From the NCBI GenBank assembly GCA_037043015.1, contig CM073321.1:2113001-2177000 (forward strand): a DNA stretch of 64,000 nt, in the 5' to 3' direction. The translations under genes were made by a program, and so were the position numbers. The DNA is from Bryum argenteum. Lineage: Eukaryota > Streptophyta > Bryopsida > Bryales > Bryaceae. Below, piece by piece: positions 1 through 64,000 of this stretch. Every line of letters starts with the position of its first letter. Position 1 is the stretch's first letter. The notes below the pieces were generated by a model. It was not told where the DNA came from and ran no database searches. It saw only the letters and a list, made by a program, of their open reading frames with translations.

Positions 1-484
1 AATCTGCTCTCAAGGCCAAAGATTTTAGCTTACTTTGATTGTTGCAACATACCAAAACTTAAACATAACACAAAAGGACATATTCGCATATAACGCTTTG
101 TTGTATTTTGCCTTCAATCCTTTCATGCTTGCAACAACTCCAAACTAAAAACTCCAAACTTAAGTCACATCCATACAATAGAAGTTGTGAATAAACGATT
201 AGTACCTAACATCGGCAATGAATAGGACCCATGAGCCATGATGAAGAAGTGTCTTAGTGAAGACTACAAGTTTATTTAATATTGTTAATGTATACATATA
301 TATGTTGATGAATTCACAACATTTATGAAAAGACATACATATGAATGATTCTATACTATATATAGGCACCATGTGGTGGTGACCAACAGAATGTAATATG
401 AAACGTCTATTTAGAGACCATATTTCTAAAATTATATACGGTAGGTAAAGGTTTATTTCGGAGAAAAATCTTCTCTTGGAGAGC
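1..484. other. AT-rich intergenic sequence, no gene seen
   Basis: AT-rich non-coding sequence. No long reading frame, repeat array or RNA gene was recognised here. It lies directly downstream of the stop codon of the minus-strand gene that ends at 485. Confidence 0.5.
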
Positions 485-1935
485 TCACTTCTTCAATAAT
501 GCTTCCTCCTTTGCCTTAGCAACTTCTTTTGCTTTTAGCTTGGCCAAACCTCTCATGATATCGTCCCGACGCAAAGAAAAGGAGGTGGAACCTACACCTA
601 CCACATTATAACATGCACTATCGTATCCTACTCTCCCGTATTTTGGTTTTTTTCTTCCAGTGCTATCTAAGGCCTTGTCCACCTTGCCCTCCGAAAGGGA
701 CCGTGTCCCTAGAGGAGGAAGCGGAGACATTGTGGCATTGAGCTTCTTTCTATACATAACCTTAATACTTGTTGGTTGTAGCGGTTCTAGGCAAACAGGT
801 TCGACAACTATAGGATCCCTAGAAAGACTTCCCTTCCGTACATATAGAGATCTAGTGATGACGGTTGCATGTACAGTTGGCTCAAAAACAACAACCTTAG
901 GCGTCTCTTTCACCTGTTGAGGTTCGGGCGTCGCCTTGAAGAGGAGGTTAAGTTTACGGTTGGTGCCCTCTCCAGATGGCCCATGCGGCGAAAAACAATC
1001 CTCTCGACTCGAAGATACGCGCCTCAACGGAGATGGCGAATACACGGGGATTCTGAGTAGACTCCGACTAGGGGGACTATTCACCACGCCATCTTCGGTG
1101 TCCGCTTTGGAATAGTCTATGGCTGCAGATATGGCGTCCGCCGCCGATCGCAACAAATATGGTCTGGAATATGGAAGTAAGTCGCAATTGGCTCCTTCAG
1201 AAACTAATCCGGAGTGAAGACTTCTAGTCAACCCATAAGGACTCTTGGGTTCGAGGATGCTAGTATATCCATCCTGTTACACAAAATGCTTAGAATGAAC
1301 TCCGTCGCACACCAGCAAGCATATTCAAAAGAAGCAAAATTCAGCATGATACACAAACATTGGACATTAATTACAAATAAACATTTAGTCCAAGCTTAGA
1401 TTGATATAATTACAAATAATTATGTTACAAAAAATTGCATCCTAGATAAAATGTTTGTTACCTATGCTAAAAGCACTGTCTGAAGCTGGGACCTAGATCT
1501 AACCTTTCCTGCCACAACAACCATATCCAACCCAAGAAGATTGAACCGCACCCCCATATTCTTCGAGGACTCCTTCATCCTATCGATGAGGTCATCTAAA
1601 GCCAAGTCACCCGCACTCAAAGGATTGACACCAATTCGATGGTTGTCAACATATATTTGTAGGTCACCCGGTTGGCACTTTGAATCTAACCCTTCAAGCA
1701 ACGGTAAGCGTTCTCCCATAAAGAAGTCCTCCTTTCCAACATGAGGATTCCAAGTGTGAACCCAAAAACCACCATGAGGTGGCATTTGGTCACAAGGGGT
1801 TTTGAAGAGCAAGATTAGATGAGAAAACAAGAGGGGAAAAAGGAAGACAAGAAGAAGACAAGGAAATAGGGAAGAAGAAGAAGAGAACCACCGGCCGGAT
1901 GGCTTGGAAGTGGTCTCTACTCTTTTGATTGCCAT
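485..1935 (-). CDS. Two-exon protein of unknown function
   Basis: Two exons on the minus strand: about 1,462-1,935 and 485-1,273, with a GT donor at 1,460-1,461 and an AG acceptor at 1,274-1,275. The first exon encodes a smooth, protein-like stretch beginning MPPHGGFWVHTWNPHVG (Met near 1,784) and containing QPGDLQIYVDNHRIGVNPLSAGDLALDDLIDRM in two blocks. The second is basic and Ser/Pro-rich and ends in a Lys/Ala-rich helix (AKLKAKEVAKAKEEALLKK). An earlier Met at 1,935 would add a hydrophobic segment, but that DNA is a long pyrimidine-type run that could equally be 5' leader. The last codon before the donor is TAG (1,462-1,464), so the spliced frame has a stop exactly at the junction. I do not recognise the family; a transposon-borne ORF is possible. 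Confidence 0.45.
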
Positions 1936-1999
1936 TCCTTCGTCTTAGGTCCAAATGGGGCGTGCCATAGCTTTTTGGAAAGCTAAGCTCAATGTGCAC

Positions 2000-3047
2000 C
2001 CGCCCCTAAAATCTCAAAGGTAGAAGATCAACGAGCTAAGACTGATTGCTGTTTGACTGTGGCGGTTTTTGCCACTGCCGAGGGGAAAACTTTTTCAACA
2101 CCCCGACTTTGGAAGCTCATATCTCCCTCTCTACAACTCGGAATTGAGCATGCTTTATACCATTGGAAAGCTCTACTGGAGCTCTATCTAGTGTAGAAAT
2201 CTCAGAGGAGTTGAAGAAAAATCGAGTGAGTTATGGGGGAAACAATCTGGCTGGCTTTCATAGGGCAAGAACAAGCTCTTATCTTAATAACAAAGGAACT
2301 CAATAAGGAGGAGGAAGATGAGTGAGGCAAGACAAGCATTTTGAGAAGGGCTCTCCTTCTCCTAATTACTAACACTTCAACAACAAGATCATTTTGAGAA
2401 GGGCTCTCCTTCTCCTAACTACTAACAATTCAAGAAAGATGATCAAGGTGAACAAAGAGGAAAAGGAGGCCCATGGCCTTCCTCCTCCTAACTACATAGA
2501 TGGATAGGTAGGTGAACAAAATGGAGGAGAAGGAGGCCCAAGGCCTTCCTTCTCCTACTCTAACCTAAACTAAGAGGAAATGGAAGAGATGAATATAGCT
2601 TGGAAACAAGCTATTAAGTACCAAATGGGAGCCGCCGAAGAGGCGGCTCACCATAACCCTAACTAAGGCCTAAGCCCTAACTAAGGCATGGATGAATGAC
2701 CGCCACTCCACGCGCTCCGTCCTTGAAGCCTCCATCCTATCAACGACTTCATCAATGGATGTAGCTCCCACATGCTACCACAAGGTTAGATGAATGAATC
2801 TCTCAACAACCAAATTTCAAACACAACAAGGACATCAAAGACTACTTGTACAAGGCCCATGGTAAATTTCTAACCCAACTCCAAGTCCCTAATTCTTACG
2901 CTAATCAAACCAAGGATCCACTAGGGGGCTTTTTACCTCCTCTAGTCCTTCCTTATCGAACCAATCACTCCTAATCTAAACTAAGCTCAAAATTGATGCT
3001 AAATAATCTACCAAAGGCCTTGCGACAACTAATCTTTAATATACCTA
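2000..3047. repeat. Non-coding stretch with GAGAAGG hairpin repeats
   Basis: No gene is supported here. Two near-identical direct copies of GAGAAGGGCTCTCCTTCTCC followed by TAAnTACTAACA lie at about 2,342-2,372 and 2,395-2,425. Each is itself an inverted repeat (GAGAAGG, loop GCTCT, CCTTCTC). A third, longer GGAGAAGG...CCTTCTCC inverted repeat lies near 2,523-2,553. The stretch resembles the untranslated tail of a retroelement, but no LTR pair, primer site or polymerase motif was found. Confidence 0.4.
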
Positions 3048-3160
3048 TTGCATTCAAATCTCAATTATCATAAATTCATCAAATTACCTCAAGATGTCAT
3101 GGTTTGCAAACACTTCATTAATAAAAATCCATTATTAGTAACAGTTAAGCGAAAGAGAGC

Positions 3161-3716
3161 TTACACGCTCTCACACCAAGTGCGAAGGAAAACATCGTTG
3201 CCATTATCATTGCAGATGCTGTTAATTGGAGAGTCGTCAATGAGAAGGGTATTGTCAGAGAAAAAGAATGCGCCCCTAATAGGGTTGGTGAACAAGGTCT
3301 CTGATAGGACCTTCATACACATCAATTTCTGACCAACGTGGAAGAAGCGCCCAGGAGAGAGCTCAATCTTTGTACATTGTTTCTGGCTCAAGATCGCGAT
3401 AGGACCTTTTTGTACGGGAGAAGAGGTGGCCAACAATAGCTTCCGCATTCCGCTTTTGCAATGAGGTCCACAGTACGACATTATCTGCCATATAGAAAAC
3501 CTGGCATAGGAATTCCCCAAGATTTGGTCGGGCGAAAACTACCTTAGGACCGACTACAGTTGGAATTCGGTGGCCGAGAATATTTTCCTCCAAATTGTAC
3601 GACCTTTGTCCAACGCGCGTCATCCTCAACGCTGTATGACAAAGTATACCGTTCAAGTCGAAGACAATGTTCAGCCACTTCCTCCGCAGCGGAGGCAGCG
3701 GTATCGGAACGATCAC
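3161..3716 (-). pseudogene. FCP1/HAD-type phosphatase-like protein, frameshifted
   Basis: The N-terminal part (Met near 3,716) contains WLNIVFDLNGILCHT, which matches the HAD nucleophile motif with the usual DxDGxL/T replaced by DLNGIL. It is followed by PKVVFARPNLGEFLCQVF and DNVVLWTSLQKRNAEAI, the usual FCP1-like core order. After about 3,405 the matching sequence continues in another frame and ends with DNTLLIDDSPINSICN, the acidic DDSP motif of FCP1/NIF-type HAD phosphatases. So either a small indel or an unrecognised intron separates the halves. Because the second catalytic Asp of the first motif is Asn, activity is doubtful even if the frame were intact. It lies just downstream, on the same strand, of the ParB-like gene at 4,178-8,726. 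A second HAD-like locus with related features is at 23,560-24,648. Confidence 0.65.
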
Positions 3717-3796
3717 CCTCCTACCCTGGACGCAATCTACCTAATCATTACACAACAAACAAAGATCTGATGATACCTCATAAAATGATGAGATAG

Positions 3797-4177
3797 AGGA
3801 GGTCGGGAGTAGATAGGAGCGATCAGCTTCCAAGGTAAACAGATGATACACGCAAATATTGTTCCGGAGCTGGGCATCATAAACATTGATAGACAATCAT
3901 AATTAGACACATGCGCAAGTCTTTGATAAATTTGTCACTCTTTATATATATGTCTGAAATAATGTACATCTTTAAGGTCTATATAAACTTATAACAACTT
4001 CTCAACACTATTGTGTATTACAATACACAAAACGTCGCCACAAACGGGGTGGCCGTCTGAGCGCTAGTCATTATGAACCGGTGTTGACACCCTATCAAGA
4101 CGAATGAATTCATGTTAGAAAACATAACTAGAAGTAGTTTCTAGAGTGCCGGATGGAAGACTCCATGCAATATAGAA
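3797..4177. other. Intergenic spacer, nothing recognised
   Basis: About 380 bp between the minus-strand ParB-like gene tail and the HAD-like remnant. It is AT-rich in its middle, with no repeat copy of the nearby palindrome and no coding signal I can defend. Confidence 0.4.
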
Positions 4178-4407
4178 TCACCCAAAATAATAAGGGTCAG
4201 ATGCCTGGACCTGATTGGGATCGTCAGCGGCAGGAGGTTGATCGGAAGGAGGAGGGGGGATTTCTTGTCCAGTGACGGCAATGTCCTCAGCTTCCAACTC
4301 ATAGTTGACCAAATCTACATCCGTTGTGGATGGCGATTGCGACTCCTTCGAACCCCGTACCATGTCGCCATCTACGGTAGCCTTTGAGGCATGTTCAGGA
4401 AGGTCAG

Positions 4408-4698
4408 TGTTACCGTCGGGTCGACGATAACCCTCAGGCTGATCAGCTTCAACAAGGTCATTCCGGTCATGTTGATCCTGATCGGCAAGGATTACAACCT
4501 CATCGTATGCGCCAACTGCTTGGCCAGCTTCTGTAGCAGCAGAAGCTTACTGAGTGAGGTGAGTCGTATCGTCGAGTCGACGATAAACCTCAGGCTGCTG
4601 AACCTTAGCGGCAGCAGTGACGACAAGCTTATCATTACTTGAAGGGATGCTGGCGTTAGAGGATGTCCTAGACATATCGTCGGTTTGACGATAGACAT
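4408..4698. repeat. Three palindrome copies inside the coding tail
   Basis: Copies of the palindrome lie near 4,410, 4,568 and 4,677. They fall in the open frame of the acidic tail of the minus-strand gene. Read on the minus strand they encode GYRRPDGN, VYRRLDD and VYRQTDD, so the DNA palindrome doubles as a repeated peptide. Confidence 0.6.
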
Positions 4699-6259
4699 GG
4701 AAATCATCTCGTCAAGGGTCAGGTAGAGGAGCGCTTATGAACGGCCACGGAAGAGATACAGTGGCGGTTGGGACAGCCTGCAGTGACTGGCTATGAGAGG
4801 CAGCAGCCGCTACAGCAAACTTAGCTATCTGTTCCTGCAACAATTTAAACTGCTCTCTTGCCTCATCTTGAAATGCCTGAAGTTTCGCCGAAGCCTCAGC
4901 CTCAACCTAGGCGACTTCCTCCGTCGCGAGTCGAATTGCGTCTTTAGCATCGGCAAGCTTCTTCTGGGCCGCTAGACGCTCCTTCTCTTCCTCGGCCGCT
5001 TTCTGCGCCTTAGCCTTCCGCCGCTTCTTCATCCTATCTGACATCGGTGTCTCCTTGGCCCAGTCGTCCTTCTTGACCTTTATTGTTTTCCCCTTGACAA
5101 CAAGAGCTTTCATACTGGGTAGGAGAAGATCATCCTCCTCATCATCGCTATTCGAAGAGTGAATATCAAACTCACTATCACTCAAATTGATGATGTCTAT
5201 CGGATCCAGAGGTCGTTTCTCGACCACTGCGGAGATTGTGACATCGTCATCGTTCACGACCTCCTTCTCTTCTGCAGCAGCGTCACTTAAGCGAGCAGCT
5301 TCCGATTCTTCAACAGCTCTCTCTTGTCGTGCCCTAGAAGACTCGACGTTGTCTTGTCCATTTAGAACAACGTCGTCGTTCTGCTGTTCACCATCCCCCG
5401 GGACTAAATCGTCATTAGCCTGCTCCGCGACTGCTTCTTCCATTGAAGCGCCAGCTCCATCATGTTGCTCCCCAATAGCTTCATCCATCGAAGCGTTTGC
5501 AGCATTCTCTTGATCGTCGGACTCATCGAAAGCCTCCCCAAGGACTCCTTCAACTACCTTCCCCACAACTTCTGCAAGGACATCGCCGACAGGCTCCACT
5601 CCGGCGGAATCATTCGGCTGTTCCATGGCAATATCCGCAACGGTATCATTGTATTGAACGATTGCATTGTCACCGTTCGGACTTTCTCCGCTAGGATGTA
5701 CACAAATGCGCGCCGGAGATGGGGCAGGATCATCTCCCAACTCTGATTCTGAGTCTGAAACTGACTTGGCTTCACTCGCCTTTCTTGGTTGCGCCTCATC
5801 GTCGGATTCGTCTGGATTCTCCTGCGCCAAACTCACGTCACTCCCTTCCTCTATCGGATCTAGGGACAATCTAGGGGAAGACGACAACAGTGACATGATC
5901 TAGAAGGTATTTGTCCCGAACTGATCGAGACCTTCAATTCCAGAATCGCTGGAGACATGAGGACCCACACACTCAGTCGCTCTAACAAACGCAAGTAATA
6001 GCTCGTGGGGTGACAGCAGAGGAAAAGCTGGAGTAGGGGGTGAATCAGAGTGCACAATGACGGGCACGCGACTCTTTGGGAGCTCATAGGTGCTCGTGTA
6101 TGGAGACTTCGCAAACATAAAATCGTTCTTGTCCATCCTGTTTGCGACTCCTATAAGTTTAAGGCTTCTTTCACTTTCTTCTGGTCTGTGAAGCCGAAAC
6201 AGTACGCTCCGAACATCTGCATAGAAATGATCACGCAGTCATTTTAAAAGTGTGAAACA

Positions 6260-6497
6260 AGTCGGAATGTTACAGTCGACCTGACGATATCAACTTCCAA
6301 GTCAAGTGTTATCGTCGACCCGACGATATGAGCTAGCGTATGGGGAACATCTCTAACAATTCAATCCCAGAGCTACATACAACACTGGAGGTTATCGTCG
6401 ACTCGACGTTAAAGGCTAGCTAATGGGAACATCACTGTCAATACAATCCGAGAGTTGCGTACAAACTAAAGGTTATCGTCAACTCGACGATAACGAA
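6260..6497. repeat. Four palindrome copies in an intron
   Basis: Copies of the TTATCGTCG-N3-CGACGATAA palindrome lie near 6,267, 6,311, 6,391 and 6,474. They fall in the intron between the methyltransferase-like exon (which ends near 6,512) and the next exon (which begins near 6,220). Spacing is about 45-85 bp. Confidence 0.7.
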
Positions 6498-8877
6498 AGA
6501 TGTGTCATTACCTTTGCCGCCAGAAGAAACTTTGCGCCGGCGTAAACCCCGATCATGTTTTCACTGGGTGAGACACACGCGTGAAGCATTTCAAGGTAAA
6601 ACTCCATGCGGAGTTCACTTGCGTAATGCCTCCACTTCGCCTCTGTATTCTTGGCAATGTTGTTATAGTACAAACAAATTGCGAAGGTGGAATATGTATC
6701 CTTTATCAAGTTCTTTGCTGAACCCGCAAGCTTGTCGCCCTTCTTGGACAAGAAGAGGAGTGTCACTTCCAGAGAAATAGACCGGTTTGACAAGTTGTCT
6801 AGCATTTCTGCTTTAGCGGGGGTGTATGTAGAGACCTTCGTCTCGTATCCGAAGAGCTCCCCAGCAGCAAATGCTGAGGCGACCCGTATGTCGTCCTTGT
6901 TGAGAATGACGAAAAGCCAAATCTTTGGAGTATCGAACTTTGGCTCGAACTCCTCTTGGATGAAGTCCAAGAATGGATCGATGGTGCTTCGTGTGTCGGT
7001 CACGGGGCAATGTGGAATGTTCCGAACATCCAATACAACGAGATTTACTGGCCGAGTAGTGTAGGTATACATAGAACTCTGAACGAACGCCCTGTCGGCC
7101 CAATCTATTCCTCTCATCTGTACTCCTGCACTCCCGGCTAATTGGTATTTCAAGGCCATAATCCTTTTCATCATAAACTATACCTCCGAATGAACGTTGA
7201 CCATATCTTTTTGTCCGCTTATGTCTTGCCTCATTGCGGAGTCTTTTCGTGAAATCCGCAGGTATATGTGCAATAAGATGATTCCATGTAGTCGACGTGA
7301 ACTTGTGCCTAGCTTTCCAGGCCAACCACGTTGACTTCATTACATCACCGCCACTGTCCACGAATTTGAGCGAAGGCTTGAGATTCAAGATTTCCTGCAT
7401 TACCACCTTCTTGCGCTTATGCCGCTCAACCCAATCGGCGCATGACATTTTGTCGGGAACGGGAAATTTTGTTCGGTTCACTAGCATCTTGGGATATGGT
7501 GCATTTCGACCTCTCATTGCGATCTGTTCCGCAACCTTCAGTGTGAAGTGCCTTCAATGCGAAGATGTTGTGCTGGCCGTTTATAATCATGAAATTTCCG
7601 TCCTTTATATATTCCCACTTCGAAGGCTTCCTTTTAAAAAGTTGATTATTCTTATTAACGAGCGTTAAGCAAACCTTCTGTCTCTGCCGGATGTCAACCA
7701 TATTGACAAGACTATCCTTAACACTCTCCATTATGTTCTTCTGAAGGATTTGAATGATGTATTGATCATTCGCAAGAGTGCATTGATTGATGGTCACATC
7801 TACAAGCTCCAAATTGAAGAGGTAGCATTTTGTGTGAATATCCCAAAATTCTTTGTGCGTGGTCGCAATCTTCTCAAAATCGGACACTTCATCTTTGGAC
7901 AATGTGGGGGCGGCTGTTACAGTTGTTATAGCTGAAATATCGCTTCCAGCAGTTGGATCATCAGCAACAGCCAAACAAGAAGCACTCGCGCTCTTCCTCC
8001 GCTTTCGACTTGAGCCTGCAGCTGCTTGAGCAGTGACATCCTTCTTCTCGGCCGCCGATCTGGGCTAACTCGGCTTTGTAGCACGGCTCCTAGATCCAAA
8101 ACCTGTGGAGGTAAGATTTGTCTTCGACTTCGTGAGAGCCGCGCTCTTCTTCTTTGATTTGCCACCAATATTCAGCGTTTTAGTGACAGATTCAGTGGCG
8201 TACGGTAGAGAGAGGTAAAGATTCCATTCCATTGATTGGCAATACTATTTCCAGTATTGTGCACCCAGGGAATATAATTTCATTTTGTAAATTCTTCGTT
8301 GAGGGGTTCCCACTTTGTCCTCATGATGAAGGACATGAGGTTCTCTAGATTGAACCTCGCATGTTTCTTTCTACAATCTAGCACAATTGAGTGCTCGTGG
8401 CCGAGCTCCTTCCCATTGTCATCTACTGCTGTAAGTACAATCACTATGAAGTGATCCCGGACATTCGCGATGATCCAGAATTTCTCGTTCAGGTTCCAGA
8501 TACTGAAAACCTCCGAGGCACCAACCTAAATGCGCAAGAAGACAAAATTCTTGAACTTATTCATTCCGAATGACCACTGTATTATGTTCTCTTGGAATTG
8601 GAAGAGCTTGCCGTATGTGCCTTCCATGTCGCCGAATGCTTCCGGCTCGAAGGAATTCTCGAACGGTACGAGGTGATGACGAGTGACATCGTAGTTGTAT
8701 GTATCTATGGACGTTATTGTCGCCATCTAAACAGAACAAAAAAAGCAACCTTGGAAACTGACTCAAGGAACAAAATGACTTTGTGCACCATGACTCAACT
8801 TCAGGTCTAGCACTAAATTACCATGGGATTAAGCACGTAAAGAGATAAGCAAGTTCTCTGGAGTCCAGAAGTTTAAA

Positions 8878-9840
8878 TCTTGTCGTCGACCCGATTGTAA
8901 GAGGTTACAATTATTTGTGAGACAGAGGAAAACAAGGACCTTCGTCAAACCCTTCTAATGGATTAGAACGTTGCACGTAGATTTCAAAACGTATTCTAGA
9001 GAACACGTACTTGTGCGTGATCTGATGTTTCACCAGACAAGTGATCAACTTCCATGTTTTCAACCAAGACAATTCTAGCGATGCTTCTTGTCCTCCCCAT
9101 TGTTGTAGGCATTCCAAGATATATCATCTCATATCTTCCGATTTAATGCTAGTCCTACAGAAAGTTCCTTATCGTCGACTCGACGATAAGTACTACGGTG
9201 TTCTAATTAGCTCTATTTATGTTTTCTCACATTTTTGTAAGACAGCTTAAACTACAATCGATATCGTCGTGTCGACGATAAGAACATACACTCACTTACA
9301 TATTCCAACATGCTCGGTAATGTTTCTTCAAAATTTGTTTTAACTCCTTTATAATTACCTATTTCTGTGATTACGTATCGATATCTTTTGAATCTTAATG
9401 ATAAGTTTACGCGATTTAGAATCTGCAATCAAACTATATTGTCGGCTCGACAGTAAGCACTGTTTAACACAATCCGGGGCGAGAAACAAATATGTCTTAT
9501 CGTCGTGTCGACGATATCGACATGCTCTAGGCATTCCAGGATTAATCATACCATACCTTGCGATTCGATCCGTTAGGCTTACGGAATGTTCCTTATTGTC
9601 GATTCAGCGTTAAGTAATACAATGTTCAAATTAGCTCCTGTTATCTAACATTTTCATGTGACAACACAAAATACAACCGATATCATCGGATTGACGATAA
9701 ACATAACTACTGATATACATATTTCAAAAGTCATGGTTAAATTTACTCGAATCCTGTTCTATCTTTTGTTTAATGAAATGTTGAAAGTTATCGTCGAGTC
9801 AACGATAACTATGTTTACTTTTATTTTAATAATATGTCAC
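8878..9840. repeat. Array of about eight palindromes upstream of the minus-strand ParB-like gene
   Basis: Imperfect to perfect copies of the palindrome lie near 8,880, 9,170, 9,262, 9,438, 9,499, 9,593, 9,680 and 9,787. Arms are 9 bp (TTATCGTCG and CGACGATAA) around a 3-bp centre that is usually NGT or its complement. The surrounding DNA is AT-rich and much less conserved than the palindromes. The array begins about 150 bp 5' of the minus-strand gene start at 8,726, a promoter-like position. Confidence 0.75.
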
Positions 9841-9849
9841 TACTTATTG

Positions 9850-11337
9850 AAGTACCTCTTTACAACCTAAAACCTCAACTTCCATATGATCTATTCTAGA
9901 CCGACTACTTTCACAACCTTACTTTTGTGAACATAAAAACTGGCATGCGAAGAGATGTGAAGCCATCAATGAAAGACATTCTGGCACATATTCATACCTC
10001 ACACATTTGCAACAAACTGGAAACGCCGCTCCCTACTCTTGGAAGCTAGACAACAGCAATTCAGATCCAACTTTAGGGAACTCCACCCACACTTCAATGT
10101 CAGCGCTGACATCGACAGCTACAACTTATAGATACGCTACCTGCAATCACCAAAGCATTCTTGTAAATGAAGACAAGAAGTCTCGTGAAGAAGAGCACTT
10201 CCAACACAAAAACCATCATTCTCCATTCTTCTTCTTTGACAAGTCGTCGAACAACGGGTACAACCGAAGCCTCACTATGATGACACGCTCGAAACACCGA
10301 ACTGCACGTTACAAATAGTTTCCCGTCCCTATTCAAAGCTCTGGAACAAGCCGCTGATTGTTTAAAGACTTCTGCAATTCTGCTTCTGACTCAAATATTT
10401 AATGCTCTCCCATTTCAGCTCGAACGTTGGTCTAAAAGTTTGGCTGCAACATTTTCATCTCCGCTACTTTTGTTGCAGGGAGGCGCATAATGAATTCTTC
10501 CTGTTTCTCTTACTTTGCAGTACTTTTACGAGGTCTTCGATCACAAAACGGGGGATTGACCGGGGTAGAAAACAGTCAAATAGCTGGTGGGATATATGGG
10601 GCTGAACGAATAAATTAACACAAAGAGGCAGCTTCGGCCCAAGTACTGACAAGGGCGACATGACTGCAAAAATGCGACCGACATTGAACAATTGTGTTGC
10701 TCTGCTTCGCGAGGAATCGAGGATGCCCTATGTGTAATCTATGCCCTTAAGCTGCTACGTGAACCAATTAATCTCATCGAACGAGCTACTATTAATAAAA
10801 AACCGTCCTGAAAACGCAGCCACGATGCCAATCAAAGCACTTTCTGTAATGAAGGCTAACCGGTGCTTGCACTGGAGGAGTCACTACTTCCCAGCAGAGT
10901 GAAAAACAGGGGGGACAAGCAAAGATCAATTCGACAAGGTGTAAGAGATTCGACAAAAATTCCCTAAACCCTAAACCTGCGAGCTCCGAACGAGACGATG
11001 CGAGATCAACCTACCAACCGTTCAAAGCAATTGATTGCAGGCCCAGTGATCACATACCTTGCCAGCAAAGATGGTATCAGATCGCCCAGAAACTCAGTCT
11101 CAATCAACCAGAAAGTGAGCCACTCCACAGAACCCTCGGCGGCGATAAACCCACTCCAACTAGCCACGAGAGCCGCGTGCTCACCTCCAGACTGACGTGC
11201 TTGCAGACTAAGAAAAGCCCGTCGAAGTTGCAGCGATGTGAAGTGAATCCGCGTCGAACGAGCTTCTCCAAGAAACTATAGCCAAGCGGCTGGCTTCAAC
11301 AACGTGGTCAACCAGCATCAGATCTCAGAAGCGAAGT
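9850..11337. other. Long stretch without a recognisable gene
   Basis: Only short open frames are present and none has recognisable family features. Base composition is more balanced than in the palindrome arrays on either side. It may be intergenic host sequence or part of an insertion separating the two palindrome arrays. Confidence 0.35.
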
Positions 11338-12620
11338 GGGTACCAAAATCGAAACCATGACCAAAACAAAGTGCAACTTTTCACAGGAATGGTCCATTAT
11401 ATGATTGAAATTACCTTAATACTAGTTTGTAGTCAAGCAACAAGAAAACAGTACTTGCTTTACGGGGGCAGCCCCAAGCGCAGATTCTTCAACTGCGATG
11501 CTCTTCCAGACAGTTACGAGCTGGATGGGGAGACAATCTGCCGATCATAAACGTCTCAGAGCAAAGTTCCGAGCTGGAATCTCCAATCTCCCTCTGCAAC
11601 CAGCAAGACTCACGTCAATCCATCGTCACATGCCCTAAGAGTAGAAGTTAAGATATATGAAGCATTCATTCAGAGCAGATCACGAGCGATATATCGACAT
11701 GACCACACCACTGGTTCATGTAGTGATAGCTTAAATTACCACAAGCTGAGCTCCAGAAGAGCACCTGAACCCTCCTTATGCCGGGCTCTCCGTAGCTTGA
11801 GCGGATGATGAAGCTTTCCTAACCTGTCATGACAATGGAGCAAATCCGGCATGGTCAGTTCCACCAATCATCCTACATACAAGAAATAATAATCTATAAT
11901 CACAGATGAATATCAGTAAAGGACAACTGCTCGTTTCGAGGCACTTATACATACGACATCAAGCACAACCATCGCCAGCAAGATGCATTCCAAAAGCATC
12001 ACGTAGTGGCTAGTGGTACCAAAATTGAAACCATGAACAAAACAATGTGCAATCTTTCACAAGAATGGTTCAAATTACCTCAATACTAGTTTTAAGTCAA
12101 GCAAAAAAAAGCAGTACTTGCTGCACGAGGGCAGCCCCAAGAGCAGATTCTTCAAGTGCAATGCTTTTCCAGACACTGGAGGGGGAGACAATCTGCCGAT
12201 TCTAAACGTCTGAGAGCTCGAATCTCCAATCTCCCTCTGCAACCAGCGAGGCTCACGTCAATCCATCGTCACATGCCGAAAGAGTCAAAATAGACCACCC
12301 TCCACACAGACTCCTACATCCATTTGAAAGAATCACAAGCCAACCGATCTCCACATACACCAAAGGTCTCAGTAAGAGTATGGAACTTACAAAGGACAAA
12401 GTCTTGTGTTACAAAAACTAATCACAGGAAACGGATCCCGGTCTGTTACAATTGTGTCAACCTTAACCTTGTTCAACACGCAACACCGATGTTCTGTCTC
12501 CACAGCGGCTCATAATTGTCGGTAAACGACCATATTCAAGCTTTAAGTTCCAATCTCCCTCTACAAGCAGCAAGGCTCACATCAGTCCACCTTCACTTGC
12601 CATGAAAGCCAGAATGGGCC
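11338..12620. repeat. Diverged direct repeat of about 300 bp
   Basis: A block at about 11,338-11,640 (starting GTACCAAAATCGAAACCATG and ending CAATCCATCGTCACATGCC) is repeated at about 12,015-12,290 with point changes and small deletions. A third partial copy (TCCAATCTCCCTCTACAAGC...) lies at about 12,547-12,605. The copies are in direct orientation, about 675 bp apart. No coding function is seen in them. Confidence 0.65.
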
Positions 12621-15195
12621 ATATACAGACACAAACATAGACTCCTATGTCCATAAGATGGTCTTACAAGCAACCAACATCAATTTTAGACAATGCACAC
12701 GACCTAAGTGAGGGTCACGAACTTACGAACAACAAGACCTCTTGTTCCAGAAACCGAAAGCGGGATTGACACAAATCCTTGTCTCTCCACCTCTGTAACA
12801 ACTCTGTCAAACTCAATATCGCTCAAACCTGTCCGCATGCATCGAAGATTATAAACATCAAATCCATTGTATACAGTTTTGTGACTTGGGAATGACTATT
12901 TTACAGGTACTTTGCTCCTCCCGAACACAGGCAACCGTTGTTGGAGAATCTGATGTAAGACGAGACGAGGCTCGGCAGGCATCGTGCTGCTCAAAGTAGT
13001 GCGAAACGCCCATTAGTTTGTACAGGTCCTTATTTTACCAAATTCTTTTACCTGTTTGTATTCTAGATAATGGAATACTTTTGTGAAGGCCTGTTGTGGA
13101 CATTGTTCGTGTGAATGAGTGGAGCTTGTGTGCTTGTGTGCAGATCGTAAAAGCAACAGGCTGGATAGAAAATCATCGAAGGAATTGTAGTGCAGGAAGC
13201 CTGACGTTCGGTGCTGCAGGATTTAACTTGAATGCAAAGATTGATTAATATGGAAACATGAGGTTTATTTCAAATAATGGTTTGATGAAGCTGCCGCTTT
13301 TGAGGTGGGGAAGTAGGTAGGTGCAAGCAAATATAGACTGCTAGATGGCACAAGTGGAGCCATGTGATGCAAGTGGAGCAATGTGATGCTTGACTCCGAC
13401 TGCCTACCATTTACTCATTCTCTCTCACTCGTATGAATAATGCAAGGCTTCGTATCAATACTCAGATTGCATAAAAATACGGTATGTACCTGCCGTATGC
13501 TCATTATTTGTTTCTTTACTTCTTGACATTGTGTTCAATTTATGACATTACTTCTATTAATTGCTGATGAAGTGCAGAATAACTAGCCCTAGAGGGTAAC
13601 TTTGAATAGCTAATCAGGAGACAGGTGTTGTCGATTTGGTTTTGAGGAAAAGGTGCTATACACATGATTTTATAATATTTGTAAAATATTTAGCATGATT
13701 TTGAGATTTCAGCATTAATATTGGATTGATAGCTAAGGAGGATGGAGGAGGGGTAATGAGCCCCCTAATTTTTTGATGTATAGACATTAAATACCAAGGA
13801 GTAGGCTTCCAAGGGTAACTTGGGGTCACAGACCTCAAATTTGAATTCAGAATTATCAGAAACAGCCTTGGGAGGTCCCCACGGATTCTAGGGTGTCTCC
13901 TTGGTAGCTGCCACGAACCATTGCCCCGGGACGGGACGGGGTGGGGAGGAGCGGCAGCGGCTGATCGAGCCTCACGACAACACCCGTAGCCGCGAAAGAT
14001 GACGCAACAACAGTATGCTACAAACGAGGCAGCAGTCTAGTGGGGGAGTCCCGGGATGGGCGGCCATGGCGTTTCTAAGAGGTATGGTAATGGCGCAAAT
14101 TTCAACATGGGAAACTTTTGTTGCTAGCCATGGAAGAAATTCGTATGCATGAGTAAAATAATTAGAAGATTCAACACAATGAAATCATAACTTTAAGGTC
14201 CACCTAAAATTTCTTATGGAGTTGAACTTTCAGGTGTTTCTAATAATATGGCCGAGTTTAGAATATTTATGGCGAGTACATTGAGAATTAGGCCAAAAAG
14301 CTATTATGTACCCCTTAGGTTGTTGGATCCAACAAGCCATTATTAGTATTATTTTACTTTAGAGTACCTTACCTTATGTGCTAGTAAGTACCAAAGGGAG
14401 GGTTGTAGTTGTCCCTATTTCAAATGTTAGGTTTAAAAATTTCAGTGAAAAGCTACTTTTAATTAAATGAGGTTGGACGCCTTGATTCAACTTGATATCT
14501 TCAAAAATGACTTTTGAGAGTTTCAAAATAGAAATCTTAACTCCTAAGAGCCCAATCAACCATTTTATGGTTGAACCGAAATTCTAGGCGTTGTAGCAGA
14601 TAAAACAATATTTTTCTTTAAAAAAGTTCAACATTCCAGAAGTTTGGTGAGTTAGGAACCATATCCATTTTGGATTCATAGATTGTTTACAATAAGCCTT
14701 TAGATACAAACAGGGCAAGGTTTTTCCTAGTCTAGGATAATTTACTATTTCGGGAAAGTAATAAGGTTCCTCATAGGTTACTCATGGCGTCTCTTCACTT
14801 TGGATTATAGTGAAGTTTTTATGCTACGTTTACCTTCAATTATTAATAATTGATTTAAAAGGGGGGCATATTTAGAGAATTATTAAAATTTTGAAGTTGT
14901 TTTGAAAAGTTACACTAAATTTTAAATTAGAAGTGTCCAAAGTTTACAAAACCTTTTCAAATAATGATAAGAAAATTATTCTCATAAGGATAAAAACTTC
15001 TAGGAAGAGTCTTATTGAATCAAGGTTTTATCATCATATATACAAATCTCCATGCCCTAGTTTCGTAGTTGCTACCAAGTTAAGAGTTGTCGAGAGCAAT
15101 TCACATCACAGATGATAAATAAACATATGTCAATTTGAGTAAAAATAATGCTCCACGATTCATATGTGCTTTTGAAAGTTACGAAAACTTTAAAA
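12621..15195. other. Non-coding stretch, nothing recognised
   Basis: No reading frame above about 60 codons and no domain or repeat that I can name. The left part has mixed composition with some GC-rich patches near 13,900-14,070; the right part is AT-rich. Confidence 0.35.
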
Positions 15196-15199
15196 GGAT

Positions 15200-15255
15200 A
15201 AAACCTAGGGTTCTACTAACCTAGGGTTCTACTAACCTAGGGTTCTAATAATTAG
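15200..15255. repeat. Short tandem repeat of CCTAGGGTTCTACTAA
   Basis: Three consecutive copies of the 16-bp unit CCTAGGGTTCTACTAA, the last one degenerate. The AGGGTT core resembles part of a plant telomere repeat, but the unit is not telomeric. Confidence 0.6.
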
Positions 15256-15949
15256 TAGAAGCCAAGTTATTGTTTAAAAGCATCACGATTTTCTAAAAAT
15301 ATCATTAATTCAAAGGATATCATGCCCAAATAATAAATGATCAATAATTTGAGCTAATTTCTGAAATTTGGACCAACCGAGCCCTACAACATATCATCGT
15401 CTCTAGCCAAATCGGAACATAGAAGAATGTTAAGTACGTTGGAAGTCCTAGCATCGCAACATGGATAGTACTTATTGTTTTCCTTGTTGTTTTCTTAGTT
15501 TATTTATTTATTTATTTCCAAGAACGAAAAAATTATGACCCACTTAAATGCAACATGTTATTAAACGTTGTCTTTCTATATGAAGTTCAATAGTCTATTA
15601 TCGTAAGGAATTTGATAATAGGTAACCACTATGCAAAATAATTCTATTTATTCATGTTTGTAGATATCAACAACTAAGAATATGTAAAAGTTGTTGGTTT
15701 CTTCTTCAAATTGTCTACTGAAGAGTAATTAACGTCGCGTGATTGAGTAATCGATAGTATTATGGGTTTATGATCATTCATTTTGTATACCATAAGTAAT
15801 TTTTCCATACGTTTGAATTTATAATGGTTTTTTACCATTTTCCCTCCCAAATATACAATTGTAAGTGAAAGTCATTATATATCATGTGCATCGAATGTTT
15901 AGTTATGAGGAGGAATGGTGCACACCTTAAATTCAAACAACATTCCTCC

Positions 15950-16900
15950 ATATCCTACTTAAAGTAAGAAAATAGAGCCAAAACCATTACTATAACGCTC
16001 TAAGAAGGTTTGGAATTATTGAATTTTAAGTGAATAATTCTAAGTGTGGTATTTTAAGATAGAAATTGGTTTATTTTAAGTGAGGTATTCTATGATTAGT
16101 ATTTAGTCAATGCGGTCTCGTCATCTTATATTATTATTTAGTAAATTAAGTGTATAATTATAAGTATGATATTCAATTAATTTCAATGTATCATATTTAG
16201 ATTAGTATTTAGTAAATTAGTTGTAGTAATTTAAGTATAGTATTCAATCCTTCTAAATGTGGTATTTTAAGGTTGGGATTGATTTATTTCAAGTGAGGTA
16301 TTCTAAGATTAGTATTTAGTCAATGTGGTGTGGTTATCTTATATTATTACTAAGTAAATTAAGTGTGTAATTATAAGTATAATATTCAATGAATTTCAGT
16401 GTAGTATACTAAGATTAGTTTTTAGTAAATAGGTCTTGTATTCTATGTATAGTATTCAATTATTCTAACTGTGGTATTCGAGTATTCGGAATGAGTTATT
16501 TTAAATAAGGTATTCTAGTAAATTTACTATGTAAATTAGGTATAATCTTCAATTAATTTACATGAGGTATTGAATGATTAGTATTTAGTAAATAAAGTGT
16601 GGTATTCTAACATGATTATTTAATAAATTTGATATGGTATTCAAAATATAGTATTCAATATTCTAAATGTAGTATTCTATGAATAGTATTTGGTAATTGA
16701 GGTGTGGTATTATAATATTATTAATTAGTAAATTTGATATGGTATTCTACATATAGTATGCAATTATTCTAAATATGGTGTTCAAAGAGTAAAATTGAGT
16801 TATTTTAAGTGTGATATTCTAATATAAATACTTAGTAAATTATGTGTGATATTCTAAGAATATTATTTAGTTTTTCTAAGTGTGGTATTCAAAATTTTGG
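15950..16900. repeat. Degenerate AT-rich minisatellite
   Basis: Irregular repetition of phrases such as AAGTGTGGTATTCTAAG and ATTAGTATTTAGTAAATTA, roughly every 60-80 bp, with many substitutions. It has no coding potential and looks like an old, decayed tandem array. Confidence 0.6.
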
Positions 16901-17467
16901 AGGGTAGTAAGAAGAGAGAGGAGGATGGTAGCGAGGTTAACAACAAAGTCAAGGATGAACATACTTAACCCTTAAACGCCCATAGAATTAACGTCTATAG
17001 TAGGAAAAAGCTCTAAATAGGTTGATTTGGGTTTGGTAAGCATATATTTTTCAGAATATAGATTGTATGAAAATATAAACCCTTTGTAAGTGTAAAGTTG
17101 ATACCTACTTTTTAAAATTAATTTTGTGCTTCAATAGTTCCCATACTATAGAAGATGTTTTATGGTCAAAGTTTGAAAACACTATTTGGGCATGCTCTAA
17201 CCTCTCCTAAAGTCCATTAGATCGCAAAACTACGTAAATTCACCATCAATCAAAAGTGTACTTTCTATCTAATCAAGTTTTTTTTTGTACATGTTAACTA
17301 AATTAGAGGTCATAATCACACTATTCTAATGACAAGTTTTGAGTATAAAACTTTTGTATATCAACACTTTGTAATTATCCTTATTACTTGCTACAATAAT
17401 ACTCATAAAAACCGTCTAGACTTCAAATTGAAAAGTATACTTATCCTTGAATGTAAAATCTTGAACT

Positions 17468-17650
17468 CCTAAACTACCAAAACCCTAAATCGAAACCCTA
17501 AATCCTAAATCCTTAATTCTTAACCTTTAACCCTAAATCCTAAATCAAAAACCCTAAACCCTTAACCCTAAACCGTAAACCCTAAATCCTAAATTCTAAA
17601 CCCTAACTCTAAACCCTAAACCGTAAACCCTAAATCCTAAACCCTTAATA
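17468..17650. repeat. Interstitial degenerate telomere-type repeats (CCCTAAA)
   Basis: About 180 bp of CCCTAAA, CCCTAAAT, CCTAAAC and similar variants, the plant-type telomere sequence in C-strand orientation, mixed with single-base variants. It is interstitial because ordinary sequence continues on both sides. Possible origins are an old end-joining or break-repair event, or a subtelomeric block. Confidence 0.75.
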
Positions 17651-18049
17651 TATAAATCCTGTACTATATAATACACTAAACTTTTAGAAGTTACATTGAA
17701 CTTCAGACCGTCTCCACAAATACTAACGATCACAAATTATAAGAAGATCACTTTTATTGGGATTAATTAAAAAAAATCTCCTTTGAAAAGAACATTTTGT
17801 AATTGGTTCGCATATTCGTTCAAAAGTTCGTTAAGAAATTCGTTATAAAAGCTCGTTGAAGAAATTCGTGACAAAAGTTCCGGGATCCTCATTTAATAGC
17901 CGGATCTATTCTAGAATTTGTAATGGCTAAAGATTCCAGAAATTGACCGTTTGAATAATGGTTTTGGTGGGCAAAGTTTTCCCGCTCTTTTCTCGCACTC
18001 AATCTTGTTTGCGGGTATCCTTCGTGCGCAAGGAATTTTTTTATTCTCT

Positions 18050-18334
18050 TTCCTCCCTTCCTCCCTTCCTCCCTTCCTCCCTTCCTCCCTTCCTCCCTTC
18101 CTCCCTTCCTCCCTTCCTCCCTTCCTCCCTTCCTCCCTTCCTCCCTTCCTCCCTTCCTCCCTTCCTCCCTTCCTCCCTTCCTCCCTTCCTCCCTTCCTCC
18201 CTTCCTCCCTTCCTCCCTTCCTCCCTTCCTCCCTTCCTCCCTTCCTCCCTTCCTCCCTTCCTCCCTTCCTCCCTTCCTCCCTTCCTCCCTTCCTCCCTTC
18301 CTCCCTTCCTCCCTTCCTCCCTTCCTCCCTTCCT
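18050..18334. repeat. Perfect (TTCCTCCC)n microsatellite, about 285 bp
   Basis: An uninterrupted 8-bp tandem repeat of about 35 units. The plus strand is pure pyrimidine and the minus strand is (GGGAAGGA)n. The long frames in every phase across it (LPPFLPSS or GREEGRKG peptides) follow from the repeat and are not genes. Confidence 0.97.
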
Positions 18335-18679
18335 GGGCTGGATTGTTCTTAACTTCAATTGCTCTTAACTTCCACCAAAGGTTAGCTACCATTCCATGAA
18401 ACTTTGTTATGCGATTGTATAGAATGCACTATCCAATATTGTTTTGGAGCATATCGGATTTGTTTGTGTTCATTGTTCTTCGTTTACGCATATTTGTGTT
18501 TAATATTTTGGTTGACTCGATTGTTGTTGTATCTGTTGGAACCTATGTAAAGAAACCTCGTATAAGTCATAACGTAGATTGCGTCATTTACGCTTGTATA
18601 TTTGGAAATGCATCGGGATGTGTGCCATAGTCGGGTCACCTCGGAGGGCGTGCAATCTTCGATTCAGTTGGTACGATGC

Positions 18680-19830
18680 CAACTTTTTGTCGAGTCAACG
18701 CTAACTCTTATATTAACAACTGGACTCATATAATTTCAAAGTGTTTGGTACCATGGCGAGTTATCATCGGGTCGACGATAACTTTCTTGTTTACCACTTG
18801 GTTTATGTAATGTTCAAATGTTTGGTACCGTGGCATGTATCGTCGTGTCGACCATAACTCTTATTTTAGTCATTGGGTTCATGTAATGTTGAAATGTTTG
18901 GTAGATTGGGATGTAATCGTTGTGTCAAAGATAACTCTTATGTTAATCACTGAGTTTCTGTAAGGCTGATGTGTTTGGTACCTTGACATGTTATTGTCGG
19001 GTCGACGATAACTCTGATGTTTACCATTGGGTTCATGTAATGTTGAGAGGTTATATCTAGGTCTGAGCTTCGGGTTGATGTGTTCGGTACCTTGACATGT
19101 TATCGTCGAGTCGACGATAACTCTTTTGTTGGTCACTGGGTTCATGTAATTTTGAAATGTTTGGTAGAATGGTATGTTATCGTCGTGTCGACAATAACTC
19201 TTATGTTAATCACTGGGTTTCTGTAAGGCTAATGTGTTTGGTACATTGATATGTTATCGTCGGGTCGACGATAACTCTGATTTTTACCATTGCGTTCATG
19301 TATTGTTGAAGTATTTAATACCATGGCATGTTATTGTCAGGTCAACGATATCCCTTGTGCTTACCTGTAGGTGCATGTAAAATTGAAAATATTTAGTACC
19401 ACGGCGTGTTATCGTCGGGTCGACGATAACTTTGAATGATTAGGTTATCGGCTATAGCTATTGATTATTTGACACTATTTAGTCATTGAATGGTGCCATA
19501 GTTTTGACATGAGGTAGTATTAGAATCATATTTGTTACATCGCACCGTGGTATTTTGTCTCTTGGACTATGTCTTTTTCTTCAGCTTGAAGCTGGCAATT
19601 ATCGTCAAATCGACGATATATTTTAATGTGTCAAGTATCGGATTTGTGATACTAAACGTCCGTACACTTGCCCGCTTCTATTCTAACGATATATTGATGG
19701 ATTCATGCAATTAATATTATTTTCGGTATTCGTATATTAATCTATTGGATACAATATGATTTGTTTAGAATCCATTGAGAAAGCTTGCATTATTTTACAT
19801 TTCATTGTTATCGTCAACTCGACGATATAT
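18680..19830. repeat. Array of about twelve palindromes in a ~77-bp tandem repeat upstream of the DUF7869 gene
   Basis: Palindrome copies lie near 18,685, 18,760, 18,838, 18,913, 18,990, 19,100, 19,176, 19,253, 19,330, 19,408, 19,598 and 19,808. From 18,685 to 19,420 most sit in a repeated frame of about 77 bp: a GTTTGGTACC-like phrase, then TGGCATG, the palindrome, and a TTCATGTAATGTTGAAAT-like phrase. The best copies are perfect 9-bp arms around GGT or AGT. The array ends about 165 bp before the ATG at 19,995, mirroring the array upstream of the minus-strand gene at 8,726. Confidence 0.85.
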
Positions 19831-19994
19831 CTTACTGTACTCTTCCACTCAATTTTGTGAAGCCGTGATCAGGATAATCTTGCAGGTATGTGCTCTTCTA
19901 GTTCTTAATCTTCATTTTTCATATTATGATGTGCGATTGATACTTATAGTTTAGACAACTGCACTGTGTTGAGTGGGGATCTTGTTATCGCAGA

Positions 19995-22866
19995 ATGGAC
20001 AACCATCGGCCTATGGATTTTGCCAGACATATTCCTGTGTTACCTCCATGGATCGCTGTTTGCGAAAGGTTGCCTCGTTCAAAGTGGTATTTGAAGGCAG
20101 TTACTATTCGCAGCAATGACGATATAGACGTCGTGAAAGCACTGTTCCAGAACACGGATCTGACCGATGTTGATGACAGAGTGGATCTTTACGCTCCTCC
20201 TGTCAATCCTTTAGGGGAGGACATAGTGTTTGTCCAAATTGCAGAGTCGTTATGCGAGTTGGAAGTTCCATCCGGTTGGATGTGGTCAGTTCAATCATGG
20301 GATATAAACTAGTCATACTAGATGGTGTTAGTCTCTTTGACCATTACACTACTCATGTGTACAACATGGCCGTCAAGGCTCTCAATAAGCGTGGTCGGAA
20401 AGGTGTACGTTCCTATGAAACCATGCGTGAGAGAGTTGAGGTAGCTGTACCCGCAAAGAAAGAGGCTCTCCTTGCCTCTCAAACAATCACATGAGTTTCC
20501 ACTCTAACATGTTGCGGAAACAATTGCCTTCAACCGTTTTTGCGCGGACAGATTCATGATATTTGCTCACAACTTCATATCAATTATAGTGTGTACTCTC
20601 CAAAGAAGTGCCTTCTTGAGGTGCATAGACAAGTCCACAAGGATTCCGTTGGAAACAAGAGGATTACCTTGAAAGGTAGGGAAGTTTGTTCCATAGCGTT
20701 GTCGACTATTCATGGGATTTCGAGAGCTACCTTCTATAGGTACAAAGATGCGGCGCGAGGGGGATAACAAGCTGAGGTGCACGGAAATGTGGGTTTGAAA
20801 AAACCCAGACTACACACAGTCCAAGCTAATGCGACTCTTTGATCACTTATAGTTTCTGATGTTGACCGAATGCCACACAAAACCAAAACGCTTGTTTCTG
20901 GTGAAAAAGCTCCATCAATAGTTCTACCTTCTGCATTTTGCTGGAGTGATCAGATGAGTCACATCAATGAGATTAATGCAGCATTTGATTTGCCGCCAAT
21001 TTCTTCAACTGGCTTGAGCAATATTTGACAGGCTTCCTTTTTCGAATATGCTGCAAAAGCTAAACGAGACAGTTTCTCTCGTTGTGGTTTGTGTTCAATA
21101 AGTGCAGGCAATTACGAAGTGCTTGTACTCCCCTCCAGTATGCACAATCAAAGTGGACTGAGGCTTTGGAAGCTCACCTGAATTGTGCAAGGGCCCATAG
21201 GGAACTATATTCTTTCAATCGGACGGTCTCTGAAGGCTTTCGTCATAAGATGCTATCTATCATCCATGACAAAATGGATCATTCTAAGACTGCGTCACCC
21301 CACTATTCTCACAAGACCAAAGTTACAGATTCTTACATGAGGATGCCAGTTGCAGTGACGGGAATGATTGCTCATGGTCATGGAGATGTTAAATATGCCC
21401 ACTATGGCCTTGACACATTCGCAACAGATTCCAACCACACCATTGGATCCATTGCGAAGTTGCTACGCGATCTTGAGAAGGCTCCAAAGAATTCGTCACG
21501 CAAGCTATTTTCGGAGGAAAACACGCATACTCCTTTTACCAAGGCTATTTTGAAGAGTTCGGAGATTTGTTTGGACTCCCTCCTTCCTCTACCAGAGGTG
21601 GTGATTCCTGCTAAACCCTTGCCTCCTATATTGGTTTTGCAGCTGGATAATGCTTCTGGTGACAATAAAAATAGATACGTTTTTGCCTTTTGTTCGCTGC
21701 TTGTATACAAAGGCATTTTCCGTGAAGTGTACATCAACTTTCTCATAGTAGGGCACACACATGAAGACATAGATGCCATGTTCGGGCGATGGAGCTTGAA
21801 GGTGAAGGCAAATAACTTTCCAACTATTCCTAGACTTATGAAATCTTTCATGGATTGTGAGACACACCTTGTGATTCCTCATTTGATAGAAGAAGTTTGC
21901 GATTCTAAAGAGTTTGTTGAAGGTTACTTAGGGAGTGGTGGTGATTTTTTAGAAGGTCGTTCAAAATCCCAGCAATTCAAATTCTTCATGGATTCTGACG
22001 GATGGCCACTGGTAGAGTACAAGATTATGTGTACGGATAAGAAGTGGTTGCCTTCGCATGGCAACGGGATCCGGTTGTGGTCAGAGATAGAGGACGGACG
22101 ACCCATAGTTCCAAATGGCGAACCCTTTCCGGTGGAACCTCGTACGTTGTGTACACTTGATGGGATCAAGAAAGGGTTGAACGGTATTATTTCTCACTGA
22201 ACTGGAATAGCAAACGATGATCTCTCTGGAGAATTTAGGCGCAAGAATGATCCTTTAAAAGAGTATTGGAAGGATGTTCGAATAGCTCTTAATGCGGAAC
22301 TCGAGCCTCGGGAAAGAATACTAGACGAATTTTGGTCGGCTACAAGAGTACTTCACAACGAGGCGGATCGTAGGCTTAGAGATGGGAGGCTTCAAGAAGT
22401 GGTTGCAGAGGATGAACCCTATTTTGGACGTAGACGTGATGGTCCACGAGCTTCATTTCGTGTAAATTACGATACTTTTGCAGGGTATTTTGTTGTAGTT
22501 TGCCCAACGGATGATGACGTGAGGCCATTGTGGGTGGCTGGGGCGATAACCAATCCCAATCCGGATCCCGGTCATATGCACATGATCGAGATTCAATATT
22601 GGATGCCTGCAGGTTCTGAACGACACATAAATATGGAAACATATGAAAGATGGAACACAGAAAAAGGGAATTCTTGGCGCGAAGATTGATCTATGAATCC
22701 AACTTGGTCGAGTATAAGTTGTATCATGACAGCTTGGAAGCCACATTTTCAGGAAGGAACTTCAGATCCAAAGGTGGCAATACCTAAGCCTCAAATTGAC
22801 ATCATCAAGGCATCCGTTCAAGCCTTTTCAAGTAACTCAGAACAAGACTCTTCTGCTGCAGAATGA
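19995..22866 (+). pseudogene. DUF7869-type transposase-like protein, decayed by stops and frameshifts
   Basis: Three segments read in order. 19,995-20,312 (MDNHRPMDFARHIPVLPPW) is the N-terminus. After a one-base frame change, 20,252-21,080 carries TCCGNNCLQPF, a Cys-rich motif that probably binds zinc, and GREVCSIALSTIHGISRATFYRY. After another frame change near 21,090, 21,082-22,866 carries the core: KMLSIIHDKMDHSKT, then LQLDNASGDNKNRYVFAF and FLIVGHTHEDIDAMFGRWS. The last two are the hallmark DN...NKN and GHTHEDID motifs of the DUF7869 family, an RNase-H/DDE-like transposase group (family knowledge, recalled). A C-terminal acidic domain ends at TGA 22,864. In-frame TGA codons at 20,492, 20,840, 21,026, 22,198 and 22,687 sit where Trp is plausible, and TAA occurs at 20,765. 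The copy is inactive as read. Confidence 0.7.
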
Positions 22867-23500
22867 TGTGTCATTTTAGTATATAGAGGTTTGTTTTTTT
22901 GTTGACGAAGGGATAGACTAGACTATGGATTTCATTGGTTAGAGATAAATGATTACTTCAAAGATATGTTAGTTGTTGTCGTTATAGAATTTGGCATGGT
23001 CTAAAATTTGCATATACAAATGTTTTTTGATAGCTTGAGAATATTCTCATTATTATTCACATCGACATACCTAGAAGTGTAAGGATTGGTTGTTACTATT
23101 TATAGCATGTTCACATTTCATTGTTTGTTCCAATGTCGTTTATTGATTTATTTTTTTCCTTTTTAGAATAATAGAAAATGTTAGATGTTTCATACTAATG
23201 TTTAGGAACCCTACAAGTGAGGTTTGTAGACGATGGCCTTACATTATTTTGATTGGAATGAAGAAATTCAATGAGAGATAGAGCAACTACATAATTTAGA
23301 GCCTCGTTTTAATAGCTTGTCTCAATTTAATGAACAAATTAAAAGTGTTATTTAAACAGAGTCTCATAAATTTGCAAGTCTCATTTTAATGATATGTCTC
23401 AATTTAATGAACCAATTTAATGATCTAAAATTAGTGAGATTAATGTGAGACTTAAACTTGTCTCATTTTAATGAATATGGCCTTTTTGTATGAATCAGCA
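22867..23500. other. AT-rich spacer, no gene seen
   Basis: AT-rich sequence between the DUF7869 gene and the HAD-like locus. It contains a short diverged direct repeat (TCTCAATTTAATGAACAAATT near 23,320, in two parts, and a second copy near 23,397). No coding signal was seen. Confidence 0.4.
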
Positions 23501-23559
23501 TTTTGCAAGGTCACTCTCTTGTTTTAATGTTATCAACTATTGTCGCTTGGTGTCTTTCT

Positions 23560-24648
23560 GCAGGCGAGCCACTCCAAAAACCCCGCCAAATGATCGCCCT
23601 TTATCAACCCATCACGCATGTGTTGCCTAGTCTATTGCGGTCAAAGCCCAAGTCGTTGAATGTGGTTTTGGAGTTGGACGGGGTCCTCTACTCTACTGCC
23701 CCCTTGTCGGGGGTGCCTGCAGAGTGCCTTCAGTTTCCTGATCCGATACACAAGCCCGTTTATTCCACCACTGTTCCGACCATACTAGCTGACGCTGTCA
23801 TTTACTGTCGTCCCGAGGTTGTTGCGTTCCTCCGGTTACTTAGTTTATTTTGTGACATCTATGTTTGGAGTACTTTGGATGCCAGAGTTGTTCGCAGCTT
23901 GTGCTCCTTCATGTTTGAGGGGTCTAGTGTTGCCCTCACATTGTCATGGCTTCCAACCAATGCGATAACTTCTTGTTGAAGAATTAAGCAAAGGCCACGT
24001 ACCCCAGTACAACGAAGCCCATCCTTCTTAAATACGCGCGGCGCCGGCTGTACACTAGGAGGGATTTTAGTTTCTGTGACCAAAACTTGCTATTTATCGG
24101 GAGTAAACATGAAACCTACGTAGTCGTTGATTCATTGAATACCCTTTTCCGGACTGGTGGAATCATTCAGATCCCGAGGGTCCTAAGGCTCTAAAGCAGT
24201 TACGCGAGATTATTCTCGCGGTTCACTTGAATGGTCCTGATTGCTTCCGTCAGACGATGCGTTGTTGTAGGCCCACGAGTAATGACTTACCAAGGGACTC
24301 GGAGTTGTGTAAACTTTTGATGCATAATCTTCCCTACCTGTGGAACGAGGATGTCGTCACCGGGAAGAAGCTGCGATGAATTCTAATATCTTTGGTATTT
24401 CTTTGAATATTCCGATACTCAGATTTCAAGAATCTTTTTAAATACTACGCTCCATGAATCTCGTTAATTTATACTTGTCTACATATTGCAGGTTTCACGA
24501 CGTAAGTCTCACCTTCCCACGCTTCCTTCGCAACCCTCTATACCAATCTCCAAATTGGTCCCTCTACGGTGTTGGATCCCTCCTTCACCAATGCGGAGTC
24601 CAACACTTTGTCGGAAAGGCAGATGGGATGTTTGCTCTTTATTGCTTC
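23560..24648 (+). pseudogene. FCP1/HAD-phosphatase-like gene, 5' part, interrupted by a transposon
   Basis: An acceptor-like TTTCTGCAG precedes the coding stretch at about 23,561. LNVVLELDGVLYST matches the HAD motif I region (first Asp replaced by Glu: ELDGVL), and VIYCRPEVVAFLRLLS and DIYVWSTLDARVV match the FCP1-like core order. The frame shifts near 23,940 and carries TAA near 23,984; it then continues to HETYVVVDSLNTLF, at the place of the DDSP motif. A later exon (from about 24,490) carries TLSERQMGCLLFIAS and is cut after position 24,648 by the CACTA element. The reading continues in frame at 49,370. Substitution of catalytic acids suggests a non-phosphatase role or loss of function. 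It may belong to the same mobile unit as the DUF7869 gene just upstream, but that is a guess. Confidence 0.6.
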
Positions 24649-24664
24649 CACTAGAGGAAAACAG

Positions 24665-25765
24665 GGTCCTCGGTCACAGTTTTTACCGCTAATTATAACG
24701 CGGTTTAACGTGGTTTAACAGTGACGAAAATATTGACCCAAATAATTTAAAAATGTCACAACATCTTTTGAGTTTATCATGTCCTGTTAAAAAATGTTAA
24801 CGGGGACACATGATTAAAGATGCTATGTTAAAATGACGTCTTTCCAGTTGGAGGAAGTTACCTACGGTCAGTAACCTGTTAAGTAAATTTCTTTCCACGT
24901 CAGCTTTTTCCCCGTTTGTACATTCCACGTGGGACAAGTTTTCATCCTTGTCATGGATGAAATTTGATCTGGTGTGGCATCGGAAATCTGACGTGGCATT
25001 TGAATTTTGGTGGCTGAGATTGTGACACGTGGCCACATCCTAGAATGTGCGTCCGTGTTCGGAGTTTGTGTCAATAGAAATAAGAGATAGTGTCCACGTG
25101 GACGTTGAGTAACACTTGTGTCCTATGTTTTAACACAATTTCCGAAATGTCCTTAGACGTCGGATGACATTGGGCACGTCTGTAGTGACGTAGATATTCA
25201 GGATTTTGTGTCAAAAATGACACAATGTTTTATTAATTTTAACGTTGTTTAATACATGTGTTACAAATTTTAACGCGTTTATGTAAATGCATCTGAACCT
25301 ATGGTGATGCGTGCTGCGTCACTAATGACACATCCACATTGGAATTTGTGTCAAGAGAAACACAAATAAAGTGTCAACGTTGACACATATTAACATATGT
25401 GTCCCATGGATTTTGTGTCAAGCCTGACACAATGTTTTGTTCATTTTGACACTGTTAAACACGCGTGTTGCAGATTCTAACGCGATTACATGTATGGTGA
25501 CATGCGCAACGTCACTAGTGACGCATCCAATTTCCTTCTTTGTGTCTCAAGTGACACCATGCAGTGTTCAGTTTGACGCATAGTTAGCGTCCTAAATGAC
25601 ACATGTAGACAATCATTAACATGAACGACAATGTCATCTATAACGTTACAAGACACGTTCCATGGCGCATGTCAAACGTCATGCATAATACAATGTGACA
25701 TAAAATAGAACGCAACATAACGTGTATTACTGACGTCACTCAGACGTTCAAAGAAACACATGAAG
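24665..25765. repeat. Left subterminal repeats of the outer CACTA element
   Basis: Dense short motifs of the type TAACGC, GTGACG, TGACAC and AACACG in both orientations, typical of the TNPA-binding subterminal zones of CACTA transposons. A cluster of ACGTG-core sites (CCACGTCAG, CCACGTGGG, GACGTGGCA, CACGTGGCC) lies at about 24,894-25,100. Confidence 0.75.
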
Positions 25766-25975
25766 GCCACCGTGGTTCAGAATGATAGCAAACATCACTA
25801 GTGAAAATGGCGTCAGTCTACAACTCTACATCTCGGAAAGACGGTTCTCCATGAGTCTCGGATGTCCGTCACGTGAGGGGCTGCCGATTCAAGGATTCTT
25901 CTTAATCTGCACAACCCACATTATCGAGCTACTTAGTGGTATGTTCATTTGAATACACCATCAATTGAAACACCG

Positions 25976-28900
25976 CTAAAGAGGTTGTGGATTGAACATA
26001 CCTTTTTGATGCTCTTTATCGGCTCTGTCGTCCTTGGAGATGTCAACTTCTCCAAACCCCCAGCTTCGTCTTGTATACACAATGGATGGATCATCACGAG
26101 GGTAGAGGAAAACAACAGCTTGCACCAACGCCTTCACATGGTTAGTATCTTTCACTACTGCCCGTGATCTACTCGTCGAAGACCATAATCGAGACGGTTG
26201 ACTTGCGTATTGGAATGCATAGCGAGAAACTAATTTCAATTGAGAATCAATCTGCATGTATACCGAACCTGTAAGCCTTGAGGGAAAACGCACTATATCA
26301 CGTACCTCTAATGCTTCATCAAATGCGACTCTCTTGCGGGTGTCGAAGACATCCTCCTTCGTCTTAGCTCGCTTCTTCTTTTCTTTTGGTGGTGATGCGA
26401 CCTTCTTCTCTTTTGATGGAGAAGGAGCCTTCTTTTCCTTCGTAGGAGACTTCCCCTTCTTTGCTCCGACTTGGGTTGTTGTCCTCCACTCCGAATGTTG
26501 AATTTCGGGCAGGTTTTTTTCAGCGGCCCCCGTAGGCACTGCTTCAGAATCTAGTTGAGCACGCATTAAGTAACTGCGGGGCCACCGAATGATATAGCCA
26601 ACGGCCTACTTCATAGTAAGGACGTCGTCCTCCTCTAGTGGGCATTGCAGCTCGTGGTTGTCTTTCAAGTAAGTGGAGATCATCACGGAGTATTTGTCGT
26701 CTTTTAGCGTCTAGCAATGGACGGACTCACGAGACATGTCGTGCAGCACTCCCTTGCCAACTATGCTGGCCAAGGGGTCGTCATTGGGGCCACTGAGCAA
26801 CAAGATAGATATCCCTTTTGGGAATCCAGCCGGCAATACCTGCAATTTACATGCCTAAACCCAAATAAGTGATCTTAGTATCATTCACTGGAACGTCACT
26901 TGAAACGCAAGTTATGTCATGTGAAACCTAAATTTTTGAACAAAGAGACGATATTTAATGTCAGTGAAAACGCTGTCTTATGTTACCTCAGAGAGAATTT
27001 GTGCCATCAGATAAGAAGAGTTGTGTCACTTGAAATGCGTCTTTGTATCATTCACATATAAATTAAGGAAAAAAAACACAAGCTGCTTATATCATTAAGG
27101 ACTTGTTTCTAAGTCTATTGCCACGCAGAATGATGTCATTTAAGACGCCGAATAATATCATGCATGACGCAGAATTCTGTCAATTGTGACGCAACATGAC
27201 GTCATTTATGACGTTAAACTATGTTATTTGTGACTAAAAACAATGTCACCCTGCAACGCAAATAAATGTCAGTTGTAGTGCAAACTATGTCATTTATGAC
27301 GCAAGACTATGTTATTTGTGACAGAAAATAATGTCAACTGTGGCGCAAATAAATGTTAAATAATTGTGAAGCAAATTGTCATTGACGACGGAATCTGATG
27401 TTAGACCTAACATCGGAATCTGACGACAAAATTCTTACACACCTCATCTGAACCCGACTTCTCGCTGGAGGGTGTCTCGGAGCAAGTCTTAACATCCGTT
27501 ACAGCTTTTTGTTGATGACTGCCTTCGTGTGAAGGTGAGCGGAGCTCTACCAGAGTGGCTGCATCCTCTGTGCCCTGCGCTTCTTCCAGGGCCTCCTCTG
27601 TGACCCCATGTTCCTCTGGCCCTTCCATTGCCGTCTCCGTGGGTGCAGACCCATCATCTGCTTCTGTAGAAGCATCCACAGCCGTGGCCTACGGAGAAGC
27701 TTTGCGGCGACCGTCCGTCGTCTCCATATCAGCATGGGAGGGGACCTCTCTGAAGGTCTTTGTGTCTTTGCCTCCTTGTGTCACCTCGATGGCAATTTCC
27801 GCATCCATTGGCTTTCGTCCGTATCTTAAAGTCTGTCGCATGAGTCCACATGCTGTCAGTGATTGGCTAGAAAACCACATTTGTCCCACTCCAACTTTGT
27901 TAATCAGTACGAAGGTTGAACCGGTCTAAACACGAGTGTCTGATACAGACATGTTATTTCGAATAAGTTCAAACGCATTTTCACGTCACCTGAAACGCGA
28001 TTTTTTTCAAGAAATGCAATCTCACGTCATAAAAAATGCAAAGCCATACAACTTGATATGCGCGCGTCGTAAGAATCACGATGAGACGTCATACGAAACG
28101 CGTAGTGACGGAACTTGACATGCGTGAGTCATAAATAACATATCCGAAAGGTCAAAATAAACACAAACTCATGTCGATACAGAACGTATTGTCATACACT
28201 AGCATGTTTTCTGAGGTCTGAATGAAAACCTATACATGCCTCCCATCAGCATTAAAGTAAATACACAGAACGTTGTCATGTCCATTCTTCTACAAAAAGG
28301 TGCAAAAAATTCACCAAATCGACAGCCGAAACTCACCTTGGCAACTCTGTAGAAACAACAAGCCGGTCATGGCACCTAATTGGGACATTCCGTTACAACT
28401 CGCTTCCAGCTCACAAAGTACTGCCATTACAGAAGTACTACACAAAGTACTACACATTTCTAACCTTTCTGCATTGTCACAGAGTGAACTTACGAGAGTT
28501 GAGCCCGCCTCTAAAGATTGTTTCCATGAGTTACGAGTCTTGGACGGCCTCCTCAACAAAATGCTTGACATGATCTGCGACTTTTCCTCCACTGTTGGAT
28601 CTTCGTGCATTTCAACCAATTTGTCCCAATAACGTTGAGCGATGTCGGCTGGCTTTGCAGCTCCCTCCTTAATTAAGTTATTGATTTGATACTGGAGCCG
28701 CGTCACACAGGTCCACATTTTCTTGTTAAACCACTTGACACTTAGTTTGTTGGAGCCTCAATAGAAATCAAATTCGCGAGTCAATAGTTGGATGAGCGCC
28801 CTCTTGGCTTCCTTCTCCTGCCCGTGCCAGTCGGGTCGCGTTGTTGAATCCAATTGCTGTGCAAACTTTTGCAGCTCCCTGAAGAGAATGGGCTCGTGGG

Positions 28901-29507
28901 CTCCTATAGGTACGCCATGGCAATCTACCTTTATGCGCAGCAGTTCTTTCCCTTCCGAGTCATCGTCCTCCTTGTCCGCCTCCATGTCTTCCGGGTCGTC
29001 GTCGTCATCGTCCTCCTCGTCATCTTCATGCCCTAGTCCTCTGATGTTAACAAGCGTAATGCAGCTGTTAACCCTGAGCTCCACATTCTTACTCGAGGCG
29101 TGTTAAGTGGTGGCCAAGAGCCGGACAAGCGTCCTCACGCCAAGGAAGTGTCCGTCTGTGTAGCGCCGCTCCATGGCGGTGTGTCCTCTTCGCTCAACTC
29201 CATTGACGTCTTAGACGGAGCGCCTTTTTGCTTCAACACATCGGCCGGTTTGTGCCTAGATAGCCTCTCACCCCTCAGACTGGACTTCGCCGTTGCGGGT
29301 GGCTCCTGAGATTGAATCTCTCCGCCGCGTTTGAGTAAATCGCCCGGCTTCTTCTTGCGCGCCTTTTTCCCCTTCCGACCCTCCTCCTTGATGTACTCTT
29401 CCATCAAATTGTCTCGTAAAGATGACGAACGCAATGCTGCGAGTATCGCCGGCATCGACACCTCGTTCCTCCGCTCTTGATTGCGTGCGTGCGTCCGCGA
29501 CTGCCAC
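25976..29507 (-). pseudogene. TNPA-like (ORF1) protein of the outer CACTA element
   Basis: Minus-strand exons read from right to left. 29,461-29,140 is a basic N-terminus (MSMPAILAALRSSSLRD). 29,084-28,500 has an acidic run, RIKVDCHGVPIGAHEPILF, and RYWDKLVEMHEDPTVEEKS, the helix typical of plant CACTA ORF1 proteins. 27,900-27,440 is Glu/Ala-rich. 26,839-26,000 has FPKGISILLLSGPNDDPLAS, ELQCPLEEDD and AVGYIIRWPRSYL, resembling the DUF8039 domain of plant transposon proteins, then three KKxxSPxKEKK repeats. The inner element's ORF1 has the parallel phrases LQVDEHGTPYGPLRKAF and EYWNKMVMIRRTEAAKHKS, supporting homology. In-frame stops at 28,758 (TGA, probably from Trp), near 27,680, near 26,710 and near 26,608 mean it is not intact. 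A likely donor follows position 26,305. Confidence 0.6.
26880..27405. repeat. Internal AACGC/GTCA repeats in an intron of the TNPA-like gene
   Basis: The same short motifs as in the outer element's subterminal zone (GTCATTTRTGACG, AAACGC, TGACGCA) recur at high density between two exons. Similar tracts lie at about 27,960-28,200 and 30,250-30,620. Confidence 0.6.
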
Positions 29508-29884
29508 TGCTAGAAAAGCTTGCGTGTCTTTCTACGTCTCTGTCAGGAAAAAATGATAATTTATTATTGCCGTCCACCTAACTGCCAGCAATGATGGCTA
29601 ATGTTGCTTTTGAAGGTGACAAATCCCTAAACTCTCCCCAACCAGCAATCAATTGCGAAGCTCATCCTTCACCCTCTCACGCCACTAGCACTACAAAGTA
29701 ATCAAATAGTACCACAATTCAAACAAAATCCACAGCTAGAACAAATTAGGTCAGCCAAGGACGAAGAGCACATGTAGTTTGCGCGCAGACTTACAAGGAT
29801 GCAAGCTTGATTGGTTGAGCTCGCTTGGCGATCACGCTGCCTCGGCTCGTAATCGGACTTCACTGATTCCAATTGGCGAAGACG

Positions 29885-30163
29885 CTAGCTTCTCCGCACT
29901 AGTGGCGCAGCAGACGACTTGATAGAAGAAACGTGCTTGTTTGGAAGGAAGCTGCTCGCAATGGATGGATCGCAGCCCTCAGCCTTCAATCGCAACGCCA
30001 ACTCCTGCCGGTTGCTCGCTACAATTGCGTCTCGCAATAGCTCGTAGGCAACAGTGGTAGAATTGGTCTCCATATCTGGCACGATCCTTATGATCAAGTG
30101 CAATCCGGTCGCCATAAGTGATTTCGAGTAGGTGACCCTACAAGCGTGCGCTAGTAAAATCAA
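29885..30163 (-). CDS. Short unknown coding exon upstream of the TNPA-like gene
   Basis: An open stretch on the minus strand with an internal Met near 30,115 (MATGLHLIIRIVPDMETN) reading through ELLRDAIVASNRQELALRLKAEG in two blocks to a stop at 29,885. It could be a first exon of the outer element's TNPA-like gene or another captured host exon. The inner element's first exon is not similar. Confidence 0.3.
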   Translation of the reverse strand: MILLAHACRVTYSKSLMATGLHLIIRIVPDMETNSTTVAYELLRDAIVASNRQELALRLKAEGCDPSIASSFLPNKHVSSIKSSAAPLVRRS

Positions 30164-31309
30164 ACTACGTTGATCAGGTACCTCTCCCCTACTACCGCAG
30201 AAATCTAAAAATAGTACAATAATTTACATTTTTGTGGATTTCTAAAAAGTGTTGACTGCATGTTGTGCACAATGCGTCATTTGAAATGCGCTGGAGTGTC
30301 AATTGAAACGCAATGTCGAGTCAACTTTGATGGATTTGTAACGATGTCAGTGAAAACGCTCTCTTTTGTCAACTCATACAGAATCTGTGTCATCAGAAAT
30401 GAAGAGTTCTGTCATCTGAAACGCGTCTTCATATCATTCACCTAAAAATTTACAAGACAATAAAAAAAAAGATGCTTATGCCATTCGAGAGGTGTTTATA
30501 AGTAACTTGTGAGTTGTGACGCAAAATAATGTTATCCATGACGGAGAATTCTGTCAATTGTGACACGTTACAATGTCATAAGCTTAATGCTAAACTATGT
30601 CATTTGTAATTTCAAACTCTTTCATAAATCATCAAACACTACTTTTTGTAATCTCGAACTCATTTCAAGCGGTGGTAGAGCAGGCCGGACATGGCGAGGT
30701 TGTGGTGGCAGATTTAGTAATGTCTAACCTCATTCCGAGGTGCTCCACCCCTTCAGCGTAATTGTGAAATAGTGATCTTAATTGTTAGAAACTCCGAAAT
30801 TTGGATTCGTGATTGACATCTGTGTGCTTCAAGAAGGGCCACTTTCTTATGAAACTTATTCACCTTGTGCTATATCGATTCAGATATTGCCCCTTGAAAC
30901 CCAGAGTCGTGCCATACCACGAATCTGCCTTCAACTCAACAAGACGTCATGTGCTACTAACTTCGAATACCAACTACGCACCCCTCTATGAAGTAAGTTT
31001 CAAGCTTGTTGTCACTTTGAGTACATTTTCCTTCTAATCTAAAGGACGGATGAGAAAGAAAATATAAATTCTCTCTCTCTTCCTTTTCAAAGTGACAACA
31101 CTAATCACTACGACAAGCCTTCATTATGTTGTAAGTATTGGGATCATTCTTGTTTCCTGCCAATTTCAATACGTTGTCTACAGCATGTGCAACCTGTTTT
31201 CTCAAATGGTTACACCTAATTCCATGTCAACCATTAGATACTGAAATCTGAGCATCGGATATTCTCTTTTTCCCGTCCCTATCTGTAGTATAATTTAGTG
31301 ATATGGCTG

Positions 31310-31717
31310 CTTGGCAGGTTTTAAGAACGTTGAGGCTGCACACCAAGCTCAAGCGCGTCGTGTAAGTGCTACATGCTTGGATACATTCACATCCTCTATT
31401 GCATATATGGTTCATGCTCCTCTTTACTAGTTGTTGTTATAAGCACCGGACTGAGTTGAATTTTGATGTGCAGGAACAATTCTTGCAACCCTGATAGCCT
31501 ACTAGCAAATGCTGTGGAGTTGTGCATGCCCATCAAGGAAGGGCCTGTAGAGAATCAGAAGCAAAGAGGAGGATTCAGAGGCTCAAACTTGGGACATGCA
31601 CGACGCAGAGTGAAGACGTTGCATCCTTCGGAGCCCTTTCATCATGTAAGAGCTTGCGCTGTGGACCTCTTCCCTCACACTAAACATCGTGAGATGGTAA
31701 TGTTGTTTGAGAGGTAG
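31310..31717 (+). pseudogene. Captured last exons of a tRNA (uracil-5-)-methyltransferase-like gene
   Basis: The exon near 31,318-31,366 reads VLRTLRLHTKLKRVV and ends at a GT donor (GTAAGTGC). After an intron ending TGTGCAG (about 31,473), the next exon reads SCNPDSLLANAVELCMP, and later VRACAVDLFPHTKHREMVML, ending at TAG 31,715. This matches the order and wording of the C-terminus of plant RNA m5U methyltransferases (the SCNP motif and the AVDLFPHT...CEMV ending of TRMT2-like proteins, recalled from family knowledge). Only the last two exons are present, the intron is kept, and the fragment lies inside the outer CACTA element on the plus strand. It lacks the SAM-binding core and is not functional alone. 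Capture must have been from genomic DNA rather than from mRNA. Confidence 0.7.
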
Positions 31718-32384
31718 CTGGAGGTTAGCTCAGTTTCTTTTCTTCTTCTTCGTTTTTGTACACCACTTGAAATCTTCTGCTGTTATAATAAAAACACTCC
31801 TCAAAATTAGATTTTGCTGTATGACTCCCTCTATTGTTATCGAGCTTTTCTTTGAACAAGCAGGTATCCAGGTTTATCTACCTGCTTGCAATATTTTCCA
31901 ACACCGGATGAACTTATTTTTTGGAACTATTTTTTCTCTAGCTTAGAATTCAGCTTGGAATCCAAATGCGGAGTTATATTTAACACATCAGGCAACATAG
32001 TCAACCTGTATATTTCACTGTGTTTATCTATAATTATGCTTCCGCATCCCTCCGAGTTCTTTTTCCCTCATGAGCCTCGACATTGTAACTGAATGACTTT
32101 TTGTTCAAGTTGTTTTCTTGAAAGTTGACTCTTGAATCTAAATCTTGGTATATGAATCATGGTACTTGCAATTGAAAGCTATAACATTTGACGCAACATT
32201 TTATATTACAGACTTCAAACGACAAGAAATTCTTGATTTTCTTCCTTATAGTGTACTAACCCATCTTTTTGGTGAACCAAGGATTATATACAGAAAATTG
32301 GACATGCATTAGTGACTTATCTCATCAAATTGACTGAATGATTGATGAATAACACCGGTGTCTTGATGTGTGTTGGCAACTGCA

Positions 32385-32505
32385 GTGGGGTTTGTCTACA
32401 AAAGAAACCACTTTGAAGGACACGGCAGCCATAACCTCACTAGACTGGCACCCTATCTTGCCCACGTTCGTCACCGGCTCTGAAAACCACGTGGTTCGTA
32501 TAATT
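32385..32505 (+). pseudogene. Captured WD40-repeat exon fragment (coatomer beta'-like)
   Basis: An acceptor-like GGCAACTGCAG is followed by an open stretch reading TLKDTAAITSLDWHPILP and TFVTGSENHVVRI. This matches one WD40 blade (HP.LP...TGSED..VRI), closest by eye to coatomer subunit beta'. Immediately after VVRI the DNA turns into the element's own AACGC/GTCA repeats, so the fragment is abruptly cut. It lies inside the outer CACTA element, about 0.7 kb after the methyltransferase-like exons. Confidence 0.45.
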
Positions 32506-32796
32506 GCGTCATCTATAACGCAATTTAAACATCCAAAAAGGTCATTTGTGACGCATGTTTGCGTCATCAACGACGGTCTCTAACGGTGAGTAACATACTA
32601 AAACGTCATTACTGAAGTTCTCTTATGTCATAGGAAACGCGCTTTGACATACTTTAACGCGCTTTGTTAGACTTTAGTCTTTTTGAGGCTTGAACGCAAA
32701 AATGGTGAACTCCAAAACAAAACGCAAGTGGAAATTAACTGAGGAAATCATTCATCATCAGGAAATCATTCATCATCATGAACTTCATGATTTTTG

Positions 32797-33118
32797 GCTT
32801 ATGGCTTAATTTCAAGACAACAAACTAAGGGCTACAAAGCTTGCCCCGTATGCGGTCCTAGCATTGTTTCAAGAAGTGCCTAAGGCCCCAAGAAAGACAA
32901 AATAGTGTATGTAGGTGCACGCCAACGTCTTCCGGAACACCATGTGTTCTGCACAGATCTCCGCTTCAACGGGCTTGAAGAGAAAGGGGTTTCCATTTCG
33001 AGGATTACTGGTGAAGACGTTTTGCGCTTCGCACAAGAAAGAGACCATTACCTTGCCTCAGGAGGAAGGTTGGATGATCCACGTGATCTCATGGGGACTT
33101 TCGCACTGAAGAGACTAT
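32797..33118 (+). pseudogene. tnp2-type transposase of the outer CACTA element, central exon split by the inner element
   Basis: In one frame: AYGLISRQQTKGYKACPVCGP (in two blocks), the Cys-rich tnp2 phrase, then KDKIVYVGARQRLPEHHVF and DLMGTFALKRL. TAA at 32,881 interrupts it. The inner element's tnp2 has the matching order YGLISGLSCKGYKGCPCCGP, SKIVYGGVRRYLSRHHPY and TGVKRLSAFFELPYWQ. The outer exon is cut after 33,118. It resumes at 46,495, where removal of the insertion and one TAT copy gives LKRLFVLFLLPYWK followed by a GT donor at 46,524. No earlier tnp2 exons could be recognised between 30.2 and 32.7 kb, where captured sequences lie instead. Confidence 0.8.
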
Positions 33119-33139
33119 CACTATAAGAAAACCATCGAA

Positions 33140-34095
33140 TTTTGGATGTCTTAAATAAGACATCTAAAGTCAATTAGATGTCTTAAAAATTACTTTTAGA
33201 CTAAAAGTTGGGTTAATGTCTAAGAAGACATCAAAAAGACATTTAAAATGCAGGAAGATGTCTTGGAAAATATGACGTGTCAAGGTAAACTTGGGAGGGT
33301 AAGAAGTGGATCACGTGGAGGACACATCAGCGCCATGTGGACGGGCAGTGCCACATGGCGATGAATTTCATCCTGATGTGGAGTTTTGCGTGGTCAAAGA
33401 AATCGTGACGTGGCGGCGCCAAAATCCAACGTGGACCCGGGAAAATCTGACGTGGCACGCGGGAAAACTTGACGTGGCATGCCACGTCAGCATAGTTTTG
33501 ACTGCTTTTATATTGAAATAATGGTTGTAAAAGACATTGGAAGACATTTGAGGATGTCTTTTGAAACATCTAAGGATTTCTTACGAGACATTTAAGGATG
33601 TCTAATATCACATTTTACAATCTCTTATGAGACATTTCACAATGTATTTGCTAATGTCTACGATGATATGTTTAGTAGTCTAAGCGCGTCGTCGGAGTCA
33701 TCCACTTAAACATTGTAGAGATTACTTTTTATATTGCACGATGTCTTAAAGGATGCCTTGCAAGATGTGTATATGATGTTTTCTAGTGATCTTACAAAAT
33801 GTTTCATAAAATGTCTTATATGATGTTTTGAAAATGTCTGCGATGATGTTTTGGAGGTGTTTTTTGTGATGTTTCACAAAATGTTTTATAGGATGTCTTT
33901 AAAGATGTTTAGAAGATGTTTGACACAATGTCTTCTAAGCTGCTTGTTGTGATGTTTAGAAAAATCTTCTAGGCCTTTTTTAGGAGGTCTTGCACGATGT
34001 TTTACAAAATATCTCCTCAAACATCTATATGGATGTTTTTATCAATGTTTAAATAGATGTTTTATACAAAGTCTTCCAGAATGTCTGATAGCACA
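33140..34095. repeat. Left subterminal repeats of the inner CACTA element
   Basis: Many copies of GATGTCT/AGACATC and variants such as GATGTTT in both orientations. A cluster of ACGTG-core sites at about 33,277-33,490 includes GACGTGGCGG, GACGTGGCAC and GACGTGGCATGCCACGTCAG; the last is a palindrome of two facing sites. Confidence 0.8.
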
Positions 34096-36329
34096 AACCA
34101 CTCGTACATGCCTTTCAACATCGCAATATACGCATTAAAATGTGAAATTCCACACTGTTAAAAACGTTCAACATACTTATACAAGTACGTACTTCCAATC
34201 CATATCATTCACACACTATCACATATAAATTTCAAGGTTCATACTCATATAGTGTATAACCTCAAAAACCAAACCACAAAAGTCATTGAAAATCTACTTC
34301 ATCACACAACAGTGATGTCCTACGTACGCACCCAGAACTGTGTGTCGCTCCAGTGTCACCTCAGGTTGTCAGTACTCTTGTACAGTAGCACACATGTCAA
34401 ATCCTGCACATGGTTCTCAAGCCAACAATGACTCTTGTTATAGAAGGTTTGCAAGAAAAAATCAAAATTGACCTCATTTCATTTCATGTACTACATATAT
34501 ATGGTTTACTTTCTAGCTTCTACATGCTAAAGAGTGTAATCACTGACCTGCTGCAACACCTTCTTCTTCATTTGGTCTTAGAGGCCTCTGCTCTTGTGGA
34601 GGTCCGTTTCTGCACAACCTTCGGATCCACTTTCGTTGATTTTGGCTTTGCTACGTCGTTTGTTGCCTCCACAGTGGTCACTTTCGGAGTGCCTATTGCC
34701 TTCAGTGTGTCTTTCCTCGCAGGCTTTGACAATCCTGCAGGCTTTGGTGCCTTCGACGCTGCGTGTGTTACGGTTATTGGGTTTGTAATATTCTTCACGC
34801 ACGCCGTGGCCTCCACCGGGGTATCCAACACCTCCTGCACATTCAATAATTCACTACATATGCAATTTCCATTTTTTTGAAAGCAAAAAACACATTCTAG
34901 TACAATGATACATAAAACATAGGTTGACTATAAGAAAACATCACACATATAACGAAAGCAAATACTTTTATTAAATTTAACATGCTTGATTTGCAAATAC
35001 AGAAATGCCTCAAACATATTCATGTCTACACAAATATATGTTTGATGTCCCCTTAGACACGAGTTTGTTCCTAACACTGTGTGTGCAAATTATAGATTTC
35101 TTCGCTGACGTCTATTAAGACATCTGTAAATGTGACATCAAACATTTTTGAAGACATTTGTAGATGTCTTTGCAGACGTTTATGCCAACATTTTTGAATG
35201 TTTTCACAGTCATCTTTATATATTTTTGCAGACATTTGTAGATGTCTTTATAGACATTTGTGGATATCTTTGCAGATGTCTTCGCAGAAATCTTTAGATG
35301 TTTGCAGACGACATGCACAACATTGTTACACCTAAACTTTGATCAAACGAGAGCTACTGCACGTTTACCTGCTCGGCGTCCACTGCTTCAGCAATCAGTG
35401 CTACACTCGCCAGCGTTTCCACATCTGGAACCTCCTCTTCAACCTCATCAATTGTTGCATTTAGTGGAGGTGCCTCGCCCTCCTCTTCACCCTCTCCTTC
35501 TACCTCCTCCGTCGAGGTGCCTCTCTCCTGCTTCTTCTGAGCTTCTATATTACCTTCGTCTTCACCGCTCCCATCAGAGACGCCCGATGCACCATGGGTT
35601 GCAGACGGTGCCTTTGCCTTCTCTATAGTAGTTGTGGGCGTCTGGGTGACTTGGAGTACCATTGGTGTTGTAGTCACGCCCGCATCCATTGCATCTGGCA
35701 CAGTTGAATCCGTGTAGGAGGCCTTTACGCCTAGCATCTGACGCAACATAGCCTCCAACCGGTTATAAGATGAGTCGATCTTCCCATGTAGTTGGTCCGC
35801 TGTTGATTTCATGAAAACCTCAAGGTCTGTCATCCTTGTCGCAAGTGACTCCTTCTCATCGTCATCACTCTCTCGGGTTGGATGCAGTCTCTCATATTCC
35901 TTCTCCATCTCTTCTTGGATCTCGGACTCATAAGGTTCCCTACCGTGGCGGATACTCTAGAACAGTGCAATAAATCATAACTGGGATTAACCTTAATACG
36001 TGCCAATTACATAAATGACATATGTAATTATCTTTGAAAATATGATACATGTGAAGACGTCAGCACCTTCATTGTTTAATATATCTGAACTTCCAGGACT
36101 TATGCTTTGCCGCTTCAGTCCTCCTGATCATGACCATCTTGTTCCAGTACTCGTCAGAAAGGTGTGAAGGTTTCGGCTCCCCATTGTCAATCATCTTGTT
36201 AAACCGAAATCGCTGATTTGTGAGAGACTTGTTCACCCTCATCGCAATCCAATTCTCGTCCACTTCTGCCTGTTTATTGCGATGTACCCCCATCACCTGC
36301 CACCCTGCCAAAACCAATTTCTCACAAAT

Positions 36330-36645
36330 TCAACATCTAAGTAGACATCTTTTTAGACATCTAAGTAGACATCTTTTCAGACATCTTAGTAAACATCTTA
36401 GTAGACATCTTTTTAGACATCTAAATAGACATCCAAGTAGACATGTTTTCAGACATCTTAGTAGACATCTTTTAAGACATCTAAGTAGACATCTTTTCAT
36501 CTTTTAAGACATCTAAGTAGACATCTTTTCATCTTTTCAAACATCTAAGTAGACATCTTTTCAGACATCTAAGTAGACATCTTTTCAGACATTTAAGTAG
36601 ACATCTTTTCAAACATCTAAGTAGACATCTTTTCACAAATGTAGA
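36330..36645. repeat. AGACATCTAAGT / AGACATCTTTTC tandem repeat
   Basis: About 25 consecutive 12-bp units alternating between AGACATCTAAGT and AGACATCTTTTC, in the intron between the third and fourth exons of the inner TNPA-like gene. The core is the same as in the element's subterminal zones. Confidence 0.9.
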
Positions 36646-37997
36646 TATCTTTTTAAACTTCTACAGACCTCTGAAGGATACATACCTTCAAAAAGTCGGT
36701 TCAAAAACTCCTCTCTCGCCTCCTCTTCCTACTCCTTATAGCTCGGGCTGGGATCCAATTTTTTTGTGAGTAGTCTCACATCCGCTTCGAACGCCTTTCT
36801 CAAAGGCCCGTATGGTGTGCCGTGCTCATCCACTTGGAGGGGCTTCTTCAAGCGGGGCCTGATCACCTCGAGTTTAGCTGCCATCTGCATCGGTGCCTCT
36901 TCTTCAGACTCGTCTACATTATTGGTGTCGGCATCTTCCTGCTCCTCATCTTCCTCCGCATCCTCCTCCGGTGTCACATATCCTCGACTGTACAACAAAG
37001 AACCTTGCTTATAAAAAATTCAATAGCACAAAATATGTAACTGCATGATAAGCCTGAAACCTTCTGAAACTAATCCATATCATAGAGCATACGAGAATGT
37101 GCAAAAAAATAAAGATCCCTGGCTTGCTGGAAATCTAATATACATGTAACGTCTCAGAATTTTTCAACAAACGTTTTCATAAACATTTAATACTGTTTGG
37201 CCAAATATTACAGCACAGATTTAACCATGTCTCTGTAGCAGTGTTTTTAAACATTTGAAAATGTATTAGATAATATTACATAAGACATTTGAAGATGTCT
37301 TACAAGACAATGAAAAATAGAAAGAAAGATGTTTGAGAAGATATTACAATAGACCTTAGCAGATGTCTTTAAAGACATACATAAAACAGTAAAAGATTTA
37401 TTACAAGATATTACAGAAGACATTAAAAGATGTCTCCAAAAACATTAGAGAAGACATTCTCAGATGTCTTACTAGACATTGTTTAAACATTTTTAAGCGA
37501 CAATTGGAACCACACAATTATTTCACAAATTGTACCTGTTCATTACTTCAACTATAAACAACAAACTCACAAGATGTTTTGCTGCATTTGCAGCTTGTTC
37601 GTGCGCTTTGTCGATGTGGGTCGTACGTCTTGTAGCTTTTGTTTCCCCTTGCCACTGATTATAGGCTGCAAGTCTTGTCTGTGCTTGGTGCGGCGCTCAC
37701 GAACTTGCCACGCACTACCGTCATCTGCATCATTGATATCTTGTACCCTACGGGGCGACCTCTGCCTCTTGCTTCCGCTATTCTTCGTCATCCTCACGCA
37801 ACGGGCTGGCCACTCCACAAATGCCTCCAAATGTTTCTGACACATTTACAAAAACCAAATTACACAACTACATTCACATCCATGCAAATTGCCATGTAAA
37901 CTATGTACAAAATGATGCAACCATCTGGAAATAAAAATAATCATTACATTTGCAACCCACAATATGCAAACACCCAAAAAATAAACTTCGATATAAA

Positions 37998-38190
37998 CTT
38001 AGACATCTTCTTAGACATTTACTTAGACATCTACTTAGACATCTACTTAGACATCTACTTAGACATCTACTTAGACATCTACTTAGACATCTACTTAGAC
38101 ATCTACTTAGACATCTACTTAGACATCTACTTAGACATCTACTTAGACATCTACTTAGACATCTACTTAGACATCTACTTAGACATTTAG
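37998..38190. repeat. Regular (AGACATCTACTT)n array
   Basis: About 16 nearly perfect 12-bp units in an intron of the inner TNPA-like gene. Open frames across it in several phases (IYLDIYLD, LSRCLSRC) come from the 12-bp period and are not genes. Confidence 0.95.
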
Positions 38191-38714
38191 TTAAACATTG
38201 CCTAAAACATCTAATTAGATGTCTACCAAGACATGTAGGTGACATTTCCAAGGAATAAAATCTATCCATTCCTTACAAAATCAGTGGGATTAATGCATTT
38301 GAAAAACACCTCCTCCAAAGAGATACCACCTATAATCGAGCACTACCCAAACTTTGATTCTAAAAGAAAACAAATTCTATCACAATTTTGAACTAACACA
38401 AATTTAACATCTATGAAGAAATCTTTTCAGACATCTAACTTATCAAGCATTAATGTCCTAGCTTCACACAAGAACTCTAGGACCTTCACCTCTAAAAGAA
38501 GAGCAAACTCACTTCTTTCAAAAACTTAGCGATCAATAACACGTAGAAACATTCAATGCGTATAATTTTGGTCCATTTGGAACAAGTAGAGAAGTAAGCT
38601 CGTACAACAACTACTATCAACACAAACACAAATACTATCAACGTAAAAGTTGTAGAATCAAATTGCAAGAAGACATCTTCAAGATTACAAAAGTGATAGA
38701 AGGAGGAGATTACA

Positions 38715-39300
38715 AAGTACCGCCGCACCGGCGATGAATGGCGGAGCGGCGGGTTCTATGCGGGGGCGAGACTTGGCCCATGCCCGTAGGCGGGACCTAT
38801 AGCCGCAGCCGGGCACCCCCCGAAGGTCACCCATCGCCGGGGCACCCATCTGCCGGGGCACCCAATGGCGGGCACCCATCGGCGCAGCTGTGCGCCCATC
38901 TGGGCCGCCCTCCCGATGGGCAACCGGTGGCAAGCGCAAGGCGCCACCGGGCCGCCCTCCCAGTGTGGCACCCATCGCGCCCCATGCTCTCATTAATGAG
39001 CCCCCTCCCATCAATAATCTAGCCCCTCTTCCCCCCCGAATTCTCTAACCGGTTGGCCCCCAAATTCTCGACTACACACCCCCCCAATATCTCTCGACGG
39101 CAACCCCCCAATTTCTCTCGACGGCAACCCCCCCCAATCTCTTTGACAGTCCCCCCGATTTCTGTGATTGGCCCCCCAGATCGGCCCCCATGGACCTAAC
39201 GCCGCACACTCCCCGCTGCACCCCACCACTGCGCCCCCGATCGCCGGCTTCCAATGCCGTGCCCCCATCAATCTGCTTTCCCGTATTGCTCCCCGTGGGC
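38715..39300. other. GC-rich island with C-runs and GCACCCATC subrepeats
   Basis: An abrupt change from AT-rich to strongly GC-rich sequence inside the first intron of the inner TNPA-like gene. The left half repeats GCACCCATCNGCCGGG-like units; the right half repeats CTCTCGACGGCAACCCCCC. Minus-strand G-runs of six to nine bases are frequent. No protein family is recognised in any frame. It may be a captured fragment or a local tandem expansion. Confidence 0.7.
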
Positions 39301-39797
39301 GCGGAAACAACAAATAATTTTCTGCGTAATTGTTCGTTTCACAAAATTTTGCCTTCTAGTACGGATTATGGAGATGGCATTCGAATAGGAAATATAGACA
39401 TGGAGTGAAATTTCAATCTAATCAGAGTAAGTGAGAAATTTTTAGGTCAAGGCAATGATAGGTTCAGAGTTCATACCTTCTGCGCATTCGATTTGCTAGG
39501 AATTGTGGTGACGATTGGTGGAGGAGTAGAGATTTGAGCTTGACGAAGTGAGTCACTTCGGTCCATGAACCGTGCGCTCCGCCGCAATTCAGTGGTGGAA
39601 GATGCTGTTCTCTCCTTCATTGTTGCAGAACGTGGAGTGACTCTCGCAATTTCTTCAAGGAAGTTGCTGAAAACGTGGAGAGCTGCGTCAGTTACCTCCG
39701 ATCCTCGCACTTCCTCTGGTAAAGTGTATCTAGATCCTTGTACCGTATCGTGATCAAGAAATTGTGTAATGACTCCCATCTTTGAATGCAATGACAA

Positions 39798-40169
39798 GCA
39801 ATATGATAGAATTTTGGAGAAACCCTAACAAAAAAGTTGGAGTACTAAGTGTGTAATGTACCTATTGTTACAGTGTTTATAGGAGCTTCGTGTGCCACGT
39901 GGATTAGGGATTCTTCTAAGTGGAAAAAAAAAAAAAAAAAAAAAAAAAACATTGTAGATAATTTTTAAGACATCCAAGAAGATATCTCTAGACATTATTG
40001 TAGACATTTACAAAGACATCCATTTAAACATCTATGTAGACATTGTTCCGATGGATGCGGAGTAGTATTTTTTTTTCTTTATAAACACAGATATTGGATA
40101 ACTCCGCTTGTACAACATGACTCATAAAAGTTTTTTCTTGGTATTATTAGTAGTCTTTGGGACATCCAC
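39798..40169. promoter_or_regulatory. Candidate bidirectional promoter of the inner CACTA element
   Basis: It lies between the divergent start codons at 39,797 (minus) and 40,170 (plus). TATAAA on the minus strand is at 39,876-39,881, about 80 bp before the minus ATG. TATAAA on the plus strand is at 40,080-40,085, about 85 bp before the plus ATG. Between them lie a run of A (39,923-39,949) and several AGACATC-type repeats (about 39,969-40,045), the same motif as in the element's ends. Confidence 0.6.
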
Positions 40170-40499
40170 ATGGCGTTCAATGGGAAAGCAATGTCCGATG
40201 TGGAATCTGTGGGAGAGTGTAATCACCCATACGGAGAGTACCCATTTGAAGAATATGATGTACGCCATGCAGAATACTTGGAGAGGCTAGCAATACTACA
40301 TGCTGAGCATGTAGATTTGTTGGAGCATTGTTTGTTGAACACAAAGGATTTTGTACCAGAGACTGTGGACGATGCTTATAACAAAAACATGTTCACCATT
40401 TCATGGTTCTATGAGGGTGATTATCCATTTGACACATGGGAGGACAACTATGATCAGTGGTTGTATGACCAAGTCAATCTTGCAATGGTTTCTGAATAG
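40170..40499 (+). CDS. First ORF of the rightward transcription unit, acidic and Tyr-rich
   Basis: 109 codons from the first ATG downstream of the plus-strand TATA box. The protein is acidic and rich in Tyr, His and Trp (YPFEEYDVRHAEYLERLAIL; FEGDYPFD-like phrase YEGDYPFDTWEDNYDQWLYD). I do not recognise a domain. It could be a separate small protein or the N-terminal exon of the tnp2 gene whose core begins at about 41,483. An intron is plausible between them, since 40,500-41,030 holds the element's repeats (GGATGTCT units at 40,745-40,895). Confidence 0.45.
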   Translation: MAFNGKAMSDVESVGECNHPYGEYPFEEYDVRHAEYLERLAILHAEHVDLLEHCLLNTKDFVPETVDDAYNKNMFTISWFYEGDYPFDTWEDNYDQWLYDQVNLAMVSE

Positions 40500-41482
40500 T
40501 TTGCAGCGTCACTTTGAATGCAGAGTGATCGCAGTAGAGTATTTAAAGGTACTCCTTAAGAGCATTCAACTAGGTATGAGAATGTCAATACAGTTTGTAT
40601 ATACAATAAAGATTGTGATTTACATGTATCGTGTTTATTTATTTGAACATTAACACATGGTTATATGAGATGCGAGACATGCATGATCGCATGTTGATTT
40701 GTCACTTGAGTTTGTGAAAATGTGTGCAGTTATGGGTATGATGAATGTCTCAGAAGATGTCTTCACGGATGTCTCTGGAGATGTCTTCACTCTTCACGGA
40801 TGTCTATGGAGATGTCTTCACGGATGTCCTCCGGAGATGTCTTCATGGATGTCTCATGGAGATGTCTTCACGGATGTCGTCGTAAATGTCTATGCTACAT
40901 GCATTTAAAAATTTTCTAACGTACACGTCGTTAACTCATATAACATTTATATAAAATTTTGAATCCTTTAAATACTTTTTTCCTTTCACCCTTCAAAACA
41001 ATCGAGTTTTTGACACCGCCTAATACATATTGTGAGTGTTTGCGGCGTAGTTGGTGCAATGAGTTCGCACAGGGTTCAATGCGGCGCAAGGATACGAATC
41101 GATCTTGATGGACGGACAATGCATCACATCCCGGTGGGCCGACCTTATCCTCCAAACAGAGTCTCCGAGTGGCGACTACCCGAACTTAACAAAGATACTA
41201 CCGTCCGTGCTACAAATCGTCGTGGAGGTCGACGACGAGAAAATTAGCGTCATACGACAAAGACCACGCGCGTCCCCGGAAGGGATCCATATTTGACGAA
41301 GTCAATCCCGGGTGGTGACCCACCACAAGGATATCCGCCCGACGGAATATGGGTGGAGGATGTTGCGTCACGACAACGACCTTTAGAAGATGTTCCGACG
41401 CGCGATCGCCGATGTCGTCAAGACGTCTCGGACATAATGATATTCCTAATGTTGCAACTCCGGTAGATGAGTATCGCGACGC

Positions 41483-44400
41483 GTGCGGCAGTCATGGATG
41501 CTCGATCGCGATGATGCACTCCATATGGATGTCGGCGGAGAACCCACTGGGGTTGACAACGATGACTTTGATAGTGACACGGTGGATGGCCTACAGCACT
41601 TGTATGAGGAAGCTAAGACACCGTTGTATCCGGGATCGAAAACGAGCGTTGTATCCGCCACGATTGTTCTTATGAACATGTGTGTTGTGTTTGGGGTGAG
41701 CAACACTTTCGAGACCGAATTATTGCGGTACTTGGCGGAAGACTTATTACCGGAGGGGAACAAGTTGCCCAAAAGTCATTATGCTGCTGCAAAGAGCATC
41801 CGGAGATTGGGTTTGGAGTACAACAACATCCATGCCTGTCCAGATGGATGTGTATTGTACGAGGAAGATCATGCGGAGCTGGAGACATGCCCGAAGTGTT
41901 CGAAATCGCGATGGTTGGAGGGCACGACATCCATCCTACCAAGGTGATCCGTCACTTCCTCTTATTCCCCGATTGAAACGGATGTGGAGATCGCCAGAGA
42001 TTGCCGGCATGCTGACGGGTCACACAAAGCACGTTAGTGAGGACGGCATAATGCGCTCTGTGGTTGACAGCCCTGCTTGGAAGCACATCAACACAGACAC
42101 TGCTTTTGACATCTTCGGACGTGACAGCAGAAACATGCGGCTCGCATTAGCACTAGATGGTGTGAATCCATTCAAGTTGAGCAACACGAATTGGTCAACG
42201 TGGCCAGTGCTAATATTGATATATAATTTGGAGCCCTGGTTTGTGACAAAGAAGTTTTTCATATCTTTGTCCATATTGATATCGGGGAAGCGGTCACCGA
42301 GTGCGACAAATATTGATGTATATTTACGCCCACTATTGAATGAGCTACATACACTTTGGAAAGGTGTACCAAAGACAGATTTCACCAACCCGTGTCTCTC
42401 GACAATTCAGCGCTACGCGGGTTGCTTATGTGGACTATATCAGATTTTCCAGCGTACGGCCTGATCTCTGGCCTATCATGCAAGGGATATAAAGGTTGTC
42501 CTTGTTGTGGCCCAGAGACGGATGCTCGTATGGCAAAGACAGGGGATCTACGTGCAGACCGTACGGCGAGCGGTTCAAAGATTGTGTACGGGGGAGTACG
42601 TCGATACCTTAGTCGCCATCATCCATATCGTAGATACAGTCGGTTTAATGGCGAGCGTGAGAGTCGGAAGGCACCAACAACTGTCTCTGGAGTGGATGTC
42701 ATCAACTATGCTGCATGGCGACAATCATACCTTGACCTTGGTGGCCGAGAAGGGGCTCCAAGTGACCCTGTTCATAGCACGGGAGTGAAGCGTCTCAGTG
42801 CATTCTTTGAACTACCATACTGGCAGGTAAAAATATATTCTCTGCGCTCTTGTAATTGATTAAATTTGCACATTTAAAACGTCTTTGCAGACATTTAATA
42901 GAGTACAAAATTGTTTGACCATGTCTGGTTAGACATGTAAAAATTCCTTGTAGATGTTTATGTATACAAAACTAAATAGAGGTAGACATTGTCTGCAAGG
43001 AATGACAAAATTGTGTCATAATTAGAATTAGCAAAATAACTTTAATAATTTGAAGTGGTACATTGTAACAGCATCTTAAGATTCGACACATATTGGACGT
43101 CATGCACTGTGAGAAAAATATTTGCGAAAATATTTTGAAGACTCTGTTCGGAATGAACGATAGCCCAAGAAGTCGTCAAGATTTGCAGGACTTGAACATA
43201 CGGGAGGAGATATGGTTGCAGCCCCCACGACGTCGAGGTGACGAGTACTACATGCCGCGGGCCCCGTATATTTTCAAGCCAGAGGAGAAAGAAGAATTTG
43301 TTCACATAGTTTCTAATATACGCACTCCAACGAAGTACGTGGGGGCAATTCACAAGCGGCCGCAAGACGGTAAACTCGCAAGATACATGAAGACGCACGA
43401 CTACCATGTCCTCATGCAAAGAAAAGCGAAGACATTCTCGAATGAAATACTCATAAAAAGAAGTAGGTATAAGAGTTCCCAAATGCCAAAGAAGGGAATT
43501 GATTGTTGTAAAAATGTTAACGTCTTCAAAGACATTGTGGTAATTATGAAGATAGTATTGATGTTTTTGTAGACGTCGTTAGAGGTAGAAGACTTCCTGC
43601 AACATTTAGAGATGTTTGAAAAAACATTATCTAAGACATGGTCGAGTATAGAAGGCATGCTTATTCCAAAGCCAAGGTTATTTCAGTTGGCCATGCATGT
43701 AAAGATAATGATTGTATTGGTGGATGTAGATACTTCCGGTGGCCATTCGAAACTTGTTGGATGAAGAGGTGCGGGTTGCTATCATTAAAATGTGCAGAGT
43801 TTTCCAGCGCATATGTGAGAAAGAAGTACGAGAAGACACGCGCGATACTGTGATGCGGGATGTACTAATGGCAACCTGTGTCTTCGAGAAGGAGTTTCCT
43901 CCGACGTTCTTAAACGTGATGGCCCATCTTCCGATTCACCTTGTTGAACAACTGTTCATCTGTGGACCAGTCCACTGCCGATGGATGTACCCAATTGAAA
44001 GATACTTGAAGACGCTTAAAGATTACGTGAGAACGTACGCACATCCTGAAGGGAGCATTGCGGAAGGGTATCGTTTGGACAAAACACTCGGGTTTTGTAC
44101 AGAGTACATGAAACAACATCAAGCAACAACTTCTCGCATATGGGACGCGAATGAAGAAGCCAACATGAATGACGAGATATTGCGGCAAAATGCATCCACG
44201 AAACGCCGTATGTCCGATGAGGTACGAGGATACGCACATGCATTCGTCATCGACAACGCACCGTGCTTGGAACCGTGGCGAGAGTGAGTTCCCATACCAG
44301 TATATGACCATGGGAGTATGATGCCTTCAATATGTAGCTATAGTAGCATGCTAAGTTCTTATCAATGTTTCAATTAATTTTGTTGAAACGTGGATGTGTA

Positions 44401-45335
44401 ATAACTAAGAACATGTCCGTAAGGACATACTTTTAGACATTCAAATATTTTCGTACATGTCTTGCTGAAGTATTTGCAGATGTCTTATATTTCATCAGAA
44501 TAGACACTACATTGTCTTTGTAGACGTCTAAGAAGACAAATCCGCGATGAATACACGTGCTCTAACCCTCTAAGTATGAAGCATGAATTTGCAGTATCTA
44601 ACAATAGAGGGGGGGGTGTTGTATAGGGAATATATCATCGCAAAGGGATGCCGGTGGGAGGAGCGAGAGGCATATCGAGTACAGTCAAGGCGACATCGAC
44701 CTTCTAGAGTTGTGACGTACCCCGTCGAACTTCGAGATTTGCCATGCTTTGCAGATTGGCTAAAGGCACGCGTCGTGGAGGCAGAACATGCCGGTCAGCG
44801 TCTAGAAGAAGACGTGGTACAGTACTCATGTCCTCTGGAGCGATTTGCAATCTCACATCGGCATATGAATGCATACGGGATGCATTTGCGTGTTCGGACT
44901 TCCGAGGGCGGCCTTGTTACACGAGACTCATGTGTAGTCGCAACCTACACGCAACAACTACGTTGGGGGATTCGGAATGGAAAGCCGATTGACCATACCG
45001 CGGAGCATGTAGGATACATCCAGGAAATACTCGAGTTGGATTATCGTAATCACTGCACGACGGTCTTGCTATGCGAATGGGTACGACCCTCACGGGATGT
45101 GCGAGTGCCCAGTATTGAGCGTGATATGTATGGTTTCAGCGTGGCGAACTTCAACCACATGGACACTACAGTGCATCCGGATTCATTTGCATTCCCTTTG
45201 CATTGTCAGCAGGTATTTTTCTCCGATGACCCCACGAGACGCGGATGGAAGGTTGTGTGCCGAATCGATGTCCGCGGTAGGCGCACAACACTTCAACATC
45301 AATCGCCAAAGTCTGATCGGAATCGCAATCGGTGA
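41483..45335 (+). pseudogene. tnp2-DUF4218-DUF4216 transposase of the inner CACTA element, frameshifted
   Basis: The order is the classic TNPD plan. 41,483-41,930: tnp2 N-region with IHACPDGCVLYEED and CPKCSKSRW. 41,960-42,360: FGRDSRNMRLALALDGVNPF, then WPVLILIYNLEPW and LISGKRSPSATNIDVYLRPL. 42,400-42,828: LLMWTISDFPAYGLISGLSC and KGYKGCPCCGP, ending ELPYWQ at a GT donor. 43,077-43,400: LDVMHCEKNICENILKTLFG. 43,736-44,286: DUF4218 (FPPTFLNVMAHLPIHLVEQL; CRWMYPIERYLKTLKDYVR), then GTGAGT. 44,597-45,335: DUF4216 (RNHCTTVLLCEW...DMYGFSVANFN). The reading frame changes near 41,930, 41,970 and 42,390 without splice signals, so the tnp2 domain is broken. The DDE-type catalytic domain cannot be made whole from this copy. 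Confidence 0.88.
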
Positions 45336-45529
45336 GGACACGGACTTCCAAGGCTTACAACCGCATTTTGGAGACAGAGGCAATTCAAGAGCATCTCACT
45401 GAGAGGGTTCTATGTTGCACCCGCAATGCACACAATCAATCAATCATAAATCGAAGAGAGTACGATATATGAGCTTCTTATTACTCATATTTATCTTTGT
45501 ATAGTGACCGCTTGCGATGAGTGGACGTC

Positions 45530-46480
45530 TGGATAGATGTCTTTGAAGATGTTTTCATAGACAAGTTTTTCAATGTAGAAGTTGCAGTACTAGACGTCTA
45601 ACACAATGTCTTCTAAGATGTCTTATAAGACATCTGTTTAAATGTCTATGAAGACACTGCCATAGACATTGTATGACAAGTACTCTCGTCCGACGTGGAT
45701 TGTTGTTTACCACGTAGATAAACAAACAGAAATTATTATGAATTAATGAAATATCCACGTATAATTTCTTTCATAAATATGCGAAACTTGCCGTATATAT
45801 TAAAATTACTATTTTTGCGAACTAAGTTAGTGTACTATTTGAATAATAATTGAATAATAATTGAATGATATTTTAATATTTAATAATAAATATTTTACAA
45901 TTTTTTGGTTTTATTAAACTATTTTATTATTATTTATTATTAAAATATTCTCATATATATATATATATATTTATATATTTTTTAAATTAAATTATAATTT
46001 TTAAATATTAATAAAAAAATTGGTCCAATGAAAAAATCCAAGATTACAAGTTTTATATTATAAAAATCATATTTTAATATTTTTAGTTGTACAAAATAAA
46101 ATTATAATGCACAAATAACGAAAGAGTATTTAAAAGGATGAAGTTCCTTTTTTGTCCTCATACAAACCGCTGCCCATTATCATGTTATTTTTACAACCGG
46201 GCTACTTTCTACCCCACTACCCGTAACTTTCAGAGTTTTTCACTTAGTGAAACCGGAATTTCTTGCCAACGTGGCAGTTTCATGTCTAATGCGATGTCTT
46301 AATAGACATCTTATAAAACATCCACGTGTCTTTCGATGTCTTCAAGTCATCCAGCACTCCTAGTTGAAGACATCTTCAAAACTACAAGATATCTTCTCAT
46401 GTCACAAGACATTTTGCAAGACAGCAAGACATCTTAAAAGTGATCTTCCCTAATCTTAAGACATCCCAAATTCGATGGAT
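45530..46480. repeat. Right subterminal repeats and AT-rich block of the inner CACTA element
   Basis: AGATGTCT/AGACATCT units lie at 45,530-45,680 and 46,280-46,465. Between them, about 45,780-46,130 is extremely AT-rich with a TATATA run. ACGTGG-core sites recur (GACGTGGAT near 45,695, AACGTGGCAG near 46,270). Confidence 0.75.
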
Positions 46481-46494
46481 TTTTTATAGTGTAT

Positions 46495-48375
46495 TTGTGC
46501 TCTTCTTGCTTCCTTATTGGAAGGTATGTAAACTTATTTACCGCTATTTCACATGTCTTGACGTCAAAAGAATTGCCGCAAGTGCAATTTTTGCTACCCA
46601 AAGTCAAAGTAAAAGTATTGTGACATCAAACTCGGTTATCTAGCGTCAAAGCAAACAGCCTCTAACATCGGATTGTGTTACAACTTGTCAAAGGAAACAC
46701 TGTGTAACGTCAAATCATGTCAAACAATGTCAAACAATAAATGGTGCGTAGCAATAAACATGTTAAACAAGTGTCACTCGAAACGCATATACTACTCTGT
46801 TAACCACCGTCCAAGTAAACAGGAAGTAACTAATGTCAAACAGTGTTAAAATAATGTCAAACACTGTTAACACTATGTCACTCGAAACGCATCGAAAAAT
46901 ACAACTCTGTTAACAAGCGTCCAAATTAACAGGAAGTAAGTCAAGCAATGTTAATCACTGTTCAGCAGTGTCATGACGGACACATATTAACGTAAAAGTA
47001 ACGTAGAAGTGAAGTAACCACAGTCTTCAAAAACACATGACCAAGTTCGTTGGCAGCCACTAGTCATTCGATTCTCCTGTGATACATCAATCTAAGGTCT
47101 GCCTAGTACGGATGTATAACCTTCCTAAACTTCCACTTTTCAACTTCTTCAACACATAGGAAATTAACAACCCGTATTCTTTATTAATTACATTGAATCA
47201 AAACTTTTTAGGTAGACTAATCGGACACTTCTAATGAAAGGTCCTAGACTTGAAATTTGCAATATGAGTTTTGAATTAAAAAATGCCGTGCAGATTCTCA
47301 AATTCATAATTTAGTAACATACTGGAATTTAGGGGTTAACAAACTTCAGTCACCCGCGGAAAGAAAGATTATGAGACCAAGCTATATAGTGCACCCTTGT
47401 AATGCTTGACAGAGTTAACTATCGTCACACCTGACATAGGGTGACATACAAATATGGTAACTACCGTTAAAATAAACGCATTGTAACTTAAAAATGTGTT
47501 CGCCATCGTTACAAAGAAATTAACCGAAAAAAACTTCAATCCGCGAAGTCATTTTCAAGTGACATTTGTTTTGACACATCTCGAGATATTTACATCTGAG
47601 GTGTTCTAATGTGCTGCAGGGCTTGCTCATCAGACATACACTCGAGGTCATGCATTGTGAGAAAAACTTGTGTAAAAATATAATAGAGACTTTGTTTGGA
47701 GAGACTGATTTTCTACGAGGACAAATGGACTTCAAAGATATGGGAGTGAGGTTTGACCTTGCGCTACTTTGCTGTTAGAATTACTGAGTTCCATGTAAAC
47801 TGCAAACTAATCATAATTCACTTGCATTTCCAGATACTACCTATGTGACAACGGAATGTCGACATGAATGAAGATGTCCAAACTTGTATCATGAGGGTCA
47901 CCAGGGTATTTAGACGCCTATGCACACGCACAGTTCATGCGTCTAAGGAACAAGAGTATGTCGAGGACGCTTCCGAGACGCTTTGTATGATTAAGTGCGA
48001 GTTTCCTCTAGGATCACTAGTGATAATGACGCACCTTCTTGTGCATCTCATGGAGGAGCTCTTCCTATGCGGCCTAGTTCAAAGCCGGTGAATGTACCCA
48101 ATGGAGCGATATATGAAGATCCTTAAGGATTATGTGCATTCCTACACTAGGCCAGAGGGTTGCATGGCCGAGGTATATTCTATGGAAAAAAATACTTGGA
48201 TTCTGTTTAGAGTATATGGAACGTGATGGCGCTACGTTGCGAAGAGTGTGAGATTCAAACAAAGATCAGGCAATGCACAATGAAATGGTGGAGGGCAAGG
48301 GAATAAGGCGACACATGTCCCGCACTCTACGTGATTGGATTCACAATTTTGTAGTCAGAAATGCTGCCACGCTAC
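46495..48375 (+). pseudogene. tnp2/DUF4218 remainder of the outer CACTA element
   Basis: 46,495-46,523 completes the interrupted exon (LFVLFLLPYWK) and ends at a GT donor. A later exon from about 47,620 reads LLIRHTLEVMHCEKNLCKNI and ETLFGETDFLRGQMDFKDMG, parallel to LDVMHCEKNICENILKTLFG in the inner element. 47,864-48,375 is DUF4218: FPLGSLVIMTHLLVHLMEEL, then R-stop-MYPMERYMKILKDYVHSY. TGA at 48,089 and TGA at 48,249 replace Trp codons that are intact in the inner copy (CRWMYP and RIWDAN). An extra A near 48,190 shifts the frame. No DUF4216 exon follows; the sequence passes into subterminal repeats. Confidence 0.8.
46540..47060. repeat. Outer-element AACGC/GTCA repeats in a tnp2 intron
   Basis: Short motifs GTCAAAC, CACTCGAAACGC and TGTTAACA recur between two tnp2 exons. 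The sequence is otherwise non-coding. They resemble the motifs at the element's ends. Confidence 0.6.
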
Positions 48376-48384
48376 AACACTACA

Positions 48385-49350
48385 GAAGGTGCCAAGTACT
48401 GACGTTAAGACTACGTCAATACTGACGCGTCCACGTTAAACTAATGTCATTAGTGATGCATTCACGACTTCATGCTTCAACAATGAAAACAGTAACGCGA
48501 TCACGTTAAAGAAGGGTCACTAGTGACGCGTTCACGTTATACGAGTAATACGACGTCAATAATGACTCACTGGCGTTAAACATGCATCAATAGTAACGCA
48601 TTCATGATGACGACTCTAAGAACAATGTTCAACACAACTTATGTCTTTTTAGACACGCGCGTCACTTTTGACGCAAGTCAAACTTTAGCCGCCGCCTAAC
48701 TCTAAAGCACAGTTTAACATTATCTATGCTACTTTTGACATTCACGTGACCATTGACACTCTCTAGGATCATTGACCAAGTCAAACCCTAACAGCCATGT
48801 CACCCTTACCATAAATGCACTTGACACGTCAGCTATGTCATAACGTTTCCTTAAACACACGTTGATACAATTTTGCATAAAAAAAAACGCCAACGTTACT
48901 ATTGACATCCTTTAGGACCAAGAACCAACTTGTTCTTGTCACCCCTATCCTCCACATAAGCTTTCCACGTCACCAAGGCATTCCACGTAGGATTTATGAA
49001 TATGTCAAAAGTAACACATTTGAACATCGCCTATGTCACTTTAAACGTCATGTATGTTAAAAGAAATGTGCTGACATGGATCATGACTATATTTAATCAT
49101 TTAAATATTAATAGAGGGTAAAAAATGAAGTACTAAAGTTACCCCACCCCAAGGGGCGTACATGTCAACGTTGACGTGGTTCTGTTATTTGTAACGCTAA
49201 ACCGTTCTTCCAAAATCCAAGATTGTTACTATTGTCACTCGCAATTAAACCGTTTAACATGCACAAAGTCACTGTGGACAAGTTACCTACACTAATTTTG
49301 ACTAGTCTAGGTAAACATCACTTTTGACGCCAAATAACACTGGAAAAATC
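48385..49350. repeat. Right subterminal repeats of the outer CACTA element
   Basis: Dense TGACGC, GACGCGT, AACGCAT, GTCACT and related motifs run up to the terminus at 49,366. ACGTCA/GACGTGG sites occur near 48,826, 48,969, 48,986 and 49,169, matching the ACGTG-core cluster at the left end. Confidence 0.75.
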
Positions 49351-49369
49351 ATTGTTTTCCTCTGAATTC

Positions 49370-50072
49370 AGACCATGCCTTGGCTGTCAATTACACTAAG
49401 CAAGTCATGGACCCAAATACAGCTGCAATAGAGGCTGAAGCAAAGCGAGTGTTTCAAAATGAGGCAGCGCGTATCCGCCAGGCGAAGAGGCGTGCGAGGT
49501 TGGTAGAAGAGGCGGAGGCTGCACGGCTCCTATTGGAGACGCCTGAAGGTCTTAAGGCCACGGGAATGACGGAGCAGTCATGTTCTCACATATCAAACAA
49601 ACTTGCAGGGGACATCAACAACGAATTGAAGAGGTGCCCTACACTAGATGGAAGGCGCCTAATAATTGAGAAGCTTCTCAATCACAACACCATCTGGCCG
49701 ATGTTGCCCGAGTATTATCTAAGACCCCACGAAGCCAAATCCACATTTGTGTTCATTGAGAGTTTTCGTACAGAGTTGCAATCGGTAAAGAACGCAAATT
49801 CCAAGGTATTTTTGGCAAGGAAGGGGGCGTTGCTTGATGTTGCCGTTAGCGAAGGGTGTGAGGGGTCGAGGGCACTCTCGAGGGTGTTGCAAGTGCATCC
49901 TCGAAACATCTATGCAGCTGTGGGTAGGAGGATCGGGTTAGACCCCGCAAACCAATTTCAACTTTTGAAGAGGGTTAAACGTAGGGGGGTTTCCGGTTAC
50001 GTAAAGGAGAAGGTGCAGTTGAGGTGGACTCAACGAAGTCGAGTTAGTCCAAACAAGAAAGATGTCACTTGA
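49370..50072 (+). CDS. 3' coding part of the HAD-like locus, downstream of the transposon
   Basis: An open frame of over 230 codons that begins right after the TTC duplication (DHALAVNYTKQVMDPNT) and ends at TGA 50,070. It joins in frame to GCLLFIAS at 24,648 once the CACTA element and one TTC are removed. The protein is helical and charged (EAKRVFQNEAARIRQAKRRARL in two blocks; LLLETPEGL) and contains LLNHNTIWPMLPEYYLRPHE and VLQVHPRNIYAAVGRRIGL. There are no in-frame stops, unlike most other coding remnants in the window. I do not recognise this domain. It is either the C-terminus of the FCP1/HAD-like protein or a separate gene in the same unit. The cut-off N-terminal part means it cannot be made as a normal protein. 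Confidence 0.7.
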
Positions 50073-51490
50073 AAGCGGATTGGGAGAAGTGAATACGTTG
50101 TGCATGCGACGCATTACCTCACAGACACTCATGTGCACTTTCTACATTCAGATGCTTCTGTTCTTTTGGTAGATATGTCTATTCAGTGAATGAGGACTAT
50201 AGTTCTGTGTTTGCTTGGCCTAGGGTTTCATTCTTTTGCAGTCGGTGTAGATAAGGAGGAATTTGCTATAGAGTTTCTCCGTAGGGTTTCAAAACCGTCC
50301 TGCTTCGGGTTGCATCACGTGTTTAGTGGACTCTGCACCATCTAAGTTGGATTGTTCTGTGTAGATGATTGTACTACTCTTACATAACTTTAGCATAATC
50401 TGATTACCTAGTACAATTGTAAGTACAGTGGTTGTGTTTATAGGAAGTTAACTTTGTTTACGGTACAAAGTAGGGCTTCTAGGCACAAAAACTACTCTTT
50501 TTATTGTTTTTTCTTTAGTAGATAAACAAAGTACTTTGATTTTGTAATTGAAAGACCCGGAGTGTGTTTGGATGCACTATGAGTAGAATATTGTGTTCTG
50601 GATCCAAACTTATAGGTTTAGAACGTCTACTCTACATAATCTCTCTCTATTGTGTACTAAAAAGTCCCTTTTGATTAGTCTATGTACTTCATTTTAGTAA
50701 TCTGTGCCACTTAGATACATATTGTGTTAGTATTGGTAGTTATAAACTGCACCAAGAGTAGTAGTGAATACCTCATTCGTAAGTATTGTAAACATTGTAG
50801 GTACTAAGAGATTTATGGTACGTTTTGAGTTACTCTAGATACGATATTTTGTAATTCTAGGGTTATGTGTATGCGGGGAACGTAGAGGTGTGAGCGGTGC
50901 GGTCCAAGATGGTATGGGTAGACGTGAACATTTTAAAAAAGTTCTGTGAGAGATAGGGACCCTATGACCATTGATTTAAGTGTCTTGAAAATTTTTAGGG
51001 ATTACTTTAGTCCAATTGAGTACCCCAAATCCGTGGATTTAGATCCTATTTCCATGTGAATGTGATTATGGCCCCATTTTATAAATCATTAAGAGAGAGA
51101 TTCTGGCCCCGTATTTTATTGTCGACCATAAATTAGGGCTGACGTCATTGTTCTCAAATCATATGAAATTACAGGTTACCATTGTCACTCAATATGATTT
51201 AATATTTTTTACACACTTTGATTTGAATTATGGGATGAAGATTATATTTTATTTAGTGTCAATTAAATTGGAGTAGTAAATTTTACATTTGAATTAAGGC
51301 TGAGGTCATCATTTTCCATTACAGTGTATTGACTTTTGTGAAGCACTTAGTGTATGTTAAGATATCAACGATAATCATGATAAGTAATAATTCAAAACCG
51401 AATTGAAGAACACATAGATAAATAGTAGATCATGGCAACCACAATTACATGGCGCTACCAAGTCGAGTACCTATCGGAAACAAAGCACAT
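50073..51490. other. Non-coding stretch; its right part is repeated about 7 kb downstream
   Basis: No gene is seen. Phrases at about 50,940-51,330 (CCGTGGATTTAGATCCT, GACGTCAT near 51,142, GAGGTCATCATTTTCCATTAC) recur in diverged form at about 57,900-58,240. This marks the left edge of a large tandem duplication that includes the genes at 51.5-56 kb and 58.7-63 kb. Confidence 0.55.
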
Positions 51491-51496
51491 ATTACG

Positions 51497-54400
51497 CTGA
51501 AGGTGTAGCACCATTGAAGTGCAGGTCACACTCATCAGCCTCAAAGTCTATGAACTTAAGCACACTATTGCTATAATGTGGACGTGTAGTGTCAGACAAA
51601 ATGGGAGATGGAACTTGAATAAACTCTTGAGCAAGTCGCTCAACGTAGGAAGGTAGGGTAAATGTTGATGGAGGGCTACCGTAGAGATGAGCGTTCCGAG
51701 TCAATCGCTCTTTGAGACCTGCGATGCTAAAAGTACAAAGAAAGTTAGTACAATATATTTGTAAGAGCAGAATCTGAAATTGAAAAACAAAATAGACGAT
51801 GATACTACGCACCAATGAACTTCCGTGACTTCTTCACTTGCGGTTCGTCAGAGTCATAATCTGCAGGTGGGGCCGATTCTCCACTTTGTTCATCACCCGG
51901 AGGACCATTCTTGTAATCCACTAGTACACCATCAAAGATTTCTTTGTCAGGTTCCATAGCGATGAGGTGACGGTTTGAGCGAGCGCAAGCAATCACAGAT
52001 GCACCTAAAAATCAGAAGCCCACGTTAGAAATGCAAAATGTATAATCAGTTTCTAAAGTATCGTTTACAGAAACATTACCTGTATTTGCGCTCCAGTCGT
52101 AGACTATACCCCGTCGTCCGTGAGACAATCCACGAAACATTAAATGAAAGAGGGGTCCTTCTCTCGTCAGCCTCGCCATGGCGTACCGTTCGGACGATAA
52201 TGCAATGTCTCTTTGTCTGCAAAGGTTACACATGTGGCCTTCCTCATCAAGTATGATTGCCACACCCGCGTATGCGTGTGCCACTTGCCGAGTTTGGAAC
52301 TTCGAAAGAAACTCCTTACGAACATAAACTTTGATATGGAAGCAGTGAGTCTACAAAACACAAGTATAGATATATTAACTTACAAGTATAAAAGGCATTA
52401 ATCATGAATTGTGAATATAGAAACTACAAATTGTCCCGTACCTCTTTCGGGCGTGGTACGGTAGAGGCCACAGGGAGGGGATTAAATCCCCACCAGTCTC
52501 GAACAACACGAAAATTATATATATGGGACTTTGAATCGAGAGTACGCTCGATTCTATGACATTTAGGATGCATCACAAGAATGGCTCCAACGTCTGTCAA
52601 ATGATATGCGGCAAAGAAGAAGAGGCTCTTAAAGTAGTTATTATCACGCCGGTTTCAGGATGGAATTTCCGTTGGAAACACACCCGGTACAAGCAAGTTC
52701 TCTGGAACATCTGCAAAAATAAGAATAATTCCAGGATGCTTGGGATTATATTCCATCGCCGTACACGGGTACTTCCGGTCTTTTCCAATCTGAGATACAC
52801 ATGATAATAGATTTATGTATACAAAATGTAAGTAAGGAAATTATAAATGAGAATTGTACGAAATAGTACCTTTTTGATGTCCTCAACGATATGAAGTAGA
52901 GGGCGTTTGGCGAATATTGGCTAGCTGAGGCGACGTCGGGACTGCAGGGAGTTGTGGTCAACGGTTGATGATTGAGGAGGGGATCCATCAATCGTAAGGC
53001 CACCTCCGGAAACCTGAGTCGGTCGTGCACCGCGTCGAACGACATTGACTATCGCACCATGTGAAGTTTGAGTAAGATCAGGGTCCTCGGGACCTTCAAT
53101 GTCTAGTTGGAGAGGAGCAATTTCTCTGGAATCTTGTTGAGGATCTTTACAGGGTCCGCACTAGCCTTGCGTCGCTTCTTGTTTGCTTGAGTTTTGGGCA
53201 GTGCAGCCGGAGAAGGTGGTGGAGAACATGTGACATGTGCGCATGGTAGAATCAAGATGTCGTCGTTGTCGTCGTCATCATCGATCTCCATGGGTGCATT
53301 GCCAGCTACAAGTGAATCGAGGTTTCGAATAAGGTGTTTCTCCTCCTTGTGCACGAAGTTATCCTGACACTCAAGAAACCAACCACCAGTCATCAATTGT
53401 GAGTTAGGAAATTGAATGTGTTGGGCTTCAATGAAGATGCTGGAAGGATCGTTTGTGACTGCAACGTCTTCCAACTCCAAAGGAATGGACCATGAAGCTA
53501 ATGCTCCTTTGGCAACAAGCTCGTGCTTCAAATACCTACAATCAGAAGAACATATTAGAACAATGGAATGGAATATATAAAACATATTTTCTTAGTAGAA
53601 AATAAGCTAAGGGGAGGCATACCGGAATAAGAATCGTTTGATGGTAACTTTGCCACCCCCAATCTTTTGAATATCTGTGCCTTTAATGAACTTTGGGCTA
53701 GTACTTGGAGTAAGGTAGTTGGCAGATGCCTTCTTCCAGTATAGCAACCTCCACTTCTCGACATATGCGAATGGCTTCAAGACGGCGTCAGACCACTGAA
53801 TGTTGAGATTTTTTTTCTCGATAAGCTTCTTCAATTCACTCTCTAGGGATTTGTCCAACTGCACATACATAGAACACATTTACAAATATATTACTCAAAT
53901 AGCAAGACTAATGTAAACACACAAGTGGGGACCGAATTACATGTGCCCATAGAGAAGCACAGTGGAGAAATGTAATCAAACTTTTATCCTTCATAGGGCG
54001 GTCCGCCGGGAAGTGGACTGATTGTCGAACATTGTTTGGTGCATTCCACCATTGTAACCACTTTCCGTTCAGTTCAAAGTGAACATTGGTAGTCGCTACC
54101 ATGTACAAGCGATCGATTGTCATATTCGGTTTGAGGTTTTGACTATAGTGTGAATAAATCTGCACATAATTCGGATTGAAAAACGGAATTAAGTTTTGGA
54201 AATCAATAATATATAGGCGCAATAGGGATATTTAAAAAGTCACATACAAACCTCTTTCGGGAATACTCTCCCAAGTTTGTAATTCGCCATGGCGACCATC
54301 TTGTCAAAATTTTTGCCACGGATTGCTTAAATTTCAGCTTTGATGGCATTATCCATGGCACTCCATACTCCCGGTCCCGTTTGCTTATCTTTCGGGACAG

Positions 54401-55975
54401 TGGCATAGTAAGCAGTCTCGGCATCGTCCGATGCTTTGGCTAACCTCCTCTGTACAAAAGAAAACTAAGAATAAGAAGTTGTGAAAAATTAAATATTATG
54501 TACAAGAGACAAGCACATATAACGAGAACTTACCGAATATAAAAACTTAACAAAAACGTCTAGGGTGACAGGATACCAAGTTTCTTTTTTCGCCTTGGCG
54601 TTCTTGCAGATTTTGTAGTCCTCTGGACTAATTAGATCTTTGAAATCATGCAGTTTTATTTTACCAAATTTCCTCATGCGTTGAAGTTTAGCACATAGGC
54701 TGTCCTTAACATGGTCATGTTCTGTAGACCTACAGAGCGGAATCAGATATTAGTAACGTTATAGGAAGATAAAATATAGAATGAATTGAAGTTAAAAAAA
54801 GTGATATGCTCTTACCAATTGATGTCATTCATAGCGTCAAGGAGCGAGCATCAAGGATGATACATTCGACCGAGATATGCCACGAAGCATCCATCTTGTG
54901 GTACCTTTCGATGTGCTGCATCCTTGCCGTAACACGATGGTTAGTTTCATAAACATAGAAGTACTTGCTGATGAGATGATGGAGATCCAAATCCGACCGC
55001 AGAGTCTAGTCAAACTCGTCATTAGCCTCTCTCCAAAGCGTATCCGTTAACACATCATCTCCGGCATCAACCATTTTTTCTCTCCCTTTCCTATCAAAGG
55101 GAGAAACGTACATGACCCGATCCCCTTCGCGATAACCCTTATTGAACTCATTCTCCAGTTTTCTTACATGTTGTTTGGAGATGGGACAAACTTTTGGATA
55201 AAAAACAAGGCGACACAAAGGAATCAGCATGCGAGACTTTCTTACACATTTCAAATGCAACCTGTTGATGATGGCGATTGAGTCACTTTTGTGTATCATC
55301 TTGTTCGCACTCCAATCTAAATCTTTGTTTTGGAGATGAGGGGGCATGTGGACAATCCCAACGTTGACACCTCCTGGCAATGCAGGTTCCTCACCGTCGG
55401 AAAGAGAGTCATGTCTATCATCAGCATCGAATGTTTGAGGGAGATGGGCAGCTTCCGACGGGTTTTCATGAGGAATTGCATCGCAGGACCCTTCTAGAAT
55501 TTGTTGTTGCACAACAATCCCCTCATCACCAATGATGTGATTTTGATCGTTAAGAGGAGTTTGGACATTCTCATCATCTTCTACTGGAGAGGCTGGTGAT
55601 AATCTCATCTGTCAAGAAAAAAGATCAAGTACAACAACACAACTAGATAATAAGAATATGTCGAAATCAAAACAAAAGATGAATCCAATCATGAAATTGT
55701 TATATAATGAAGTTAACAATAGGGTATCATATAAAGTGAACAAAAATCTATTTGGTGTTGGACTTTGCCGCAAGTCGTGGGGAACGTTGAAGATCAACTC
55801 TGGCTAATGCCTTTGCTTCGAGACGACGTGCTTTTGCTTGTGCGTAATATTTTTGCATGTAACTTGCTCGTGCAACCCGATCGACGCCATCACTTGAAGT
55901 CTCACGGACAAAAGAAGCAGCAGAGGGCATTACTGGGTCCGCCGGCAAAGCTAAAACTAAACGACGAGATTGCAC
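51497..55975 (-). pseudogene. ParB-like plus methyltransferase-like multi-exon protein, copy 1
   Basis: Minus-strand exons with GT-AG borders at about 54,816-55,608, 54,536-54,729, 54,253-54,450, 53,939-54,160, 53,623-53,862, 52,870-53,535, 52,442-52,789, 52,080-52,353, 51,812-52,007 and 51,497-51,720; a possible 5' exon lies at 55,748-55,975. The first main exon has an acidic leader and then EFNKGYREGDRVMYVSPF and SKYFYVYETNHRVTA. The last is the ParB/Srx-like GNHR motif, with Gly changed to Thr. Middle exons carry WYPVTLDVFVKFL and IYSHYSQNLKPNMTIDRLYM. The C-terminal exons read RRGIVYDWSANT, then GASVIACARSNRHLIAMEPD, resembling SAM-binding motif I of DNA amino-methyltransferases. Stops near 55,007, 54,330 and 52,655 and frameshifts near 54,840 and 53,120 show decay. 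Confidence 0.6.
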
Positions 55976-55997
55976 TACTTTCTAGACACGGGCTCTA

Positions 55998-56275
55998 ATT
56001 TTTGATAAGTCGCTATCCGCGTCAGATTCTTCTCCCTCCACAACAAAAACTTTCTTAAAAGGATCCTGCAATCCCACGCACCAAATTTTAGGAACGCAAA
56101 TATCGACAAACATATTAAATTAGCCAACAACACTGACGCATTACAAGATTAATTGATCAATATTTGCCCATACATGAACAACAAACTCACATCAACAAAA
56201 TCATTCTTTTAGCGTACACTATGAGTTCAAAAATTTGATAACAAAAAACTCCACTTTACATCTCAATCAACAACC
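55998..56275. other. Spacer, no gene seen
   Basis: AT-rich sequence between the first exons of copy 1 and the tandem repeat array. It is possible 5' flank of the minus-strand gene, but no TATA box could be assigned with confidence. Confidence 0.35.
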
Positions 56276-57800
56276 ACGACTAGCAGGGATCAGACAGGAA
56301 AGAGCAATGAGATGTCAGCCTTGTGACGGGCTCAATGGGCAACCACGACCAGCAGGTATGAAAAGAAAAAACTCAACAATGAACAAAACAACAAGAGAAT
56401 CTCAAGGGAGACTACCGAACTGGCTCAATGGGCAACCACGACAAGCAGGTTTCAACACGAATAAAACACAATGATCAGAACAAAAGAGGAGTGTGTTAAG
56501 AATTTTTTTTGTTAATTTCGGCCCTCCGAGGTCAGCCTTGCGTAGGCGCAAGCCTGCGACCCCTCGGAAGAATCAATCAAAACCACTGTCAAGTTCGCAT
56601 CAGCCTTCCCACATGATTTCGTGGATGACTACGGAAATGGCGCAATGGCAACCAAGACCACCAGTTTTCAGCAAAACAACAGACAATAATGAAAACAGAA
56701 TAGCAAGGAACCCCAACTCCGTTAAAATGGCATTATTCCGGTAAAATGGCACACCTCAACTTTTTGAACTGTAGTTCAAAAACCATGTGATATAACAGAA
56801 TTTTAAGGTGATATTAGGGAAAATGAGTAACAATGTACATAAAGCAGTGATAGCACAAAAAAAATTGTGATATTATAGAATATACCATTTTATATGAGCA
56901 CAAATGTAAGATCTAGTGTGACAAAATGGCACATGGCATAGTGACATTTTAACGGAATTGGGGTTAAGGGGAGTGTGATAAGAAAAAACTTTTGTTGATT
57001 CCGGCCCTCCAAGGTCAGCCTTGCGTGAACACAAGACTAAGACCCCTCAGAGGATCCCAGCAAAACCACCAACAAGTTATCATCAGCCTTCCGGCAAAAT
57101 CTCGAGGGAGACTACCGAACTGGCTCAAAAGCAACCACGACTAGCAAGTTCTGCACGAACAGCACAAGATGATCAAAAGTGAATATCACCACGAGTGTGA
57201 TAAGAATTTTTTTTTGTTGATTCCGGCCCTCCGAGATAAGCCTTGCGTAGACGCAAGACAGAGACACCTCGGAGGAATCCATCAAAACCACCATCAAGTT
57301 CGCATCAGCCTTCCCGCATGATCTCCAGGAAGACTACAGAACTGGCTTATTGGCAACCACGAGCAGCAGGTTTGAGCACGAACAAGAGACGATGATCAGA
57401 ATAGAATAGCAAGAGGAGTGTGATAAGAATTTTTTTTTGTTGATTCTGGCCATCGGAGGTCAGCCTTGTGTGGACGCAAGACTGAGACCTCTCCAAAGAA
57501 TCCATCAAAACCACCATCAAGATCGCATCAGTCTTCCCGCATATTCTCGATGGAGACTACCGAATTGGCTCAGTCGGTACCACGACGAGCAGGTTTCAGC
57601 ACGAACAGTACACGATGATCAGAACAAAATAGCATGGGGGGTGTGATAAGACAAAACTTTCTCTTGATTCAGGCCCTCCGAGGTCACCCATGCGCGGACG
57701 CAAGACTGAGACCCCTCGGAGGACTCCATCAAAACCACCATCAAGTTCGCATCAGCCTTGCCGCATGATCTCGAGGGAGACTACGGAACAAGCTCAATGG
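56276..57800. repeat. Tandem array of a ~222-bp unit upstream of copy 1
   Basis: The unit begins GTGTGATAAGAA, has a T-run, GGCCCTCCGAGGTCAGCC, GACGCAAGACTGAGACCCCT and ATCTCGAGGGAGACTACC, and ends near CAACCACGA-CAGCAGGTTT. The GGCCCTCC box recurs at about 56,520, 57,003, 57,224, 57,448 and 57,671, spaced 221-224 bp except where a MITE is inserted. Shorter partial copies (CAATGGGCAACCACGACCAG) lie at about 56,276-56,450. Confidence 0.88.
56709..56965. mobile_element. MITE, 257 bp, with 21-bp TIRs and AAGG duplication
   Basis: The left end AA-CCCCAACTCCGTTAAAATG and the reverse complement of the right end differ at one base (C versus T). AAGG stands at 56,705-56,708 and 56,966-56,969. Sister repeats lack the insertion (for example ATAGCAAGAGGAGTGTGATA near 57,410), giving a natural empty site. 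The interior is AT-rich with no coding capacity; AAAATGGCAC recurs near both ends. The superfamily cannot be assigned safely from this copy alone. Confidence 0.85.
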
Positions 57801-58734
57801 CAACAAGAGAAAACCACCGGTGTGAGCATTGAGCGTTGACCGGTGAGCGGTAAGCGGTAAAGTTTGAGCGGTAAGAAAAAAAAAAATTAAAAGTTAATGG
57901 CCCTATTACCATGGAATGGGTGGTTCTATAATTTTGAAATGGCTATTTTAAGGGTTAAAAGTACCTAAAACCGTGGATATAGGTCCTTTATCCATTTCTT
58001 TTCATGGTATTGAGGTCCTATAATTTTTCATAAATAATCCACATTTGCAAGTTTAAATAAAAGTTAATTAAATTATGGGCTGGCATCATCATGTGTAACC
58101 AATACAATTCAAATCATATATAAAATGTGAACCAAAATTTGGAATTGCCTTTCAGGGCATCAATAATTTTATTTTACCGATTTTAAAGTTTGGAGTCTAA
58201 TTAGGGATGACGTCATCAATTTTCTATTACACTTGTCAAAATTATATGTAAATGCTTCGGTTAATATAATCTGAAATTTAAAACTACAGGTCGTCTTTCC
58301 GTGTCTCCTTGTAAGGTGTACAGAAAGACATACAAGTGGCATTGTAGTGGTCCGAGTTCAGTTCTCTTCGGCCTCGTTTGAGTGTTGCACTACGTCTTAA
58401 AGCAGCTATCCTGAGCTATACAAATACTGGACTATAGCCCCTACTAACATTGGCAAGATTCAATCACTCCAATGGAGAATAAAAAAACGTTATGAAACTT
58501 TTAGTTTGCATTAAGTTTAAAACTTAAACATTCAAATGAATTAAGAAATCGTTAAATGTTCATGATTAATAAGTAAACGTCATGGATAGATATAAAAATG
58601 TAAAACAACACCACATATATGACCTATGCACTAGAGCAACTATAGATATATGACCCTACGTAGTCCAAACCAAACTAGGAAAATAAAAACACCTAGAATG
58701 CTGATGGTGAACGACTATTAAAGTTTTGGTCACA
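57801..58734. other. Non-coding junction of the tandem duplication
   Basis: No gene is seen. It contains the second copy of the phrases seen at 50,940-51,330, so it is the boundary between the two ~7-kb units. A short GAGCGGTGAGCGGTAAGCGG run lies near 57,835-57,870. Confidence 0.5.
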
Positions 58735-61700
58735 CTAATCAGCCTCATCGTCTATAAACGCAAGCACTCTCGAGCTAAAGTGTCGACGTCTACTGCTGTC
58801 CGTTAAGACGGGAGAAGGGGCAACGGCAAAATCTTGAGCTATCTGCTCCGCATAAGATGGTAGGGTGAAGGTTTGCGGAGGACTGTTGTAGAGACTTCCG
58901 TCGCCAATCAAGCGTCGATTCGAACCTGCGAATCTAAAAGTACGGAAAAGTCAATACCAACAAATGATTAGCAACTGAAGTTGGCAAAAGAAAGGGGGAA
59001 AGTAAGAAATAATTACGCACAAAATGTTGGACGTTGCTTATTCGGAAGTGATTCAGAACTATCACTGTCGTAGTCATAATCCGGAATCAAATCGCCGCTT
59101 TCTTCCTCAAAAGCGGTACCATCCACGTATGCCGATAAAAGTCTGTCAAATATCTCTTCATCAGCTTCAACAGCAACGAGATGATGGTTCGATCGCGTGC
59201 AGGCAATCACGGAAGCACCTACATACCAGCAACCTACATCAGAACTACAATATTGAATGAGTTGAATGAGAGTTGGTATTAGCAACAACAAACCTGTACT
59301 AGGGCTCCAGTCAAAGACGATTCCTCGCTCGTCTGTGAGAGAATCAACAAAACATTGGATGAAGGAGGGATCCTTCTCTCGCGAGCCACGCCACGGGGTA
59401 CCATCTTCCTTCTTACAAATGGAGTCTTTGCTTGCGAAATTGAAAACATGGTCCTCCTCGTCATGAAGAATGGACACATGGGCATAATCTTTTGCAACCT
59501 GCCTGATGGTGAATCTAGTGGCGAAAGACTTCCGAACAAAGACCTTAATGTTGAAGTTGTGAGTCTGCGAATGTCAATCCATAAGAGAGATTCAAAAAAA
59601 CGTTGTAAATAATCATGACTGGTAATTTGAATGCAGAATGAAGGCCATACCGTTTTCACGTGAGGAAATGTCGAGGCCATTGGCATGGAATCATACCCCC
59701 ACCAATCTCGCACCACTCGGAAATCAAAAGCCTTTGACTCGACATCCAGAGCTTTCTCAACTCGACGGTCCTTGGGATGCATTACCAGTATCGCACCCTC
59801 GTGCGTCAAGTTGTAGAAAGCAAAGAAGAACTCACTCTCGAAGTAGCCTTTCTTTCGCTTGTTCCATGAAGGGATTTCAACGGGCGACACGTCAGGCACG
59901 GGTAAGTTCTCGGGAACGTCTGCGTACATGTGATTAATGCCCAAATGCGGGTGTTTAGTGCCCATCTCCTCACATGGGTACTTCCTATCCTTGCCAATCT
60001 TTCAAAATCACAAAAAGTTAACATGGTGTAAGCGGTGTGTTCCAATCAAAATTTCAGAAAGAAAATAATGTAATAAAAGATTTAAAACATAATACCTTTC
60101 TGATGTAGCTGATGATGTCCATGACTTGCGTGTCCCATTCTTTAGTTTCGTGAGCTGCCTTTTGCATAAAAGCTCCAATATCCCCTTTTTCCAAGTACAT
60201 TGGGAGATGAATAGTAATCTCAGAAGACAAGCAATCTCCAACGTTCTTCGGTTCAAGAAATGGGAGTGAAGCGAACTTCATTCCGGAGTTGAGGTCAAAA
60301 GAGCTCGAAGGCGGTGGTGATGAATTATTTGTAACACCAACTATCGAGACCTGAGTCGACTTTGCAACGAGACTTCAACGATTCACAACAGCTTCATGAG
60401 AATGTTGAGTCAAAATTGGCTCACCAACACCTACATCATGGTCGTTGGCAGCAGTATTCTTGTGTTTCTTTCCCTTCGCTAAAGGTTGTGCAAGGGCTTC
60501 GACTGGTGGTAGTGCAGATACTAGTGGAGGGGTGCGCGCACCAGACAAGATGGAGAAGTCGTTGTCGTCGTCCTCAATCATTGCTTCGATAGCAACGGCC
60601 GTGGAAGGATCTTGAACTAGATGCTTCACGTTACGATGGACAAAGTTGTCGTGACACTTGAGAAACCAACCTCCTGTAATCAATTGAGCATTAGTAAAAA
60701 GGTTCTGCTGGTGAGCAGAAAACATTTTGTCTGGATCTTCCTCGACTTCCACGTCTTTAGGAATGCGCGCAATAGTGAGGCCTCCCTTGGGCACAAGCTC
60801 ATGCTTGATGTACCTGCATGAGGAAATAAACTTTTGAACGCTTGAAACCAAATGATAATTAAAAATGAATACAAAGAAGGATTAGAATTAGAAACACACC
60901 TGAAAACCAATCGGTGGCCTGTCTCTACGCCACCCCCAATTTTATCCAGTTTAGAGCCTTTAAGGAACTTCGGGCTCGCATTGGGCCCGAGGTAGTTCTC
61001 GAATGCCTTATCCCAAAGAACAAGCCTCCATTTCTCTACGTAGTCTAAAGGCTTCAAGATGTTGTCATTTCAAGTAATGACGAATTCTTTTTGTAATTCT
61101 TCAAGCTTTTCTTCCAAGAATTTGGCCAGCTGCAATTGAATAATAGACGTAATATCAGAAGTTTTAAATACACATGTGGATACAACAACTGAAGGACATT
61201 GATGTGGTTACCTATGCCCATAGAGAGGCGCGGTTTAGCCAGACACTTAGAGGTTTATTCAAGACGGGTGCAGAGAAGTGGTTGGCCTCGCGAACCTCAA
61301 ACGAGGAATTCCACCATCGAAGCCATTGTGTCTTGAAATCCTTGTGGCAATTTGTTGTTGCTATCAGGTACAGGCGGTCAAGAGTCAATTCTGAAGTGAG
61401 GTTTTTGCTGTAATGCGAGTATATCTGCAAATGCGATAGAACATGAAGAATGTGAGTACCATAAATATAATTACATGTTTGGATTTCAAATAAAGTTGAA
61501 TGGCGTACCTCTTTTGCTCATTTGCCCCCGAGGTCTTTGTTCGCAACGCCCAACATTTTATCAAATTCTTTTGAGCGGATTTTCCTTATTTCTAATTTTC
61601 TGGCTGAGTCCATCGCACTCTAGACTCCCGATGTTGTGCGCTTGTCAATGGGGGTCTCGGTGTTGTATTCTGCTTCTGCATCGTCAGATGCCTTAGCAAT

Positions 61701-62990
61701 TTTCCTCTACAACAAATATATATAAGAAATGTGATCACAATAATAATTGATTGAAATACGATTGGAAAAAGGTACGGAAGAATCAAAAATTGTACCGCCT
61801 ATAGGAACTTCACGAACACGTCTATCGCGAGTGGGTACCATTTCTCCTTCTTCTTCTTCTCCCGCACTCTTTCAGAAATCTTGTAGTCCTCTTTGCTGAT
61901 AAGATCTTTGAAATCGGTGAGCTTCAGTTTCCCGAATTTCCGCATGCGTTGAAGCTGGGAGCAAAAGTTATCTTTGACATTCGCATTCTCTGTAGACCTC
62001 TTCACAACATTGTTTACAACATTGAGACAAACATTGCATGTAGTGAAAGTGATAAAATAAAAACTATGAAACTTCGAGAAGCTCACCAGTTAATATCTGT
62101 CATCGCATTTAGGAGGACATTCCTTTCTTGTCGACCGTCAAGAATGATGCAATCCACCGAAATGTACCAAGGCCTTTCATCAGCATGGTACCGCTCAATG
62201 TGCCTCCTCTATGCCGTCACTCGATGATTTCCTTCATATACGTAGAAGTACTTGTCGCTGAACTGGTGGAGGTCCGGATCAGCCATCAAGATCTCCTCAA
62301 ACTCGTCATTAACCGCTTTCCAATGAGGATTTTCCAAAAAATTGTCAGTCGGTTTTACATGACACATCTCCGCCTTGGTAGAGTAAAGGGAAACGTAGAG
62401 CACACGATCACCCTCCCGGTACCCCATGTTGAACTCTTTCATGAGTTTCTCGACGTCTAGGTCAATGATTGGACGCACCTTCGGATGAGTTTTTAATCGA
62501 CACAAGGGAATATTGAAGCGAGATTTGTTTACCAGTTTGTTCCGAAGCCGGTTGATGATATGGATGTGTTCGCCTTTGTGCAATTGTCTCATCTCTTCTC
62601 CAATCCATCCGGCGTCCTTGCCCTTAAGATGGCCCGGTATTTTGAAGCCCTCCACATTATCTGAATCTGGCAAAGGAGACAAATCACCACATTGAACAGT
62701 AGTTGCTCCGTTCTGAGAGCGCTCTTGAGTTGGCACCTGAGTCGGAACACGTTGAATGAGCAATGGCTCAGAATCCACAGAGTCATTGTCACCAGTGGGA
62801 GTTTCTTGAGTCTCATCACTTGGAAGTATGTTCTCATTCTCGGGAGAGAGGAGAATTGGTGAAGTTGGCGATGATGGACTCTCTACTACATTTTGTGCAC
62901 GAGCATACAAAGGTATGGTATCAAGTTCACGATCCGATTCCTCCACAAAGTTTCTCTCCTGCTCCATGTTAATGATCTGTACAAACCTAT
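58735..62990 (-). pseudogene. ParB-like plus methyltransferase-like multi-exon protein, copy 2
   Basis: It has the same exon order as copy 1. The first main exon (62,087 to about 62,990; MEQERNFVEESDRELD) has a Ser/Glu-rich leader, then EFNMGYREGDRVLYVSLYS and DKYFYVYEGNHRVTA followed directly by TAG (62,209). The EGNHR motif is intact here. Later exons carry FGKLKLTDFKDLISKEDYK, IYSHYSKNLTSELTLDRLYL and WRLVLWDKAFENYLGP. The segment 59,645-59,999 reads EIPSWNKRKKGYFESE and FRVVRDWWGYDSMP. The next exon ends GIVFDWSPSTG, and the following one begins with GASVIACTRSNHHLVAVEAD-EEIF, a motif-I-like SAM-binding pattern. The last exon ends EAD at TAG 58,735, where copy 1 continues. TAG at 61,620 replaces a Trp kept in copy 1, and another stop lies near 61,511. 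Function is unknown; the domain reading is by eye. Confidence 0.6.
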
Positions 62991-63009
62991 AGCAAGTCAA
63001 TATACACAT

Positions 63010-63330
63010 TTCACAAGGAGGATTAGAACATCATATTAGATTAAAAAGAAGAGACATTTGAAGGAGTAAACCAAGAATACCAACAGAAATGAAATGAGGC
63101 TGAGGCATATTGACATTCGAATCAACAATTTTTCTGAATGCAACCCACATCGAAAATCAATGACATCGGAATATGAGGACAAGTACTGGCAATCTGAAGA
63201 AGCCGTACATCAAGAAACGACTAAAGGATGTCAAATTTGGCAGCAAAGGCCACTCATAATGTTAGTTCAACCATTCATCCCATATTAACATGCAACCAAT
63301 TTGAAAAGTTTGAGTGCTCCTTCCCTTGAT
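63010..63330. other. 5' flank of copy 2, no gene seen
   Basis: AT-rich sequence between the copy 2 gene and the terminal tandem repeats. It probably contains untranslated leader and promoter of the minus-strand gene, but I could not place either. Confidence 0.35.
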
Positions 63331-63394
63331 GTCCAATTCACATTTACAAAGAACAACGGCGAATCTATAGGGCAGCATACGACAAGATCAAAGA

Positions 63395-64000
63395 GGAATT
63401 GAGCTTCAAACCAGCAGGGTGGAGCGAAAAAAACAGAAGGAAGAAGAAGGGAACTTTCAAATTTGGCGCCGCAAGTTCGAGAGCTCCTTCCCTGGATTAT
63501 CGGTCACATTTACAAAAAACAACGGCGAATCTAAAGGCAGCATTCGACCAGTTCAAAGAGGGATTGAGCTTCAAAGCAGTAGGGTGCAGCGAAAAAAACA
63601 GAAGGATGAAGAAGGGAACTTTCAAATTCGGCGCCCCAAGTTCGAGGGCTCCTTCCCTAGATTATCGATCACATTCACAAACAAAAAGCAAGAATCCCTA
63701 CGCGCACCATTCGACGAGATCTGAGAGCGAATCCGGCGCCGCAAGTTCGCGGGCTCCTTCCTTGGATTATCGATCACATTCACAAAAAACAACGGCTAAT
63801 CTAAAGGCACCATTCGACCAGTTCAAAGAGGGATTGAGCTTCAAAGCAGCAGGGTGGAGCGAAAAAAACAGAAGGACGAAGAAGGAAACTTTCAAATTCG
63901 GCGCCGCAAGTTTGAGGGCTCCTTCCCTGTATTACCGATCACATTCACAAAAACAACGGGGAATCTAAAGGGTAGTAGTCGACCAGTTCAAAGAAGGATT
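63395..64000 (+). repeat. ~168-bp tandem repeat with a continuous open frame, runs off the window
   Basis: The box GCGCCGCAAGTTCGAGGGCT followed by CCTTCCCTGGATTAT recurs at about 63,467, 63,635, 63,738 and 63,902 (spacing about 168, 103 and 165 bp; the short one is a partial unit). Because 168 is divisible by three, one plus-strand frame stays open from 63,399 to 63,968 and repeats the peptide FKFGAASSRAPSLDYRSHSQ. The sequence is cut by the window end. It may be chance openness of a repeat; no family was recognised. Confidence 0.75.

Follow-up and report, generated by a model that had tools for sequence, protein, structure and literature searches.

A palindromic site set with family-specific letters at fixed places inside large moss transposons: candidate sites for an element-encoded dimeric protein

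A 21-bp palindrome, which we call the dyad, recurs within a degraded DNA transposon of Bryum argenteum and in its relatives. Its arms are conserved, its places within the elements are conserved and lie apart from the transposon ends, and its letters are specific to the transposon family. Judging from the sequence comparisons described below, we consider it probable that the dyads are sites for one element-encoded dimeric DNA-binding protein, serving self-recognition and the control of expression or chromatin, with the product of a gene that we call ORF2 as the likelier binder. The window, that is, the whole 64,000-nucleotide stretch that was analysed, is C1:2113001-2177000, and the genome searched comprises 258.8 Mb in 25 contigs.

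Results

Dyads were scored over the 18 arm positions of TTATCGTCG-N3-CGACGATAA (word 1), and at least 14 matches were counted as a site. The scan of the 64-kb window gave 27 sites between 4410 and 19828, the sole further one being a 13-match at 38717, while ten first-order Markov shuffles gave 0 or 1 site of at least 14 matches per shuffled window. An earlier note, made from the letters of the window, had described about 27 palindromes in four clusters, and the scan confirms both the number and the places. An array of 12 sites, mostly with a 77-bp period, lies at 18684-19828 upstream of a DUF7869 gene, and a cluster of 8 irregularly spaced sites lies at 8880-9808 upstream of ORF2; no strand is assigned to the dyad clusters. 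The nearest dyads are 166 bp (DUF7869) and 153 bp (ORF2) from the aligned starts, in agreement with the note's placing of the two biggest clusters upstream of two divergent genes. Four sites at 6270-6493 are in ORF2 intron 2, the first of them 18 nt past the exon end, and 3 sites at 4410-4694 are in the 3' part of ORF2; at the dyad at 4410, the open frame reads YRRPDGN. The genome-wide motif search that the note had proposed found 127 exact copies of word 1 and 0 of the reversed pattern. Pairwise identity in the window clusters is 0.78-0.83 for the arms and 0.27-0.55 for the 16-bp flanks, so the arms are indeed conserved and the flanks are not, as had been noted.

Alignment with sister copies places all four clusters inside one transposon. 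It is a whole, degraded DNA transposon of about 23.4 kb at 74-23484 (no strand assigned), delimited by homology to the sister copies, with an approximate left limit. On the right, the homology stops at 23484, together with a terminal inverted repeat, AAGGCCATATTCATTAAAATGAGAC, at 23460-23484 on the minus strand, which has 0 mismatches to a query bearing the window copy's own letters. On the left, the homology extends to 168, and a degenerate stretch resembling the terminal repeat begins at 74. In the window copy, no target duplication was recognised, and the terminal repeat is clear only at the right. In the genome, 51 forward and 58 reverse copies match a degenerate version of the repeat at up to 1 mismatch. 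The sister elements E2, E3, and F2 span 17.1, 17.5, and 19.9 kb between their inverted repeats. Exact 4-bp target duplications flank 10 of the 14 repeat pairs that were read at both ends (GGAC, ATTT, GTTG, ATGT, AAAA, ATAA, AGAA, ACTA, TTAA, and ACAT), the other 4 having none, and E3 adds AATT, which makes 11 exact pairs in 15. The sister copies thus have both terminal inverted repeats and target duplications, the marks of a DNA transposon. E1-E4 are about 95% alike and represent one lineage rather than independent elements.

The elements have a common order: an inverted repeat, the DUF7869 gene reading outward, a dyad array, a few kb of DNA, a dyad cluster, ORF2, a NIF-like gene, ORFX, and the second inverted repeat. 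Sites with at least 14 matches number 25 in E1, 31 in E2, 26 in E3, and 27 in the window; F2 has 30 at a threshold of at least 13. In the window, the DUF7869 gene, presumed to encode the transposase, occupies 19995-22689 on the plus strand (PF25273, E=1.8e-45). Its start was set by alignment, it is broken by stops, and its end is approximate, homology to the F2 protein reaching 22386. ORF2, at 4178-8726 on the minus strand, was located by tblastn of sister-copy exons and is also broken here, its two introns being placed from the sister copies. A NIF/FCP1-like phosphatase gene fragment lies at 3161-3740 on the minus strand (PF03031, E=2.3e-06), with DxDx replaced by DLNG. ORFX, at 485-1276 on the minus strand, was located by tblastn to the E3 and F2 copies; it is kept in the sister elements and belongs to no known family, the E3 copy having no Pfam match at E<=1 and the F2 copy one match below the cut-off, to Tox-MPTase3 (E=0.0052, 17.4 of 25 bits). 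Among the element proteins, only DUF7869 and the NIF-like phosphatase exceed the library cut-off.

The dyads keep fixed distances from gene features. Of 13 first-word loci, 10 have their nearest dyad 159-166 bp upstream of the aligned DUF7869 start, and the remaining three have it at 233, 233, and 269 bp; for ORF2, the distance upstream of the start is 57-188 bp in 11 of 11 loci. Within ORF2, whose introns were recognised by homology breaks and GT/AG ends, a dyad lies 21-22 nt past the exon end in intron 1 at all 7 first-word loci with an aligned exon end, and 18-25 nt past it in intron 2 at all 8 first-word loci, the window included. The window copy has no dyad at the intron-1 place. The intact relative F2 has 8 further dyads, with 13 to 15 of 18 matches, inside the 791-aa ORF2 coding exon. 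The note had asked whether all clusters flank DUF7869 or ParB-like genes. Among the matches listed (100 of 109 terminal repeats and 150 of 1,811 DUF7869 candidates scored), a terminal repeat, ORF2, or DUF7869 match lies within 20 kb of 52 of the 59 exact ACC/GGT-centred dyads; random points on C1 gave a mean of 5.3 of 47. The association holds for these, and the other 7 have no listed element within 20 kb; one of the 7 (L021) is an element remnant by alignment, and two more (L062, L063) showed no gene homology within the surrounding 2 kb.

These positions bear on the suggestion in the earlier note that a transposase may bind the dyads. Such sites would act in excision and insertion, like the subterminal repeats of other DNA transposons. 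All four dyad words described below were found beside a DUF7869 gene, as would be expected of sites for the presumed transposase. In the two elements that were measured, however, no dyad comes closer than about 3 kb to either end: the first is 3,507 bp (F2) and 3,654 bp (E3) from one end, and the last is 2,964 and 3,044 bp from the other. The ends bear a different motif instead. Copies of the AAATTGAGAC type, at up to 1 mismatch, number 6 in F2 and 5 in E3 within the first 300 bp, with one more in the final 300 bp and two between; these repeats are thus mainly at the DUF7869 end, in the terminal zones of about 3 kb that the dyads avoid. Furthermore, dyads are present in introns and coding DNA. 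From the two measured elements, the dyads are probably not end sites, and we regard a role in excision or insertion as unlikely.

A genome search with one ORF2 exon gave 97 matches, of which 27 are relatives with 28-31% identity on C1-C10. Three of these divergent loci (L059, L060, and L061), picked without prior knowledge of their dyads, have a second word, TTATCCCCG-N3-CGGGGATAA, with 965 exact copies in the genome and 0 for the reversed control. Word 2 forms an array upstream of ORF2 and is present in both ORF2 introns at all three loci, and a second array lies further up at L059 and L060, at the latter beside a DUF7869 N-terminal match. The intron-1 dyad is 26 nt past the exon end at all three loci, as aligned for L060 and L061 and as judged by eye for L059, and the intron-2 dyad is 45, 45, and 66 nt past it. 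Elements with an ORF2 of only 30-43% identity thus have word 2 at the corresponding promoter and intron places. The arm change from word 1 to word 2, GT/AC to CC/GG, is fully compensated.

Two more words came from a blind scan of fetched DNA for recurrent dyads, with the neighbourhood seen at one locus each. Word 3, TTCAACTCG-N3-CGAGTTGAA, has 995 exact copies (reversed control, 0) and lies upstream of another DUF7869 gene, whose protein is 58% identical to that of F2 over the best stretch and 29-42% identical elsewhere. Word 4, TTTAGCTCG-N3-CGAGCTAAA, has 6,193 exact copies (reversed control, 0) and is found just outside the left edge of the window, where the DUF7869 gene downstream of it has 31% identity. 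The presence of ORF2 alongside a dyad word was examined for words 1 and 2. All four words have one geometry, 21 bp arranged as 9-N3-9, and keep the frame TT.....CG-N3-CG.....AA, while the inner letters differ between words in both arms together. Recurrent clusters were found at odd spacers only, all but one AT-rich row being registers of the 9-N3-9 frame, and no dyad clusters were found at even spacers from 0 to 10. Word likeness does not follow DUF7869 likeness exactly, since word 3 differs from word 1 at 4 of 9 arm bases despite having the closest protein. Between families, all the sites of an element appear to change word in unison, which suggests that one element-encoded dimeric protein probably reads all the sites. 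Letter switches in the same frame and in both arms would be simply explained by one factor, whereas separate local functions would not explain them.

The centre triplet of words 1 and 2 is mostly R-S-Y: R-N-Y fits 148 of 201 sites for word 1 and 60 of 74 for word 2, and the middle base is G or C in 194 of 201 and 73 of 74, respectively. Thus, the dyad is centred on a single G or C. Changes affect 268 of 1,880 cells (14.3%) at the arm CpG bases and 53 of 1,410 (3.8%) at the inner A/T bases, and this excess suggests past cytosine methylation of the dyad sites. The outermost arm base is poorly kept, with changes in 179 of 470 cells, and the second base is changed in 52 of 470.

According to the earlier note, imperfect copies often keep their symmetry, and counting compensating changes between the arms was to be the check. 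The window arms contain 45 one-sided mismatches, 2 compensated changes, and 1 double change without compensation; the shuffled mean is 2.15 compensated, so compensation within the window is at the chance level, and the claim does not hold there. The 235 unique first-word sites show 37 compensated changes compared with a shuffled mean of 26.3, a value of 37 being reached in 4 of 500 shuffles. Of those 37, the outermost base and double CpG transitions account for 17 each, leaving 3 others. The outermost base also has 29 double changes without compensation. Among the inner double changes, 20 compensate and 14 do not, with two-sided CpG transitions making up 17 of the 20. As the window is at chance and the wider excess is mainly due to the outermost base and CpG transitions, arm covariation was rejected as evidence of RNA structure.

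The same counts apply to the idea that the dyads are RNA hairpins near 5' splice sites and in 5' leaders, where they might, for example, regulate ORF2 splicing. This idea would account for dyads 18-25 nt past the exon end in both first-word introns and at 26 nt in second-word intron 1, and it gains from the full compensation of the change between words 1 and 2 and from the excess of compensated changes among the 235 sites. However, the makeup of that excess and the chance level in the window argue against it, and the biggest arrays, of 7-18 sites, lie upstream of genes. We consider hairpins quite improbable as the explanation.

ORF2 consists of an N-terminal domain, a 'DGKFxIINGQH' region, a possible methyltransferase-like region, and an acidic C-tail, and matches no Pfam family at the cut-off. 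The DGKFxIINGQH region recalls ParB, as a likeness of motif only. In a test of the methyltransferase-like region, ORF2 had no Pfam match, and a 28-column alignment to another methylase-like ORF had E=0.084 and a probability of 0.7%. Of the 15 PF01555 matches in the genome, 0 are at the ORF2 places listed; matches elsewhere lead to a DpnA/CcrM-like ORF (L064) with only 8 genome matches. The four dyad words are absent from the 610 bases of this locus and from the 560 bases of a second PF01555 match (L065). The L064 ORF does not prove that ORF2 is a methyltransferase.

No DNA-binding domain was recognised in ORF2 or the DUF7869 protein, which we count against our preferred explanation. Structure prediction gave no usable fold, with a mean pLDDT of 31 for ORF2 (14-row alignment) and 37 for the DUF7869 protein (12-row alignment), and profile searches against solved structures found nothing significant for either protein. 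NCBIfam gave no match, PHROGs gave none better than E=0.16, and the DUF7869 protein had no match in viral_contigs.

The resemblance of ORF2 to ParB leads to the other suggestion in the earlier note, binding by the ParB-like protein as at parS-type dyads. In such a reading, the dyads would serve the partition, or as iterons the replication, of an element that spends part of its time outside the chromosome. The dyads are iterated near a gene with a DGQH-type motif, and Sola1-1 of Ectocarpus is described as having a ParB-like/methyltransferase accessory gene (PMC12477816). However, ParB_N (PF02195) has no match in the genome at E<=1 (the control was positive in 11 of 14 genomes). Sites occur at promoters, in introns, and in coding exons and are not gathered at one locus, and the elements are integrated with target duplications. 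Furthermore, the dyad presumably differs from parS itself. A partition or replication function is very improbable. The least probable explanation is neutral amplification of tandem repeats with an incidental palindrome: several arrays have a period of about 54 or 77 bp, but in the 13 arrays examined, arm identity between sites is 0.78-0.97 and flank identity 0.26-0.62, the flanks being partly conserved (0.43-0.62) in 3 and at 0.26-0.42 in the other 10, and neither the fixed intron places nor the four words of one geometry would be expected.

Discussion

We propose that one element-encoded dimeric protein binds the dyads at both divergent promoter regions, in the ORF2 introns, and partly in coding DNA. 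The bound protein would recognise the DNA of its own family and would determine expression or chromatin state at both genes. The likeliest form of this control would be counter-silencing or self-activation, as for VANC on VANDAL elements. The binder may be either ORF2 or the DUF7869 protein, ORF2 being the more likely. The CpG excess, together with the promoter and intron positions, points to self-recognition against silencing of the VANC kind. The earlier note had linked a dimeric-protein site to the DUF7869 gene and its 'ParB-like' partner; the gene association and the family switching of letters speak for that part. Its transposase reading is disfavoured from the two elements measured, a parS-type reading finds no support, and arm compensation fails within the window.

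VANDAL elements are Mutator-type transposons, and in the VANC anti-silencing system a protein binds the motif and removes methylation. The VANC motif of Arabidopsis VANDAL elements is reported to occur in introns and intergenic DNA and in tandem repeats, and to be family specific (PMC5735166), related families having different motifs (PMC5735166, PMC10398659). The dyads are similarly clustered in the introns and intergenic DNA of their element, and their word differs among related families, with four words so far. In contrast, the site here is a 21-bp 9-N3-9 dyad, whereas the VANDAL motif is an asymmetric word of 8-9 bases. Also, the MURA-type transposase and long duplications of such elements, the duplications being given as 7-12 bp for Mutator (PMC10741241), differ from the DUF7869 gene and 4-bp duplications found here. 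The likeness to VANC is one of motif layout and family specificity.

Among known transposons, Sola elements are reported to have 4-bp duplications and to occur in moss (PMC10741241), and Sola1-1_Ec32 of Ectocarpus is described as a 21.5-kb Sola-1 giant transposon whose ParB-like/DNA-methyltransferase accessory gene and transposase gene are on opposite strands (PMC12477816). Its authors suggest that such accessory proteins may act by binding and modifying the transposon that encodes them; the excerpted account does not mention binding sites for them (PMC12477816). Our elements also have 4-bp target duplications (11 of 15 pairs) and an accessory gene divergent from the presumed transposase gene. 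Sola elements have a DDD transposase; here, DUF7869 was the match above the cut-off. Unlike the Sola1 gene, ORF2 has no significant ParB or methyltransferase match, and the likeness to Sola1 is taken from its description. The dyads seem to be unreported in the open-licence literature searched, in which we found no description of them; most subscription papers were outside the scope of that search.

More tentatively, and with somewhat less than even confidence, we suggest that the dyads may form a modular address code. The 9-N3-9 frame would be fixed and its inner letters interchangeable, and one self-encoded reader would mark or un-silence its own family, about 25 to 31 sites per element having been switched in concert several times. 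The reader would plausibly be ORF2, as an accessory protein of the ParB/methyltransferase type of the algal Sola elements.

To our knowledge, there are few cases, VANC among them, in which it is understood in molecular detail how selfish DNA distinguishes itself from its host and from sister families. If our proposal is correct, the dyads would represent an apparently independent case of self-recognition in another class of transposon, with thousands of sites and several specificities. The co-evolution of a DNA-binding protein with its set of sites would then become directly testable, and the dyads would provide candidate targets for the ParB/methyltransferase accessory proteins of algal giant transposons.

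Dyads in and away from element genes

Some copies of the first-word dyad, the 21-bp palindrome of the window's transposon family, fall within coding sequence, part of them at intervals of 72 bp. They are found in the C-tail exon of ORF2, the accessory gene divergent from the DUF7869 gene, in the intact relative F2 (L056, 1839-4211), and they translate to repeated peptides resembling R-x-x-D-D. The ORF2 C-tail also carries the stretch IINLSDSE in the window copy (region 4907-5899) and IIDLSDDE in the sister element E3, which resembles a SUMO-interaction motif. At the DUF7869 side of the window element, the dyad array is adjoined by a perfect tandem array of 35.6 copies of an 8-bp unit (18050-18334). 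Immediately beyond the right end of the element is a fragment similar to a NIF/FCP1-like phosphatase gene (23494-23979; E = 0.00079, below the Pfam cut-off); it may be left over from an earlier element.

Two further loci, L062 and L063, carry exact first-word dyads, one a single copy and the other a group of three; the 2 kb of surrounding sequence retrieved showed no recognisable element gene. At 2.0-2.9 kb to the left of window position 1 (L025, 2090-3047), a second transposon family has its own dyad, TTTAGCTCG-N3-CGAGCTAAA, upstream of a DUF7869 gene; exact matches to this word number 6,193 genome-wide. Elsewhere, a low-copy ORF present as three close copies (L064, C4:20498151-20498760) is similar to DpnA/CcrM adenine methyltransferases (E = 6e-4 against a solved structure).

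Chromosomal distribution

Members of the window's family show a strong concentration on the contig carrying the window, C1, which makes up 44.1 of the 258.8 Mb of the genome. Among the matches listed in a genome search, 86 of 100 terminal repeats are on C1, as are 47 of 59 exact ACC/GGT-centred dyads and, in a search with one ORF2 exon, 68 of 70 matches with at least 37% identity. C1 may be a sex chromosome or another non-recombining chromosome.
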